Assembly (NCBI RefSeq): GCF_001672295.1
Contig: NZ_JXMS01000009.1
Location: forward strand, 1-61,114
DNA from: Halodesulfovibrio spirochaetisodalis
Lineage (GTDB): Bacteria > Desulfobacterota > Desulfovibrionia > Desulfovibrionales > Desulfovibrionaceae
Direction: 5' to 3'
Length of the DNA stretch: 61,114 bases
In this document: piece after piece, positions 1-61,114 of the stretch
Numbering within the stretch: the first letter of the stretch is position 1
Layout: each line of letters starts with the position of its first letter
Position numbers and translations under genes: made by a program
Notes under the pieces: generated by a model
Database searches by the model: none
What the model was told of the DNA's origin: nothing
What the model saw: the letters and a program-made list of their open reading frames with translations, nothing else

Positions 1-112
1 CCTACAAGCAGAATAAAAAATAACGGCTGGTATAGTAGTATTACAGGGCACGGCTTGCGGGCATGATGCAGTCTATGTAGTATGTTGATACGCCTAGTTT
101 TTTTGAGGGACT

Positions 113-838
113 ATGGAATCATTTTCTGTGAGCGTGATAATTCCGGTATGGTATGAAGCCGAAGGGATTAATGAACGAATCGAGCATGTTTTTCAGCGCG
201 CTGCAGAAGCTGTCTGTTCACCGGCTGTTGAGATTATCGTGGCAGACGGTGAGCCCGATGCAAGCACTCTTTCTGCCATAAGTCGCACAGATGTTGTTCA
301 GCTTGCTTGTCCTCAAGGTCGTGCTGCACAGATGAATGCCGGAGCTGCACAGGCAACAGGCGATGTTTTGCTTTTTTTGCATGCAGACACGTACCTTCCT
401 GTCGGTGCATTTGATTTACTGCACCATGCATTGCAGCAAGAGGCTGGTCGTGATGGTGCCAAGGCAGGGGCATTTACCTTGTCCATTGCCAGTAACAACC
501 GCTTTCTATACCTTGTAAGCGTGCTGGCAAACTGGCGCAACAGGCTGACCCGTACACCCTACGGAGATCAGGCTCAATTTTTTATTCGTTCATACTTTGA
601 AGAGCTTTCAGGGTATGCGCCTATTCCGTTAATGGAAGACGTAGAAATTATGCGACGGATCCGGCAACGGAATGAATCCATCGTTATGATAGATTCTCCG
701 GTTTCCACTTCTGCCAGAAGGTGGGAGGTGGAAGGCATGTATCGATGTACGTTACGCAACGTGCTGTTGCGTTTATTATACGGAGCAGGAGTTCCTGCCC
801 AAACACTTTCGCACTGGTATCGCGCCATGAAGGGGTAG
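113..838 (+). CDS. Family 2 glycosyltransferase, TIGR04283-like
   Basis: A 241-residue GT-A fold glycosyltransferase. The N-terminus carries the family 2 strand (VSVIIPVWYEAE), followed by IIVADGEPD, the block GRAAQMNAGA and the metal-site region LFLHADT near residue 90; GDQAQFF and PLMEDVEI form the acceptor side. This block order matches the TIGR04283 family, named for arsenosugar biosynthesis, although the true substrate in sulfate reducers is unknown. There is no signal peptide, so it should act at the cytoplasmic face. GAGGGAC lies just before the ATG. It ends 5 bp before the TIGR04282 partner and is surely co-transcribed with it. Family call is firm, substrate is not. Confidence 0.85.
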   Translation: MESFSVSVIIPVWYEAEGINERIEHVFQRAAEAVCSPAVEIIVADGEPDASTLSAISRTDVVQLACPQGRAAQMNAGAAQATGDVLLFLHADTYLPVGAFDLLHHALQQEAGRDGAKAGAFTLSIASNNRFLYLVSVLANWRNRLTRTPYGDQAQFFIRSYFEELSGYAPIPLMEDVEIMRRIRQRNESIVMIDSPVSTSARRWEVEGMYRCTLRNVLLRLLYGAGVPAQTLSHWYRAMKG

Positions 839-843
839 CTCTA

Positions 844-1572
844 ATGACCGACACATGTATTCTTTTTTTCATTAAGTATCCGACTCCGGGCAATGTGAAA
901 ACACGGCTTGGTAAAGTTATTGGCGAAGAAGTTGCTACCTCACTGTACCGACATTTTGTACAGGATATGCTCAAGGGGTTTGAAAAAGTCGAATCGCAGT
1001 TGCGTATCTGTTACGCACCGTGCGGTACTGAGAATCCTGAAAAGGATTTTCGTGACTGGCTCGGACCACAGTATACATATCGTGAGCAGGTAGGAGATGA
1101 TCTTGGCGAACGTATGAAACATGCCATGCAGGCTGCGTTTGATGAAGGTTTCCAGCGTGTGATCATTATCGGAAGCGATGTGCCTGACTTCCCGCCTGAG
1201 CTGTTAACAAAAGCATTTCTTGATCTTGATATGCAGGAAGCTGCTGTTGGCCCGTCTTATGATGGTGGCTACTACTTAATCGGTTTCAGAAAGGATACGT
1301 TCATTCCTGAAGTGTTTGATAACATTCCATGGTCAACCCGCGATGTATATCAGGCAACTTTAAAAAAGATTCACGCGGCTGACCTTGAACTTATTCGTCT
1401 TCCAGACTGGAATGATGTTGATACCATCTGGGATTTGAATTTGCTGTTCAGAACCAACCGTAACAGTTCTTTCAGGAAGTCATCCACGTATGCAATTCTT
1501 CGCGAGCATTCCAAGCTTATCCGTGAATACGATGTGGACTTACCATCCCATTGTCGACTCGATGAAGATTAA
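844..1572 (+). CDS. TIGR04282-like nucleotidyl/glycosyltransferase (DUF2064)
   Basis: A 242-residue protein of the DUF2064/TIGR04282 family. The hallmark blocks are all visible: KYPTPGNVKTRLG at the N-terminus, QVGDDLGERM, IIGSDVPDFP with the metal-binding SD, and GPSYDGGYYLIG, then PWSTRDVY. The frame is open further upstream to 721 but that part overlaps the preceding gene in another frame; the ATG at 844 follows the previous stop by 5 bp and begins the conserved domain. Members are regularly encoded beside TIGR04283 proteins, as here, so the two probably serve one sugar-modification step. An intrinsic terminator follows. The arsenosugar label comes from the family name only. Confidence 0.85.
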   Translation: MTDTCILFFIKYPTPGNVKTRLGKVIGEEVATSLYRHFVQDMLKGFEKVESQLRICYAPCGTENPEKDFRDWLGPQYTYREQVGDDLGERMKHAMQAAFDEGFQRVIIIGSDVPDFPPELLTKAFLDLDMQEAAVGPSYDGGYYLIGFRKDTFIPEVFDNIPWSTRDVYQATLKKIHAADLELIRLPDWNDVDTIWDLNLLFRTNRNSSFRKSSTYAILREHSKLIREYDVDLPSHCRLDED

Positions 1573-1590
1573 CATTTGGTTCTAATATAA

Positions 1591-1632
1591 AAAAACAGCC
1601 TGTATCACAGAAGTGATACAGGCTGTTTTTTT
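1591..1632. terminator. Bidirectional intrinsic terminator
   Basis: A perfect stem (ACAGCCTGTATCAC with its complement) is flanked by A and T runs on both sides. It can end the glycosyltransferase pair on the plus strand and the small helix-turn-helix gene on the minus strand. Confidence 0.9.
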
Positions 1633-1694
1633 GCTGTGCTACGCGCAGGAAGGAGACGAAGGAGGTTGGCTATACACGTAGCTTGGCAGATATA

Positions 1695-1868
1695 TTATTC
1701 TGCAGGAGCGTAGTAGCAACGCTTAGGAGAATGAATCTCACCTGCTTCTTTAAGCTTTTTGATTGCCTTGGAGACTTCTTTGCTGTCTACACCAAGGACT
1801 TCTGCGATTTCACCGGGACGAACAGGCTTACCTGCGTTTTTCATTGCTTCAAGAACTTTAGCTTCCAT
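1695..1868 (-). CDS. 57-residue winged-helix/helix-turn-helix protein
   Basis: A short minus-strand gene, easily missed. It begins MEAKVLEAMKNAGKPVRPGE and contains a compact winged-helix pattern: a first helix, IAEVLGVDSKEVSKAIKKLK as helix-turn-helix, and a short C-terminal wing with CYYAP before the stop. An AGGAG ribosome-binding site sits about 7 nt before the ATG, and the bidirectional terminator at 1591-1632 lies just past the stop. Composition is typical of a real protein (Lys/Glu rich, no rare residues). It resembles the MarR/DprA-type winged-helix minimal domain. The likely role is DNA binding as a small regulator; targets are unknown. Confidence 0.8.
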   Translation of the reverse strand: MEAKVLEAMKNAGKPVRPGEIAEVLGVDSKEVSKAIKKLKEAGEIHSPKRCYYAPAE

Positions 1869-2133
1869 TGGGAACTCCTGTTGGTTTTTCTTATCAAGAT
1901 AGATTCCTATTATCGATAGGCTCGACTCCTGTCAACACTTTTCAAAATAAAATTCTGCAGTACAGAGTTCGCTTTGACAAAATGACCTTGTATACTGTGT
2001 ATAACTATCTTTATTGCAAGGACGAACAACTTATTTTTGTTGCCCGAAAGATAGCCTGAGGGGTAGTATTGTAGCATTATCCTGTAATCAAGCTACTATC
2101 CTGTATGAATCAGCAGAAAGAAGGGAGCGGAAT

Positions 2134-2400
2134 ATGTTTGCAAACAGATGGCGGACAATAAGCGCGTTAGTATTTGCATTGCTCTGTATTATTTTCAACT
2201 GGCAGTGGGGCGTCGGGGTTATGTTTTTATTCTGGGCAATTCGAGATATCGCAGACGGGGAATCCCATTTTGTCGAAACTATTAAACGTTCAGAAGAGCT
2301 TATTCTGTATTGTCTCGTAATTGCAATGCAACTGTTCTTTGCACTGTTCTTCCTTGTTGCCGATTTCTCAAAAAATGATTTCCTACTTTGGTTTTTATAA
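2134..2400 (+). CDS. Small two-helix membrane protein, unknown
   Basis: An 88-residue protein starting MFANRWRTIS at an ATG preceded by GAAGGGAG about 8 nt upstream; the frame is open further upstream without a better start. Hydrophobic segments near residues 8-30 and 58-80 are separated by a charged loop (RDIADGESHFVETIKRSEE), predicting two membrane helices. A strong terminator follows within 25 bp, so this is probably a single-gene unit. I do not recognise the family and assign no function. Confidence 0.65.
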   Translation: MFANRWRTISALVFALLCIIFNWQWGVGVMFLFWAIRDIADGESHFVETIKRSEELILYCLVIAMQLFFALFFLVADFSKNDFLLWFL

Positions 2401-2423
2401 GAAAAAATATCTATCACTCATAA

Positions 2424-2457
2424 AAGGCTGGGTTGCATTGCAACTCAGCCTTTTTGT
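2424..2457 (+). terminator. Intrinsic terminator
   Basis: Stem AGGCTGGGTTGC/GCAACTCAGCCT (one G-T pair) followed by TTTTTG; it ends the small membrane protein gene. Confidence 0.85.
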
Positions 2458-2656
2458 CTTTTTTAGTTACAATTTTACTTTGATATTAATTTATGATTAC
2501 CTGTAAGGGAATCTAATGGTACGCAAAAATTAGTAAAGTTTGTGACGATAATAAGTGACGAACAGCTTTGAATTGATTAACGACGAGTCACATTTTCTTA
2601 TTACAAGTTGAATAGTAGTTATGACTGATTGGTAATCAGAGGGGGAAGTCTGCTGA

Positions 2657-4270
2657 ATGTTAAGTGCTCGTTTCCTTAAACCGTATTTGGTAGTTGTTTG
2701 TACGTGTTGTTATGTTATCTTTTTAGCAATTACACTTGTTTATCAGGATAAAGTAGCCAGTAAAGAAGAACTGCTGATGGTAGATCAAAAACGGGCTGTA
2801 AGTATCAGAAAAAACAGCCTGATGGGGGACTTTGATATACCGTTTGCTGATGTACGCTTGTTGGCAGAAATTTTAACTAACAGATCGCAACAAACTGCTT
2901 TTGATGAAGATGAAGCAAGGAGTTTGTTATACTCCTTTGCGGATAATAAAAGGGATTATGGGCAAGTCCGTTTTCTGGATATCCATGGTAAGGAGATTAT
3001 CCGCATCAATCGTGGTCAGGGTACGATGTATCAGGTTGCTCAAGATAAATTACAGGAGAAAGCGCACAGGGGATATATACAATCATCATCAAAGCTTGAA
3101 CGGGGTGAGGTGTATGTTTCCCCATTGGATTTGAATATTGAAAACAAACAGGTAGAAGTTCCCTATGAGCCAGTTATTCGTTTTACCAGTCCTGTCTATG
3201 GAGTAGGTAATACTCGCATCGGGCTTGTTGCGCTCAATTTTTATGCTGCCAACATGCTGGATAATTTTCAAAGTGTTGTTTCTGAAAGCCTGAGCAACGT
3301 TATGTTGCTGAATGATCAGGGCTACTGGCTTGTGTCCGATGATCAGAAGCTCTGCTGGAGCTTTATGTTCCTGCAGGAAGAGCAGAGTCTGTACAAGACG
3401 TCATTCGCCTTCCATTATCCTGAAGTATGGAAACTTACGCAGGAGAATCCTTCCGGGCAAACCAGAAATGAAAAAGGATTGTTTACGTGGACAACGGTAA
3501 ACCCCATTTTTTCAATTATCTTGAAAAATGTTCAGGGACAGCGGGCATATCCTGCGGTTTCTGTTAATCCGTACCATTGGGTTGTTGTCCAGCATGTGAG
3601 CGAGCAACAACTGGTAGCAATGGAAAATGAAATTTACAGAATATGTGCATGGGCATGGGGGATTTTGTGTATTGTCACTGCTGTTGCCTTGTGGTTTACC
3701 TTTCTTTCAGCCCAGCAAAGTCAGGAGCATAGAGAAGAGCTTGAGGTTCTCGCACATAATGACTGGCTGACCGGACTTTCAAACTTACCCCATGTTTTCA
3801 GTAAGCTGGAAGCGGCATGTATGCGTGCTGCACAAAGTGCCGTGCCGTTTTCTCTGATGTATATTGACCTTGATGATTTTAAATTTGTGAATGACAGGTT
3901 CGGGCATGAAGCCGGTAATATTGTGTTGCGTCATGTTGCCACTGTGTTGCGTAAACATGTCCGCATGACTGATACCGTGGCACGTATCGGTGGGGACGAG
4001 TATGTTATTTTACTCGAAAACTTGGCTGATACTAGTAAAGCTGAGGAAATAGCAGCGCAGTTACTAGTGGCTTTTGAAGAACCTGTTGCGCTTGAGTATG
4101 GCAACAGGGTGTATGTGAAGGCGAGTATTGGTATTGCAGCATGGAGTCAGGATGTCGTCAGTGCAGATGACTTGATGAAGCGTGCTGATGTTGCCATGTA
4201 TAACGCCAAGCATGGCGGGAAGAATAGAATAGCTGTGTTTTCCCATGAAAAGGAACCCGTTGCTGTGTAA
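2657..4270 (+). CDS. Membrane diguanylate cyclase, Cache-type sensor plus GGDEF
   Basis: A 537-residue c-di-GMP synthase. An N-terminal membrane helix (about 8-29) is followed by a roughly 290-residue periplasmic region of dCache type (DIHGKEIIRINR, VNPYHWVVVQHV) and a second helix near 330-350. The C-terminal GGDEF domain starts near 370 (LAHNDWLTGLSN). The active-site motif is GGDEY in place of GGDEF, a variant compatible with activity. The product-inhibition site RMTD sits the canonical five residues upstream. No EAL domain is present. GGGGGAAG precedes the ATG. The Cache region implies an extracytoplasmic small-molecule signal, not identifiable here. Confidence 0.9.
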   Translation: MLSARFLKPYLVVVCTCCYVIFLAITLVYQDKVASKEELLMVDQKRAVSIRKNSLMGDFDIPFADVRLLAEILTNRSQQTAFDEDEARSLLYSFADNKRDYGQVRFLDIHGKEIIRINRGQGTMYQVAQDKLQEKAHRGYIQSSSKLERGEVYVSPLDLNIENKQVEVPYEPVIRFTSPVYGVGNTRIGLVALNFYAANMLDNFQSVVSESLSNVMLLNDQGYWLVSDDQKLCWSFMFLQEEQSLYKTSFAFHYPEVWKLTQENPSGQTRNEKGLFTWTTVNPIFSIILKNVQGQRAYPAVSVNPYHWVVVQHVSEQQLVAMENEIYRICAWAWGILCIVTAVALWFTFLSAQQSQEHREELEVLAHNDWLTGLSNLPHVFSKLEAACMRAAQSAVPFSLMYIDLDDFKFVNDRFGHEAGNIVLRHVATVLRKHVRMTDTVARIGGDEYVILLENLADTSKAEEIAAQLLVAFEEPVALEYGNRVYVKASIGIAAWSQDVVSADDLMKRADVAMYNAKHGGKNRIAVFSHEKEPVAV

Positions 4271-4290
4271 AAAAAGATCATGACTGGGTA

Positions 4291-4332
4291 AGGGGTAATG
4301 AGTGGCTCAGACCATCATTACTCCTTTTTTTT
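4291..4332 (+). terminator. Intrinsic terminator
   Basis: Stem GGGGTAATGA/TCATTACTCC with an eight-base T run, 20 bp after the diguanylate cyclase stop. Confidence 0.9.
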
Positions 4333-4379
4333 GTTCAAGTTGATGCCGCAGTGTGCGTAGGAGAGTATGTGAGACAAGT

Positions 4380-4449
4380 TCAGACACCCGCTTGCAGCAA
4401 GGGAAAAAGTATGACAAATCCCCGCAAAAAAGACGCGTTGTGTGTCTGA
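4380..4449 (+). promoter_or_regulatory. Structured leader upstream of purT
   Basis: A perfect 8-bp closing pair (TCAGACAC with GTGTCTGA) encloses about 54 nt that can fold into a CTTG-CAG-CAAG hairpin and a second hairpin GGGA/TCCC. The element ends 42 bp before the purT ATG, which is where a cis-regulatory RNA would lie. It does not match the ZTP (pfl), purine or THF riboswitch signatures I know. It may instead be a processing or operator structure. Confidence 0.35.
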
Positions 4450-4491
4450 TTTATAGTCACAGGTATCCTAAATAGTAACAGGAGCAACATC

Positions 4492-5673
4492 ATGGCATCT
4501 ATTGGAACCCCCTTAACTCATTCTGCAACTAAGATTTTGTTACTCGGCTCGGGCGAGCTTGGTAAAGAGGTAGCCATTGAGGCAATGCGACTCGGTGCGG
4601 AAGTTGTTGCAGTTGATCGTTACGAGAACGCTCCCGCCATGCAAATTGCTCATCGTTCATATGCTATTAATATGCTTGATGGCAGTGCCTTGCGGGAAAT
4701 TGTTGCGAAAGAGCAGCCGGATTTGATTGTTCCGGAAATTGAAGCCATTGCAACAGATACGTTGCTTGAGCTTGAAAAAGAAGGTTGTACCGTAGTGCCG
4801 ACAGCTAAGGCAACATGGTTGACCATGAACCGCGAAGGCATTCGCAGATTGGCTGCAGAAGAGCTTGGGGTACCAACTTCCCCTTACCGTTTTGCAGACA
4901 CGGAAGAAGAGTATCGGGCTGCTGTGGAAGCCGTGGGAATGCCGTGTGTAGTGAAGCCGGTAATGAGCTCTTCCGGTAAAGGACAGAGCACGGTAAAAAC
5001 AGAAGCCGACATCGCAGGTGCATGGAAATATTCTCAGGAAGGCGGACGCACAGGCGGAGGACGTATTATCGTTGAAGGCTTTGTGGAATTTGATTATGAA
5101 ATCACGCTTCTTACAGTCCGCCATGCAGCAGGAACAAGCTTCTGTGATCCGATAGGACACTATCAGGAAGACGGTGACTACCGGATGTCCTGGCAGCCGC
5201 AACCTATGTCCGCCATTGCGCTGGAACGTGCACGGGATATTGCCCGCACTGTGACAGATGCATTAGGCGGATTTGGTATTTTTGGAGTGGAGCTGTTTAT
5301 TAAAGGTGATGAGGTCATCTTCAGCGAAGTATCTCCACGTCCTCACGATACTGGTTTGGTGACAGTTATCTCCCAGAACCTCAGCGAGTTTGCGTTACAT
5401 GCACGTGCTATTTTGGGGCTTCCGATTCCAGAGATTGCTCAGCGTGGTGCCGCTGCTTCCAGTGTTGTGCTGGTGGAAGGAAACGGAGTAGGGGCAACCT
5501 TCTCAGGATTGGATACAGCTTTGAGCGAGCCGGAAACACAGCTTCTCCTTTTTGGTAAGGCAGAAGTGCAGGGACGTCGTCGTTTAGGTGTGGCATTGGC
5601 TCTTGATGAAGATATTGAGAAGGCTAAGGAAAAAGCTAAGCGTGCTTCTTCCGCTGTGACTGTGACGTTTTAA
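4492..5673 (+). CDS. purT: Formate-dependent phosphoribosylglycinamide formyltransferase 2 (PurT)
   Basis: A 393-residue ATP-grasp enzyme converting GAR, formate and ATP to formyl-GAR in purine synthesis, independent of formyl-THF. The N-terminal domain has [15 protein letters not shown]; the ATP-grasp core shows [34 protein letters not shown] and the metal/ATP region [24 protein letters not shown] near residues 280-300. Length and order match the family. AACAGGAGC precedes the ATG. Use of free formate fits an anaerobe that handles formate, as sulfate reducers do. The gene is alone, behind the structured leader. Confidence 0.97.
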
Positions 5674-5750
5674 TTCCATAATTGCGAGAGTGCATTAGCG
5701 AAGTAGAGCCTGCAGCTTGAAAGCTTCCAGATTCGCATATTAAGAAATAA

Positions 5751-5790
5751 CAGCCCCTGATACATGTGATGAGCACTGTGTCAGGGGCTT
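5751..5790. terminator. Intrinsic terminator between convergent genes
   Basis: Stem AGCCCCTGATAC / GTGTCAGGGGCT lies between purT and the universal stress protein gene, which converge; the T-rich flank is modest on both sides. Confidence 0.75.
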
Positions 5791-5801
5791 GTATTATTCG
5801 G

Positions 5802-6302
5802 TTACTGTTCTGCTGAATTAACTATCCATAGAGCGCAGCCAGTACACTGACGCAACAGGTCAACAGAAACACTTCCGAAGAGGAATTCCTCCTCTTTGCT
5901 TATGCCGCGGCGGCCGATAACAATTGTGCCGTGGTTTCCTTCTTTTTGTATGGTGATAATATCTTTTGCAATGGATTCACCGGTGGCGCAAACTTTTGCT
6001 CCTTCGAACGGTGAGCTGCAACTGACTATGTATTCCTGATTGACCGAATTTTCATGAATTTCGTTACGGGCAAACAGTTCGTGTGCTTTGTTCAAAGTAC
6101 GTTTGTACTCTGTGGTCAAGTCCAGACATTCTGTGCGCCACAGTGCCTCAGTTTCGAAAAGGTCTTTATCCGGAAGACGTTCAATAAACAGCAGGGTAAC
6201 AAGTACATCCGGAATGGAACGGATCATTCTGGCTGTATATTCCACGGCCTCAAAAGAAGGCTTGGAAGAATCAAAAGCCACAAGAATATTGTAGATGTTC
6301 AT
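5802..6302 (-). CDS. Universal stress protein (UspA family), ATP-binding type
   Basis: A 166-residue UspA-domain protein. The first strand reads YNILVAFDSSKPS, and the C-terminal nucleotide loop IGRRGISKEEEFLFGSVS fits the ATP-binding pattern G-2x-G-9x-G-S. It is slightly longer than the usual 140 residues because of an insertion around residues 60-95. Its ATG overlaps the stop of the kinase-like gene (ATGA), so translation is coupled. The pairing suggests that the USP could be a substrate or partner of that kinase; this is inference. Confidence 0.9.
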   Translation of the reverse strand: MNIYNILVAFDSSKPSFEAVEYTARMIRSIPDVLVTLLFIERLPDKDLFETEALWRTECLDLTTEYKRTLNKAHELFARNEIHENSVNQEYIVSCSSPFEGAKVCATGESIAKDIITIQKEGNHGTIVIGRRGISKEEEFLFGSVSVDLLRQCTGCALWIVNSAEQ

Positions 6303-7294
6303 ACTTCAGGATACCTCCCGCGGGCTGCCTTAAATACGGGGAGTTCGTTAAAACATGTAACCAATGCGCTTACAAACTCCGCAACAGATGAATAAAATAC
6401 ACTATTTTTTGCTGAAAAATGCATGCAGATGTTGTTTAGAGCGTCCGGTATGTACGGATATTTTTTTTGTATGTTGGCAAGCCGATAGGGCATAGCCAGC
6501 GCCATATCCTCTTTGGTAATTGCAGGTGAACCGACTGGGCTGTTTTTTACGACTGCAAGCTGCTGTGCTGTTATTTCGCGTTGTCCCACAAGCAGAAGCA
6601 GAATGCTGCCAAGCCCGAATAAATCCAGTGCAAACGGGTTTTCCCGTAGTCCGAACGTGTAGTCGAAATCAATCCAGCGCCAGTCCCGTGTGCTGGATTC
6701 AATAAGCAGGTGATCGCGCCGTATGTCACCATGCTGTTCGTGGTTATGATGCAGGTGCTCAATTGCGCGTACTGCACCGATAAATTGAGCAAAGTAATCT
6801 GGAAAAACGGTGTTGAAATACTCCTCATGCGACATGGTTAATCGATCGAGGACGATGTCGAGTTCAGTTCCATATATGATATCGAGTATCCTCACACAGT
6901 TTCCCATTTCATCCATAACTGTCCGTCCCTGCATGAATCGCTTGTCGCCTTCAGTCATTGCAAGAATTCTGGATTCTTTGCGAGGACTCCTGTAGCAGGT
7001 GGAGTTAAGTTTCCCGATGCTTACTTCAAAGCTTTCGTAAAACTCAAGTTTGATGATTCGCTGGATGCCGGTTTCAAGCTCCTTGCATCGTTTTACCCAG
7101 TATTTGGGATCCTCCAGTCCGAATCTGCGTTCTGACAGGTTCTTGGTAACCAGATAGTGTATGCCGTCCAGAAAGATAACGTCGCCGTAATCAATGGACA
7201 TGAAATCGGTTGTGTCAGTTACAATGCGCCCCGCATGTCTGCGTGGAAAATCAGGAAGATACTCTGCAAGAATGTCATAGGCACGTGTGTCCAT
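6299..7294 (-). CDS. Serine/threonine protein kinase-like protein
   Basis: A 331-residue divergent eukaryotic-type protein kinase. A catalytic-loop motif HGDIRRDHLLIE replaces the classic HRDxxxxN, IDFDYTF stands for DFG, and IIKLEF near residue 105 could supply the ATP-anchoring lysine. AIEHLHHNHEQHG matches the helix before the loop. It has no membrane helix or sensor domain. The Asn of the catalytic loop is replaced (HLLIE), so activity could be altered or it could act on a non-protein substrate. It is the middle gene of DUF1499-kinase-USP, overlapping the USP start by 4 nt. Confidence 0.8.
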   Translation of the reverse strand: MDTRAYDILAEYLPDFPRRHAGRIVTDTTDFMSIDYGDVIFLDGIHYLVTKNLSERRFGLEDPKYWVKRCKELETGIQRIIKLEFYESFEVSIGKLNSTCYRSPRKESRILAMTEGDKRFMQGRTVMDEMGNCVRILDIIYGTELDIVLDRLTMSHEEYFNTVFPDYFAQFIGAVRAIEHLHHNHEQHGDIRRDHLLIESSTRDWRWIDFDYTFGLRENPFALDLFGLGSILLLLVGQREITAQQLAVVKNSPVGSPAITKEDMALAMPYRLANIQKKYPYIPDALNNICMHFSAKNSVFYSSVAEFVSALVTCFNELPVFKAARGRYPEV

Positions 7295-7326
7295 AGAGTG
7301 TCCTGTGGGTAAAAGGAGTGGAAGTG

Positions 7327-7776
7327 CTATCTGTCTAGTTCGTTTTCCATGTAGCGTCGTATTGATTCTACACGTCGCCTGTTGACGCCAAAGTCATACC
7401 AACCGGTTCGTGATGCTGAGCGTACGTGAATTTTATCTCCGGCAAAAAACAGTTCCAGATCATCAGTAAATCCAAGAAACATGGAGCGGATGCTCACTCT
7501 GACATAATGACTGGCTTTTTCTTCCAGTTCGGCCTTGGGCAGTTGTTGGACGTATTCTACAAGCTTGGGGAACACAGCAAGCGTGCTTGCTTTGGGTACT
7601 AATGGCTCAACATAATGACTGTCTTCTTGCGGCAATTTGCTGCATACGCAATTGGGGGAAACAGGGCAGGGAGAAAGAACACTGTCTGATGTGTCGACTT
7701 CCATAGTTTTATCCAGCGTTGTCGCGGTATAGTTGCTGTCCTTGCTGGTGATTCCGAAAAAAGAAAGAAATTTCAT
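7327..7776 (-). CDS. DUF1499 family protein
   Basis: A 149-residue protein with the DUF1499 signature: CPVSPNCVCSK near residue 40, YVRVSIRSMFLGFTDDLELFF in the middle, and SASRTGWYDFGVNRRRVESI near the C-terminus. Family function is unknown; most members are exported or membrane-linked, but this one has no clear signal peptide. A GCAGGT ribosome-binding site precedes the ATG. It is the first gene of the operon with the kinase-like protein (32-bp gap) and the universal stress protein. Confidence 0.85.
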   Translation of the reverse strand: MKFLSFFGITSKDSNYTATTLDKTMEVDTSDSVLSPCPVSPNCVCSKLPQEDSHYVEPLVPKASTLAVFPKLVEYVQQLPKAELEEKASHYVRVSIRSMFLGFTDDLELFFAGDKIHVRSASRTGWYDFGVNRRRVESIRRYMENELDR

Positions 7777-7940
7777 GAGTTACCTGCCTGTAAGAGACTG
7801 CGTTCTGAATGCGTATTGTGCCATGTGTACAGCGTAGGGCAAATGAAAGAAGAGGAAAAAGAGCATACTACGCAAACTAATCATCTGAAGTACGCAACTA
7901 AATATGGAAGGGTGGTTTTAGCGAGATGAAACAGCATAGA

Positions 7941-7972
7941 AAACGCCCCGCAATAGATATTGCGGGGCGTAG
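7941..7972 (-). terminator. Intrinsic terminator of the amino-acid transporter operon
   Basis: Perfect stem ACGCCCCGCAATA with complement, followed on the minus strand by TTTTC; located 24 bp after the permease stop. Confidence 0.9.
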
Positions 7973-7995
7973 TATATTCAGCGGAGTTGATGTGA

Positions 7996-9780
7996 TTACA
8001 TCTTTAAGTTGATTTGCTCTGGAGAAAGCTTCCGTTCAAGTCGCTTGGCATACTTGGACATGAGCAGACATGGCAGGAAGTACAAGACAGCAGCTGTTGT
8101 CCATAGTTCCATTGAAGCAATCATGAGACGGTTATCCAGCGCTTTGGTTACGGAGGTAAGCTCCATAACGCCAAGGACGGTTACCAGTGAGGTATCTTTA
8201 AAGATTGCAATAAAGAGTCCCACGATTGGCGGAATCATCTGTTTGAGTGCCTGCGGAAGAATAATTTTGCGCATAGTCTGCCAGTATGAAAGACCGGAAG
8301 AGTACGCTGCTTCCACCTGTCCCGGAGGAATGTTCTGAATACCACCGCGTACAATCTCTGCAAGATAGGCAGCTGTAAAGAGTGTCAGCGCAATGGATGC
8401 AGACCATACGGTGTTGATAAAGCTGTCGAACAATACCGGAATAAGGAAGTATACCCAATAGATGACGATGATCAGCGGGTTTCCTCGGATGAGTTCGATG
8501 TAAAGCAAGCTCGGGATACGGAAAATACGGTTATCGGAACTTCTCCCGAGTCCGACTACGAGACCGATAAAGAAACTTGCAACAATGGCGACAATGGCGA
8601 TGATAAATGAGAGAGAAAAGCCTCCCAGTCCCCAGAATAAGTCATCTCCGGTTGCATTCGGGAACTGCCAGACCAGCATTGTCGGAAATTCAGTAATGAT
8701 GACAGACCAATCAAAGTTGTAGAGGCCTCGTACGAGTGAAAAAAGGAGTCCTGCAAGGATGGCAAGGAAAGCACCTTTACTGATGAGTACAAGAGTTACA
8801 TACAGTTTTTTCAAAATAAGCTGGCTGGTGCTTACCTGTACACCTGAGTGCATGTTGGCTCTGCGGCGATGGCGCAGATAGCGGGCAGCAGGGTTAACCA
8901 GCACTTTATTAAATACGGAGATCGGGATTAACAACAGGTTGATGAACATAACCGGCAGACTGTTGTTTCCTTTACTGGAGGAACGGATGCGTCCGTCTAC
9001 CCCGTTAATGATAAAGGCGATAACAAGAGAGAAGGAAAGGTACAGTACAGATGCAGCCGTGGTTGCTTCAAACCCTTTAAACGTTAGAGCTTCAACCTGT
9101 TGCGCCTGCCATGTAAGGTCGGCAACACCGACAATCATGGCAAGGGATGTGTTTTTCATGTTGTTGAGAAATTCACTGCCAAGGGGCGGAATAATTTCTC
9201 TGAATGCCAGCGGAAGAATGATTTTACGCAGAACCTGTACATAGGTCAGGCCGGATGAATACGCAGCTTCGAGCAGACCTTTAGGAATGGACTGGAGTCC
9301 TGCGCGGATTACTTCTGCCATAAAGGCGCTTGTATAGATACCTACGGCAACTGTTGCGGTCCAGAACTCAAACTGGGTTTCAAATAAAAATTCTCTTCCA
9401 GCTTCCGGCAATGCCTGCGGGAAAGCAAAATAGAAAAAGAACAGGATAACAAGCAGCGGAGTATTTCGGAAAAACTCTACAATACATGTGGCTGTCCAGT
9501 TCAGAGGTTTGAAGTCGGACAGGCGCGCAAGGCCGAGTGCAGTACCCAGCGAGATACCGATGAGGGAACTGATGATTGTGATTTTAACAGTCAGCCAGAG
9601 TCCCTTCAGGATTTCTACCCCGAAGTTCAGCTGATAGGTATCGTTAACAGTGAAGAGAATCGGCCACTGAAAGTCGTACCCGAAATCAAAGACCCAGCCC
9701 CAGTAATAAAGACTGAGAAGACCGAGTACAGCAAGAACAGTGTTCTGAACCCAAACTTTTTCCAACCAGTAGCGTAACAT
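7996..9780 (-). CDS. Fused tandem polar amino-acid ABC transporter permease
   Basis: A 594-residue inner-membrane protein made of two complete HisM/GlnP-type permease domains. Domain 1 spans about residues 55-262 with the ATPase-contact EAA loop EAAYSSGLTYVQVLRK at 171-186; domain 2 spans about 380-580 with EAAYSSGLSYWQTMRK at 490-505. A hydrophobic linker at about 275-350 joins them. In most bacteria these are two separate proteins (AapQ/AapM, BztB/BztC). The fusion would give a fixed 1:1 heterodimer in one chain. It is the last gene of ATPase-binding protein-permease. Likely substrates are polar amino acids such as Glu, Gln or Asp. Confidence 0.92.
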   Translation of the reverse strand: MLRYWLEKVWVQNTVLAVLGLLSLYYWGWVFDFGYDFQWPILFTVNDTYQLNFGVEILKGLWLTVKITIISSLIGISLGTALGLARLSDFKPLNWTATCIVEFFRNTPLLVILFFFYFAFPQALPEAGREFLFETQFEFWTATVAVGIYTSAFMAEVIRAGLQSIPKGLLEAAYSSGLTYVQVLRKIILPLAFREIIPPLGSEFLNNMKNTSLAMIVGVADLTWQAQQVEALTFKGFEATTAASVLYLSFSLVIAFIINGVDGRIRSSSKGNNSLPVMFINLLLIPISVFNKVLVNPAARYLRHRRRANMHSGVQVSTSQLILKKLYVTLVLISKGAFLAILAGLLFSLVRGLYNFDWSVIITEFPTMLVWQFPNATGDDLFWGLGGFSLSFIIAIVAIVASFFIGLVVGLGRSSDNRIFRIPSLLYIELIRGNPLIIVIYWVYFLIPVLFDSFINTVWSASIALTLFTAAYLAEIVRGGIQNIPPGQVEAAYSSGLSYWQTMRKIILPQALKQMIPPIVGLFIAIFKDTSLVTVLGVMELTSVTKALDNRLMIASMELWTTAAVLYFLPCLLMSKYAKRLERKLSPEQINLKM

Positions 9781-9849
9781 GAAATAACAAACCCTTTAGC
9801 AAATAAGTGCAGTGTGTTGTGGCACTGCTGCCGGATGGCAGTAATAAAA

Positions 9850-9882
9850 CGTACGTCCGGCATACACCGGACGTACGAAAAG
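9850..9882 (-). terminator. Intercistronic hairpin between binding-protein and permease genes
   Basis: A perfect 11-bp inverted repeat (CGTACGTCCGG, 6-nt loop, complement) followed on the minus strand by TTTT. It may act as a leaky terminator or 3'-end stabiliser, giving more binding protein than permease, as is usual in such operons. Confidence 0.7.
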
Positions 9883-9901
9883 TGATCAATAGATCAGACG
9901 G

Positions 9902-10726
9902 TTACGGCCAAAGCTCGATGGAGCCGGTCATTGGCATAGCAAAAGGAGTGTCAGGACCGTACCATTTGTTGTAGATGTTCATGTAGGTACCGTCGCGCCA
10001 CATATCCTGAAGTGCTGCGTTTACACCGTTGCGAAGTGCGGAGTCGTTCTGAGGAAGGCCGATACCGTATGGCTCGTCAGAGAGGAACTCGCCAACAAGT
10101 TCAAATTTACCCGGAGTTTTGGATGCATAGCCGAGGAGAATTGTAGCATCAGTAGACCAGCCTGCTACACGACCCATCTGGAGAGCCTGGAAGCACTCAG
10201 ATTCTTTCTGGAAGGAAATAACGTGTGCGTCAGGGTTTGCAACGCCGAGAGCTTTAAGAGCACGCTTTACGTTGATTTCGGAAGTAGTACCCTGCATTGT
10301 AGCAATTTTTTTGTCTTTCATGTCAGCAAGAGATTTGTACTTGCCGGTTTTTGCGAGAATTTTCTGACCATCAAAGAAATATGTGATGGAGAAATCGATG
10401 GACTTTTCACGCTCGCGGGTGTGAGTCATGTTAGCTACAGACGCATCAATACGACCCTGCTGAATGAAAGCAATACGGGTTTTGTTGTTAACCTTAACTC
10501 GTTCGATATCAACACCGAGACGTTTTGCAAGCTCTGTGGCGACATCGTAGTCAAAACCTACCCACTCGCCCTTGCTGTTAAAGAACGCACCAGGAATGGA
10601 GTCAGTCATGATACCGATACGGATTTTCTTATCTTTCATGATACGGTCGTAAGAAGGACCCGCAAAAGCAACGGACGCCATCATCACGAGAGCCAAAGTT
10701 AAGGCAAGAACTCTACTAAGACGCAT
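9902..10726 (-). CDS. Periplasmic polar amino-acid-binding protein (SBP_bac_3)
   Basis: A 274-residue solute-binding protein. A signal peptide of about 22 residues ends ASVAFA before GPSYDR. The mature part shows the family 3 pattern: IRIGIMTDSIPGAFF, WVGFDYDVATELAKRLGV, IDASVANMTHTREREKSIDFS and IATMQGTTSE. These are typical of Glu/Gln/His/Arg binding proteins. GGGAG precedes the ATG. It lies between its ATPase and the fused permease in one operon. The exact ligand cannot be read from sequence. Confidence 0.93.
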   Translation of the reverse strand: MRLSRVLALTLALVMMASVAFAGPSYDRIMKDKKIRIGIMTDSIPGAFFNSKGEWVGFDYDVATELAKRLGVDIERVKVNNKTRIAFIQQGRIDASVANMTHTREREKSIDFSITYFFDGQKILAKTGKYKSLADMKDKKIATMQGTTSEINVKRALKALGVANPDAHVISFQKESECFQALQMGRVAGWSTDATILLGYASKTPGKFELVGEFLSDEPYGIGLPQNDSALRNGVNAALQDMWRDGTYMNIYNKWYGPDTPFAMPMTGSIELWP

Positions 10727-10819
10727 GTTTAAACTCCCAGTTTCATTAAGTTACATCTTACCGCAAAAGCGGTACACCTCAAGAATAACAAAAAAGCAAA
10801 ATTACGAGCAGCACCTCAT

Positions 10820-11551
10820 TTAGTGAGACAGAATTTTGCTTAAAAATTCTTTACTTCGTTCATGCTGCGGGTTGTTGAAGAATTCATGCGGTGTGTTTTC
10901 CTCAACTAATACACCATGATCCATAAAGATAACTCTGTCCGCAACTTCACGGGCAAAGCCCATTTCGTGTGTTACACACGCCATGGTCATACCTTCACGG
11001 GCAAGTGCTTTCATTACATCCAGAACCTCATTGATCATTTCAGGATCAAGCGCAGAGGTAGGTTCATCAAAAAGCATGATCTTCGGCTTCATTGCAAGCC
11101 CGCGTGCAATGGCAACACGCTGCTGCTGACCACCGGAAAGTTGTGTCGGATATGCTCCTGCCTTGTCTGGAATGTTAACTTTTTCAAGAAGTTCCATCCC
11201 AAGCTTGTCAGCTTCTGCGCGTGGCATATTACGCACCATTGTTGGTGCAAGAGTGATGTTTTCCAAAACTGTCATATGCGGATACAGATTGAACTGCTGG
11301 AAGACAAAACCGATCTCTGCACGGAGCGTTGTAAGATCAAGGCGAGGATTGTGCAGATCCATCTCATCAACAATTATTTTACCCTGCTGAATGGGTTCAA
11401 GTCTGTTTATGCAGCGAATGAGTGTTGACTTGCCGGAACCGGAAGGTCCACAGATTACAACAACTTCGCCCTGTTTTATTTCAAGATTAATATCTTTAAG
11501 CACATGGTGGTCACTGCCGTACCACTTATTCACTTGTTCAAAACGAATCAC
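10820..11551 (-). CDS. Polar amino-acid ABC transporter ATPase (GlnQ-like)
   Basis: A 243-residue cytoplasmic ATPase. Walker A GPSGSGKS near residue 37, Q-loop [14 protein letters not shown], signature LSGGQQQR, Walker [15 protein letters not shown] and the H-loop [10 protein letters not shown] are all intact. Two GTG codons can start the frame, at 11563 and 11551; I chose the second because GGAG stands 6 nt before it and the domain begins there ([12 protein letters not shown]). It is the first gene of the transporter operon. Confidence 0.93.
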
Positions 11552-11563
11552 TGAGTACTCCAC

Positions 11564-11952
11564 TTAATAGCACAATAAATATTCACATCCCGTCTTCGCT
11601 GCTATCAGAAAAAACCTTTCAAATGCAAACAAAAAGTAAATATTTACAAAATTGTAAAAAATATTTTGAAAGTTGGTTATTTGCTCAAACTCTTGAATAG
11701 CAACGTTTTTTGCGAGAACAAAAATGAAAGTTTTTTAGAAGAGAGCAATGTGAGTTGCAGTTACTTTCAATTTTCTTTGATTATTATTATTCTATATTGC
11801 ATTTTTTACACTCTTGTAAAGCTTGAGACTATCGACACGTGTTTCTTGCAGATATTTTGCGCATGTCACTTGCGTGGCATAAAAGAGAAGGTGGCAGGTA
11901 GTAGTCTTCTGTGGTAGTTCCTCTCGGAATAAGGGAAATAAGAGGATTACGA
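11564..11952. other. AT-rich intergenic region
   Basis: About 390 bp between the divergent ATPase gene and the membrane-protein gene, rich in A and T runs. It should hold promoters for both. A plus-strand open frame at 11666-11917 has biased, low-complexity composition and no ribosome-binding site, and I do not call it. Confidence 0.5.
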
Positions 11953-12705
11953 ATGAAACAGTCGATGCGAAAGAGGTGGAGCGACCTGTGCAGTGTTTTT
12001 ACTGCACAATGCCGGTCGTTCTGGGTTATGTGGAGTGTCTGTCTGTTACTGCTCGTGAGTGCATTTTATGCTGCAGGCAGTGTGTTTGCTGCAATCGCAT
12101 TTGGAGGGATTCTGGGATGCGTTTGTGCGATGCTGCTGGGGGAGATGGGTGCATTTGTCAGGAATGGGGAGTTTGACGCGGTAAGCGCGGCGATCGCTAT
12201 TCTGGCGGCAGTTATGGCCAGTGCGGGATTTTTTGTACCGGTAAAATGGACTGTGGTAGCCGGCTGCCTGATCAGTTCCGGTCTCCTGCTTTGCTTTTTG
12301 CTGAAGCGGCTGGACAACGAGACAGGAATGAATATTCAGTCCGGCTTATGGCTCGGGTCCGTGCTCACAGCTATGTTATGTGTATTTTTGTATGCAGGGC
12401 CATATGCGTACCTCGTACACATTGCAGCCTACCTGCTTGCTGTGGGACTTTACGGCTTGTTTTTGCTCAATCTTGCAAACGGTGCTGAACACGGCTTGCA
12501 GGCTGCATGGTACGTAGCGTTGGTTATCGGTATCGCCTGTCTTGGTGGAACTGCCTTTAACCTGCTTGGGATTGAGCCTGATCCGTCAATTACCTTCAGC
12601 GGGCTTGCCACAGGTCTTGGTTGCACTATGCTGTATTCCCCGATCAAACAGTTACTTGCGACCATGGCTAAACGTCATGAAGAAGACTGGCGAGATTTTC
12701 TGTAA
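11953..12705 (+). CDS. Polytopic membrane protein, unknown
   Basis: A 250-residue protein starting MKQSMRKRWSDL at an ATG with AGAGGA 6 nt upstream. About eight hydrophobic segments fill residues 25-240, with a basic N-terminus and an acidic C-terminal tail (KRHEEDWRDFL), so it is an inner-membrane protein with both ends probably in the cytoplasm. I do not recognise a family. It stands alone, divergent from the transporter operon, and a bidirectional terminator separates it from the TetR gene. Confidence 0.75.
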   Translation: MKQSMRKRWSDLCSVFTAQCRSFWVMWSVCLLLLVSAFYAAGSVFAAIAFGGILGCVCAMLLGEMGAFVRNGEFDAVSAAIAILAAVMASAGFFVPVKWTVVAGCLISSGLLLCFLLKRLDNETGMNIQSGLWLGSVLTAMLCVFLYAGPYAYLVHIAAYLLAVGLYGLFLLNLANGAEHGLQAAWYVALVIGIACLGGTAFNLLGIEPDPSITFSGLATGLGCTMLYSPIKQLLATMAKRHEEDWRDFL

Positions 12706-12728
12706 TTGAAAAGTTTTTTGCCCATGAA

Positions 12729-12760
12729 AAAACCCGTTATGCATATAGCGGGTTTTTTTG
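12729..12760. terminator. Bidirectional intrinsic terminator
   Basis: Stem AAAACCCGTTATG / CATATAGCGGGTTTTTTT between the convergent membrane-protein and TetR genes. Confidence 0.9.
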
Positions 12761-12763
12761 TGC

Positions 12764-13387
12764 CTAGCCGGCAGGATGTTGGCGCATGTACTCACTGACT
12801 GTTGCAGTGATAGTGGCGACTGCTTGTTGTGTGAGGTACTCTTTATTCTCTTCCGGTTCCATGCTCACCATAAGAGCCAGATGCATGCCCAGTGCAAGCC
12901 AGAATCGAATTTGTCTGCGGTCTACTGCAAGGCCAAACCGTTCTTCTATTGTTTCGTACAGCACTGAGCGGATTCGCGAGTCATGTGTTTCGCTTAATTC
13001 CTTAATGTGCTGATTCATGACACCTGCTTTAGTCAGTTCAACCGCAAGAACATGGTCTTCGGGAGAATGGTCCGTAATAAAGTTTTTAAGCAGGCAGCCT
13101 ATAAACTCGACAATATTACCCCAGGCAGCTTCGTATGAAATCTGGTCTATAAGAAAAGTGTGGGATTCATCCAGTCTGTCTGCATAAAGGCGAATAATAA
13201 TATTTTCTTTGTCAGGGAAGTAGCGATAGATGGTTCCGATATTTAACCCTGATTCAGCGGCAACTTTGTTGGTAGTGAATTTCTCATACCCTTCTGTAAG
13301 AAGTACGCGTTTAGAGGCCGTGAGAATCTTGTTTATGGTTGCTATCGCACGTTCCTGTTGCGGTTTTGTGCGTAACGAGTTGTTCAT
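12764..13387 (-). CDS. TetR/AcrR family transcriptional regulator
   Basis: A 207-residue regulator. The N-terminal DNA-binding domain (residues 10-60) reads ILTASKRVLLTEGYEKFTTN, then AAESGLNIGTIYRYFPDKE, the classic TetR helix-turn-helix. The remainder is the ligand-binding helical domain. I chose the ATG at 13387 (MNNSLRTKPQ), which has AGGAG 6 nt upstream; the frame is open to 13423 but that part lacks a site. No divergent partner gene lies next to it, so its target is unclear. Confidence 0.9.
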   Translation of the reverse strand: MNNSLRTKPQQERAIATINKILTASKRVLLTEGYEKFTTNKVAAESGLNIGTIYRYFPDKENIIIRLYADRLDESHTFLIDQISYEAAWGNIVEFIGCLLKNFITDHSPEDHVLAVELTKAGVMNQHIKELSETHDSRIRSVLYETIEERFGLAVDRRQIRFWLALGMHLALMVSMEPEENKEYLTQQAVATITATVSEYMRQHPAG

Positions 13388-13566
13388 GTAGTGCTCCTTA
13401 ATGCTACTCTCATATCCCGACAATTGCGTTGGCTCAAGAGGGATTGGAAAACAAGCAAAAGGTTAACTCTGATTAATCTGTTGTAGCAAATTTGTGGGCA
13501 GCTGAGGAGTCCTTATATACGGGAGTATCGGAAGGATGGTGTGTTTTGGTGGGGTTCAAAAGGGCA

Positions 13567-13603
13567 TAAAAAAACTCCGAAGCATAAAAATGCTTCGGAG
13601 TAT
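13567..13603 (-). terminator. Intrinsic terminator of the solitary tRNA-Ser
   Basis: Stem ACTCCGAAGCAT with complement and a seven-base T run on the minus strand, about 10 nt past the tRNA 3' end. Confidence 0.9.
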
Positions 13604-13612
13604 GTTTGCATG

Positions 13613-13707
13613 TGGCGGAGAGGGAGAGATTCGAACTCTCGGTACCAGTTTTGCTAGTACACACGATTTCCAATCGTGCTCCTTCGGCCGGGCTCGGACA
13701 CCTCTCC
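13613..13707 (-). tRNA. tRNA-Ser(GGA), solitary copy
   Basis: A 95-nt class II tRNA. The acceptor is GGAGAGG/CCTCTCC with discriminator G and encoded CCA; the anticodon loop is TTGGAAA (anticodon GGA, reading UCU/UCC). There is a long variable arm and a T-arm with GTTCGAATC. The sequence is identical to the four copies at 14443-15284. It lies alone, about 125 bp past the cupin gene stop, with its own terminator. Confidence 0.95.
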
Positions 13708-13831
13708 GCGTTGCGAATTGAGTAGCTATCAAAGGAGAGGGCGTCATGCAAGAAAAAAATATAAAAAGTCGTACACAGATAGTGTGTGCTGCATGTTTTA
13801 ACGGCAGCATAGGATGTTCATCGTAATTTTA

Positions 13832-14260
13832 TTACAGGATGTGGATTTTATATTTTTCAGCAAAGCGTTTTTTGTCTGCTTCTGAAATTGTTTTCAATGT
13901 GAGCACGTCGCGCAGGAAGTTTTCAGAAGGACCGCCCGGAGCATTGATAACGAGTATATGGCTTTGGACTAGTGCCTTGAAACTTCGGGGTACAAGCGTG
14001 CCTGCAATGACCATGTCTCTAGCATGGGCTACGAGTTTTTCTCCATTTACAACAAACTCTACCTTGCCGGAGATGACATAGAATATTTCGTCATCAATTT
14101 CATGATAGTGATACGGAGCGCCGTTGCCTGCAGAAAGAATGCTGTCAAAGATTGAAACTTTTCCTTCTGTGTCTTCTCCTGTTGCAAGAAAAGCAAGTTG
14201 TTCCCCGCCTGCAGGGCTGTATGTCTCAGCTTCGCCTTTGCGAATGAACTTATAGCGCAT
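13832..14260 (-). CDS. Cupin-domain protein
   Basis: A 142-residue single cupin. The first metal-site motif reads YHYHEIDDEIFYVISG (HxH...E...G), the second block is weaker (ILVINAPGG), so metal binding is plausible but one of the usual ligands is not obvious. GGAGG lies about 10 nt before the ATG. The gene sits between the solitary tRNA-Ser and the tRNA/SRP array, all on the minus strand. Cupins of this kind include small dioxygenases and sugar- or ligand-binding proteins; I cannot choose. Confidence 0.8.
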   Translation of the reverse strand: MRYKFIRKGEAETYSPAGGEQLAFLATGEDTEGKVSIFDSILSAGNGAPYHYHEIDDEIFYVISGKVEFVVNGEKLVAHARDMVIAGTLVPRSFKALVQSHILVINAPGGPSENFLRDVLTLKTISEADKKRFAEKYKIHIL

Positions 14261-14395
14261 GGTTGGGTAACCTCCGTATGCCTTTGGGCAATCATGTGTT
14301 ATTGCGGAAGGGGTATGGAAGTATAGCGCGGTGGAGAAAAAAATCCAATATTCTTAGAGGTTCTTTTGGGAATGGAGAGATGGTTGAGAGGTAAT

Positions 14396-14434
14396 AAAAA
14401 AAGCCCTTTGATTCATTGAATCAAAGGGCTTTTG
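14396..14434 (-). terminator. Intrinsic terminator closing the tRNA-Ser/SRP RNA array
   Basis: Stem AAAAGCCCTTTGATTCA with complement and a run of seven T on the minus strand, just after the last tRNA-Ser of the array. Confidence 0.92.
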
Positions 14435-14442
14435 CGTACATG

Positions 14443-14537
14443 TGGCGGAGAGGGAGAGATTCGAACTCTCGGTACCAGTTTTGCTAGTACACACGATTTC
14501 CAATCGTGCTCCTTCGGCCGGGCTCGGACACCTCTCC
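14443..14537 (-). tRNA. tRNA-Ser(GGA), array copy 4 (promoter-distal)
   Basis: Identical 95-nt tRNA-Ser with anticodon GGA and encoded CCA. It is the last element of the array in transcription order and is not followed by an SRP RNA gene. Confidence 0.95.
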
Positions 14538-14544
14538 GCGATGG

Positions 14545-14580
14545 AAAAAGAAGGCACAAACATTACTGCTTGCGCCTTCT
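14545..14580 (-). terminator. Hairpin with T run after SRP RNA copy 3
   Basis: An 11-bp stem (AGAAGGCGCAA with TTTGTGCCTTCT) followed by TTTTT, 7 nt before the next tRNA-Ser 5' end. It has the form of an intrinsic terminator, but the next gene has no room for its own promoter, so readthrough or processing must occur here. Confidence 0.8.
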
Positions 14581-14665
14581 GGGAGTCGGACACCCACCTA
14601 CAACTGCTACGGCTGCTTTCTCTCGAACCTGACCGGGTTGACAGCGTAAATGCCATCCGACTCCC
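14581..14665 (-). ncRNA. ffs: SRP RNA (4.5S), copy 3
   Basis: An approximately 85-nt RNA closed by a 10-bp stem (GGGAGUCGGA with its complement). The helix 8 signature is clear: GGUCAGG on the 5' side, a GAGA tetraloop and AGCAGCC on the 3' side, with a compensatory UC/GA pair relative to the E. coli CC/GG. This is the 4.5S core that binds Ffh and FtsY in co-translational membrane targeting. Exact ends are estimated. Two identical copies lie 249 and 498 bp away. Confidence 0.9.
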
Positions 14666-14691
14666 TACTCAATTAGGGTAAATTTGTTGAC

Positions 14692-14786
14692 TGGCGGAGA
14701 GGGAGAGATTCGAACTCTCGGTACCAGTTTTGCTAGTACACACGATTTCCAATCGTGCTCCTTCGGCCGGGCTCGGACACCTCTCC
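14692..14786 (-). tRNA. tRNA-Ser(GGA), array copy 3
   Basis: Identical 95-nt tRNA-Ser(GGA). About 26 nt separate its CCA from the following SRP RNA copy 3. Confidence 0.95.
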
Positions 14787-14793
14787 GCGATGG

Positions 14794-14829
14794 AAAAAGA
14801 AGGCACAAACATTACTGCTTGCGCCTTCT
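14794..14829 (-). terminator. Hairpin with T run after SRP RNA copy 2
   Basis: Identical to the hairpin at 14545-14580, again ending 7 nt before the next tRNA-Ser. Confidence 0.8.
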
Positions 14830-14914
14830 GGGAGTCGGACACCCACCTACAACTGCTACGGCTGCTTTCTCTCGAACCTGACCGGGTTGACAGCGTAAAT
14901 GCCATCCGACTCCC
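14830..14914 (-). ncRNA. ffs: SRP RNA (4.5S), copy 2
   Basis: Identical to the copy at 14581-14665, with the same closing stem, GAGA tetraloop and conserved internal loop. Confidence 0.9.
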
Positions 14915-14940
14915 TACTCAATTAGGGTAAATTTGTTGAC

Positions 14941-15035
14941 TGGCGGAGAGGGAGAGATTCGAACTCTCGGTACCAGTTTTGCTAGTACACACGATTTCCA
15001 ATCGTGCTCCTTCGGCCGGGCTCGGACACCTCTCC
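14941..15035 (-). tRNA. tRNA-Ser(GGA), array copy 2
   Basis: Identical 95-nt tRNA-Ser(GGA), preceding SRP RNA copy 2 in the transcript. Confidence 0.95.
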
Positions 15036-15042
15036 GCGATGG

Positions 15043-15078
15043 AAAAAGAAGGCACAAACATTACTGCTTGCGCCTTCT
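15043..15078 (-). terminator. Hairpin with T run after SRP RNA copy 1
   Basis: Identical to the other two inter-unit hairpins; ends 7 nt before the 5' end of tRNA-Ser array copy 2. Confidence 0.8.
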
Positions 15079-15163
15079 GGGAGTCGGACACCCACCTACA
15101 ACTGCTACGGCTGCTTTCTCTCGAACCTGACCGGGTTGACAGCGTAAATGCCATCCGACTCCC
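15079..15163 (-). ncRNA. ffs: SRP RNA (4.5S), copy 1 (promoter-proximal)
   Basis: Identical to the other two copies. It is the first SRP RNA in transcription order, lying 26 nt after the first tRNA-Ser of the array. A tRNA-Ser next to the SRP RNA gene is a known arrangement in other bacteria (for example near scr in Bacillus); triplication is not. Confidence 0.9.
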
Positions 15164-15189
15164 TACTCAATTAGGGTAAATTTGTTGAC

Positions 15190-15284
15190 TGGCGGAGAGG
15201 GAGAGATTCGAACTCTCGGTACCAGTTTTGCTAGTACACACGATTTCCAATCGTGCTCCTTCGGCCGGGCTCGGACACCTCTCC
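15190..15284 (-). tRNA. tRNA-Ser(GGA), array copy 1 (promoter-proximal)
   Basis: Identical 95-nt tRNA-Ser(GGA), first gene of the array, about 25 nt downstream of a plausible promoter. Confidence 0.95.
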
Positions 15285-15309
15285 GCGTCGAGGTGGATAA
15301 CTAGCAAAC

Positions 15310-15338
15310 AGGATAGTACTTGGCAAGTGAAAAAGCAA
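15310..15338 (-). promoter_or_regulatory. Probable sigma-70 promoter of the tRNA-Ser/SRP RNA array
   Basis: On the minus strand TTGCTT and TATCCT are separated by exactly 17 nt, and the expected start lies about 20 nt before the first tRNA-Ser. The -10 matches the consensus at four of six positions. Confidence 0.5.
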
Positions 15339-15340
15339 AA

Positions 15341-15373
15341 AAAATAAAAAAAGGGCGGCGAATATGCAGCCCT
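15341..15373 (-). terminator. Intrinsic terminator after candidate selenoprotein gene 1
   Basis: Stem AGGGC-GC / GC-GCCCT with one internal mismatch and a long T run on the minus strand. It starts about 9 nt past the final TAA of the small gene, not past its in-frame UGA. Confidence 0.8.
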
Positions 15374-15381
15374 CTCATGGT

Positions 15382-15522
15382 TTATTCTTTATCTGTTTTT
15401 TTAGTATCGTCCAGAGAAACTCCCTGGTCAGAATCCGGGAATCAGTTTCCCCAGTTTCGAATAAATCGCACGATAAAAAACACAGCAACAATTGCTGCGA
15501 GATACGATGAAAAGTCTTTCAT
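15382..15522 (-). CDS. Candidate selenoprotein 1: 46-residue single-helix membrane protein with in-frame UGA
   Basis: The minus-strand frame opens MKDFSSYLAAIVAV, forms one membrane helix (about residues 6-20), then RFIRNWGN, an in-frame UGA at codon 27, and a hydrophilic tail FPDSDQGVSLDD...KKTDKE to TAA. GGAG lies 8 nt before the ATG. The tail after UGA is acidic/lysine-rich, as a real C-terminus would be, and an intrinsic terminator follows TAA directly. A hairpin with a G-starting loop begins 14 nt past UGA. Reading UGA as selenocysteine gives one Sec next to the membrane and no Cys. Alternatives: a 26-residue protein ending at UGA, or a nonsense mutation. Family not recognised. Confidence 0.5.
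15411..15427 (-). promoter_or_regulatory. SECIS-like hairpin, candidate selenoprotein 1
   Basis: The minus-strand RNA CCAGGGAGUUUCUCUGG forms a 7-bp stem with one G-U pair and loop GUU. The loop starts 21 nt after the UGA, inside the roughly 16-37 nt window known for bacterial SECIS elements, and begins with G followed by U, as SelB-binding loops do. The hairpin is inside the coding frame. Confidence 0.5.
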
Positions 15523-15675
15523 TAAAAAAGCTCCAGACCTGCATAGATGATAATAACCATGCGTAAGAATTATTGTGCAGTCAATTTTACAATAGCGAGT
15601 TCAGTTGTGCGGAAAAATCTGTGTATATTTTCCCTGAGGATCAAAAATATAACAGGCAGTTTCATATGGCAAATG

Positions 15676-15703
15676 AAAAGGGCGGCTTAATTGCCGCCCT
15701 TTT
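15676..15703 (-). terminator. Intrinsic terminator after candidate selenoprotein gene 2
   Basis: Perfect stem AAAAGGGCGGC with complement followed by TTTT-CATTT on the minus strand, starting 6 nt after the TAG stop. It ends the hisD-purC-fabI transcription unit together with this gene. Confidence 0.88.
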
Positions 15704-15708
15704 ACAAG

Positions 15709-15885
15709 CTATTTGCAGTTGTACTTTTTCTTTTTAGCAGAACCGCATGAGCATCCTGACGAGGAGCCTCCCCGTCCGTCAAAGCTGATGCCTCAACCCG
15801 AAGGTTTATGGCCTTTAGGAACAACTTTGATGCAGACGAGTGCTATGATCACTAACCCTATAATGGGTATGAGGTACTCAAGCAT
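15709..15885 (-). CDS. Candidate selenoprotein 2: 58-residue membrane protein with in-frame UGA and Cys-rich tail
   Basis: The minus-strand frame begins MLEYLIPIIGLVIIALVC at an ATG with a strong AAAGGAGG site 6 nt upstream. After one membrane helix come KVVPKGHKPSG, an in-frame UGA at codon 31, then GISFDGRGGSSSGCSCGSA and a Lys-rich end with a last Cys, closed by TAG. A terminator starts 6 nt past TAG. It begins 24 bp after the fabI stop, so it is the last gene of hisD-purC-fabI. If UGA is Sec, the protein has G-U-G next to the membrane and a nearby CSC pair. The layout (one helix, Gly/Ser-rich tail, Cys) recalls FeoB-associated Cys-rich proteins; homology is not claimed. Alternatives: a 30-residue protein or a nonsense mutation. 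Confidence 0.6.
15758..15776 (-). promoter_or_regulatory. SECIS-like hairpin, candidate selenoprotein 2
   Basis: The minus-strand RNA GACGGGGAGGCUCCUCGUC forms an 8-bp stem with one G-U pair and loop GGC. The loop starts 24 nt after the UGA. Outside it, GCAUC just after the UGA can pair with GAUGC past the hairpin, extending the structure to the UGA itself. It has the same form as the hairpin in the neighbouring small gene but a different sequence. Confidence 0.55.
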
Positions 15886-15909
15886 ACAAGCCTCCTTTCG
15901 GATTCTCCG

Positions 15910-16683
15910 CTACTTAACGCCAATGCCTACCACATGGTATCCGCAGTCAACGTGCAGGACTTCACCGGTAACGCCGGATGAAAGGTCAGAGGCAAGGTAC
16001 AGTGCAGAACGTCCCACATCCTGTGTGGTAACGTTGCGCTGTTGCGGAGCATTTTCTTCAATGTAGTTAAGAATTTTACGGAAACCGGAAATGCCGGATG
16101 CAGCAAGAGTTTTAATCGGGCCTGCGCTGATGGCATTAATGCGGACATTTTTCTCGCCGAGATCAACGGCAAGGTAACGTACGCTGGCTTCAAGAGCTGC
16201 TTTGGCAACACCCATTACGTTGTAGTTAGTAATAACCTTTTCAGCGCCGTAATAGGAGAGGGTGATAACTGATGCGTTATCAGTGAGCAGATGCTCAAAA
16301 GCACCACAGACAGCTGTCAGCGAGTAAGCAGAAATGTCCATGGCAAGTTTGAAACCGTCACGGGAAGTTTCAATGAAACGACCCTGAAGGTCTTTACGGT
16401 CAGCAAATCCGATGGAGTGAACAATAATATCCACGCCACCCCATTTTTCTTCAACCAGTTTTGCAGCGGCAGCAATTTCTTCATCACTGCTGACATCACA
16501 CTGGAAGATAAAATCACCCTCGAGTTCTTCACAGATAGGCTCAACGCGTTTTTTTAACGCATCGCCGAGGAAGTTGAACGCAAGTTGTGCGCCTTGTTCT
16601 TTGAATTCTTTGGCAATGCCGTATGCAATACTTTTATTGTTGGCAACACCCAGAATCAGGGCTCGTTTCCCTTCAAGAAGCAT
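15910..16683 (-). CDS. fabI: Enoyl-[acyl-carrier-protein] reductase (NADH), FabI
   Basis: A 257-residue short-chain dehydrogenase-type reductase for the last step of each fatty-acid elongation cycle. LILGVANNKSIAYGIAK is the FabI cofactor loop. The catalytic Tyr and Lys are in YNVMGVAK (YxxxxxxK), and AISAGPIKTLAASGI is the substrate-loop region. Length and order match the family. GGAG stands 5 nt before the ATG. It follows hisD and purC with a 65-bp gap and precedes the small UGA-containing gene by 24 bp. Confidence 0.97.
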   Translation of the reverse strand: MLLEGKRALILGVANNKSIAYGIAKEFKEQGAQLAFNFLGDALKKRVEPICEELEGDFIFQCDVSSDEEIAAAAKLVEEKWGGVDIIVHSIGFADRKDLQGRFIETSRDGFKLAMDISAYSLTAVCGAFEHLLTDNASVITLSYYGAEKVITNYNVMGVAKAALEASVRYLAVDLGEKNVRINAISAGPIKTLAASGISGFRKILNYIEENAPQQRNVTTQDVGRSALYLASDLSSGVTGEVLHVDCGYHVVGIGVK

Positions 16684-16748
16684 AGGAACTCCATTTCAGT
16701 TTGTCTGCATGTAAGCAGACTTCTACGGTATTATTGTGGTTGCACTCA

Positions 16749-17645
16749 TTAGAATAGCAGTGTTTGCCCTGTAAGTATAGTGTAGGCCTCAGCGTACTTT
16801 TTGCCAGTTTCGGCAACAACTTCTTCAGGTAATGCAGGTGCAGGAGGAGTTTTATCCCAGTCCTGTGTGCTGAGCCAGTCACGCAGGTATTGCTTGTCAA
16901 AGCTAGGCTGTCCTTTACCCGGTGTGTAGCTGGACTTAGGCCAGAAGCGGGAAGAGTCCGGTGTGAGAACTTCATCAATAAGAGTCAGTTCACCGTCAAC
17001 CATACCGAATTCAAACTTGGTATCAGCGATGATGATACCTTTATCTTCTGCGAAATCACGACCTTCAGAGAAAATGCGCAAACTTACATCTGCTACTTTT
17101 TCGGCAAGTTCTTTGCCAATCATTTCTGTAGCACGTTCAACAGAAATGTTTTCGTCATGGTCACCGAGTTCTGCTTTAGTGGAAGGAGTAAAGAGCGGAG
17201 TCGGGAATTTTTCAGACTCAACCATACCTTCCGGCAGTTCGTAACCGCATACGGAACCGGTTTTCTGGTAATCTTTCCAGCCGGAACCTGAAATGTGACC
17301 ACGCACAATGCATTCGATAGGAAGCGGCTTTGCTTTTTTAACAAGCACAGAGCGACCTTCTAATTCATCTGCATACTTGTGCAGCGGCTCTGGAAAATCT
17401 TTTACGTCAGATGCGATGAGGTGGTTGGCAATGATGTGCTCAAACTTTTTCATCCAGAACAAGGTGATCTGGTTAAGGATAACACCTTTGTATGGAATCG
17501 GTTCTGCCATAATTACATCGAATGCTGACATGCGGTCGGTTGTAACAATAAGTAGACTGGAATCGTCAATTTCGTAGATATCGCGAACTTTACCGCGGGA
17601 AAGAAGCGGGTAATCAGTAATTGTTGTCTGCGTAACGACTTTCAT
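16749..17645 (-). CDS. purC: SAICAR synthase, PurC
   Basis: A 298-residue phosphoribosylaminoimidazole-succinocarboxamide synthase, joining CAIR and aspartate with ATP in purine synthesis. Visible family blocks are [52 protein letters not shown] and [15 protein letters not shown]. Length matches the longer (about 300-residue) bacterial and yeast type. AGGAG precedes the ATG. It starts 20 bp after hisD; histidine and purine synthesis share AICAR, which makes this grouping logical. Confidence 0.97.
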
Positions 17646-17665
17646 GTGAGAACTCCTGCAAGGGG

Positions 17666-18973
17666 TTAATTTTTTAAGCGGGTTTCTGCGGAACGGGCGT
17701 GTGCTTCTAGTCCTTCAAGACGTGCAAGACGCGCAATTTTTGGCGCATTCTTTTGCGTAAAGGAAGCCGACGCAGCAATAATGCTGGATTTTTTTGTGAA
17801 GGTTTCAACGGACAGAGCCGATGAAAAACGTGCAGTTCCGTTTGTCGGCAGCACGTGGTTAGGGCCTGCAAAGTAATCACCGACAGGTTCCGGAGAGTTG
17901 GCGCCCATAAAAATGGCACCAGCGTTGCGGATTGTCGGTAACAACGCCCAAGGATCTTCAACAATAACTTCCAGATGCTCAGGTGCAACATTGTTGGAAA
18001 GCTCCACAGCAGTTGCCATGTCTGGAGTAACAACAATAGCACTCCAGTCTTTCAGGGCGGTTGCGGCAATTTCATTGCGCGGGAGCAGTGCGGTCTGCGT
18101 GCCAAGCTCTTCGCGAACAGCGCTTGCGAGCTGCTCGTCGTCTGTCACAAGAATGGCTGACGCAAGCGGATCGTGCTCTGCTTGTGAGAGCATGTCTGCG
18201 GCAATTTGCACAGGGTTTCCGGTTTTGTCTGCAAGGATAAGAATCTCGCTTGGACCGGCGACCATGTCGATGCCGACCGTACCGATAAACATACGTTTAG
18301 CGGTAGTCACAAAGATATTTCCCGGACCGGCAATAACATCTACAGCAGGAATGGTTTCTGTGCCGTAGGCAAGGGCGGCAATAGCCCATGCACTGCCACA
18401 GGCAAACACATCGGTGATGCCAAGATGATGCGCGGCTGCGAGAATATACTGATTGGGAACGCCGTCAGCACGTGGCGGTGAGACAACGCAGATGTTTTCT
18501 ACGCCGGCAACCTGTGCTGGGATAACGTTCATAAGCATACTGGAGATAAGCGGGGTGTCACCGCCTTGTCCGCCCGGTACATAGAGCCCGGCACGGTCAA
18601 CAGGGCGCACCACCTGTCCCAAAATGGTTCCGTCTTCGCTTGTGGTGAACCAGGATTTCTCTTTCTGGTTTTCGTGGAACGTACGGATATTGTGTGCAGC
18701 TTCTTTGATGATATCAAAGTCTTCTGCAGGAATGTCCTGAGCAGCTTTAGCCAGAGTTGCTTCAGAAACGCGCACCATATCCTCAGTAAACGAAGGGCAG
18801 TCAAACTTTTGCGTGTAATGAACAAGAGCCTTATCCCCTTCTGTATGCACATGATGCAGGATTTCACGCACCACAGGTTCAACAGAATTGTCAGGGTTAT
18901 CCCGTCCAGCGAGAAGTTCCCTGATTCCCTTCCAGTCATCGTTGGACTGGTAGCTGATCATACGACAGGGCAT
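17666..18973 (-). CDS. hisD: Histidinol dehydrogenase, HisD
   Basis: A 435-residue enzyme oxidising L-histidinol to histidine with NAD in two steps, zinc-dependent. The N-terminal NAD region shows [43 protein letters not shown] and the zinc/catalytic segments SQAEHDP and NVAPEHLEV are intact, and [14 protein letters not shown] closes the core. I kept the first ATG (MPCRMIS) because AGGAG lies 5 nt before it, although MISYQ four codons later is possible. It is the first gene of hisD-purC-fabI-small gene. Confidence 0.97.
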
Positions 18974-19006
18974 ACTGGCTCCTAATCAAATAAGGTTCAT
19001 AAAACT

Positions 19007-19040
19007 AAATCCGACGCACCATCCTTATAAGAGGGCGTCG
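19007..19040 (-). terminator. Probable terminator after the porin gene
   Basis: Inverted repeat CCGACGC...GCGTCGG with a 17-nt centre and a weak T-rich tail on the minus strand. It lies between the porin stop and the hisD start. Confidence 0.55.
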
Positions 19041-19090
19041 GAAAAGTCGAGTCGATCATGTTGAGACACTGGATACAATTAACATGTTCG

Positions 19091-20512
19091 TCAAAATTCA
19101 TAATCTAAAAGAAATATAGCACGATACGCGTCGCGTGTGTCAGATGTTCCCCATACTTCCGGATCAACTTCTATGTGAATGTAGCCCAGCCTGATAATCA
19201 GGTTGAGGCGTTCATCCAGTTTCAGGGTAGATTCTGTATCGAGTTCAATAAGCCAGTCTTTTGTGGTGAGGTAGGTGCCCCAGTTATTTCGGTACCCGCC
19301 TTGAAGCAGTTCCGTGGAAAACCGATTGTTTTTAACTATGGAAGGGCTGTTTGTGCCGCGCATGTAGAGTAGTTTTATGGATGAAGTGAAAAAGTTGATG
19401 AGGCTTAAATCATCTACAAGCAAGCCCAGAGTCCAGCGCCCTGTGGCGTCCTGCAGGATAAGGGTGCTTTCTGTAGTAATTGCTGTGCGATAGTAACCGA
19501 AATCGGTAAGTCCCCATTGGTTGGAGACAAACGGCATTCTGCCTGCTCCATTTTCATAGGAGTTTGCATTATCTCCGCTACCCCACCAACCAAGAATACC
19601 TAACGTGTAATGGCGGAATCGCCAGTCGAGTTCGCCGAGTAATACAGCGCCTTCTCTGCTGGCAGGATCGTTACCACCATAGAGTGTTCCCCACATGAGA
19701 TCACTCTTGAATACAAAGTCGCAGGGGAGATGGTATTTGCCGGAGAATCCTGTCCAGAATGCCCACGGGTCACCGGAAAAATCTGAAAAGCCGTTCCAGA
19801 TGCCTATGTTACTACCATCAATCCAGGCAGAACCAAGCGGGTCACCTGAAACATTTTTTCCAAAATTAGAATATAAGACATATGGGGTTGAAATTTGGGA
19901 GCCAGCTGCGCATTTGACAGCCAGAGAGTATATATCCATTGTACGGTTCGATACAGTTTCATTTGGCCTGTCGTACGGTCTGCCCCATACGATGCTTCCG
20001 CTGAAAACATCTGTAAATTTATATGCCAAGGCAATAGCTGCGACAGTATCGTCTAAAATGATCGAGCCGCCAATCTGGTTGGGCATATGGACAGAAATGA
20101 GTCCGGCTCTTCCCCGAAATTCGCTGTCTTCCGGTTGGACATGTACGAAGAGTTGTGAGGTCTGTACGTTAACGCCCTGCGAGCCGATCTGCCCACCGGT
20201 AAACTCACCATAGCCGTACTCGTCACCATCATCGACTCCCCAATAGGTATCCACTTCAAAGAGTCCTGTGGCAGAAACTGCATCATCAGGGTTTACATCA
20301 AACTGGAGCTGGAAGTACTGAGCTCCGCGGAAGTTATTATTAACCTCTTGTTCAGAGTAGGGTGATTCAAACCCCAGAGTAGAGCCGGTTGACCATTGAG
20401 TAAAGACTTGCAATGTGCCGGAAGGGCGAACTTCGAAGGCTGCACATGGAATAGAGAAACTAAGAAAAGCAAGAATAAAAGCCATTGTCAGTGCATAGTA
20501 CGTCTCTCTCAT
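19091..20512 (-). CDS. Outer-membrane porin of the Desulfovibrio homotrimeric type
   Basis: A 473-residue outer-membrane beta-barrel. The signal peptide (about 25 residues, hydrophobic AFILAFLSFSIPCAAF) is followed by FEVRPSGTLQVFTQWS and alternating aromatic strands. The chain ends LLDYEF, with the C-terminal Phe required for BAM insertion. This N-terminus and length fit the 'outer membrane homotrimeric porin' family that is abundant in Desulfovibrio, which is one basis for the host assignment. It should allow passive entry of small solutes. It is divergent from uvrC. Confidence 0.85.
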   Translation of the reverse strand: MRETYYALTMAFILAFLSFSIPCAAFEVRPSGTLQVFTQWSTGSTLGFESPYSEQEVNNNFRGAQYFQLQFDVNPDDAVSATGLFEVDTYWGVDDGDEYGYGEFTGGQIGSQGVNVQTSQLFVHVQPEDSEFRGRAGLISVHMPNQIGGSIILDDTVAAIALAYKFTDVFSGSIVWGRPYDRPNETVSNRTMDIYSLAVKCAAGSQISTPYVLYSNFGKNVSGDPLGSAWIDGSNIGIWNGFSDFSGDPWAFWTGFSGKYHLPCDFVFKSDLMWGTLYGGNDPASREGAVLLGELDWRFRHYTLGILGWWGSGDNANSYENGAGRMPFVSNQWGLTDFGYYRTAITTESTLILQDATGRWTLGLLVDDLSLINFFTSSIKLLYMRGTNSPSIVKNNRFSTELLQGGYRNNWGTYLTTKDWLIELDTESTLKLDERLNLIIRLGYIHIEVDPEVWGTSDTRDAYRAIFLLDYEF

Positions 20513-20655
20513 TCTCTATTTAAACCTCTGATAGTAAAGTGTATTTTTACGCTATGAAGTGTGGGTATAGATGGGGATGATATTTTAGACTGTGTATTTT
20601 TTCGACCAGATTGCAGCGGTATGAGAGATTGTAGAAAAATGGTATATGGATACGT

Positions 20656-22506
20656 ATGGAACCGATTGATTTGAAAACGATTCCCGTTTCTCCGGGAGTC
20701 TATCTATATAAAGATGTACACGGGCGTGTGGTCTATGTGGGGAAAGCCAAACATCTCCGCAAACGTGTGGCGTCGTATTTTCGTCCGCCGGAGACACAGA
20801 CACCTAAGACACGGGCAATGCTCCGGCAGGCTCAGTCCATTACAACGCTGATCACTACAACTGAAAAGGAAGCGTTGCTTCTTGAAGCAAGTCTCATCAA
20901 GAAGCACAAACCGCGGTATAATATTCTGCTGCGGGATGATAAGCAGTATGTTCTTTTCAAATTGAATAAAAAGCATCGCTGGCCTCGCCTTACGCTTACC
21001 CGAAAAGTTCTTAAGGATGGTTCAAAGTATTTTGGACCCTTTACCTCTTCCCATTCTGCTTGGCAGACGCTCAAGGCAGTCCACAAGGTATTCAAGCTTC
21101 GCAGGTGTTCAGACAGGGCTTTTTCCAACAGGGTTCGACCTTGTTTGTATCATCATATGGGCCAGTGCATGGCACCATGTTGTCTTGAGATTTCTCATGA
21201 AGAATACTCAGAACAGGTACAGCGCGTGGAATTGCTTCTTTCGGGTAAATCCAATGAACTAGTGGAAGTGCTGACTGCGAAAATGTACGCGGCTTCAGAA
21301 GCTATGGAGTTTGAAACAGCAGCGCAATTGCGGGATCAGATTAAAGCCGTAGAAGTGACAGTAGAAGCGCAAGCTGCCGTTATTCCAACAGCACATGATA
21401 TGGATGTGATCGGACTGGGCGAAACTGACGCAGGGCTGGCGCTCGGCATTCTGTTTATCCGCGGTGGCATTCTTATCGACAAGAAGTACTACTTCTGGGC
21501 AGGGCTTGATCTCGAAGAAGCCCCTGAATTGCTGCTGACCTTCCTTTCTCAGTACTACAATGCGAACAGCTTTGTTCCTTCGCGTGTGGTTGTTCCGTGG
21601 GGCAACGATGTGCTGGGTGATGAAACTGAAGCTGAGCCGCTTGCGGCTCATGCAGAAGCATTAACAGAGCTCAGAGGCATGCAGGTGCGTGTTGCTCCGC
21701 CTCGAAATGATACTGAAAGCAAACTGGTCACCATGGCGACAGCCAACGCGATTGATGATTCTAAAAATAAACGGATTGTCAGCCCGCTTGCCATTCTCCA
21801 AAAACGTCTTGGTATGTCAGTAGAGGCATATCGCACTGAGATTGTGGATGTTTCACACACGTCTGGTAAGGATACGAGAGTTGGTATGGTCGTGTTTGAA
21901 GGGGAGCAGCCTGCAAAAGATCAGTACAGAACCTACGCCTTTACAGACGAAGAAGGCGGCGGGGATGATTACGGTGTCCTCGCATTATGGATGGAGCGCC
22001 GGTTGAATTCCGGTCCGCCGTGGCCAGATTTATTACTGATTGATGGTGGCCGCGGGCAATTGAATGCTGTGACAAGCGTTTTGGAAGCACACGGGAAGAG
22101 TGGGTTGTTCACCGTAATATCCATTGCCAAAGCAAGAAAAGATGAGACCGGTAGGGCAGACAGGCGCAAAGGGAATATTGAAGACCGGATTTTCCTTCCG
22201 GGGCGTTCAAATCCGCTCCAGTTAAAAGCCGGAGCACCGGAGTTGCTGTTGTTGCAGCATATGCGTGATCTTTGCCATGACTATTCCATTGGAAGGCACC
22301 GTAAAGCTCGTGCGGGCAGGGCATTATCTGGTGAGCTTCAGCGTATTTCAGGAATTGGTCCAACCATGGCGAAAAAGCTGTGGGCACAATATTCATCTGT
22401 TAAAGAGATGGCCGAGGCATCTGTTAAGGATTTAATGCAGATAGACGGAGTAGGTAAAAAAAAGGCAGAAGCCATTTATAAGGGGTTGTCAGTTTTTCGT
22501 GGGTAA
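20656..22506 (+). CDS. uvrC: Excinuclease ABC subunit C, UvrC
   Basis: A 616-residue nucleotide-excision repair endonuclease that makes both incisions. The GIY-YIG domain opens with SPGVYLYKDVHGRVVYVGKA. The UVR domain near residues 205-240 (MEFETAAQLRDQIKAVE) contacts UvrB. The RNase H-like nuclease follows (VVDVSHTSGKDT, DLLLIDGGRGQLNA), and tandem helix-hairpin-helix motifs (ISGIGPTMAKKL, IDGVGKKKAEAI) end the chain. All parts are present at normal length. The ribosome-binding site is weak. Confidence 0.97.
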   Translation: MEPIDLKTIPVSPGVYLYKDVHGRVVYVGKAKHLRKRVASYFRPPETQTPKTRAMLRQAQSITTLITTTEKEALLLEASLIKKHKPRYNILLRDDKQYVLFKLNKKHRWPRLTLTRKVLKDGSKYFGPFTSSHSAWQTLKAVHKVFKLRRCSDRAFSNRVRPCLYHHMGQCMAPCCLEISHEEYSEQVQRVELLLSGKSNELVEVLTAKMYAASEAMEFETAAQLRDQIKAVEVTVEAQAAVIPTAHDMDVIGLGETDAGLALGILFIRGGILIDKKYYFWAGLDLEEAPELLLTFLSQYYNANSFVPSRVVVPWGNDVLGDETEAEPLAAHAEALTELRGMQVRVAPPRNDTESKLVTMATANAIDDSKNKRIVSPLAILQKRLGMSVEAYRTEIVDVSHTSGKDTRVGMVVFEGEQPAKDQYRTYAFTDEEGGGDDYGVLALWMERRLNSGPPWPDLLLIDGGRGQLNAVTSVLEAHGKSGLFTVISIAKARKDETGRADRRKGNIEDRIFLPGRSNPLQLKAGAPELLLLQHMRDLCHDYSIGRHRKARAGRALSGELQRISGIGPTMAKKLWAQYSSVKEMAEASVKDLMQIDGVGKKKAEAIYKGLSVFRG

Positions 22507-23029
22507 CAGAATGAGGTTGTGAGGTTGTACTCACACAATAGTATGTGCCACTCTTGCTTATCACTGCTTTGGTGTAGCTATACCATAAAAATATTTAAAT
22601 TTGTTGCATAAATATACAAAAAGTGACTACAACTAGAATCGTTAAGTTTGCAGCAGTTAATAGACTAATAAATATTGATTGAAAGCAGAATAACGAAGGA
22701 TAGTTAGAAAAGTGGTTGAGTACGTCGCGAAATGGCGTTATGTTAGCGTGTACTTACAATGTGAAAAAAAACACTACTTTTTCAGAAAATTACATCAAGG
22801 TCGTAGACGTAAGTATTTTATTGGTGTATCTGGGAAATATAGATATATATTTGGGAGTTTGTATAGGGTGTTGCTTTAACGAAAAACATGAGGGGGATAT
22901 CTTCTACATTAGGCGTAGTGTGGAGATATATGAAGCATACTAGTGATCTACACAATAAAGTCCCATAATGGCGTATTGGGGTGTGATAGAGTCCGGTGTG
23001 TCTCCTCGTAGCAATGTGTAGGGAGAGTA
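22507..23029. other. AT-rich intergenic region
   Basis: About 520 bp without a convincing gene. A short hairpin (TGTGAG/CTCACA) just after uvrC may help end its transcript. The remainder is AT-rich and likely holds the promoter of the CII-like gene. A 75-codon plus-strand frame at 22716-22943 has no ribosome-binding site or recognisable domain. Confidence 0.5.
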
Positions 23030-23320
23030 ATGATGCGTTCTGAGTTGACTAAAATTGTTCATGAACTGGTGTTAAACAGTCCAATTCCAGCTAAAGCACT
23101 CGCGAAAGAAATCGGTAAACCGTATTCTACCTTGCTCCGCGAAGTGAACCCGTATGATGCAGGAGCTAAGTTGGGTGTTGAAACATTGATGGACATTATG
23201 AAGAAAACTGGAAACATTGAACCATTAGAGTACATTGCTCAAGAAATGGGATTTGCAATTGTAGATCCAAAACTTATGACAGAGCCAAGTGACACTGCAA
23301 GTCTTGCTGAAATTGCGTAG
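23030..23320 (+). CDS. Phage CII-like regulatory protein (CP76 family)
   Basis: A 96-residue protein resembling the phage regulatory protein CII of P2/CP76 type (PF06892). The N-terminal helix-turn-helix is seen in LVLNSPIPAKALAKEIGKPY with STLLREVNP, and AKLGVETLMDIMKKTGNIEPLEYIAQEMG is the second conserved half. GGGAGAG precedes two adjacent ATG codons; either can start. No other phage gene lies nearby, so this is a solitary, probably domesticated, regulator. A strong terminator follows. Confidence 0.75.
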   Translation: MMRSELTKIVHELVLNSPIPAKALAKEIGKPYSTLLREVNPYDAGAKLGVETLMDIMKKTGNIEPLEYIAQEMGFAIVDPKLMTEPSDTASLAEIA

Positions 23321-23368
23321 CAAGTAGTTACTCATTAGTACGTTGAGACTTACAGTCTCTGTCGATTT

Positions 23369-23400
23369 TTAAGAGACCTGTTTTTACAGGTCTCTTTTTA
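23369..23400 (+). terminator. Intrinsic terminator
   Basis: Stem AAGAGACCTGT/ACAGGTCTCTT with a T run, after the CII-like gene. Confidence 0.92.
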
Positions 23401-23472
23401 TTTGGCATAGATGGTGCGAAGCTGGCGAATAACTCTGGAGCCAGTAATTTCTTTTACCATCTCGTTCCATAC

Positions 23473-23515
23473 AAAAAAAACAGCGTCTTACATGCGGTTT
23501 GCATGCAAGACGCTG
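23473..23515 (-). terminator. Intrinsic terminator of mnmA
   Basis: Stem CAGCGTCTTGCATG with CATGTAAGACGCTG and eight T on the minus strand, 80 bp after the mnmA stop. Confidence 0.9.
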
Positions 23516-23597
23516 GAGCTATTAAATGACTGGTCGGGCGGAGCAACTGTGCAGAGTAAACACTAGGTTCGTTTCTGCCGAGTCAGGCGCTGCGCGA

Positions 23598-24632
23598 CTA
23601 GATTGATTTTTCGATGATTCCGCCGCCGAGAACTGTGAGCGACTCGTCGTAGACACAGCAAACCTGTCCGCTTGCAGGCGGTGATTGCGGGTCGTCATAG
23701 GTTACAAGCAGTATGTCGTCCTGTTCGGTAATGGTTACAGGGATAGGCTGCTGTCTATAACGGGTGCGTACCAGAAGTTTTTGTGCCCAATGGTCTTTGG
23801 CAACAAGATAATTCATGTTGCTGACAACACAGCCGGTGGAAAGCAGTTCAGCTTTAGGTCCGACAACAAGGACATTTTTTTCCATATCTTTGCGGATAAC
23901 ATATAAAGGCTCTTTCCACGCGATACCAAGTCCTTTGCGTTGCCCCTCTGTGTATTGCCACAACCCGTTGTGTTGTCCCACTACTGTGCCGTCCGCAAGT
24001 TCCATGTTGCCACCGGAACCAAGTTCTGTCCCTCGACTGAGTAAAAACGCACGGTAGTCATCATCAGGAACAAAACAGATTTCCTGACTTTCGCTCGGGT
24101 ACGCAGGGGCGATACCGCGTTCAGCCAGTTCTGCCTTAATATCTTCCTTCTTCATTTTCCCCAGAGGAAAAATAGCTTTCTCCAGTTGCTTCTTGGGAAC
24201 AAGTGAAAGGAAGTAGCTCTGGTCTTTTTTAGGATCATGCCCGCGAGACAATGTGCGTCCGTAAACAGGGTGGTCTTCCAAAACAGCATAGTGTCCGGTT
24301 GCAATGGTGTCCGCCCCAAGTTTTTCCGCCTCGCGAAGCAGGGCTCCGAATTTCATTGTGGCATTACATAATGCGCACGGATTCGGTGTACGCCCATGCA
24401 CGTATTCGCTCATGAACGGCGAAACAACGCATTCTTCAAATTCATCGTGCAAATCCACAGCATGGAACGGAATATCCAGTGCCGCGCACATGGCACCAAT
24501 AGCCTCCTCCCGTTCTTTACTCGGGGCGAGAAAATGTGCGTGGAGTGCAAAAATATTGTGGCCTTGCTCCTTCAAGGTGAGCAACGCATAGAGTGAATCT
24601 GTTCCGCCGCTTACTGCAACAGCAATAGTCAT
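23598..24632 (-). CDS. mnmA: tRNA-specific 2-thiouridylase MnmA
   Basis: A 344-residue enzyme that adds sulfur to U34 of Lys, Glu and Gln tRNAs. The PP-loop reads AVSGGTDS (the usual form is SGGVDS). The catalytic Cys pair is in TPNPCALCNATMKFG and SQEICFVP; LGIAWKEPLYVIRKD and the C-terminal barrel follow. It is slightly shorter than E. coli MnmA (about 368). The Val-to-Thr change in the PP-loop is the only oddity and both catalytic cysteines remain. AGGA precedes the ATG. Confidence 0.93.
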   Translation of the reverse strand: MTIAVAVSGGTDSLYALLTLKEQGHNIFALHAHFLAPSKEREEAIGAMCAALDIPFHAVDLHDEFEECVVSPFMSEYVHGRTPNPCALCNATMKFGALLREAEKLGADTIATGHYAVLEDHPVYGRTLSRGHDPKKDQSYFLSLVPKKQLEKAIFPLGKMKKEDIKAELAERGIAPAYPSESQEICFVPDDDYRAFLLSRGTELGSGGNMELADGTVVGQHNGLWQYTEGQRKGLGIAWKEPLYVIRKDMEKNVLVVGPKAELLSTGCVVSNMNYLVAKDHWAQKLLVRTRYRQQPIPVTITEQDDILLVTYDDPQSPPASGQVCCVYDESLTVLGGGIIEKSI

Positions 24633-24709
24633 AGTTAGTCCTGAGCGTTATTTTTTAGATTGCCTTTGATGTGTTTCTGACGAGCAGGTGGCTTGCTCCT
24701 GCATTTATG

Positions 24710-24839
24710 TCTCCGACGGGCAGGCGGGCTCTGCCCCCTGCACCCCCGCAAGGGGACATTGTCCACTTAACCCTAAGTATACGCGAATCTGTCCGTTATC
24801 TACAACGCTGGAAGCCGCGTAGGAGCTACCTTTCTGTAA
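24710..24839 (+). repeat. Dispersed GC-rich intergenic repeat, copy A
   Basis: About 130 bp starting TCTCCGACGGG, then GGCTCTGCCCCCTGCACC, a CCGCAAGGGGACA hairpin arm, and ending CTGGAAGCCGCGTAGGAG followed by TACCTTTCTGTAA. It closely matches the reverse complement of 36898-37026. It holds no gene. Confidence 0.85.
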
Positions 24840-24925
24840 CTGAGGTGGTGTTTTGTTTAATTCTTTCGACAGTACTTCTAGAGTGTGAATACCGTATAAG
24901 TAAAAAATACCCTTCCCCCCTAATC

Positions 24926-24986
24926 GGGGTCAAGGGGACAGTGTCCCCTTGCGGATGCAAGGCGGAGCCTGCCCGCCGGAGGCATC
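24926..24986 (-). repeat. Dispersed GC-rich intergenic repeat, copy B (partial, inverted)
   Basis: The reverse complement carries the first half of the repeat (GCCTCCGGCGGGCAGGC, TTGCATCCGCAAGGGGACA) opposite in orientation to copy A, 87 bp away, so A and B form an inverted pair between mnmA and gatA. Confidence 0.75.
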
Positions 24987-25012
24987 AGCTATTTCAGCTT
25001 ATTACATAAACA

Positions 25013-25040
25013 AAGGGAAGTCTGCATGCAGACTTCCCTT
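25013..25040 (-). terminator. Intrinsic terminator of lpoA-gatC-gatA
   Basis: A fully palindromic stem AAGGGAAGTCTGCA/TGCAGACTTCCCTT, followed on the minus strand by TGTTTATG; 40 bp after the gatA stop. Confidence 0.85.
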
Positions 25041-25079
25041 CAGTTGTATCATACTTACAGGTCTGGTTCAGGCGGTTGC

Positions 25080-26543
25080 TTACAGCCCTGCCGGAGTACC
25101 AAGCTGTTCAGTTTTTTCTTCGAGCAGAGAGGCAACGCTGTAGAGGGTTGCTTCGTCAAACTCTTTACCGAGAAGCTGAAGACCTACTGGCATGTTGCTG
25201 TCTGCTCCTAATCCTACAGGCAGGGACAAGCCCGGAAGTCCTGCAAGGTTGAGGGAGATTGTGTAGATATCCATAAGGTACATTTTCAGCGGATCGCTGG
25301 TAAGCTCGCCAACATTCCATGCGGTTACAGGAGATGCAGGGCCTACGAGTACGTCACACTGTTCAAGCGCTTTCAGGTAGTCTTCGCGGATAAGGCGTCG
25401 AACCTGTGCTGCTTTTTTGTAGTATGCATCGTAGTAGCCTGAGGAGAGTACGTATGTGCCAAGCATAATACGGCGCTGTACTTCGTCTCCGAACCCTTTG
25501 GAACGAGATTTTACGTAGATATCGAGCAGGTTTTCTGCTTCATCGCTGCGGTAGCCGTAACGCACGCCGTCAAATCGGGCGAGGTTGGAACTGGCTTCAG
25601 CCATGGCGATGATGTAGTAGGTCGCGATTGCGTATGAAGAATGCGGGAGCTCGACTTCAACAAGTTCTGCACCGAGTTCTTCAAGTTTTGCAACTGCTGC
25701 GCGACATGCTGATTCCACTTCTCCGTCGAGGCCTTCTGCCCAGAATTCCTTAGGCAAACCGACGTTGAGACCTTTAAGGTCTGTACGGTTCAGTGCTGCA
25801 AGGTAGTCTGCTGCAGGAGCGTCTACGCTGGTAGAATCTTTTTCATCGTGCCCTGCGATAACCTGAAGCAGGCGTGCGTTGTCTTCTACGGAGCGGGTCA
25901 TAGGCCCGATCTGATCCAGAGAAGAACCGTACGCAACCATGCCGCGACGGGAAACAAGGCCATATGTAGGCTTGAGGCCTACGCAGCCGCAGAGGCTCGC
26001 TGGCTGGCGGATGGAACCACCGGTATCGGTACCAAGGGAACCGAATGCCTGAGATGCAGTTACGCAAGCTGCGGAGCCACCGGAAGAACCGCCCGGAACT
26101 TTGTTAAGATCCCAAGGGTTTTTGGTTGCTTTGTATGCAGAGTTTTCAGTGGAAGAGCCCATGGCGAATTCGTCCATGTTTGCTTTACCAATGATGACTG
26201 CACCGGCTTCTTTAAGTTTTGCAACTGCAAAAGCATCATAGAACGGCTCGAAGTTTTCAAGAATCTTGGAACCGCAGGTTGTTTTAGTGCCTTTGGTACA
26301 AAGAAGGTCTTTAACGGTAAGCGGGATACCCCAGAGAGGTTTGCTTTCGTTTGGACCTGCTTCGTCCATTGCACGAGCCTGTTCAAGAGCTTCTTCAGCC
26401 TGAACAGAGATGAGTGCCTGTACGGAAGGTTCTGTTTCTTCAATGCGTTTAAGACATGCTTCAACTACTTCGGTAACGGTGAGCTCTTTAGCTAGCAGCA
26501 GTGAGCGGATTTCACTCAGGGATTTATCGTACAGAAATGACAT
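25080..26543 (-). CDS. gatA: Asp/Glu-tRNA amidotransferase subunit A, GatA
   Basis: A 487-residue amidase-signature enzyme that releases ammonia from glutamine to amidate Glu-tRNA(Gln) or Asp-tRNA(Asn). The catalytic triad is in place: Lys in [12 protein letters not shown], cis-Ser in [12 protein letters not shown] and the nucleophile Ser in [15 protein letters not shown]. Length fits. GGAG precedes the ATG. It starts 18 bp after gatC; the partner gatB lies about 33 kb away on the other strand at 59668. Confidence 0.97.
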
Positions 26544-26561
26544 GTGGAATAAACTCCGCCG

Positions 26562-26846
26562 TTAAACAATCTTAGGAACAATGAAGAACTGGCCGTCAGT
26601 TTCCGGTGCGTTGGAAACAATGTCGTCACGCTCGAAGCGTTTTTCCGCTTTGTCTTCACGCAAAGGAGTCGGCTGTTCAACAGGGCTGTACAGAGGTTCT
26701 GTACCTGCGGTGTCGAGTCCGTTCAGTGTATCCATGTATTTGAGAATATCTTCAAACTGGCCTGCAAAGAGGCGCTGTTTTTCATCGTCAAGTTCGAGTC
26801 GGGCCAGCTTGGCAATTTGTGCTACCCGTTCAGGAGTAATGCTCAT
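26562..26846 (-). CDS. gatC: Asp/Glu-tRNA amidotransferase subunit C, GatC
   Basis: A 94-residue linker subunit that wraps GatA and GatB. VAQIAKLARLELDDEK and FEDILKYMDTLNGLDT give the family helices, and PTPLREDK with the C-terminal FFIVPKIV is the standard end. It lies between the LpoA-like gene (15 bp) and gatA (18 bp), in one operon. GGAGA precedes the ATG. Confidence 0.95.
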   Translation of the reverse strand: MSITPERVAQIAKLARLELDDEKQRLFAGQFEDILKYMDTLNGLDTAGTEPLYSPVEQPTPLREDKAEKRFERDDIVSNAPETDGQFFIVPKIV

Positions 26847-26861
26847 CGAGGTTGTCTCCGG

Positions 26862-29069
26862 TTATTGAGAAGTGCCTGGCGTAGTTTCAAAAGAGAACAG
26901 GCCGGAATTGTCAGCATCTGCGGTTTCTACGTTCTGAGTACCGTTTGCAGCTTCGTTACGCTGCATGCGGTACTCTTCAATGGTAAGACCGAGTTCTTCT
27001 GCTTTTTTGGTGTCTACCTCGTCCTTCATCATCTGGATACGTTCGTCATGGCGTGCGCGCACGGTAGCAAGACGTTTTCCAAATGTTTCAGGATTTACCG
27101 GTACAAAGCCGTTTCTGGAAGGACGGAACAGGAACAGGTTTTCAGAAGCATTACCGTCTGCATCCCATGCGATAGGAGCAATACTCCAATCCATGTGCTG
27201 TGCGGAGGCAAGTTCTGCGTTGACTGTGTCGTCATCCCAATCTGACGGTATGGATCCCATACCGGCTGCGAGGCGGATAAAGTCGTATCCAAGTCCAACC
27301 CATGCATCCGGCTTGCCGAGCCCTGCATCGTCCATAGCCTGTACCAGTTGCTTGGAAGCATTGGTCGGTGTGAACGGATTCCAGATACCCGGGAATACAG
27401 CTAACTTGTAGTAGCGTGATTCCAGCTTTTTGCCAGCAGAGAGTCCCTGTTCCCATAATGTAGGGCCGAGGAATACTGCACGGTCTTCCTGATGGAAGAA
27501 GAAATGCGGAATGATGGATTCCATGTTCTTCCAGCTGTCAGGAAGGAATACAGCCTGAAATGCCGGATTGTAAGGCATGTCTTCATACTGCTCATTGAGT
27601 CGGGCTTGAGCGGAGGCGTTTTCTATTTCTCCGTTCATAGCTTGGATTTCTTTATTCTCCTGATCGCTTTGCGCGAGGAGATTTTTGACATCTTTTGACC
27701 AACCTTGCGGGTTGTTCGGTGTGTAGCTTGCAGTCAGCACAGGGTAGTCTGACTGGCTTTCAGCTTTTTCCACGAACAACTGCGCCATGTGCTGCCCGTA
27801 ATTTTCATTCGGGTACAGGGCTGCAAAGTTGTTAATACCCAGATCGAACTGGGCAAAGTTCAGCAAGGTTTGAATCTGGTCTTTAGGACTGGAGAAGAAT
27901 CTCCATGCGTCTTTACCTTCTGTTCCAACCGGAAGTGAAGAAAGGAAGGTGAAGAATGCATGTTTTTCTGTAAGGTCGCGGTCGTAAATTTTACGGAAAA
28001 CGTCCTTACGTAACGGGCCACCGACAATGGTGAACCCTGCAGGCAGTGCTGCGAGTTCTTCCTGCCATGTTGCAGATTCTGTATTGATTACTTTAAGAGC
28101 GAAATTGTAGCCGTTGTTTGTCAGCTGCCAGTGGGCAATACCTGCCCCGCGCACAATCTTCCAACCGATGGAACCGTACGGGCCTGTGAGCGGTAATGCC
28201 AGAGCAATACCTTGAGTAGGTTCGCCGAATTCTTTTTGCAGCGGTGCCAGCACGGCATCGATAAGAGTCGGGTCTGCCAGTTTGCCAAGGGAACGAAGGC
28301 GCTCAATTGCTGCCCATGCGGATGGCCAGTTTTGTTCGTCTCCTGCGGCACGACGTGCCTTTTCGAGCAGGACAATTGAGTAAGGATAAGTGACTTCGTT
28401 CTCCGGTGTCAGGTATCCGGAAATTGTAGCGAGCAGCTGTTCATCAATGCTATTGAGTTCTGTAAACAGACGACGTTCCAAGGCAGCTTTGTACTTGGTG
28501 TTCGGGGCTCTTGAATACAGATCTTCCAATGAAGTAAGGGCAGCACCTGTGTTGCCTTTTTTCCATTCTACACCTGCAAGGAGAAGGGCAGCATTTGCAC
28601 GTAATCCCCACGGGTTTGTTTTTTTGGAGTATGTTGCCTCCAAAATGGAAAGAGCTTTTGATGGAGGCAGCTGTTTAATGGCAAGAACCCATGCGTCCTG
28701 CCATTCGGGAGTACTGATGGCACCCGGCTGGGTGGACTCCCATTTATCCAGAGCCTGCAAACCAAGGAAGGCTCGTCCACTTTTAATTGTGCTAAGCGCA
28801 AAATAGCGCCATGCGCTGCGTTTTTCAGCTTTAGACAGGTTCGGCTGTTGCAGAATTCTGTCGTAAAGAGTGCTGGCTGCTGTGTAATCACCGCTGTCGT
28901 AGGCAGCACGGGCTTTGTAACTAAGAGTCTGCTCGGCGCCTCTGGAAGAAGATGCTTGCGGAGTTACGATGACTTTTTTCCCACAACCAGTAAGAGAAGC
29001 CACAGTAAGTGCCATAACCAGGAGTGTAAAAGTTACACCGCGAATTGATAAATAAGATGTATATTTCAT
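26862..29069 (-). CDS. LpoA-like outer-membrane lipoprotein with periplasmic-binding fold
   Basis: A 735-residue lipoprotein. The signal peptide ends at lipobox SLTGC near residue 29, giving a lipid-anchored Cys. An N-terminal alpha-helical repeat region (about 45-250, TPR-like: ARAAYDSGDYTAASTLYDRIL) precedes a type 1 periplasmic-binding fold (about 265-640: IALALPLTGPYGSIGWKIVR). This order matches LpoA/YraM, which activates PBP1A, although distant. The open frame extends to 29105, but that part falls in the dnaK terminator and would precede the signal peptide, so I start at MKYTSYLS. The C-terminus is acidic and unordered. Confidence 0.8.
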   Translation of the reverse strand: MKYTSYLSIRGVTFTLLVMALTVASLTGCGKKVIVTPQASSSRGAEQTLSYKARAAYDSGDYTAASTLYDRILQQPNLSKAEKRSAWRYFALSTIKSGRAFLGLQALDKWESTQPGAISTPEWQDAWVLAIKQLPPSKALSILEATYSKKTNPWGLRANAALLLAGVEWKKGNTGAALTSLEDLYSRAPNTKYKAALERRLFTELNSIDEQLLATISGYLTPENEVTYPYSIVLLEKARRAAGDEQNWPSAWAAIERLRSLGKLADPTLIDAVLAPLQKEFGEPTQGIALALPLTGPYGSIGWKIVRGAGIAHWQLTNNGYNFALKVINTESATWQEELAALPAGFTIVGGPLRKDVFRKIYDRDLTEKHAFFTFLSSLPVGTEGKDAWRFFSSPKDQIQTLLNFAQFDLGINNFAALYPNENYGQHMAQLFVEKAESQSDYPVLTASYTPNNPQGWSKDVKNLLAQSDQENKEIQAMNGEIENASAQARLNEQYEDMPYNPAFQAVFLPDSWKNMESIIPHFFFHQEDRAVFLGPTLWEQGLSAGKKLESRYYKLAVFPGIWNPFTPTNASKQLVQAMDDAGLGKPDAWVGLGYDFIRLAAGMGSIPSDWDDDTVNAELASAQHMDWSIAPIAWDADGNASENLFLFRPSRNGFVPVNPETFGKRLATVRARHDERIQMMKDEVDTKKAEELGLTIEEYRMQRNEAANGTQNVETADADNSGLFSFETTPGTSQ

Positions 29070-29083
29070 AGCATAATACCGTA

Positions 29084-29121
29084 TAAAAAATGGCCTGATC
29101 CGCATAAGCGCGAATCAGGCC
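29084..29121 (-). terminator. Intrinsic terminator of dnaK
   Basis: Near-perfect stem GGCCTGATTCGCGC/GCGGATCAGGCC followed by TTTTTT on the minus strand; about 80 bp after the dnaK stop. Confidence 0.88.
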
Positions 29122-29201
29122 AAGGTAATCATATCAACCGGCAATTGCAAGAGCATGATGCGGGTAAGCGGTGTTATTACCCAATGCCGGAAAATCTATG
29201 T

Positions 29202-31136
29202 TTATTTTACTTCTGTGTAGTCAGCGTCAACAACGTCTTCGTCGTCTTTCTGCTGCTGTGCGCCTGCTCCAGCGCTTGCACCAGCGCCGCAGTCGCCGCC
29301 TGCACAGCCACCCTCTGCACCCTGTGCCTGCTGAGCGTAAAGCTGTTCAGCGAGCTTGTGGGAAGCCTGAGAAAGCTCTTCGCTAGCTGCTTTTACAGCT
29401 TCAACGTCGATTTCTTCAGCTTCGAGAAGTTTTTTAAGTGCTTCGGTTTTAGTTTCAAGTTCAGTTTTCAGGCCAGCATCAAGTTTATCACCAAGCTCAC
29501 CGATTGATTTCTCAGTGGTGTAGATAAGTGTATCTGCCTGGTTACGAACTTCGATAGCTTCCTGCTTTTTCTTATCTTCATCAGCATGTGCTTCAGCTTC
29601 TTTAACGAGCTTGTCGATTTCATCGTCAGAGAGACCGGAAGAAGCGGTGATGCGGATAGACTGTTCTTTACCGGTGCCAAGGTCTTTAGCGGATACGCTT
29701 ACGATACCGTTAGCATCGATGTCGAAGGTAACTTCGATCTGTGGAACACCGCGTGGAGCTGCAGGAATACCTGTCAGTTCGAAACGGCCGAGAGTCATGT
29801 TATCGCTTGCCATTGGACGCTCACCCTGCAGTACGTGGATAGATACTGAAGGCTGGTTGTCAGCAGCGGTGGTAAATGTCTGAGACTTCTTGGTCGGGAT
29901 AGTGGTGTTACGCTCGATGAGCTTAGTTGCCACGCCGCCAAGGGTTTCAATACCAAGGGAAAGCGGGGAAACGTCGAGGAGAAGAACGTCCTTAACGTCA
30001 CCTGCAAGGATACCACCCTGAATTGCTGCACCCATGGATACAACTTCGTCCGGGTTCACGGAGCGGTTAGGCTCTTTACCGAAGAAGTCAGATACAACTT
30101 TCTGTACGAGAGGCATACGGGTCATACCACCAACGAGGATAACTTCGTCAATGTCGCCCGGCTTGAGACCTGCGTCAGAAAGAGCTTTCTGGCAAGGGCC
30201 TTCAGTGCGTTTTACGAGATCGCCAACGAGGCTTTCAAGTTTAGCACGGGAAAGCTTAAGCATAAGGTGCTTAGGACCAGTCTGGTCTGCTGTGATGAAC
30301 GGCAGGTTGATTTCAGATTCCATGGATGTGGAAAGGTCTTTCTTTGCTTTCTCTGCAGCTTCTTTGAGACGCTGGAGAGCCATGCGGTCACCGGAAAGGT
30401 CAATGCCGCCGTTTTCGCTTTTAAATTCTTCAACAAGGTAGTTGATGATAGCGAGGTCAAAGTCTTCACCACCGAGGAATGTGTCACCGTTGGTTGCAAG
30501 AACTTCAACTACGTTGTCGCCAACTTCGAGGATAGAGATATCGAAAGTACCGCCACCGAGGTCGAATACAGCGATTTTTTCGTTTGCTTTTTTATCGAGA
30601 CCGTATGCAAGGGAAGCTGCAGTTGGCTCGTTGATGATACGTTTTACTTCAAGACCGGCAATTTTACCTGCGTCTTTAGTAGCCTGACGCTGGGAGTCGT
30701 TGAAGTATGCAGGAACAGTAATAACTGCTTCTGTTACTTCTTCGCCGAGGTATGCTTCAGCATCAGATTTAAGTTTGCCAAGTACCATAGCGGATACTTC
30801 AGCAGGGGAGTAGCTGCGGCCTTCTACTTCAACGTAAGCTTCGCCGTTTTTACCCTCTACGATTTTGTAAGGAGAGTGGTCAGCCCAACGCTGTACTTCA
30901 GGGGAGTTAAACTGACGCCCAACAAGGCGTTTAACTGCGAAGATAGTGCGTTCCGGGTTGGTTACAGCCTGACGTTTAGCAATGTCGCCAACGAGACGTT
31001 CTTTATCGGTGAAACCTACGATAGAAGGAGTTGTGCGGCCACCTTCAGGGTTGGTTACGCACTTAGGGTCTTTACCTTCCATGATGTAGACACAAGAGTT
31101 AGTTGTGCCAAGGTCGATACCAATAATTTTACCCAT
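29202..31136 (-). CDS. dnaK: Chaperone DnaK (Hsp70)
   Basis: A 644-residue Hsp70. The ATPase domain shows [47 protein letters not shown] and [13 protein letters not shown]; the interdomain linker [12 protein letters not shown] and the peptide-binding domain follow. The tail is Gly/Ala-rich with two cysteines ([11 protein letters not shown]) and ends [11 protein letters not shown], the usual form EEVK-like. GAGGAGG stands 7 nt before the ATG. grpE lies upstream on the same strand but is separated by 556 bp and its own terminator, so dnaK has its own promoter. Confidence 0.98.
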
Positions 31137-31152
31137 GTTTAAACCTCCTCAT

Positions 31153-31204
31153 GAGAAAACTCTCACGATATTATCTTAAATTATAAAGAACCAGAATGGT
31201 CTGG
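31153..31204 (-). promoter_or_regulatory. dnaK upstream region: -10 element and two inverted repeats
   Basis: On the minus strand a consensus TATAAT lies at 31180-31185. CCAGA-atgg-TCTGG at 31191-31204 covers the spacer and -35 position, where no good -35 hexamer exists. TGAGA-aaac-TCTCA at 31153-31166 lies in the leader, next to the ribosome-binding site. Neither matches CIRCE. They may be operators or chance repeats. Confidence 0.35.
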
Positions 31205-31692
31205 CTTTTAGTCTTTGATGTTCCAAAATTTAAGCACGTTTTTTTTACGGGCAAGGGGCACTTGTTATTTTTTTTGTTTCATTGTGGTGTAAGTGCTCAT
31301 TTTTAGTGGCGTAATACGATAAAAAACTCTTTGTAATCAGTACGTTCTGCGTATGTGCACTTTTGGTAAAAAAAACTGAAAAAGTTCCCTAACCATTGCG
31401 GTGTCGGGGCTGAACAGTCTGGTTATAGCATGTTTTGCCCTTATAAAAAATGGCTCTCAAAGCAAATGAGCAATCAACGTTACAAAACACGATGTTGTTT
31501 GCTGTGCTGTCACATAAAAAAGCCAGATGCCTGCATAGCTATATCTATGCCGTGCATCTGACTTTTTTTAATGCATTCTTGTGCGCTGGGAATGGGTACT
31601 CCCGCACTCTTGAGCGTTGCAGACAATTGCAGCCTGCAGAATGTTATCATTACGATATCATCACCCGTGCAAATGGATGATGTGCGGTTCAA
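31205..31692. other. grpE-dnaK intergenic region
   Basis: No gene is convincing here. Apart from the grpE terminator and the dnaK promoter region I see only AT-rich sequence. No CIRCE element (TTAGCACTC-N9-GAGTGCTAA) was found by eye. Confidence 0.5.
31515..31569 (-). terminator. Intrinsic terminator of grpE
   Basis: Long two-part stem: outer GTCAGATGC/GCATCTGGC and inner GCATAG/CTATGC, with T runs on both sides; about 125 bp after the grpE stop. Confidence 0.85.
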
Positions 31693-32250
31693 TTACTTGC
31701 CGCCGGAAACAATAACTTTGGCAGGTCGAATCAGGCGGTCCTTAAGCTTGTAGCCGCGCTGCATTACGTGCTTAACATGCCCTTCAGGCACTTCGTCACA
31801 GTTTTCCTGACCTACAGCTTCGTGTACTTCAGGGTTGAACTCGTCATGCTTTTCACCAAGCTGGCAAAGGCCGTGGCGCTCGATAGCTTCGATAAGGAGC
31901 TTCTGTGTCATTTCGACACCGATGAGCATGTTCTCACAACCTTCGAGGTTGCGGCCGTAATCGATTGCGAGCTGGAGGTTGTCGAGAGTAGGGAGCAGAT
32001 CACCCAGAACAGATTCTGTTGCGTATTTGAACTGCTCTTCGCGTTCACGCTGCAGGCGTTTTTTGAAGTTTTCCATCTCCGCAAGACAGCGGATGCGAAC
32101 TTCTTCTGCATCCTGCATGGTGTTGCAGTCAGGACAAACACGTTCTTTTGCGAGTTTCTGTACTTCTTCATCAGAAAGTACAATCTCAGTGGTCTGTTCC
32201 TGTTCTGCAGCTTCTGCAGTTTCTTCTGGCTTTACTGTGTCTTCACCCAT
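31693..32250 (-). CDS. grpE: Nucleotide exchange factor GrpE
   Basis: A 185-residue co-chaperone that exchanges ADP on DnaK. A Glu-rich N-terminus leads into the long coiled coil; RCLAEMENFKKRLQREREEQ is the family core, and LLPTLDNLQLAIDYGR with FNPEVHEAVGQ follows to a C-terminal beta domain (MQRGYKLKDRLIRPAKVIV). An unusual CPDC motif at about residue 39, with another Cys 12 residues later, lies ahead of the core. AAGGAG precedes the ATG. No hrcA or dnaJ is adjacent. Confidence 0.95.
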   Translation of the reverse strand: MGEDTVKPEETAEAAEQEQTTEIVLSDEEVQKLAKERVCPDCNTMQDAEEVRIRCLAEMENFKKRLQREREEQFKYATESVLGDLLPTLDNLQLAIDYGRNLEGCENMLIGVEMTQKLLIEAIERHGLCQLGEKHDEFNPEVHEAVGQENCDEVPEGHVKHVMQRGYKLKDRLIRPAKVIVSGGK

Positions 32251-32600
32251 TCTGCTAGCTCCTTATATCCTTATGCTGCTTTATCCTATTAAGTAAAAGC
32301 AGCAGCGAATGTTTAGTGCAAATATATTTTTTCTGAATATCCGTTATTCAGGGTTCTGTACGACTGTATGTGTTTCCATTGAAAATTGTACAACCTGCAT
32401 GTTGTTACAACTCCTGACACATCGTGTACAGACGGGTAACAACGCGGTACCCACCTGTCAAGATGCAGGGGGAGAATTGTAAGGGTGCCGTTGTGGTAAC
32501 ATGCTGAAAAAGTAGTGGTTCTTTAGTTTTGAATAATGACTAATATTTTCAGGTTGTAAGAGGCAACATACTAGGCAGTGATACTCTGGATGTGTGTAAA
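32251..32600. other. Upstream region of grpE
   Basis: About 350 bp with no gene. On the minus strand TTGACA stands 17 nt before TACCCG, roughly 200 bp upstream of the grpE start, a possible but imperfect sigma-70 promoter. No sigma-32 type pair (CTTGAA...CCCCAT) is obvious. Confidence 0.4.
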
Positions 32601-32636
32601 AATAAAAAAGGGTACCCCGCAATACGGGATACCCTG
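32601..32636 (-). terminator. Intrinsic terminator of the AsmA-like gene
   Basis: Stem AGGGTATCCCGTATTGCGGGGTACCCT with TTTTTTATTTTT on the minus strand. Confidence 0.9.
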
Positions 32637-32689
32637 ACTTTTGTGTACTGAATGGAAATTGCGGATAGAATTTTTTCCAGCAGGCTTAT

Positions 32690-34840
32690 TTACTTGAAGA
32701 GGTCACGGATTCCTTTTTCAAGCCGTTTGAGCGGGTTCTTTTCTTCACTGTCTTTACCAAGCAGTGATTTCGTGACGTCTTCTATAGAGGAGCCAAGAAA
32801 GCGCTTCATATCCACAGCGTACTTTGGCTTGGAAAGCTTGCCGCTGACAACAACAGGGATTGGCGGAACATTGTCGAACTTGAATTCAGCTTTGTAGTGA
32901 ACAGAGTCTGACGCAAGGTTGGCAAAGCCGCTGCCTTTGGCATTCATTTCTGCTGCCTGCATGATGAAATCGTTGTTGGAGATTCTGCCGTTTTTCGCGA
33001 GCAGGGTTCCACGGATAACATCATACGGCTGTGCTGTAAGGGAGCTTTCAATTGTTTTGCGTGCACCACCTGTAAAGAGCTCAAGTGAACCTTTTGGCAG
33101 GAGGTTAAGTCCCTGTAAGGTTCCTTTGGTCGCATTGAATGTGGCTTTACCATTAAGGGTTCTGCTTACCGTCTCTTTGGACATACCATAGGCAGAAAAG
33201 GAGCCGTCAATAAACAGTGTGCCTGTTGCATATTCGGTTCCGGTAAGTGTGGTGGTGATGTTTGCCAGATTCATCTTATCGGTGGTGAGCTTCAAAGATG
33301 AAATCGGAAGTGTACCACGCAAGTCTGTTTTAAGGGTGCTGTTTACATCACCTTCAAAGACACGGAAGCGCAGAGGAGAAACAGTCACAACGCCACTTTT
33401 TCCTTCGCCGACCATTTTAATGTCTGTAATCGGAATATTTTTCACGATCATTTTTTTGATGGCAATATCAACCGTTGCGTTCAGCTTGGACAGTGTCTCC
33501 GGCGCAAACGCTTTAGCAAGGTTCTGCTCTGCATTACGTTCAACATTTGTGGTTCGCCCCTTAATAGGGGAAGATGCAGGCTGCTTTTGTTTTTTCTTTT
33601 TGGATGGCTTTTTCTTGCCTGTTTGCTTGTCGTTCTTGGTCACCAGTTCTGCAAGGGCAAGGTATGGATCAAGGTTTATGTGTTCGGCTGCAAGGCGCAG
33701 GCGCAGTTGCGGTGTGTTCCCAAAGTTGTAGAGGAAGTCACCATCAAGAGGGTGTCCACTGAGGCTGCCTTGGATATCACTAAGGGCAATTGTGTCAGGA
33801 ACGAGCTTGAGTTGCATGGAAAGCTGTAACTCAGAGTTGTCATTCTCAGGCTGTGGTGCGGAAAAGCCCAGCGCTTTGGCGACTTCGCGGTAGTCGGTGC
33901 GTAGCTTCATGTTCCCTTTTACATCCAGCTCGGATGCGTAGGCAACTTCACCTGTGAGATTCAGCGTTGTGTTGTATGTTGCAAGCTCGCTGCCATGCAC
34001 AACAACGAAGCGGTCATTGAGGTGCGCTGTCAGAGCAGAGCGCAGGTGAATGCTGGCCTGTTTCCCGGGGATTTCTTCACCCTTCGGCTCCAGAACTACA
34101 TGGAGATTGGTAACATCGATAACTTGCAGGTCTTCGGACGGTGTGGCTTCGATGGTAATCTGGAACGGGGATTCCACTGCAGGCTTTTGCGATGTAGCCA
34201 GTCCGCTTACATTTAATGAAAATGGCTTTCCTGCGCGGAATGCAGAGGTATTAAGTGTAAGGTCTGCTACGGAATATTTTTTCCCTTCGCGCAGGTTTTC
34301 ATACGTAATGTTTGTGTCACTGATGGAAAGTGATTCAACAAGCAAGGCTGCCAATGCAATAGATTCAGTCTGTGTGGCTTTAGGCTCTGGAGATTCGATA
34401 ATGGAGCCGCGACGTTTTGGCTTATGCTCAGCCTCTTTTGGTGGCTTGAATGTCCAGTTGTTCTTTCCTGCTTTGTTTTCAATAAGGTTGAGGGTTACTC
34501 CTTTTAGGATAACGTCGGAAAATTCAAGCTTGCGATAAAACAGAGGCAGTACCTTCACGCTTGCTTTTGCTTGTGCCACAGACGCAAAGGGTTCTGTCGG
34601 AAACCCTTCCGGGTTTGTCATGCTGACTTCGCCAAGACTGATGCCGAACCACGGGAAGAAGGTGAGAGAAATGTCTCCCTTGAAGGAAATATCTCTTCCG
34701 GTGGCTTCATATACTGCGGATGTGATTTCTTGCTTATAGTCGTTAGGGTCGACGAGTGTGGTAAGGGAAACAGCTGCGATAACCAGTAAGGCTACGAGTG
34801 CTCCTGCGACCGCCAGAACAATTTTAGCTATCGAATTCAT
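32690..34840 (-). CDS. AsmA family protein
   Basis: A 716-residue AsmA-like protein. One N-terminal membrane helix (about residues 5-30) is followed by LVDPNDYKQEITSAVYEATGRDI and ISLTFFPWFGISLGEVSM, both diagnostic of AsmA. The remainder is beta-rich, with a Lys-rich insert (KKPSKKKKQK) near residue 400, and the C-terminal AsmA_2 block includes VHYKAEFKFDNVPPIPVVV. Such proteins span the periplasm and are thought to move phospholipid to the outer membrane. I start at MNSIAKIV, since the extra upstream codons lack a ribosome-binding site. Single-gene unit. Confidence 0.9.
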   Translation of the reverse strand: MNSIAKIVLAVAGALVALLVIAAVSLTTLVDPNDYKQEITSAVYEATGRDISFKGDISLTFFPWFGISLGEVSMTNPEGFPTEPFASVAQAKASVKVLPLFYRKLEFSDVILKGVTLNLIENKAGKNNWTFKPPKEAEHKPKRRGSIIESPEPKATQTESIALAALLVESLSISDTNITYENLREGKKYSVADLTLNTSAFRAGKPFSLNVSGLATSQKPAVESPFQITIEATPSEDLQVIDVTNLHVVLEPKGEEIPGKQASIHLRSALTAHLNDRFVVVHGSELATYNTTLNLTGEVAYASELDVKGNMKLRTDYREVAKALGFSAPQPENDNSELQLSMQLKLVPDTIALSDIQGSLSGHPLDGDFLYNFGNTPQLRLRLAAEHINLDPYLALAELVTKNDKQTGKKKPSKKKKQKQPASSPIKGRTTNVERNAEQNLAKAFAPETLSKLNATVDIAIKKMIVKNIPITDIKMVGEGKSGVVTVSPLRFRVFEGDVNSTLKTDLRGTLPISSLKLTTDKMNLANITTTLTGTEYATGTLFIDGSFSAYGMSKETVSRTLNGKATFNATKGTLQGLNLLPKGSLELFTGGARKTIESSLTAQPYDVIRGTLLAKNGRISNNDFIMQAAEMNAKGSGFANLASDSVHYKAEFKFDNVPPIPVVVSGKLSKPKYAVDMKRFLGSSIEDVTKSLLGKDSEEKNPLKRLEKGIRDLFK

Positions 34841-35044
34841 AGTTGACTCTCTTGTTGTAGGAGAAGATAGCAAAGGGTAGTATTTGTTAATATTTCAAAT
34901 ATATTACAATGATATTCATATAGGCGTAATGATGCTAGTATATGATATGTATTCTAGGTGCCTGTCAAATTTGTGCAACCACTTGAGTATTAAGTGCTTT
35001 TTTCAAGGTGGAAGCCGCAGCAAAAAATAGGTACAAACTTCTCC

Positions 35045-36604
35045 ATGAATTACACAGTCACCGAATCCGCTACTCCATCCATTATGCTTCAGGGAACCTG
35101 CTCCAACGCAGGCAAAAGTGTTCTTACCGCGGCGCTTTGCCGTATTCTGTTGCAGGATGGTCTGTCCGTTGCTCCTTTTAAAGCCCAGAATATGGCACTC
35201 AATTCGTTTGTTACCCCAGATGGCAAAGAAATAGGACGTGCTCAGGCAGTGCAGGCTGCGGCATGCCGTCTGGAGCCTGACGTGCGTATGAATCCGGTGC
35301 TGTTGAAACCGTCTTCTGATACCGGCTCGCAGGTGATTGTGCTGGGCAAGCCTGTGGCGAATATGCGGGTGAAGGAATACGTACAATACAAACCTACCGC
35401 GTTTGCACATGTGCAGACAGCCTATGACTCTTTAGCAGCAGAACATGATGTGCTGGTGCTGGAGGGTGCGGGAAGCCCCGCTGAAATCAATCTGAAAGCA
35501 CACGATATCGTGAACATGCAGATGGCGCGGTATGCACAGTCAAAAGTACTCCTTGTCGGGGATATTGACCGCGGTGGCGTGTTCGCCTCCCTTGTCGGGA
35601 CAATGGAACTACTCGATTCATGGGAAAAAGATTTGGTGGCAGGGTTTATCCTGAATCGTTTCCGAGGTGATGAAAGTCTCCTCGACCCTGCATTGGAGTA
35701 TACAACAGGCCGCACAGGAAAGCCGTTTCTTGGTGTTGTGCCGTATGTCATGCAGCTTGGATTGCCTGAAGAAGATTCCGTGACATTCAAGGAATCCATC
35801 GGACGACAAATGCCGGTTCGAGATGATGCGCTGGATATAGTGCTTGTCGATCTGCCGCATATTGCAAATTTTACGGATGTGGATGCCTTTGGCATTGAAC
35901 CGGATGCAGTGCTGCGTGTGGTGAATTCTGTAGAAAATTTAGGCAGACCGGATTGCATTATTATCCCCGGCTCAAAGAATACTCCCGGTGACTTGCACTG
36001 GCTGCACGAAAGTGGATTGAGTGCTGCCATCACACAGTTTGTGGAAGCTGGCGGCGTAGTCGTTGGTATCTGCGGCGGTTTTCAGATGCTCGGAAAAACA
36101 GTTTCTGACCCTTCTTCCATTGAATATGTAGCGCAGGCTTCTTCTGATTCGCATGCACAGTTGCATGCAACCCAGCAGGGACTGGGCTTGCTTCCGCTAC
36201 GCACAGTAATGGGCGAAGACAAGGTGCTGACCCGAGTAACAGGAATGCATGTACCTTCCGGAGCCACTGTAACCGGCTATGAGATTCATCATGGCGTGAC
36301 CGAGATAGCTGGTTCCGCTAATGCGTTACAGCAGGCAGTTACCAGAGAAGACGGAAGCGTTATCGGATACGGCACTGCCTGTGATCATTCTTTCCAGACT
36401 GTGTGGGGAACATACCTGCATGGAGTGTTTGATGATGATGTGTTCCGTAGGGCATTCATCAATGATTTGCGCTCCCGCAAGGGACTTATGCCGTTAGATG
36501 GTGTTCAAGCATCGTTCTCCATAGATCCTGCTCTGGACAGACTTGCAGACACAGTACGCGATGCGCTGGATATGCAACAAGTCTATTCAGTGCTTGGATT
36601 ATAA
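35045..36604 (+). CDS. cobQ: Cobyric acid synthase, CobQ
   Basis: A 519-residue glutamine-dependent amidotransferase that amidates four side chains of adenosylcobyrinic diamide in B12 synthesis. The N-terminal dethiobiotin synthetase-like ATPase shows [19 protein letters not shown] and [11 protein letters not shown]. The C-terminal class I-type glutaminase has [11 protein letters not shown] with the nucleophile Cys and [12 protein letters not shown] with the catalytic His. The start is uncertain: GTG at 34994 is in frame, but the ATG at 35045 fits the family better. Neither has a strong ribosome-binding site. No other cob gene is adjacent. Confidence 0.95.
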
Positions 36605-36676
36605 GGAGCTGGCAGCGGTTCAGTTTGAAAATAATTTTTCTCTGATGTGCTTATTCGTGGAGATGCCTCCGGCGGG

Positions 36677-36795
36677 TCTCCGACGGGCAAGGGCTCTGCC
36701 CTGCACCCGCAAGGGGCTTGCCCCTTGACCCGATTATACGCGTCCCCGTTTGTTATTTATGGAGCTGGAAGCCGCGAACACGTTACCTTTCTATA
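36677..36795 (+). repeat. Dispersed GC-rich intergenic repeat, copy C
   Basis: About 120 bp with TCTCCGACGGGCAAGGGCTC, CTGCACCCGCAAGGGGC, CCCCTTGACCC, and the end GAGCTGGAAGCCGCGAAC, then TACCTTTCTAT. It is the same family as the copy near mnmA but more diverged, with a second GCTTGCCCC hairpin arm. Confidence 0.8.
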
Positions 36796-36862
36796 GCGAA
36801 AGAAAAAAGCTGGTGGTAACACCTTTATTTGATAGAGGTTGTACTAATATTATAGCAGCGTT

Positions 36863-36897
36863 AGGCTGTCCTTCAGATGAAGGGCAGCCTTTTTTTG
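36863..36897 (+). terminator. Intrinsic terminator
   Basis: Stem AGGCTGTCCTTCA/TGAAGGGCAGCCT followed by seven T. It lies between repeat copies C and D, about 260 bp after cobQ, so it may belong to the repeat-bearing intergenic segment. Confidence 0.85.
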
Positions 36898-37026
36898 TTA
36901 CAGAAAGGTAGTCTCCTACGCGGCTTCCAACATTGTAGATAACGGACAGCTTCGCGCATACATGGGGTCAAGGGGACAGTGTCCCCTTGCGGGGGTGCAG
37001 GGGGCAGAGCCCTTGCCCGTCGGAGA
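36898..37026 (-). repeat. Dispersed GC-rich intergenic repeat, copy D (inverted)
   Basis: Reverse complement of the same 130-bp sequence as copy A, matching over the full length, including the CTGTCCGTTATCTACAA segment and the TACCTTTCTGTAA end. With copy C it makes an inverted pair around a terminator, the same layout as A/B. Confidence 0.85.
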
Positions 37027-37142
37027 CGACTCTTACTGTGCGTCGCAAACATGTACATATCGCGCGTTGCACCCCCCTGATCGAGCCTTTTGTAGTGTAT
37101 GGTGGCTGGTGAGATAACGATATGAGATTACATGGAGGATTG

Positions 37143-38204
37143 ATGACCATATCAAGTCAGCTGACAGTGCACAGATACGAGGGAGACGGGATACAGAATG
37201 TGTGGCCGGTATTGTTCAGATTTTTGAAACCGGAGCATGTGAAAGCAATAAAAACGAGGGCTGTGGGAGGCGATACGCCGCTTGAGTATGGCTCTGAATA
37301 TACTGTGGAGGTCTTGGAAGGTGGTTCTGGACGTTGCACTGCGACAGTTGAACAGGGTGAACAACTCACGCTGTATCTGGATGTGCCTTTGACGCAGGAG
37401 ACGGACTTACGTAATGCGGGAAAGTTAAGTGCTGAAGCGATTGAGCGTATGGTGGATAAGGTGACTTTGGCGTTGCAACAGCAGCATGGAGCCATTGCGC
37501 GATGTGTTCAGGTGGCTCCCACATCGTCTTCAACTCCGCAGCAGGTGATGCAGGAGCTCAAAGAATCCGCTGAAGTTGCCAGAAACGCCAAAGGTGAGCT
37601 GCTGACCATTAAGCAGGAAACACTGCAGATAAAGCAAGATGGCTCTGCTGAGGTGGACAAGGCAAAAACTACTGTGCGCGATGCCGGAATAGCAGTGGCA
37701 GAAGCAAGACAGCTTATCAGGAATGCACAGGCGTTGATAGATCAAGCGTCCAGCGGTTCCGGTCAGGAAGCTGTGGATGAATTGTTGAGTGGTATGGTGG
37801 TGCCGTTCAAGGGCAGTGTGCATAGTAACGGGCATCCGGTAAACAGGCTGACTGGAAATCCCGATGGCAAGTATGGCTTGTGTGACGGGCGAACATACTC
37901 AGCTCCTGACGGCAGTAAGGTAACAACACCTGATTTACGTGACAGATTTATTGCGGGTGCTGGAAACAACTATGCGCAGGGGGATACCGGAGGATCGGAT
38001 ACTGTAGCATTAACGTTGGAGCAGATGCCTGCCCACTCCCATACGCTTCGGGCATATAATAGGGATGGATCGTATACATTTAATGATTTGATGACATCCA
38101 GCCGCACTACAACGGCAGATCGCAGCACTGGTGTGACGGGTGGCGCGCAGGCGCACGAGAACCGTCCACCGTATTATGCTCTTGCATATATGATGAAGTT
38201 GTAA
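37143..38204 (+). CDS. Phage tail-fibre/collar-like protein
   Basis: A 353-residue protein. The N-terminal 110 residues (MTISSQLTVHRYEGDGIQN, then EYGSEYTVEVLEGG) resemble the T7-type tail-fibre attachment domain. A helical Gln/Lys/Ala-rich segment (about 135-215) would form a trimeric coiled coil. The C-terminal part resembles a tail-collar domain: CDGRTYSAPDG, TPDLRDRFIAGAGN, LTLEQMPAHSHT and HENRPPYYALAYMMKL. GGAGG lies 4 nt before the ATG. No capsid, portal or other tail genes are near. It is either a prophage remnant, part of a tailocin, or a domesticated adhesin. It converges with the PqqD/glycosyltransferase operon. Confidence 0.78.
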   Translation: MTISSQLTVHRYEGDGIQNVWPVLFRFLKPEHVKAIKTRAVGGDTPLEYGSEYTVEVLEGGSGRCTATVEQGEQLTLYLDVPLTQETDLRNAGKLSAEAIERMVDKVTLALQQQHGAIARCVQVAPTSSSTPQQVMQELKESAEVARNAKGELLTIKQETLQIKQDGSAEVDKAKTTVRDAGIAVAEARQLIRNAQALIDQASSGSGQEAVDELLSGMVVPFKGSVHSNGHPVNRLTGNPDGKYGLCDGRTYSAPDGSKVTTPDLRDRFIAGAGNNYAQGDTGGSDTVALTLEQMPAHSHTLRAYNRDGSYTFNDLMTSSRTTTADRSTGVTGGAQAHENRPPYYALAYMMKL

Positions 38205-38233
38205 CGATTAGGCTGGAATGCTGGGAGTGGATT

Positions 38234-38257
38234 CGGCAGGCAGTGGGATGCCTGCCG
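38234..38257. terminator. Hairpin between convergent genes
   Basis: Stem CGGCAGGCA/TGCCTGCCG without a strong T run; it lies between the tail-fibre gene and the glycosyltransferase-like gene and may help end either. Confidence 0.5.
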
Positions 38258-38262
38258 CTATA

Positions 38263-39207
38263 TTATTTATGAAAAATTGAATGAGTGCCGTGCTTGCGCC
38301 ATGTTTTCCACGGGCTGTTCAAGGTCCCGTTTGAGTAGACTGTGTAGGCATCGTTTCTGTGCAGAATGTAGTTAAATACCGCCATGTCATTCAGTTTGTC
38401 TGTAATGTTCAAGCGTTCCATTTCAGCACAGGCTGCTTGGAGAAGGGTAAGGACATCGTATTGTCTGCCACCGATGATGCCGCAGTTTCGGATTGGTTTT
38501 GCAGCAAACTCCGGAAAGTCGTTTCCATAGATAGTCTTTAACTGATCGACCATCCACGGGTTTTCGCCAATGGTATTTACTTCCCCGCCGATGAATATGG
38601 AGTATGACTCCCTGTCTTTCCATGTGTTGCGCTGCGCAGTGAGAGCCGTGCGCCATGCGGTTGCATTGCGTGAAGCTGTGAGCAGACGTGAAACGTCAAA
38701 GTAGTCCCATACGTTGCGGCGGAGCACCAGTTTCGCGGGATTTCTGTTGAACCACGCGTCTGAAATATCAACAATGAAAGCGGTGCGGCAGTCCGGCAGG
38801 GACGCAAGCAGATCACGTGCAGCAAAAAAACGTTCATCAGCGATGGTGAAGTTGCCCGGAGAGTACGGGACAAAATGCAGGCTGCCTTTATGGTTTGCTG
38901 TGGTGATAAGGGAGAATGTTTGACGGCACTTATCCATGAATTTTTCCGGTAGGCCGTCATGCAGGATAATCATGTTAAGCTGAAGACGGATTGCGCTGTG
39001 GAACCAGTCAGCAATGTAGTCAAAGGACGCTGGCTGAACAGAGACTCCGTGCTGAGGATGCACTTTTTGAGTGAAGTATGCCCCGATGACAATATCTTTG
39101 TCCGTGAGTACCTGATTGAGTGTGGTAGCCTGTTCCGGTGTACATTGGAGATGGCCGGAGTTGGGATTGGGCGGGGAATCGACATCGGTAATGCGGGGAG
39201 CCTGCAT
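38263..39207 (-). CDS. Putative GT-A glycosyltransferase-like protein
   Basis: A 314-residue protein of unassigned family. A nucleotide-sugar transferase fold is suggested by VIGAYFTQKVHP at the N-terminus, the acidic strand end AFIVDISDAWFNRNP near residue 145 (a DxS/DxD-like metal site), and IRNCGIIGGRQYDVLTLL followed by NDMAVFNYIL, a pattern often seen in GT-A enzymes that check the acceptor side. There is no signal peptide. Its ATG overlaps the stop of the PqqD-like gene (TGATG), so translation is coupled. I cannot name a substrate; context suggests a peptide or protein partner. Confidence 0.55.
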   Translation of the reverse strand: MQAPRITDVDSPPNPNSGHLQCTPEQATTLNQVLTDKDIVIGAYFTQKVHPQHGVSVQPASFDYIADWFHSAIRLQLNMIILHDGLPEKFMDKCRQTFSLITTANHKGSLHFVPYSPGNFTIADERFFAARDLLASLPDCRTAFIVDISDAWFNRNPAKLVLRRNVWDYFDVSRLLTASRNATAWRTALTAQRNTWKDRESYSIFIGGEVNTIGENPWMVDQLKTIYGNDFPEFAAKPIRNCGIIGGRQYDVLTLLQAACAEMERLNITDKLNDMAVFNYILHRNDAYTVYSNGTLNSPWKTWRKHGTHSIFHK

Positions 39208-39608
39208 CAGATTTCTCCTTCTTTCAAACCTATTACCCCACGTTTACCCAGTTGACGGATGAATTGGCTGACCGCAACGCGGGCTTCTTCCGGATGCAGT
39301 TGATAGGCTTTGGAAAGCTCTGTTGCAATGTCCTGTACTGTCCGTTGGCTGTTAATGCGTGTCCAGCAGAACGTCCCGAGCTCATCAAGCTCGAGGCGTT
39401 TTTTTTGTACAGGCGGTTCATGACCGAAGGCCGAGGTGAATTTACTGAACCACGGGCGCATTCGGAGCGGAAAGGACAGCGTAACACTGTTTGAAGTGCG
39501 GTTTATTTCTTCGACAAGCAAATTTCGGACAGGCACACAAGCCATTGCCTGTTGCATGGACAATGACTGTGTGACCTGTTGATTTTTTGTGCTAGTCGAC
39601 TTCCACAT
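39207..39608 (-). CDS. PqqD-like peptide-chaperone domain protein
   Basis: A 133-residue protein whose C-terminal 60 residues fit the PqqD/RRE fold: LELDELGTFCWTRINSQR, TVQDIATELSKAYQLHPEEA and FIRQLGKRGVIGL. In RiPP pathways this domain binds the leader peptide and delivers it to modifying enzymes. The N-terminal half (residues 1-70) is of unknown type. I start at MWKSTSTK, overlapping the upstream gene by 17 nt; an earlier ATG at 39650 is possible. It is the middle gene of a tight three-gene operon. No radical-SAM enzyme is nearby, unlike in PQQ synthesis. Confidence 0.75.
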   Translation of the reverse strand: MWKSTSTKNQQVTQSLSMQQAMACVPVRNLLVEEINRTSNSVTLSFPLRMRPWFSKFTSAFGHEPPVQKKRLELDELGTFCWTRINSQRTVQDIATELSKAYQLHPEEARVAVSQFIRQLGKRGVIGLKEGEI

Positions 39609-40497
39609 GATTGCAAATAGATTCCAAAAACGAACTGGATATTGGGGCATTCGACCGTATTTCTACGGTGACGAGCTTGTTCTGCTCCTCAACAATCCAC
39701 GCTGCTCCTTTTATCTGCTGTGGCTTACCCAGTGCAGAACGGAACAGGCGCTTCATGAAGGAAGGTGCCTCTACCTGCTCCCAATGATAACGTTTTTTTG
39801 CTCCCGTGGGGAGTATGGATTTGTCTTTGCGGAAGTTTTCTAATGGTAAGTGGTACTTTGCATGTAGCCATCTGCGGAACGGTTTGCCTTCCAGTACAAC
39901 GTTGGCGGGGCCCAGACGTGTAATACAGATGTTTGATGCACCGGACTGCAGCTCGAGAACGAACTCGCCGGGTTTGAAAGAATGACGGACGAGAGTGGAG
40001 CCGGCAGGAAGCGCGCAACGCAACCCGAACATACTGAATGTTACAGGCTCGTCAGTCTTGGTGATGCTTAGTGAGGCAAGGATTTGCCGGATAACATCGT
40101 CATACTGATCGATAGGTGCGTGAACCTGAAGAACCAGAATCGTTTTAGAAGGAGAATGGATACAAATAGCGCCGCTGCCATCCGCATGAGAGAACGGTTG
40201 AACTTCCAGCAAGGGTTGCAGTGTGTTTGTAATTGAACACCACTGGTCGGTAACAGCACTTTCGTCTGTGCTGAATCCTTTCATCCGTTTTAACTGGCGA
40301 ATGATAGACTGTTCTTTTTTGGGCAGGGAATCAGAGTCGGAAACTCTGTGCCATTTGATTTCCAGTGCAGGATGTGAATTGCGGGAAAAAAGAAGATAAC
40401 GCTGCTCAATAGCAGCAGGGATCCAGCTGTCAGGCATGGTCAGCGTAATGCCGTTCCATGCGGTGGGACTACCGGATATCTCCGATTGGGGGTCCAT
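39592..40497 (-). CDS. Two-lobed protein of unknown function
   Basis: A 301-residue protein with no family I recognise. The chain seems to contain two similar lobes: residues 14-130 open with WNGITLTMPDSWIP and contain YLLFSRNSHPALEIKW; residues 155-300 open with MFGLRCALPAGSTL and contain FKPGEFVLELQSGASNICIT. Both have the strand order 'threshold, feature, own-value' seen in PsbP/DUF1795-like folds, which is inference from pattern only. There is no signal peptide. It is the first gene of the operon with the PqqD-like and glycosyltransferase-like genes, overlapping the former by 17 nt. Confidence 0.65.
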   Translation of the reverse strand: MDPQSEISGSPTAWNGITLTMPDSWIPAAIEQRYLLFSRNSHPALEIKWHRVSDSDSLPKKEQSIIRQLKRMKGFSTDESAVTDQWCSITNTLQPLLEVQPFSHADGSGAICIHSPSKTILVLQVHAPIDQYDDVIRQILASLSITKTDEPVTFSMFGLRCALPAGSTLVRHSFKPGEFVLELQSGASNICITRLGPANVVLEGKPFRRWLHAKYHLPLENFRKDKSILPTGAKKRYHWEQVEAPSFMKRLFRSALGKPQQIKGAAWIVEEQNKLVTVEIRSNAPISSSFLESICNHVEVD

Positions 40498-41091
40498 GCA
40501 GTATTCCTTAGTTATAGTTGCACAACGATGCGTACAGAGAGTGGCTAGTATCTAGCCACAGTGTGCCGGTACGTCATCTTCCCGCAGTGCGGGTACCGTG
40601 AAATCTAAAAAATGCCGTTCATAAAACTCGTTCGCACATATTTTTGCAGTATGAGTTTTTGAGGGGCTATTCATATGCTTGTACTACTTTTTGATCGTGG
40701 TCAAGCATATTTGTGAAGGCGGTGCTGCTTTGCTGCATATAATGGAATTACCGGTAGTTATCATGTCGAACATATTCTTTTTATGCAGCAGCTGTGCATT
40801 GTGTGGTAATAATGGTGCGTTAAGCCGGATAGCTAGTAGTATCAACAGGTGGAACGTTCGATATTCCTGATGTATCATAGTGCGTTATCAGATGTATTGT
40901 GTGAAAATAATGAAAGGCTGACGCGTGCACCGCGCGTTGCTGTGCCATGAGAAAACAAGATCACTTATTTCGTTGCATATACTTAGATACTGGCCTCGTT
41001 GGATTTTCTGCGTTTGCATGGGACTCAACAGGCAGATTTGAAAGGGTCTAGAAGCGTTGTAACAGTAAGATGTTGCAGGAATGGAGACGAT
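40498..41091. other. Intergenic region between divergent units
   Basis: About 590 bp that must hold promoters for the minus-strand PqqD operon and the plus-strand phosphatase. It is unremarkable by eye; a short plus-strand frame at 40679-40870 and its antisense partner have no ribosome-binding site or domain. Confidence 0.5.
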
Positions 41092-42645
41092 ATGCGTGCT
41101 TTTTTATTATATTTTATCGCTTTTCTGATTCTCTATACCTATAATGCCAGAATTTGCCCGTATGTCTCCCTTCTTCCGGCATGGCAAAGTGGATTTATAG
41201 CATTTGTGCCCATTGCGTTTGCCTACCTGCTGCGAACCCTGCTGTATGCACCGCTGGTGTTAAAACAGACATTAGATGTGCAGGCACGAGTGATTGGCTG
41301 GGTGGATTTTTCCCTGTTTGTTGTGGCGGGTGCAGCGATGGTGGCATTTAACCGCATCGTTTTTGATTTTCCGTGGATAGAAAGCGGATTAAAAGTGTTT
41401 GTAGGCACATTCACTATTGGTTTTTTTGTCGCAATAGATCTTGCGCTGGAACATAACCGAAAGGTGATGCAGGTGGCACGTAGTATGAAATGGACGTACT
41501 CGTTGCCGCAGGTGTACTATCCGATTACCACCAAATTCTTCTTTTTCGGTACCATTACCATATTCTTGTTCGCCTTCCTTGTTTTTGCGGTCATTACACG
41601 TGATCTCTACATACTCAGTTCTCTTGCCGGAAAAATACGTGATGTGGACATCGCGCTTACGCGAAAGTCCATTATGATAGATATTGTTTTTATTTTGATT
41701 ATGATGCTCGGCTTCACAATTAACCTGCTCTATTCCTATTCACTCAATTTACGCATGTTGTTCCAGAGTCAGACTGGTATTCTGGAGCGGGTGAGCAGAG
41801 GAGATATGGATGAGTTCGTTCCAGTCATGACCTCTGATGAGTTTGGTGTGATTGCAGGGCATACGAATACGATGATCTCGGGATTGCGGGATCGTATACG
41901 CATGATGGAAGGGCTTAAAGTCGCTGGAGAGATGCAGCAGGCGTTATTTCCCAAAACGCATGCAACCTTTGAAGGGCTGGACATTGCTGCCACATCAATT
42001 TTTAGTGATGAGACCGGAGGCGATTTTTTTGATTTTCTGGAAGAGCTTGGTGAAGGCAAAGATGAATTAATTATAATTCTTGGTGATGTCACAGGGCACG
42101 GAATCGGTGCGGCATTACTGATGGCTTCCACCAGAGCATACTTGCGGATGCAGGCAGAGTACCAGCATTCTCCGGCACTGCTTCTCACTAACACCAACAA
42201 ATTGCTTGTTCACGACTGCTATGGCTCTGGGCGGTTTGTGACATTGTTCTGTCTGCAGATTTCAGGGGATAAGCGATATTTAAAATGGGCAAGTGCAGGA
42301 CATGATCCGGCGATTGTTTTTGATGCGGGAACCTCTGAATTCAGGGAGTTGAAAGCCCGTGGTTTGCCGTTAGGAGTCATGCCTGATTCAGATTATGAAG
42401 AGATTTGTTGCGATGCGCTCAAGCCCGGCGATGTGTTGCTTATAGGCACAGATGGTATCTGGGAAGCTACTGATCGGGAAGATAATATGTTCGGAAAAGA
42501 CAGAATACGGGAAGTAATGCGTGAGAATCACTACAAGCCGGCAGCAGAAATTCTGCATGCGGTAGCGCATGCTGTAAAAGATTTTCGGGGTGGGAAGCCG
42601 CAACTTGATGATGTTACGATTGTTGTAATCAAAGCAGAGTCGTAA
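41092..42645 (+). CDS. Membrane PP2C/SpoIIE-type serine phosphatase with HAMP domain
   Basis: A 517-residue signalling protein. Six hydrophobic helices fill about residues 1-225, followed by a HAMP-like linker (ILERVSRGDMDEFVPVMTSDEFG). The C-terminal SpoIIE/RsbU phosphatase shows GGDFFDF, LGDVTGHGIGAALLM, WASAGHDPAI, GLPLGV, GTDGIWEA and LDDVTIVVI, with all metal-binding aspartates visible. I start at the ATG at 41092, which has GGAG 5 nt upstream, and not at a TTG further up. It probably dephosphorylates an anti-sigma-antagonist (STAS) protein; no partner gene is adjacent. Confidence 0.9.
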   Translation: MRAFLLYFIAFLILYTYNARICPYVSLLPAWQSGFIAFVPIAFAYLLRTLLYAPLVLKQTLDVQARVIGWVDFSLFVVAGAAMVAFNRIVFDFPWIESGLKVFVGTFTIGFFVAIDLALEHNRKVMQVARSMKWTYSLPQVYYPITTKFFFFGTITIFLFAFLVFAVITRDLYILSSLAGKIRDVDIALTRKSIMIDIVFILIMMLGFTINLLYSYSLNLRMLFQSQTGILERVSRGDMDEFVPVMTSDEFGVIAGHTNTMISGLRDRIRMMEGLKVAGEMQQALFPKTHATFEGLDIAATSIFSDETGGDFFDFLEELGEGKDELIIILGDVTGHGIGAALLMASTRAYLRMQAEYQHSPALLLTNTNKLLVHDCYGSGRFVTLFCLQISGDKRYLKWASAGHDPAIVFDAGTSEFRELKARGLPLGVMPDSDYEEICCDALKPGDVLLIGTDGIWEATDREDNMFGKDRIREVMRENHYKPAAEILHAVAHAVKDFRGGKPQLDDVTIVVIKAES

Positions 42646-42667
42646 TGTGCAGGCATGAAGTCCGTGC

Positions 42668-42717
42668 ATAAAAAAATCCCCTGCTACCGGTTTTGATCCG
42701 ATTGCAGAGGATTTTTA
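42668..42717. terminator. Intrinsic terminator between convergent genes
   Basis: Stem AAATCCCCTGC with GCAGAGGATTTTT (one mismatch), flanked by A and T runs on both sides. Confidence 0.75.
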
Positions 42718-42730
42718 TAGAGCTTCACGA

Positions 42731-43582
42731 TTATTGATAGTTATGACCGTTGTATGCTTCACGCATAGGGGCATTCATAAGGTATTGCTGATTGTAGTTC
42801 GGGTTCATGCTCTGAGGAGAACGATCCCCGCCATGTGTGTGAGTCACCGGTGTCATTTGTGTCTGTGACATCTGAGCGTATCCTGCATTCTGCATGTTCA
42901 TTTCATGCACTCTGTGCAGGAGCATGTCACGTCCGGTCACGTTAATACCATACTGGTTCTTAAGAACTTTCGTTTGTCTCTTATGGTTGCTCATAAGCTG
43001 TTTGCGCAGCTGTTCACGCTGGACTTCAACGTTGGCTTTTTCTGCAGGAGATTTAAGAGCAGAGCGTTCCATCATCAGTTTTTCCTGTTTAAGAGCGAGC
43101 AATTCATTGTAAAGTGGTTCGTTTTCGGCGGAAAATTCAGTGAGTGTACGTGAAAGGTCAGCGCGTTGTTCTGGTGTTAAGTTAGCCGCGCGGATTTTAG
43201 CGCACATCGGGCAGTTGCCGTGGTTCATATACATGCTTTGCTGTTGCATCATCATGTGCTGATTAACTGAGCTGCGTGGCATTTGCTGCATCTGCTGTCT
43301 TTGCATGACATTTGGATGTGTTCTGTGTTTTGTAATGCCGTTTGGTGAGGTGTAGTGTTTCGGGTCTGAGCTCATCTGAGGGTAGTGACGAACTTCGTGA
43401 TTCATCATACCGTGTTGCGGCTGTTGCTGCATCTGATGTTGCTGCATCATCGGCTGCTGGTTCATATCTTGATGTTTGATTACAGCGCCTTGCTGCATTG
43501 ACATTTCTTCAGACTTGGCTGCATGTGGTGCAAAAAGCACGACTGCGCAGAGTATAAGCATGCAAATCTTTACCATTCTCAT
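42731..43582 (-). CDS. Periplasmic Met/Gln/His-rich protein, ZraP/Spy-like
   Basis: A 283-residue exported protein. The signal peptide ends near PHAAKSEE. Residues 27-120 are extremely rich in Met, Gln and His (repeated MQQ, HQM, QHGMM), then NHGNCPMCAKIR. A helical core follows (LTPEQRADLSRTLTEF, SPAEKANVEVQREQLRKQL) with the LTxxQ-type motif of the ZraP/CpxP/Spy family; the tail is again Met/Asn/Gln-rich. The Met and His blocks would bind soft metals such as copper or silver. The core makes ZraP/Spy likeness fairly sure; the metal is inferred. GAGGAG precedes the ATG. Confidence 0.7.
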   Translation of the reverse strand: MRMVKICMLILCAVVLFAPHAAKSEEMSMQQGAVIKHQDMNQQPMMQQHQMQQQPQHGMMNHEVRHYPQMSSDPKHYTSPNGITKHRTHPNVMQRQQMQQMPRSSVNQHMMMQQQSMYMNHGNCPMCAKIRAANLTPEQRADLSRTLTEFSAENEPLYNELLALKQEKLMMERSALKSPAEKANVEVQREQLRKQLMSNHKRQTKVLKNQYGINVTGRDMLLHRVHEMNMQNAGYAQMSQTQMTPVTHTHGGDRSPQSMNPNYNQQYLMNAPMREAYNGHNYQ

Positions 43583-43909
43583 GGTAGAAACTCCTCATGG
43601 TTGTGTGTGTTTCAAATCGTAGGCCCTAGAGAGAGTAAAGCGCATGTGCGGCTTGTATTAACAGTATTATCGGCTCACTCATCTACTGTTGCTTTATTAA
43701 ATACTGTGGCTCAGCAGAGTAACGAATGCAGGTGTCCATGCCGGTTTTTCATGCTTGTCAGAGTTAGACTTTACAGACAGAATGGCGTATGTAAGCACGT
43801 TCAACAAGTTACGAGAATAATGAAGCTGCGTGCATCGCTGTAAGTGCGGCTTCTTACATGTATTATATTTTTTACAGGAGGAGCGCCGGAAACGGCCGTC
43901 CGAGACTAT
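43583..43909. other. Intergenic region upstream of lepA
   Basis: About 330 bp shared by the divergent ZraP-like and lepA promoters. A perfect AGGAGG at 43876-43881 lies 28 nt before the lepA ATG, too far for normal use. No open frame starts at a suitable distance from it. I see no other element. Confidence 0.45.
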
Positions 43910-45715
43910 ATGGCGAAACTGGATCATATTCGAAATTTCAGCATTATTGCGCACATTGACCACGGCAAATCTACCCTCGCTGACCGTATTCTTGAAATTA
44001 CCGGTCTGGTAGGGGAACGAGACCAGCGTGAGCAGTACCTTGACCGCATGGAGCTGGAGCGCGAACGCGGCATTACCATTAAGGCACAGGCGGTACGTAT
44101 TCCGTACAAGGCAAAAGACGGTGAGGAATACGTCTTGAACCTGATTGACACTCCGGGCCACGTTGACTTCGGGTACGAAGTTTCCCGCTCCCTTGCTGCC
44201 TGTGAAGGCGCATTGCTTGTTGTGGACTCCACACAGGGTGTTGAAGCACAGACGCTTGCTAACGTGTATCTTGCACTTGATCATGATCATGAAATTGTTC
44301 CAGTGCTGAACAAGATTGATCTGCCGAGTGCCGACGTTGACCGTGTTTCTTCAGAAATTGAAGAGAGTATCGGCCTTGATGCAGAGGAAGCTGTAGGCGT
44401 GAGCGCTAAAACCGGTCTTAACGTAGATCAGGTTCTGGAAGCTATTGTAGAGCGCCTTCCTGCTCCGCAAGGTGATAAAGATGCACCTCTCAAAGCCCTG
44501 ATCTTTGACTCATGGTATGATTCATATCAGGGTGTTATTGTTATGTTCCGAATAATTGATGGTACCGTCAAAAAAGGCGATAAAATTCGTCTGATGGCTA
44601 CTGGAAAGGAATATGACATTACCCGTCTTGGCGTATTCAGTCCTGAAATGGTGGAAATGAAAGAGCTGGCTGCCGGTGAAGTAGGCTTCCTCTGTGCAAC
44701 CATTAAAGAACTGGGTGACGCAAAAGTTGGTGATACCATTACACTCGCCAGCAATCCTTCATCAGAAGCTATTCCTGGATTCAAAGAAGTACAGCCTATG
44801 GTTTTCTGTGGCCTGTATCCTTCTGATTCTCAGGATTATGAAAACCTCAAATATGCGCTTGAAAAATTGCAGCTGAACGATGCTGCGTTCCAGTATGAAG
44901 CAGAAACCTCTCAGGCTCTTGGCTTTGGTTTCCGCTGTGGCTTCCTTGGGTTGCTGCACATGGAAATTATTCAGGAACGTATTGAGCGTGAATTTAATAT
45001 TGATCTTATCGCTACTGCGCCTTCCGTAATTTACAAGGTTATGACAGCAGACGGTGTTACCCACGAAGTGGATAACCCTGCAAAGCTGCCTGACCCGAGT
45101 AAGACCGAAGCGCTGTACGAACCGTTTGTCCGCTGTGAAATCCACGTGCCGGATGAATATGTAGGTAACGTATTAAAACTTTGCGAAGAAAAACGCGGCA
45201 TTCAGAAAGATATGAAGTATCTGACCACAAACCGTGTTATTATTACCTACGAATTGCCGTTTGCAGAAATTGTGTACGATTTCTTTGATAAGCTGAAGTC
45301 ATACACAAAAGGATATGCTTCCATGGACTACGAGATTGTAGACTACCGTGAAGCAAACCTTGTTAAGCTTGATATGCTGATTAATGGTGACCCTGTAGAT
45401 GCTCTTGCAACCATTGTTCATAAGGACAAGGCATACTACCACGGTCGCGCTGTTGCACTTAAATTGAAGCGCAGTATCCCGCGTCAGTTGTACGAAGTAG
45501 TTGTTCAGGCTGCTATCGGGCAGAAGATTATTGCGCGTGAACGAAATGCGCCGCTGCGTAAAAACGTTACTGCCAAGTGTTACGGTGGTGATATTTCACG
45601 TAAGCGTAAGCTGCTCGAAAAGCAGAAAGAGGGTAAAAAACGTATGAAACGCATGGGTAACATTGAGTTACCTCAGGAAGCGTTCCTTGCTGCTTTGAAA
45701 ATTGGTGACGATTAG
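43910..45715 (+). CDS. lepA: Elongation factor 4, LepA
   Basis: A 601-residue ribosomal back-translocating GTPase. The GTP site shows [30 protein letters not shown] and [30 protein letters not shown] is the LepA/EF-G domain III-V signature, and [20 protein letters not shown] is the LepA-specific C-terminal domain. The reading frame is open to 43844 but the family N-terminus begins at [10 protein letters not shown]. No good ribosome-binding site lies before this ATG. It leads lepB by 46 bp, as in E. coli. Confidence 0.97.
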
Positions 45716-45761
45716 ATCTGACTGCCCGTATGCGGGCTAACTAAGCAGGTAATGAAGAAAA

Positions 45762-46421
45762 ATGGGTAATACATCAAGTAAAAGTGGATTGCGTGAATAT
45801 CTGGAAGCCCTCGGGGTTGCTCTTATTCTGGCTCTGATTATCCGCTCCTTTGTTGTTCAGGCTTTTACTATTCCGTCCGGTTCCATGCTGCAAACATTGC
45901 AGATTGGCGATTATTTGCTGGTTAACAAGTTTGCGTATGGTGTCCGGTTTCCATTTACATTAGAAGAAACCAATCCTGATGCGCCATCCATGTGGGCACG
46001 GTACTCTGTAGTGCAGGGTGGTGAGATCATCTCTGTGGGAGATCCGCAGAGAGAGGATATAGTGGTTTTTGAGTACCCTAAAGATCCTTCTGTGCATTAC
46101 ATTAAGCGAGTCATCGGTATCCCGGGCGATACCATTGAGATTCGCAATAAGGTTCTCTACCGTAACGGCAGAAAGATTGATGAACCGTATGTACAGCATA
46201 CCAAAATGATGCCCGGCCCCGGCGACAATTACGGTCCTGTGATTGTACCGAAAGGCAAGTATCTGATGCTTGGCGATAACCGTGACGAATCTTACGATTC
46301 CCGTTTCTGGGGATTTGTAGACCGCGATGCGATTGTCGGTAACGCATTGATTATTTACTGGTCCATGAACGGTATGCGTTCTATCCGCTGGGATAGAATC
46401 GGTATGCTGGTTCAACAGTAA
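45762..46421 (+). CDS. lepB: Signal peptidase I, LepB
   Basis: A 219-residue membrane protease removing signal peptides. One N-terminal helix (LGVALILALIIRSFVV) anchors it; the nucleophile Ser is in IPSGSMLQTLQIGDYLLVNK and the general-base Lys in HYIKRVIGIPGD. GDNRDESYDSRFWGFV is the conserved box E. Length fits the gram-negative short type. It lies in an operon after lepA and is followed by a strong terminator. Confidence 0.97.
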   Translation: MGNTSSKSGLREYLEALGVALILALIIRSFVVQAFTIPSGSMLQTLQIGDYLLVNKFAYGVRFPFTLEETNPDAPSMWARYSVVQGGEIISVGDPQREDIVVFEYPKDPSVHYIKRVIGIPGDTIEIRNKVLYRNGRKIDEPYVQHTKMMPGPGDNYGPVIVPKGKYLMLGDNRDESYDSRFWGFVDRDAIVGNALIIYWSMNGMRSIRWDRIGMLVQQ

Positions 46422-46437
46422 ACGATATATCAACGCA

Positions 46438-46479
46438 AAAGCCCCTGACAGAATAATTCTGTCAGGGGCTTTTTTATTG
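46438..46479. terminator. Intrinsic terminator
   Basis: Perfect stem AAAAGCCCCTGACAGAAT with complement followed by TTTTTTATT; ends lepA-lepB and could also act for the chemoreceptor on the other strand. Confidence 0.92.
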
Positions 46480-46608
46480 TCTCGCTGCTCCTTTTTCTGG
46501 AGGAGGAACGCTATGTCCGGCTGGAGTAGTGTTGGCGGATATAGCTCCAATGCGATTAGTTCGTTAAGGGTAAATCAGGTCGTACCTGTTGATGCGATAC
46601 TTTTGCTG

Positions 46609-48768
46609 TTAGCTGTTCTGCAGATCACTAATAATGTTCTGCAACTCATTAGCCTGCTGTGCCAGAGTATTGAGCGTGTTACCTGCAAATTGCATTGCTT
46701 CAACAATCTCCTGAGAAACTCTTGATACATCAGACACAGCGCGGTTGATTTCTTCACTGGCTGCAGACTGTTCTTCAGCAGCGGCAGCAATGGATGCAAC
46801 CTGTTCACTGGAAGTTTGCACGACTGACACAATTTCATTCAGGTTTTTACCTGCTTCATCTGCAAGTACGGTTACTTCTTCGACAGCGGTTGTGGTGTTA
46901 TTCATTCCCTGTACTGTGTTATGAGTACCGGACTGGATAGCATTAACTGCGTTGCCCACTTCGTCTGTAGCCTGCATGGTTTTTTCTGCAAGTTTGCGTA
47001 CTTCATCCGCAACAACGGCGAATCCTCGACCTGCTTCACCGGCGCGTGCTGCTTCGATTGCTGCGTTAAGCGCCAGCAGGTTTGTCTGGTCTGCGATATC
47101 TGTAATCACACCCATAATTTCGCCGATGCCGTCTGCATGCGTGTTAAGCTCATTAAGGCCTTGCTGCATCATATTGAAGTTACTCTGAACCGTGGTAACG
47201 CCGTCAGTAACTTTGTGTACTGTGCCAGCGCCATGAGTTGCCATGTCTTTCGCACTTTGTGTGTTCTGTGATGTGCTGGCAGCGTTTTGCGAAACATCAA
47301 AAACGGTTGCGTGCATCTGTTCCATGGATACTGCTGTTTCAGTAAGGCGCGAGTTCTGTATACCAAGTTGACTAGAAGTATCCTCAACGATTTTCTGCAG
47401 TTCGTTTGCAGAACTTGTAACGTGCGTAACAACCGCTGCAAGACGAGAAGCTGCTTCGGCAATACCTTCGCGCTTAGCTTTTTCAGCCTGCTCGTTTGCC
47501 TGTTTTGCCTGCTCAAGTGCCTGCTCTGCAAGTTCAGTTTTTTCATCAGCCTGCTGCTTCATGGCATCTGCTTCAGCAATAAGTTTTTTCAGCATGGCCA
47601 CCATATTCTGGATGGAAGAGACCAGCTTGCCTACTTCATCCTGCTGACCGTACGTGATGACTGCATCAAGATTACCGTCAGCAATTGCATCAGCGTACCG
47701 AATAGTACGTGCAAGTGGAGAGGTGATTCCTTTAATAACAGCTGTACCTAATCCGAGAAGTAAAATGGCGGTAATACCAAAGGTGATGCCGGAAGCCCAA
47801 AGGCCACTATTGAAGGCATCGTTTGATTCATTGGTGAGCTTGGTTGCATGAGCTGTTGCATCGTCAATCTGTTGCTGAATGACGTTCATGACAGCTTCGC
47901 CGTTTTCATCAAGCGTGTCATCAATGGCAGAGAAGTCATTTTCAAGCTCTTTGAGTGTGGTTGTCCACTCGTTAACAACAGATGGCAACTGCTTGATGCC
48001 GTCTGTTTCAAGTTCCATGACGGTGTTATGCATGGCGGCGCAAATTTTTCGTTCACTTGAACGGACACTAAGTTCTTTAATGGCGTCAATATTACTTCTG
48101 ATGGTTTGGATCTGTGCTTTCAGGATAGCAAGGTCGTCTGTGGATACGCCCTTGTCTTTTTTAAGGATCATCTCCATTGCAACGAGAGAGAATTTGTTGG
48201 CGGCGTATTTGATGCTGGAAATTTTCTTTTGCACGCTAGGCAGTGCATTACGAGCAGTAAATGTTTGTGCAACAGAGTCAGTGAGCCTGCCGAGGAACAA
48301 TCCGCGTTTGTTGATTCTGTCCTGAATTCCGGAAAGTTCGTAATTAAGTGAATTTTGAGTTGTTGTGAGCTTGATGATGAGTTGGCGCAAGTCTGTCTTT
48401 GTGGCTATGAGCAGGTTGGCTACTGACTGCTTGGCGTTAGGCAGCCACTCTGCATCACCCACGTAAGGAAGCAGAAACTGGTAGGTGGCTTCGTTGGAAG
48501 CTTCGAGCTGGTCAATGAGCGCGAGACGTTCTTTTGAAATGTCCCCTTCCTTTTGATCAACAATGCAATCCATTGCAAGAAGTACGGATTCATTGGCAAT
48601 GGATTTGTAGTCTGCAAGACCTTTAGTTACATCTTGGTAAGCATTTACTGATTCTAAGGAGGAGAATATCTGGAACGCAGTTTTTGCGCCAATTCCACCA
48701 ATGACAGTAATTGCTATTATGCCTGCGACAATAAGAAGGTACAATTTTTGTTTAATGGTTAATGACAT
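46609..48768 (-). CDS. Methyl-accepting chemotaxis protein
   Basis: A 719-residue chemoreceptor. N-terminal helix ([19 protein letters not shown]), a long helical periplasmic region (about 30-325, HBM/four-helix-type, no Cache), a second helix near 330-350 ([18 protein letters not shown]), then HAMP and a coiled-coil with Glu/Gln/Lys repeats. The tip shows [21 protein letters not shown] and [18 protein letters not shown], the invariant hairpin. No C-terminal CheR pentapeptide is seen. AGGAG precedes the ATG. Signal unknown. It is followed 166 bp upstream by a second receptor on the same strand. Confidence 0.95.
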
Positions 48769-48851
48769 ATGTCTGTACTCCTGTGTGCTTGATAGTCATC
48801 AAGCTGGGGTTGGGATTTACGGTTGAGGGGGACAACCGCTGAAGGGAGCGC

Positions 48852-48912
48852 AAAAAAAAGCCTTACCGCTAGTAAACGGTGTTTATAGTCGGTGTACTAG
48901 TGGTAAGGCGGT
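48852..48912. terminator. Hairpin between the two chemoreceptor genes
   Basis: Stem GCCTTACCGCTAGTA with TACTAGTGGTAAGGC around a 25-nt centre; on the minus strand it follows the haemerythrin receptor gene and is trailed by TTTTTTT, so it fits as its terminator. Confidence 0.75.
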
Positions 48913-48933
48913 TTGTTTAATATGTGTTACCAG

Positions 48934-50667
48934 TTAGTTGACACCTTTTTGGGAAAGGAACCCGCTATATTGTTTGTCTGTTCCTTTAATGTGGTGGGTA
49001 AGCCAGTCTTTGAGGAACTTCATAACATCCATTGTTACGGTCAATTTGCCTGACCGCACACCAGCTTCAAACTCCACAACTTCTGACACGAACTTGCGAT
49101 GCTGTTCGATATGTGCAGGAGTGTCGGGATATCCATGTTCGGCAAAGAGGTCTTCTTCGTAGCCGAAGTGTGTCACTGTGTAATTTTTAAGATTATCGAT
49201 AACGTTCAATAAATCTTCGTTACTGCGTCTTGCTTTCATCGCAGCGTGTAATTCGTTGATAAGCGAGATGAGTACCTTGTGCTGTTCATCAATGGAGTCG
49301 AGGCCGACAGAAAGGTCGTCACTCCAGATAAACAAAGGCCCGTCGCTAGCAGCGGCATTCTCAATATTGCCTTGAGCAAGGCTGGAGATCATGGAGTCCA
49401 GTTCTTCCACAAGGCCGGATAATTCAACAATTGCGTTGGCAGCGCTGCTCATGCCGGTGGCTGTTTCAGATGCTACGCGTGTCACGTCGGAGACAGCACG
49501 GTTAATTTCTTCAGATGCTGCAGACTGTTCTTCAGACGCTGTTGCAATGGATGCAACCTGAATGGCTGTTTCATCCACAATGGTTACGATATGTTCCATG
49601 AACTGACCGGATTCTGTTGCAGCCTCAGTTGAAAGGGAAATGTCATGTGCTGCAAGATCAACTGCTTCAACGTTTTGCTGAGCGTGGGTTTGAATAAGAC
49701 TTACAGCGCTACCTACTTCCTGAGTGGCTTGCATGGTTTTTTCAGCAAGCTTACGTACTTCATCTGCAACAACAGCAAAACCTCTTCCTGCTTCACCAGC
49801 TCTTGCCGCTTCAATGGCAGCATTTAATGCCAGCAGGTTGGTTTGATCTGCAATATCGGAGATTGTGACCATGATCTGGCTAATGGCGTTAGCTTGTGCA
49901 CCTAGTTGCCCCATAGTTTCTTTGAGTCCGAAAATTCGTTGTTCCATTTGCTGGATGGATTCGACTGCTCTGCGAACGCCGTCAGCGCCTGTTTCTGCAT
50001 TGTTTTTTGATTCAGAAGCGGAATTTGCAGCGTTGGAAGCGTTCTGTGCAACTTCAATAACAGTGCAGTTCATTTCTTCCATGGCTGTGGCTGTTTCCGT
50101 CATGCGTTCATGTTGCACATCGACACCGGCATTAACCTGTTCAATTTGAGCAGAAAGTTCATGTACTGCGTTAAAAGCTTTATTTGAAAGGCTGTGTGCT
50201 CTGTTTGCTACATCCTGCATTGAGCTTAGCATTTCCTGTACTTTTTCTTCTTGAGCCTGTGCTGTGCTTACAGCACGTTTAGACTGCTCTTCTGTTATGT
50301 TGATAAGATCATTTTTTTTCTGTGTTTCAGAGATAAGAAACGAAAATTTATCTACAACTCCAGTGATTGAGTCGTGCAGTTCTTTTAATTCATAATTAAA
50401 AGTACCGTTTAATTTAGCATTAAAATCACCGTTGTGAATCTTAGCAGCATATTCATGAATGCTTCTAAGAGGCGTAATAAGATACATATGTACATTGCGG
50501 ATGGTAATAATCATCGCAACTAGTGCGGATACAATTAACCCACCCTGTATTGGTATATACCAATAAGATTGTTGAAATACTGTAAATGCATTGTTAATAA
50601 GAAAAAGTAATAATGTAGTACTGAAAAGAAATACTACGGATACAGTGATTCTATTTTGCAAGGTCAT
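48934..50667 (-). CDS. Methyl-accepting chemotaxis protein with C-terminal haemerythrin domain (DcrH-like)
   Basis: A 577-residue receptor. Two N-terminal helices enclose almost no periplasmic loop, followed by HAMP and the signalling hairpin ([20 protein letters not shown]). From about residue 444 a bacteriohaemerythrin domain follows. All seven di-iron ligands are visible: His463 (DEQH), His500 and Glu504 (HFGYE), His519 and His523 (HIEQH), His559 and Asp564 (HIKGTD). It should bind O2 in the cytoplasm and drive aerotaxis, as established for DcrH of Desulfovibrio vulgaris. The lack of a periplasmic sensor fits internal sensing. Confidence 0.95.
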
Positions 50668-50964
50668 ATGAGCTTCCTTTTCGAGAGTAGAATAAAATTC
50701 ACCATGTAATTTTTTATGTTTAGAGTAAAGCAGATAATACTATGCTTTTTTTACATAAAATTGTGTGGCGGATTGGTTATGCTCTCTCTCCCCCTGAAAC
50801 GGTATAATGTCATAATGAATAATAGTAAGATGCTATATTCGCATACGGTACGTGAACTTCTATGAATAAATCGGCATGATTGCTTTGCTCTTTAAAAATA
50901 TATACGATTTTATTTTACTACGTACAGGACAATACAGAATATTTTAGGAACTGCGAGGTCGATT

Positions 50965-52485
50965 GTGATTACTGTTGTTTCGTGTGCTGCCCTTGCGGGG
51001 ATAGATGCCTTTACTGTGGAAATGGAAGTAGACATGACGCGTGCCGGCTTACCGGCATTTACTATGGTCGGTCTTGCTGAAGGTGCTGTGCGCGAAGCAA
51101 AAGAGCGCGTAATGGCTGCCCTTAAAAATACGGGGCATAAGCTGCCTCCGGCACGCATTACAGTAAACCTTGCCCCTGCGGATAAACGTAAGGCAGGAAG
51201 CGGCTATGACCTTGCTTTAGCGCTAGGGCTGCTGGGGGCAGCAGGAACATTGCCGCCGGAAGCTCTGCAGGGCTGGTTTTTCATAGGTGAACTTTCTCTT
51301 ACGGGCGAACTGAAGCCTGTGCCAGGCGTACTCCCTATAGCAATTCATGCACGGGAAGCCGGAGCAAAAGGGCTTATTGTTGCACCGGAAAATGCTAATG
51401 AGGCAGCTGTGGTTAGCGGACTCTCGGTTTATTCAATGAACACCTTGGGTGAGGTCATTGAGTTTTTAACCGGAACAACAGAGTATGAGCCAGTTGTTGC
51501 TGAAGAATTCTCTGCTGATACGTCTTCAGAGTGGATGTATGATTTTTCAGAAGTAAAAGGGCAGGAGCATGCAAAGCGTGCTATTGAGATTGCCGCCGCT
51601 GGAAACCACAACTTGTTGTTTGTTGGCCCTCCTGGAAGCGGTAAAACAATGCTTGCAAAACGAATCCCTACTGTTCTCCCCCGTCTGACATTTGATGAAA
51701 CACTCGAAGTGACAAAAATTTATTCTGTTTCCGGTTTGTTGAATAAGAAACGCTCACTCATAACAGAACGACCATATAGGTCGCCCCATCATACAATTTC
51801 AGATGTAGGCTTGGTAGGAGGCGGTACCTATCCGAAGCCGGGCGAGGTTTCCCTTGCACATCGGGGCGTGCTTTTTTTGGATGAATTGCCGGAGTTCAAA
51901 AAAACAGTTCTGGAAGTTATGCGTCAGCCGCTAGAAGACGGAGCTGTTACAATCACCCGCTCCAGCATTTCGTTGTCATTTCCGTCAGACTTTATGCTGG
52001 TAGCAGCCATGAATCCATGCCCCTGCGGATTTCTGACAGATGATAAACATCCATGTACCTGCAATAACAGACAGGTGGTTAATTATCGGTCAAAACTATC
52101 CGGCCCGTTGCTGGATAGAATAGATTTACATGTGGAAGTACCGGCCGTGAAATATGATGACTTGCAGGCAACTGACGGAATCAGTTCTCAAGCGATGCGC
52201 AGTCGCATCGAAGCAGCGAGGGCAATTCAGGAAGCCCGGTATGAGGGTACCCCTTTGAAAACTAATGCCGATCTTTCAGGGCGCTGGCTTGAGACGTTTG
52301 CAACAATTTCTGATGCTGAACATACGTTTTTGCGCAGTGCTGTGGAAACGCTCGGATTGTCAGCCCGTGCATACACTCGTGTTTTGCGTATTGCTCGAAC
52401 GATTGCAGATTTGGCAGGTGTGCCGGATATTGGCGTTGCCCATATTGCAGAAGCAATTAATTGCCGTACGTTGGACAGGGAGTAA
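50965..52485 (+). CDS. comM: YifB/ComM family Mg-chelatase-like AAA+ ATPase
   Basis: A 506-residue protein. The N-terminal ChlI/Lon-like domain (residues 1-170) opens VVSCAALAGIDAFTVEMEVD, with VNLAPADKRKAGSGYDLALA. The AAA+ core has Walker A FVGPPGSGKTMLAKRIPT, Walker B GVLFLDELPEF and MNPCPCGFLTDD, with the Cys cluster (CPC, CTC) seen in the family. The C-terminal Mg-chelatase domain follows. In Vibrio and Haemophilus ComM drives branch migration during natural transformation. The start is GTG with GAGG 6 nt upstream. Single gene. Confidence 0.93.
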   Translation: MITVVSCAALAGIDAFTVEMEVDMTRAGLPAFTMVGLAEGAVREAKERVMAALKNTGHKLPPARITVNLAPADKRKAGSGYDLALALGLLGAAGTLPPEALQGWFFIGELSLTGELKPVPGVLPIAIHAREAGAKGLIVAPENANEAAVVSGLSVYSMNTLGEVIEFLTGTTEYEPVVAEEFSADTSSEWMYDFSEVKGQEHAKRAIEIAAAGNHNLLFVGPPGSGKTMLAKRIPTVLPRLTFDETLEVTKIYSVSGLLNKKRSLITERPYRSPHHTISDVGLVGGGTYPKPGEVSLAHRGVLFLDELPEFKKTVLEVMRQPLEDGAVTITRSSISLSFPSDFMLVAAMNPCPCGFLTDDKHPCTCNNRQVVNYRSKLSGPLLDRIDLHVEVPAVKYDDLQATDGISSQAMRSRIEAARAIQEARYEGTPLKTNADLSGRWLETFATISDAEHTFLRSAVETLGLSARAYTRVLRIARTIADLAGVPDIGVAHIAEAINCRTLDRE

Positions 52486-52540
52486 CATCGCGAATTGTGC
52501 GGCGTTCTCGTTTTGATGGTGCAACCCAATAATTCAAAAA

Positions 52541-52577
52541 AAGCCAAGCTCATATTTTTGAGCTTGGCTTTTATCTT
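52541..52577. terminator. Bidirectional intrinsic terminator
   Basis: Stem AAAAGCCAAGCTCA with complement, between convergent comM and LysE-family genes, flanked by A and T runs. Confidence 0.9.
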
Positions 52578-52632
52578 TTTCATCTGTTGCACTCTAAGAT
52601 GGCAGAATGCCACTAGTGACGGAGGTGCTGCG

Positions 52633-53271
52633 CTATTCTGAAGCAGCCAGTCTGATGCCGAGGCCGATAAGTATGGAACCGGCAGTAGCTTCAATGAAAG
52701 AACGGCTTTTGGGAGCAGTCATAACTTGTTTTGCTTTTTCAATAATGCTCGCAAGTAAACATTGCCAGATGAATGAAATGGCAAAGTGAATGCTGGTCAG
52801 GAAAAAAATCTGTGTAAGCGGGTCAGCGCCTGCACGCATAAACTGTGGCATGAACGTAATATAGAAAATTGCGGTCTTAGGATTCAGCACATTGGAAAGA
52901 ATACCTTCCCTAAATGATCTGCTGATAATTACAGGCTCTGATTGGGCTACAATATTTTCGTCCTGCAATGCTGTCGTATACCGCTTTTTTGCATCCCAGA
53001 GATTCTGTGCACCGAGCCATACAATATAAAAGGCACCGATAATTTTGATAAAATGATATAACTGGGCTGAATTATAAAGAATCAAAGCCAGGCCGCACCC
53101 TGATATAGCTGCATGGAAAAAGAGGCCGGTACAGATACCGGCGCTGGTAATTGCACCGTCGACAATCCCGCCACGTATGCTGTTTCGGATAACCATCATG
53201 GTATCCGCACCGGGGATCATTGAGAGAATGGTGATAGCGATAAGAAATTCACCGAAATTATCTGGAAGCAT
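52633..53271 (-). CDS. LysE/RhtB family amino-acid exporter
   Basis: A 212-residue inner-membrane protein with six hydrophobic segments. The signature MIPGADTMMVIRNSIRGG lies at the N-terminus, followed by LGAQNLWDAKKRY and NPKTAIFYITFMPQF, both typical of the RhtB branch. I start at MLPDNFGEF, with CGGAG 5 nt upstream, not at the earlier in-frame codons. It probably exports an amino acid such as homoserine, threonine or leucine; the exact substrate is unknown. Confidence 0.92.
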   Translation of the reverse strand: MLPDNFGEFLIAITILSMIPGADTMMVIRNSIRGGIVDGAITSAGICTGLFFHAAISGCGLALILYNSAQLYHFIKIIGAFYIVWLGAQNLWDAKKRYTTALQDENIVAQSEPVIISRSFREGILSNVLNPKTAIFYITFMPQFMRAGADPLTQIFFLTSIHFAISFIWQCLLASIIEKAKQVMTAPKSRSFIEATAGSILIGLGIRLAASE

Positions 53272-53432
53272 ATCGGCTCCGTCACAGTTCACCCTATCGG
53301 GCACAGGTAAAGGTTACTACGTACAAACTGTGTCAGAAACTGTTTGTCTGCGCAACGAAAAGCCTGCTTCTTTTTTCCGTTAAATTGCATAGTCTTGGGC
53401 ACAGTGGTTAATCGAAGAAGGAAGAGATGAAG

Positions 53433-54542
53433 CTATTTTTTCTTCTTCTTTTTTCCGCCTTTTTTCCCGCCGCCTGTCCGGCGTCTGGGTTTTCCGCCCG
53501 TTTTGGGGCGTGGCGCCATTTGGCGTTCCTGCCGTTTGGTATAGGTGCGTTCTGTGCCGGTACGAGCCTGTTCTTCAAGGAGCTTGTGATAGTTGTCCAG
53601 CCTGCGCTGAGTCAACGTTCCAGCAGCAATGGCTTGCTGCACTGCGCAGTCAGGTTCCTGATCGTGCTGGCAGTCGACAAATGCACAGTTGTCGATGAGC
53701 TCCTGAATGTCATGAAAAATTTCTTTTACGGCTTCTTCGCAGGCGGGCAATTGCAGCTCTCGGAAACCGGGAACGTCCATAATTGTCCCCCCGTACGGCA
53801 TGACGTACAGAGTTCGGCTGGATGTAGTGTGTCTTCCTTTGCTGTCGATATCGCGGATGGCTCCGGTAGGAGTTACCTCTTCCCCCACCATTGTGTTAAT
53901 GAGGGTCGATTTTCCGACACCGGATGATCCTACAAGTGCAATGGAGTGACCATGTCCGCACCAGTCGCTGAGCATCTCTGCTGTTCTGTCCTGTCTGCCG
54001 TCCACAGCCAGAACCGGAATGTCCTGATACAGCTCTTTGGTTTCAGCAACACATTGCTCGACAAATGACGGATCAGCCTCGTCTGCCTTGGTAAGAATAA
54101 TGACAGGTGAAGCCCCGCATTGCACAGCAAGAGCCAGATAGCGCTCCAGGCGGGAAAGATTAAAATCGTGGTTTAGAGAGGAAACAATAAAGACAGTATC
54201 AAGGTTGGCTGCAACAAGTTGTACAGTCTTTTCGTTTTGTGGAGAGCGACGAACAAACACTGTTTTGCGTTCCAACATGCGCACGGGGTATTGCTTGTTT
54301 TTATCAAGTACAAGCCAGTCACCCACAGTGGGTTTTGCTTCAGCTTTGCCACCAAGCCAGTTGCCCGGCAGAGACATTTGAACTTTACCGAATGTGCCCC
54401 ACACATTCATAAGTACAGCATGGATGCTGCATACGCGGGCAACGATTTCGGTATTCTCGTCCTCGGCAAGCTGCTGGCTGAAATGTTCAGACCAGCCGAG
54501 TGTAGTAAGAATATTGTCTTTTTGCATGTCGTCCAATTGCAA
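53433..54542 (-). CDS. rsgA: Ribosome small-subunit GTPase RsgA
   Basis: A 369-residue circularly permuted GTPase acting in late 30S maturation. The OB domain (VGDWLVLDKN, RMLERKTVFVRR) precedes the GTPase with G4 (ILTKADEAD), G1 (GSSGVGKSTLIN) and G3 (DVPGFREL) in permuted order. The zinc motif is CAFVDCQHDQEPDC. The tail is strongly basic and ends in a run of lysines, which probably binds rRNA. The best start is TTG at 54542, with AGGAG 9 nt before it; an ATG five codons later is poorly placed. Confidence 0.95.
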   Translation of the reverse strand: MQLDDMQKDNILTTLGWSEHFSQQLAEDENTEIVARVCSIHAVLMNVWGTFGKVQMSLPGNWLGGKAEAKPTVGDWLVLDKNKQYPVRMLERKTVFVRRSPQNEKTVQLVAANLDTVFIVSSLNHDFNLSRLERYLALAVQCGASPVIILTKADEADPSFVEQCVAETKELYQDIPVLAVDGRQDRTAEMLSDWCGHGHSIALVGSSGVGKSTLINTMVGEEVTPTGAIRDIDSKGRHTTSSRTLYVMPYGGTIMDVPGFRELQLPACEEAVKEIFHDIQELIDNCAFVDCQHDQEPDCAVQQAIAAGTLTQRRLDNYHKLLEEQARTGTERTYTKRQERQMAPRPKTGGKPRRRTGGGKKGGKKKKKK

Positions 54543-54655
54543 GTGTGTCGTCTCCTTCGGTCACAAAAAAGAAACCGATGTGTAAAATTGCTGCTGTTCT
54601 CAGTGCAGTATAGCAGAGCGTGCGTCAAGTCCCAAATGCCCGCTACGAGACAGCA

Positions 54656-54697
54656 CAAAAATAGCGGACGAGCCTTATGGTTCATCCGCTATTTGTA
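54656..54697 (-). terminator. Intrinsic terminator of hemC
   Basis: Stem AAATAGCGGATGA with complement TCGTCCGCTATTTTT on the minus strand, 27 bp past the hemC stop. Confidence 0.88.
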
Positions 54698-54723
54698 TTT
54701 ATATTTGTAAGACGGTCGGCTGA

Positions 54724-55668
54724 TTAATTCTTTACTGCGTTCTCAGAAGCGTAGACTTCTTCAAGGATGGCATCCGCGCCTTTGCCTTTGACAACATCAG
54801 CAAGATCAAGACCTACCTGACGGGCATTCTCTTCTGTACCTGTTGCTGTTTCGCGGATTTTGCGGACACCTTCAAGATCAGCAACAAAGCCTACCATCTC
54901 AAAGTTGTCATCATCAGTCATGGTTGCAAAGCCTGCGATTGGTACCTGACAGCCACCCTGCAATCCGAAAAGGAAGCCGCGTTCTGCTTCAACGCAGATA
55001 CGGGTAGGGCGATGTTCGAGGAATGCAAGCATTTCATGCAGGTCTTCGCGATCCTGATGGAATTCAATGCCGAGCGCACCCTGACCTACAGCTGGCAGGA
55101 AGCGAGGTGCACCAAGGATTTCATTTTTCGGTGCGGAAAGACCAAGTCGTTTAAGACCGGAAGTTGCCATGATGATAGCGTCGAATTCGCCGTCCATGAG
55201 CTTGCGAAGACGGGTGTCTACGTTGCCGCGTAATGATACGACATTAAGGTCAGGACGAAGAGCCAGAAGCTGGGACTGACGACGCAGTGAACTTGTGCCC
55301 ACAGTGGCACCTTCTGGAAGATCATCAAGAGAATCGTACTGTACGGAAAGGAATGTGTCCGATGGATTTTCACGCTCAGGGATGCAGCCAAGGATCAGAC
55401 CTTCAGGAAGTTCCATAGGAACATCTTTCATGGAGTGAACTGCGATGTCGGCGCGTCCGTCGAGCAGAGCCTCTTCAATTTCCTTAACAAAAAGACCTTT
55501 GCCGCCAACCTTGGCAAGCGGAACATCAAGGATGATGTCGCCTTTTGTTTTCAGAATCAAAAGCTCTACAGTCGTGCCTTCATGTTCTTTTTCAATACAG
55601 TCCTTAATATGGTTAGCCTGCCATAAGGCGAGCTTGGAACCGCGGGTAGCAATAACGATTTTCTTCAT
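54724..55668 (-). CDS. hemC: Porphobilinogen deaminase, HemC
   Basis: A 314-residue enzyme joining four porphobilinogens to hydroxymethylbilane, for haem, sirohaem and B12. [53 protein letters not shown] and [10 protein letters not shown] are intact. The dipyrromethane cofactor Cys is in [13 protein letters not shown]. Length is standard. It follows fmdB by 43 bp and ends the gmhA-fmdB-hemC group. Sirohaem is needed for dissimilatory sulfite reductase, so the gene is central in a sulfate reducer. Confidence 0.97.
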
Positions 55669-55711
55669 GTCGTGTCCGAAAGTGCTTGGTAGTTCGAGGT
55701 AAGTCTACGGA

Positions 55712-55939
55712 TTAGCCGCAGGTAGAACAATTGCCGCCAGAGCAGCCGGAACAGCTTGAGCCGCCGGAAGAGCCGGTCGGGGCGGAGATGCTGCCTCCGG
55801 ACATCTTAAATTTGGTAGCAGAAAGTAATTTTTGTGTGTTGGAAGAGTTGCAGGCAGGGCACTCTGGAGTTTCGTCACCAAAAACAAGTTCTTCAAACTC
55901 GTTGCCGCAATCTTCGCATACGTATTCATACAAAGGCAT
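55712..55939 (-). CDS. FmdB-type zinc-ribbon protein
   Basis: A 75-residue protein. The N-terminal zinc ribbon YEYVCEDCGNEFE ... CPACNSS provides four Cys ligands. A Gly/Ser-rich tail ends SSCSGCSGGNCSTCG, with four more cysteines. The family (FmdB/CxxC_CxxC_SSSS) is widespread and may be regulatory; function is unproven. AAGGAG precedes the ATG. It stands between gmhA and hemC in the same orientation. Confidence 0.9.
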   Translation of the reverse strand: MPLYEYVCEDCGNEFEELVFGDETPECPACNSSNTQKLLSATKFKMSGGSISAPTGSSGGSSCSGCSGGNCSTCG

Positions 55940-56018
55940 AGCCGTTGCTCCTTATCTATCTGTTCAGGCGAATAGATAGTGCGAAATTGAAAAAGGTCAA
56001 TATATTCGGGTGAAATTT

Positions 56019-56639
56019 TTATTCAGCGGCTTCCAGATCTGCCTGTAATGCTGCTGCGTCTTCAAACAGATAGTAGTCGGTAAGCTGGCAGAGAAGGTGC
56101 CCGATGGTGAGCTGTACTTCCTGAATAAGCGGTGTATGCGCATGTGGAACATCAAGAAGGATATCGCATAGGTCTTTCATTTTGCCGCCACCGTTTCCGG
56201 TGAAGCCGACAGTCAGGAGTCCGCGTTCGTGGGCTGCATTGAATGCATTGATAATGTTGGCAGAGTTACCGGATGTGGAAATGCCTACAAGAATATCGTT
56301 TTTATTCCCCAGAGCCTGAACCTGTTTGGAAAATACAAAGTCATAGCCGTAGTCGTTACCGATGGCTGTGAGAATGGAAGTGTCGGTTGTCAGGGCAATG
56401 GACGGAAGCGGAGGGCGTTCGATAAGAAAGCGGTTCACGAACTCTGCAGCAAGGTGCTGTGCATCAGCTGCACTGCCGCCGTTTCCGCAAAATAAAATTT
56501 TACCGCCTTTTGCAAGACAAACAGCGAACTTGCGCGCAACTGCGTCTACTTCTTCGGCATGTTGAGAAAAATATTCTTCGCGCAGGCGGGCGCCTTCGCG
56601 TGCATGTTCTAAGATAGTGTCTATTGCTTGTTGGGTCAT
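56019..56639 (-). CDS. gmhA: Sedoheptulose-7-phosphate isomerase, GmhA
   Basis: A 206-residue SIS-domain isomerase producing D-glycero-D-manno-heptose 7-phosphate for the LPS inner core. LFCGNGGSAADAQHLAAEFVNRF, ALTTDTSILTAIGNDYGYD, VGISTSGNSANI and the zinc/active-site end EVQLTIGHLLCQL are visible. DiaA, a related DnaA-binding protein, is the main alternative. I start at MTQQAIDT, with GGAG 5 nt upstream, rather than 18 codons earlier. Confidence 0.92.
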   Translation of the reverse strand: MTQQAIDTILEHAREGARLREEYFSQHAEEVDAVARKFAVCLAKGGKILFCGNGGSAADAQHLAAEFVNRFLIERPPLPSIALTTDTSILTAIGNDYGYDFVFSKQVQALGNKNDILVGISTSGNSANIINAFNAAHERGLLTVGFTGNGGGKMKDLCDILLDVPHAHTPLIQEVQLTIGHLLCQLTDYYLFEDAAALQADLEAAE

Positions 56640-56939
56640 CAATTCTCCAAACGCATTTACATGCGTACGATATTGTATACAGGTCAGTATCACCTGACGA
56701 AAAGGAAGTACACTATATAGGCGGGTGTGACAATGTGTGAAAGCAAGCTGAAAAAGTTCTATTATTTGAGTATGCTGAATGTTTCATGTTCATATGTTTT
56801 TACTGCCTGTTAAGAAAATACAGGTAACTGCCGAGATTTACTGTTGTACGGAAAAAAGCTGGTGGTACAATTGGAATTATGCGATGCATTTTATCATACA
56901 TTTCTTGAAGTCATAGCCGGTTTTTACTAGAGAACTGCG
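56640..56939. other. Intergenic region between gmhA and nadK
   Basis: About 300 bp between divergent genes, AT-rich, presumably with both promoters. I see no gene or structured RNA in it. Confidence 0.5.
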
Positions 56940-57791
56940 ATGCACCATAAAATTTCTACTATTTGTATTGTAACCAAAGCTTCACACGAAGAAGCAGCTG
57001 CTCTGGGGAAGAAATTGCTCGGCTGGTTTGCTGCGCGCAATGTACAGGGGATTATTTGCGAAAACGGTACCGAACAGTGGGCTGATACTCGCAAATCCAT
57101 ACAGTGTGACCTCGTATTGGTACTTGGTGGTGACGGAACGTTATTGAGTGTTGCGCGTCACCTTGTGGGACGAGAGGTTCCGCTGGTGGGAATTAATATG
57201 GGCAAAGTCGGGTTTCTTGCAGAAATACCGAGTGATGCCTGGGAAGAGCGTTTGCAAGCTGTTCTTGACGGGAATATACAATTCCGCAGACGGTTGGCGC
57301 TTGCCTGTACGGTAACCCGTGGTGACGAGATAGTGTGCAGCGGTGTTGCTGCGAATGATTTTGTCCTTAACAGAGGGGCACTTGCCCGTGTTGTGAGGCT
57401 GGATCTTTCTGTGAATGGCAGTCCAATGGGTGAGGTGCGGGCAGACGGGATTATTGTCGCGACTCCTTCCGGTTCTACAGGATACGCCATTTCTGCAGGT
57501 GGTCCGCTGGTACATCCTGACATGGATGCGTATTCAGTGACTCCTGTCTGTGCATTTTTACGCAGTCTGTACCCGATGGTGCTTCCCGGTGAACATATTT
57601 TCTCTGCTGCGGTACGCTCTGCAGATGCTGACTTGTTCCTCACGCAGGATGGACAGGAAGGTGTCCTGTTACAGACTGATGATGTTGTTTCTATCTCCAA
57701 GGCGCAGGGTGGCTTACTGTACGCTGAATTTGATGATAACTCGTACTATAATAAACTGCTTACACGAGGGTTTATTCGCGAGAATTGCTAG
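56940..57791 (+). CDS. nadK: NAD kinase, NadK
   Basis: A 283-residue enzyme making NADP from NAD. The diagnostic LVLGGDGTLLSVARHL, GINMGKVGFLAEI, NDFVLNRG and IVATPSGSTGYAISAGGPLVHP are all intact. Length is standard. It lies 29 bp before the DUF89-like gene, a probable operon. Confidence 0.97.
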   Translation: MHHKISTICIVTKASHEEAAALGKKLLGWFAARNVQGIICENGTEQWADTRKSIQCDLVLVLGGDGTLLSVARHLVGREVPLVGINMGKVGFLAEIPSDAWEERLQAVLDGNIQFRRRLALACTVTRGDEIVCSGVAANDFVLNRGALARVVRLDLSVNGSPMGEVRADGIIVATPSGSTGYAISAGGPLVHPDMDAYSVTPVCAFLRSLYPMVLPGEHIFSAAVRSADADLFLTQDGQEGVLLQTDDVVSISKAQGGLLYAEFDDNSYYNKLLTRGFIRENC

Positions 57792-57820
57792 ACCGGAACG
57801 GTGCATGAGGGAGGATGACA

Positions 57821-59569
57821 ATGGGAAGAGAACTGCCTGTGATTGCGTCAGCACGGGATGTCCGTTGGGGACAGGATGCTGACATGGATGCCTGGCTGCA
57901 TCATTTCAAGACAGAAAATAACATTGAACACCTCATGAATCCGGAACATGTTGCGTCCGATGAGCAACTGAAGTTCATGGTTGCTCTTGATGAGCAGCAG
58001 GTATTTATCCCATGTTCCGATGAAATACTTATGTGCCTGATGGAAGAAAAGCCGTCAGGCGATTTAATGCGAGAATATGGCCGAATCTGGCTGCACACCG
58101 TGCGACTTATCCGGAAGCATGCATTCAACATGTACCATGAACGTAAGGTACGTGCTTTTTGCCGGCTGCGGTTTAAGACGCATCTCTCATCGCGGATTAT
58201 GATTCCATCCCGTCTGCTGAAGCGTATGAACAGCATAGTGCTGACGCAGTGTTCACTGGTTGATCCTTCTGATGAAGATAAGATGGAAGAAAATCGCCGT
58301 GCGTTTGAATATATCAACAAGCCGGCAACAGACAGGATGCTGTATGCAACCCCGTCTGAATGTATGTATAACCCTGACGTGCGTAATTTACGTTCTGAGC
58401 TTGATTCCATAGAACTCCTGCGTCTTATGTATCTGTCTACATTACCGGCGCTGTGGAGCAGCAGTACGCCTTCGTATTTGGACGTGGAGAAAGCGATTAA
58501 CGCACCGTGCCCGACAGCGCACTCAATGGAAGTGCTTCTCGGGTCTGAGAAGGATGAGAGAAAGACAATTCTGTTTCTGCCGGAAAGCAGTGGCGGGATA
58601 GTATTTGACCTCTTCTTTATCAGAGCGTTACTCAGGCAGGGACATAAGGTTATTCTGGCGTTGAAAGAAGGTTTTTTGTTCGATTCACCGACTTTTTGGG
58701 ATGCTATGCAGGATCCGGTGCTGGTTGAACTGTGCAAAGGCGCAAAGATGGTTTCAAACGATACCATTACAAAAAATTTGTTACTCGCGCTGCTGCGGTC
58801 GCATCGTTTTCTCATTATTTCAGACGGGATGCGTGAAAAGCTGAACTTGTACAAAACCAATGTGACATTTTCCAGAGCATGGAAGGAATGTGATGTTGTT
58901 TTTGCCAAGGGTGCAGAAAACTACGACAATCTGATCAACTGCGGACACAGCTTTACCCGTGACGTTCTCGGGTATTACAGGAAGAAAGACGGAACATTTG
59001 TTCTGGAAGCAAAGCCGCGGGCTGGTAACGTTCGAAAATTCAGTGAAGAAGCCATCAACGCTATGGCGAACAGAATTATTGAAACCATGCGCAAGGAAAA
59101 GGAAAAAGGACGCAGCGTGATGTTTTATAGCGCTGTTATCGGTTCCATTCCGGGCGAAACAGATACTGCAATCAAAGTCGTTAATACCTTTGTTGCCCAT
59201 CTGCGCAGCAGGCTCGACAGTACGTTTATTATCAATCCTGCTGAACACTTTGAAGAAGGCATGGACGGCGATGATCTTATGTTCATGTGGGAGCAGGTTC
59301 AGCGAAGCGGGTTGCTTGACGTCTGGCGTTTTCAGACAGTTGAAGATATAGAAACTAGCTTTACGCTGCTTGATCGCAAGGTTCCTTCTATCTGGTCCGG
59401 TAAAGACTCTACGTTTTCCACCGGTTGTACAAAAGAAATGCGCATTGCTCTGGATGTGCAGAAGAAGAATCCTGAACTGCAGATAATCGGGCCTAGTTCT
59501 GAAAAATTTTTCCGTAGAGCAGAATATGGTGTCGGCAAGTATTACGATGCCGGTATTACCTCTATGTAG
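57821..59569 (+). CDS. DUF89/ARMT1-like protein, possible damage-control phosphatase
   Basis: A 582-residue protein. The N-terminal 240 residues are helical and charged, without a domain I know. From about 250 to 400 the pattern resembles DUF89 (ARMT1-like) damage-control phosphatases: FLPESSGGIVFDLFFIRALL, GHKVILALKEG, and VVFAKGAENYDNL in place of KGxGNxE. The canonical DNxGE Asp is replaced (ESSGG), so metal binding may differ. I start at MGRELPV, with GGAGG 6 nt upstream. It follows nadK by 29 bp; a role in repairing damaged nicotinamide or other phosphometabolites is a guess from context. Confidence 0.6.
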   Translation: MGRELPVIASARDVRWGQDADMDAWLHHFKTENNIEHLMNPEHVASDEQLKFMVALDEQQVFIPCSDEILMCLMEEKPSGDLMREYGRIWLHTVRLIRKHAFNMYHERKVRAFCRLRFKTHLSSRIMIPSRLLKRMNSIVLTQCSLVDPSDEDKMEENRRAFEYINKPATDRMLYATPSECMYNPDVRNLRSELDSIELLRLMYLSTLPALWSSSTPSYLDVEKAINAPCPTAHSMEVLLGSEKDERKTILFLPESSGGIVFDLFFIRALLRQGHKVILALKEGFLFDSPTFWDAMQDPVLVELCKGAKMVSNDTITKNLLLALLRSHRFLIISDGMREKLNLYKTNVTFSRAWKECDVVFAKGAENYDNLINCGHSFTRDVLGYYRKKDGTFVLEAKPRAGNVRKFSEEAINAMANRIIETMRKEKEKGRSVMFYSAVIGSIPGETDTAIKVVNTFVAHLRSRLDSTFIINPAEHFEEGMDGDDLMFMWEQVQRSGLLDVWRFQTVEDIETSFTLLDRKVPSIWSGKDSTFSTGCTKEMRIALDVQKKNPELQIIGPSSEKFFRRAEYGVGKYYDAGITSM

Positions 59570-59590
59570 TAAGAATGCTAACAATAAAGT

Positions 59591-59628
59591 AACAGGCTAC
59601 CTTGTATAGAGCATGCAGGGTAGCCGTT
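59591..59628 (+). terminator. Possible terminator
   Basis: Stem GGCTACC/GGTAGCC with a 20-nt centre and a weak T-rich tail, between the DUF89-like gene and gatB. Confidence 0.5.
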
Positions 59629-59667
59629 CTTCGGTATTTTCCGGAAGATAGATGTAAGGAGAGTGTT

Positions 59668-61095
59668 ATGGCTGATTTTGAAGTAGTCATCGGGCTTGAG
59701 GTTCATGCTCAGCTCAAGACGGAATCAAAATTATTCTGTTCCTGCTCGACCCGTTTCGGGTCAGAGCCGAATGAAAACGTGTGTGAAGTTTGTTCCGGTA
59801 TGCCGGGGGCACTGCCGACTTTGAATGCAAAAGCAGTGGAGTTTGCCGCTAAAATGGGTCTTGCAATGAATTGTAATGTAAGCCTTGGTTCCATTTTTGA
59901 GCGTAAAAACTACTTCTACCCTGATTCTCCTAACGGCTATCAGATTTCTCAGCTGGACAATGCAATCTGTCAGAATGGCTATATTGAAATTCCTGTTGGC
60001 GAATCTACAAAACGTGTGGGCATTACCCGTATTCAGCTGGAAAACGATGCCGGTAAATCCATCCACTCTCAGGCCGAAAATCTTTCCTATGTAGATTTCA
60101 ACCGTACCGGTGTGCCGCTTATTGAGATTGTATCCGATCCGGATATGCGCAGTGCAGAGCAGGCTGTTTCCTACCTGAAAACACTGCACTCTATTCTTCT
60201 GTACCTTGATATCTGCGACGGTAACATGGAAGAAGGCAGCTTCCGCTGCGATGCTAACGTTTCCTTGCGTCCTCGCGGGCAGGAAGAATTCGGTACCCGT
60301 GTTGAACTGAAGAATATGAACTCGTTCCGTAACGTGCAGCGTGGTATTGAATACGAAATTGCACGTCAGGAAGATTTGATTCTCGACGGCGAAGAAGTGG
60401 TTCAGGAAACCCGCCTGTACAATGCAGAAAAGAATATTACAGCGTCTATGCGCGGCAAAGAAGAAGCGCATGACTACCGTTACTTCCCAGATCCGGATCT
60501 TATTCCGATTAAACTTACTGAAGAGCAAGTTGCAGGCTGGAAGAGCGAGTTGCCAGAATTGCCGCTTGAAAAACGTGCCCGTTTTGAATCCGAGTTTGGT
60601 CTGCCTGAATATGATGCAAATCTTCTGACACAGGATAGAGCCATCGCTGAGTACTTTGAAGCAGCGGTCGGGTGCTTTAATAACCCTAAAAAGTTAAGCA
60701 ACTTTATGATGGGGCAGTTCATGCGTGAATTAAATGAGCGCAGTATTGCAGTCGCAGATGTTGCACTTGCACCAGAACACTTTGCAGAACTGGTACGGAT
60801 AGTAGAAGAAGGCATGATATCCACTAAGATCGGGAATGATGTTTTACCTGAACTTATGGAGAAAGGCGGTTCCGCAGAAGCCTTTGTAAAAGAGAAAGGC
60901 ATGGTTCAGATTTCTGATTCGTCTGAACTTGAATCAGTTGTGGACGAAGTTATTGCAGAAAATCCTTCAGAGGCGGAAGCATATCGCGGCGGAAAGCACA
61001 AATTGCAAAGCTTCTTCGTTGGTCAGGTGATGCGTAAAACACGCGGAAAAGCTAATCCTGCTCTAGTAAACGAATTGTTACAGAAGAAATTGTAA
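59668..61095 (+). CDS. gatB: Asp/Glu-tRNA amidotransferase subunit B, GatB
   Basis: A 475-residue kinase/amidase subunit binding Glu-tRNA(Gln) and Asp-tRNA(Asn). [64 protein letters not shown] and [10 protein letters not shown] are the family blocks; the C-terminal YqeY-like tail is complete. AAGGAG precedes the ATG at 59668; the frame is open to 59602 without a site. It is separated from gatCA by about 33 kb. Confidence 0.97.
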
Positions 61096-61114
61096 CATAT
61101 TTAAAAAAGTGCAT

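Follow-up and report, generated by a model that had tools for sequence, protein, structure and literature searches.

Here, we report a small gene beside fabI in Halodesulfovibrio spirochaetisodalis, named U1, which on sequence comparison can be read as a selenoprotein gene with a probability of about 0.95. U1 runs from 15885 to 15709 on the minus strand of the window, the whole stretch of 61,114 nucleotides that was analysed. The explanation that is best overall, and very probably correct, is that U1 encodes a membrane-anchored mini-selenoprotein, for which a role as a selenol/thiol relay is proposed. Moreover, U1 is likely to be one case of a large set that extends over the phylum (Desulfobacterota) and is invisible from the window alone. 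The best reading of this set is a new family of membrane-anchored mini-selenoproteins, apparently overlooked so far. The features in the window are as follows.

15709..15885, minus strand: U1, putative gene of a small single-pass membrane selenoprotein with Sec at codon 31 (from translation, genus comparison and a selection test)
15793..15795, minus strand: in-frame UGA, codon 31, read as selenocysteine; kept in all 10 genus members
15758..15776, minus strand: SECIS-like hairpin GACGGGGA-GGC-UCCUCGUC, with the loop 24 nt past the UGA and synonymous change suppressed
15891..15898, minus strand: ribosome-binding site AAAGGAGG, located by eye
15675..15703, minus strand: terminator-like inverted repeat 3' of U1, seen by eye and unflagged by the terminator scan
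15910..16683, minus strand: fabI (enoyl-ACP reductase), upstream neighbour of U1; the best NCBIfam matches are FabI models, at 388 bits, below their curated cut-offs
15382..15522, minus strand: U2, second small single-pass ORF with an in-frame UGA (15444-15442), a probable tandem selenoprotein paralogue with counterparts in 4 further genomes among the 10 of the genus

The initial annotation had described a short gene 24 bp past fabI; the gene is present and lies on the minus strand, which that annotation did not give. The ATG start codon of U1 is at 15885 and fabI ends at 15910, which leaves the gap of 24 bp, and the ribosome-binding site described earlier could be recognized at 15898-15891. 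U1 comprises 58 codons followed by TAG. When the UGA is read as Sec, its product is MLEYLIPIIGLVIIALVCIKVVPKGHKPSGUGISFDGRGGSSSGCSCGSAKKKKYNCK, and this translation bears out the single membrane helix, the UGA at codon 31 and the 27 further codons to TAG. The product can be described as composed of a short N-terminus, one membrane helix, a Gly-rich stretch near the membrane that carries Sec, a GCxC motif and a Lys-rich end. The hairpin proposed at 15776-15758 was also recovered, with 8 bp including one G-U pair and a GGC loop that starts 24 nt past the UGA. The outer GCAUC/GAUGC pairing, which had been thought to extend this hairpin to the UGA, is a weaker detail, as relatives do not keep it. 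As for the terminator claimed just past the TAG, its repeat is visible by eye in the sequence but went unflagged in the terminator scan. An Rfam scan of the region gave no model at gathering score. Elsewhere in the window, four tandem tRNA-Ser(GGA) genes with an exact period of 249 bp lie on the minus strand at 14443-15284, with a fifth at 13613-13707.

The U1 protein was found in 10 of 99 related genomes. These ten make up the whole of its genus in the sample, and the nine relatives there are 46-90% identical to it. Each of the ten copies has exactly one in-frame TGA, and in the oriented loci the UGA stands at codon 31 or 32 in all ten and is followed by a related tail. Homologues that end at the UGA and a loss of conservation past it had been named as signs against a selenoprotein. 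All 10 genus homologues run on in frame, and nine columns past Sec are invariant in the genus (D36, G37, R38, S43, G44, C45, C47, K53 and C57). At the position of codon 31, where the initial annotation had suggested looking for Cys or Sec, homologues have UGA in 10 of 10 genus genomes, and Cys in one possible form only, L106, described below. Among the six closest relatives, pN/pS of U1 is 0.16 before the UGA and 0.19 after it, which indicates that the downstream codons are under purifying selection, with conservation at the protein level. In the same six, the hairpin codons have a pS of 0.071, compared with 0.444 upstream of the UGA and 0.468 in the final codons, and ungapped identity drops to 0.58 past the TAG. 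Two genus members have deletions in the stem region, of 3 and 9 nt, and both still fold a hairpin, one with a different loop and the other with only 5 bp.

The initial annotation had left selA, selB and selC to be confirmed and regarded an absence of selB or selC as speaking against its proposal; all are found in the same genome, with selB at 400.9 bits, tRNA-Sec at 84.6 bits and selA at 626.2 bits. Furthermore, this genome has three UGA-containing formate dehydrogenases (FdhA) above the family cut-off. The hairpins of these three, and of a fourth, partial match, have 9 bp and a loop 19-23 nt past the UGA, a geometry like that of U1, and they are a fitting positive control. Across the phylum, 4 of 129 genomes positive for the profile described below lack selA, compared with 30 of 236 others (p 0.002), in counts made by hand in which the positives include some genomes whose match is no family member; with selA present in 331 of 365 genomes, this co-occurrence test is weak. 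These observations bear on the reading that the UGA is read through, by suppression or programmed read-through, with an amino acid other than Sec. The inserted residue cannot be named from sequence, which leaves room for such a reading, but the presence of selA, selB and tRNA-Sec, the hairpin geometry shared with FdhA of the same genome and the rarer loss of selA in profile-positive genomes all argue against it, and we regard it as extremely improbable.

Relatives were also sought more widely. The U1 protein gave nothing convincing in 89 genomes outside its genus, and neither did the genus profile, A1, beyond the genus in the order and the phylum. Weak profile matches (E 4e-4 to 0.1) occurred in 46 genomes outside the genus; 11 of these loci were inspected, and all were judged by eye to be chance. 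Further members were found by reading the DNA 3' of fabI in other genera. The 89 fabI-downstream regions read, each of at most 420 nt and some shorter at contig ends, consist of 29 of 30 loci (L079 was left out) and 60 regions, from 267 genomes of the order with fabI. Small membrane ORFs were counted if they had one interrupting stop and then at least 10 open codons. The interrupting stop was TGA in 28 cases (26 regions), TAG in 4 and TAA in 2 over the 89 regions; without the window genus, 23 TGA cases remain, spread over 23 of 86 regions and coming from 11 genera and two families. One such fabI-linked protein from another genus is MEDLLVLGLVFVVWIIVVKFVFPKLGIHGUGPSSKSCSWQDKKRGH. In some genera the UGA ORF does not adjoin fabI and lies 100-400 nt past it. 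In two loci of genus g40 (L136 and L139) it is found 278-290 nt past fabI, directly behind a small membrane ORF with a TAG stop. The sole possible Cys form, L106, lies beside fabI, and its profile score is no better than that of shuffles.

The second ORF of the window, U2, is present in 5 of 10 genus loci, including that of the window, 170-190 nt past U1. Four U2 copies carry the motif RNGGGUCP, and their hairpins have 6-8 bp and a loop at 21 nt. The window copy (15522-15382) has a drifted motif, RNWGNUFP; here the scan gave a hairpin of 7 bp with the loop at 12 nt, and another of 7 bp with the loop at 21 nt can be seen by eye.

A profile made from 17 fabI-linked sequences (A3), some rows of which are shifted by one at the Sec column, was run on 375 genomes of the phylum and matched 131 genomes and 88 of 239 genera at E 0.02 or better. 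We read 139 match rows, which are all those listed except the window's own. In 124 of them, from 123 genomes, a short membrane ORF has TGA as its next stop and then an open in-frame tail, usually Lys-rich and with a UxxxxC motif. The remaining 15 rows comprise longer or other proteins (L210, L236, L244, L258, L283-L288 and L290-L293) and L282, which is short and doubtful. Among these, L210, L244, L258, L283 and L285 are tiny single-pass Cys-rich membrane proteins matched by the same profile, which, judged by eye, we take to be of the FeoB-associated type and which may be distant kin of the set. Where an A3 match has at most 43 residues ahead of its stop, that stop is never TAA or TAG. Because most A3 matches do not reach the UGA, the tail played no part in their selection.

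The consensus of the phylum-wide set is MKDILILLGIVVVWFVLNRWILPKLGVPT-U-MSPSCSVGDRKKKK (LPKxGVxT-Sec). Most members are 40-65 residues long and have a single helix, which is followed after about 10 residues by Sec, and a basic tail. The phylum statistics rest on 104 rows with 43 family labels, 20 later-read rows being left out. In these, P is found at -7 in 94, G at -4 in 96 and T at -1 in 82, and Cys occupies Sec+5 in 73. The tail is devoid of Cys in 10 of the 104, and in 14 of 137 members overall. The codon directly past the UGA is ATG in 56 rows, GTG in 2 and another codon (not ATG, GTG or TTG) in 46. Seven profile-negative genomes were searched with profile A4, with no match better than E 0.06 and two weak matches. 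No fabI was found beside any of the 28 phylum loci checked, within up to 1.5 kb on each side. Outside Desulfovibrionales, the neighbours are varied and say little on function; six picked by hand from 25 of the 28 loci are two DsbD-type membrane proteins, a pyridine-nucleotide disulphide oxidoreductase, a D-Ala-D-Ala carboxypeptidase, a PLD-type protein and a sulphur transporter. Three loci of family f34 (L169, L177 and L179) have a variant tail, QIPFPPEGGK or QFPFPLEGGK, and in L169 and L177 the variant ORF follows a gene that by eye resembles an SbcD/Mre11-type nuclease.

Hairpins were scored across members with a simple rule of our own, distinct from bSECISearch: at least 6 bp, a G in the first two loop positions and a loop 11-37 nt past the UGA. 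Such a hairpin is found in 112 of 137 members, compared with 23.4 in dinucleotide shuffles and with 83 of 244 ordinary TGA stops (p 9e-20). The 112 comprise 86 of 104 phylum-wide members, 16 of 23 from other Desulfovibrionales and all 10 of the genus, these last being closely related, and the loop distance is 23 or 24 nt in 51 of them. Folding energies are only moderately low, with a mean z of -1.24 and 21% below -2. For a fixed-stem test, 73 members were gaplessly aligned to the Cys at +5, and 3' sides were exchanged between sequences. The best stem, with the loop at 23, is paired in 0.624 of cells, compared with 0.467 when permuted (maximum 0.517 of 500). This geometry came out best among all that were tried, on these same data, and it alone was given a permutation control. 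The stem shows compensatory pairs.

A further reading takes the UGA as a true stop, so that the product would be a 30-residue membrane peptide, such as a small regulator or a Hok-like toxin, and the rest would be untranslated or a separate ORF. The part before the UGA does, on its own, resemble a small membrane peptide, and the ATG (56 of 104) or GTG (2) right after the UGA in phylum members offers a possible start. Moreover, one U2 sequence gave a weak HokA match (E 0.11), which was the only match to a Hok-like type I toxin profile and, at 12.5 bits, falls below the cut-off of 89. However, the codons past the UGA are under in-frame purifying selection, the next codon is none of ATG, GTG and TTG in 46 of 104 rows, TGA is the next stop in 124 of 139 matches while the short ones never have TAA or TAG, and SECIS-like hairpins with covariation lie downstream, which makes a true stop very improbable. 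Two other candidate explanations, a pair of separate ORFs and a sequencing error, were ruled out by the codon after the UGA, the selection test and the recurrence in 156 genomes.

With U1 thus read as a selenoprotein gene, its relationship to the phylum-wide set can be considered. U1 shares the architecture of the set, with one N-terminal helix, Sec shortly after it and a basic tail. Profile comparison joins the fabI-linked set (without genera g39 and g40) to the phylum-wide set at 98.95%. With hhalign, the match of the window genus to the fabI-linked set reaches 92.7%, with a score of 33.9 compared with at most 24.8 in 30 column shuffles, and that to the phylum-wide set reaches only 67% and lies before Sec. 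Single window-genus sequences do not score above shuffles with profiles of other members. The U2 sequences of G001 and G002 reach 23.4 and 20.1 with the fabI-linked profile, compared with a maximum of 15.9 in 1000 shuffles made from U1, and with the phylum-only profile they are not above shuffles. The link between U1 and the phylum-wide set is drawn from the position past fabI, the architecture and the match to the fabI-linked set; because the single-sequence and phylum-profile matches are weak, membership is called only probable. U1 could instead be a genuine selenoprotein specific to its genus, analogous and not homologous to the phylum-wide set, as the failure of window-genus sequences to beat shuffles with sequence profiles and the value of 67% for the phylum-wide set alone would allow. 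We consider this unlikely, since U1 has the same place past fabI and the same architecture as fabI-linked members, the profile-profile match to them exceeds shuffled controls, and the neighbouring U2 of G001 and G002 scores above 1000 shuffles.

For U1, the known pathway predicts that SelB would bring tRNA-Sec to the UGA at codon 31, aided by the hairpin at 15776-15758, to give the 58-residue protein. The basic tail bearing Sec is predicted to face the cytoplasm, because of the positive-inside rule. Sec and a nearby Cys could form a selenenylsulfide/selenol switch, which may reduce disulfides, persulfides or peroxides at the membrane, like eukaryotic SelK and SelS. The helix, the basic tail, the position of Sec near the membrane and the usual Cys at +5 suggest such a membrane-tethered selenol switch; the 14 of 137 tails that are Cys-less mean that a UxxxxC switch cannot be universal. 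We infer a redox-relay function with about even odds. Alternatively, Sec may be structural or may bind metal together with the CxC motif and the Cys-rich tail, for example in metal or selenium trafficking at the membrane. The GCxC motif and the C-terminal Cys of the window genus are consistent with this role, as is the resemblance in architecture to the Cys-rich membrane proteins among the profile by-catch. The Cys-less tails would be poor metal ligands, and PMC13188914 takes most uncharacterised selenoproteins to be redox proteins, so that we regard a structural or metal-binding Sec as unlikely.

Neither the window protein nor any of 18 other sequences, the possible Cys form among them, has a Pfam or NCBIfam match above cut-off. 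The Pfam models of SelK and SelS gave no match, with E up to 1 allowed for 18 sequences and up to 10 for the window protein. Nothing similar, judged by descriptions, appears in a 119-row table of prokaryotic selenoprotein families (PMC13188914). The statement in the initial annotation that no similar bacterial selenoprotein family is known thus holds against Pfam, NCBIfam and the searchable part of the literature. Selenoprotein prediction currently leans on Cys homologues, and the new set has no clear Cys forms; the authors of deep-Sep state that the method may not identify selenoproteins without Cys homologues (PMC12013277). In addition, a gene of 45-60 codons that is cut by a UGA near codon 30 is easily missed. 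Since about one third of the sampled phylum genomes (123 of 375) have the set, it is possibly one of the commonest selenoproteins of this phylum, which includes sulphate reducers. The set points to a Sec-dependent membrane function, for which the literature searched (supplements and subscription papers being outside its scope) holds no assay. The fuller proposal, that this unrecognised mini-selenoprotein family is a bacterial counterpart of SelK and SelS, acting as a selenol relay on the cytoplasmic face and tied to fatty-acid synthesis, is in our view evenly balanced; the tie to fatty-acid synthesis is suggested by the place past fabI in several Desulfovibrionales genera.

Known bacterial selenoprotein families share with the new set a UGA with a hairpin immediately downstream and the SelA/SelB machinery. 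They differ in that none listed in the table of PMC13188914 is described as such a single-helix mini-protein. The new set has no NCBIfam match in 19 sequences and no clear Cys-form relative, with one possible (L106). Cys-rich membrane proteins of the FeoB-associated type are likewise tiny and single-pass, with a Cys motif and a charged tail, but no in-frame UGA stands ahead of their Cys-rich tail. SelK and SelS are small single-pass selenoproteins with one membrane helix, whose Sec sits in a flexible tail that is Gly-rich or basic. For SelS, a selenosulfide with a nearby Cys has been proposed (PMC3628699). With no Pfam match in the 19 sequences, no sequence homology to SelK/SelS is shown; the likeness lies in the single membrane helix, the Sec in a Gly-rich or basic tail and, for SelS, the nearby Cys. 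In the bacterial set, however, the hairpin is inside the reading frame, the proteins are smaller, and Sec is near the membrane, whereas in SelK and SelS it is near the C-terminus. The set offers a minimal bacterial model for proteins of the SelK/SelS type.
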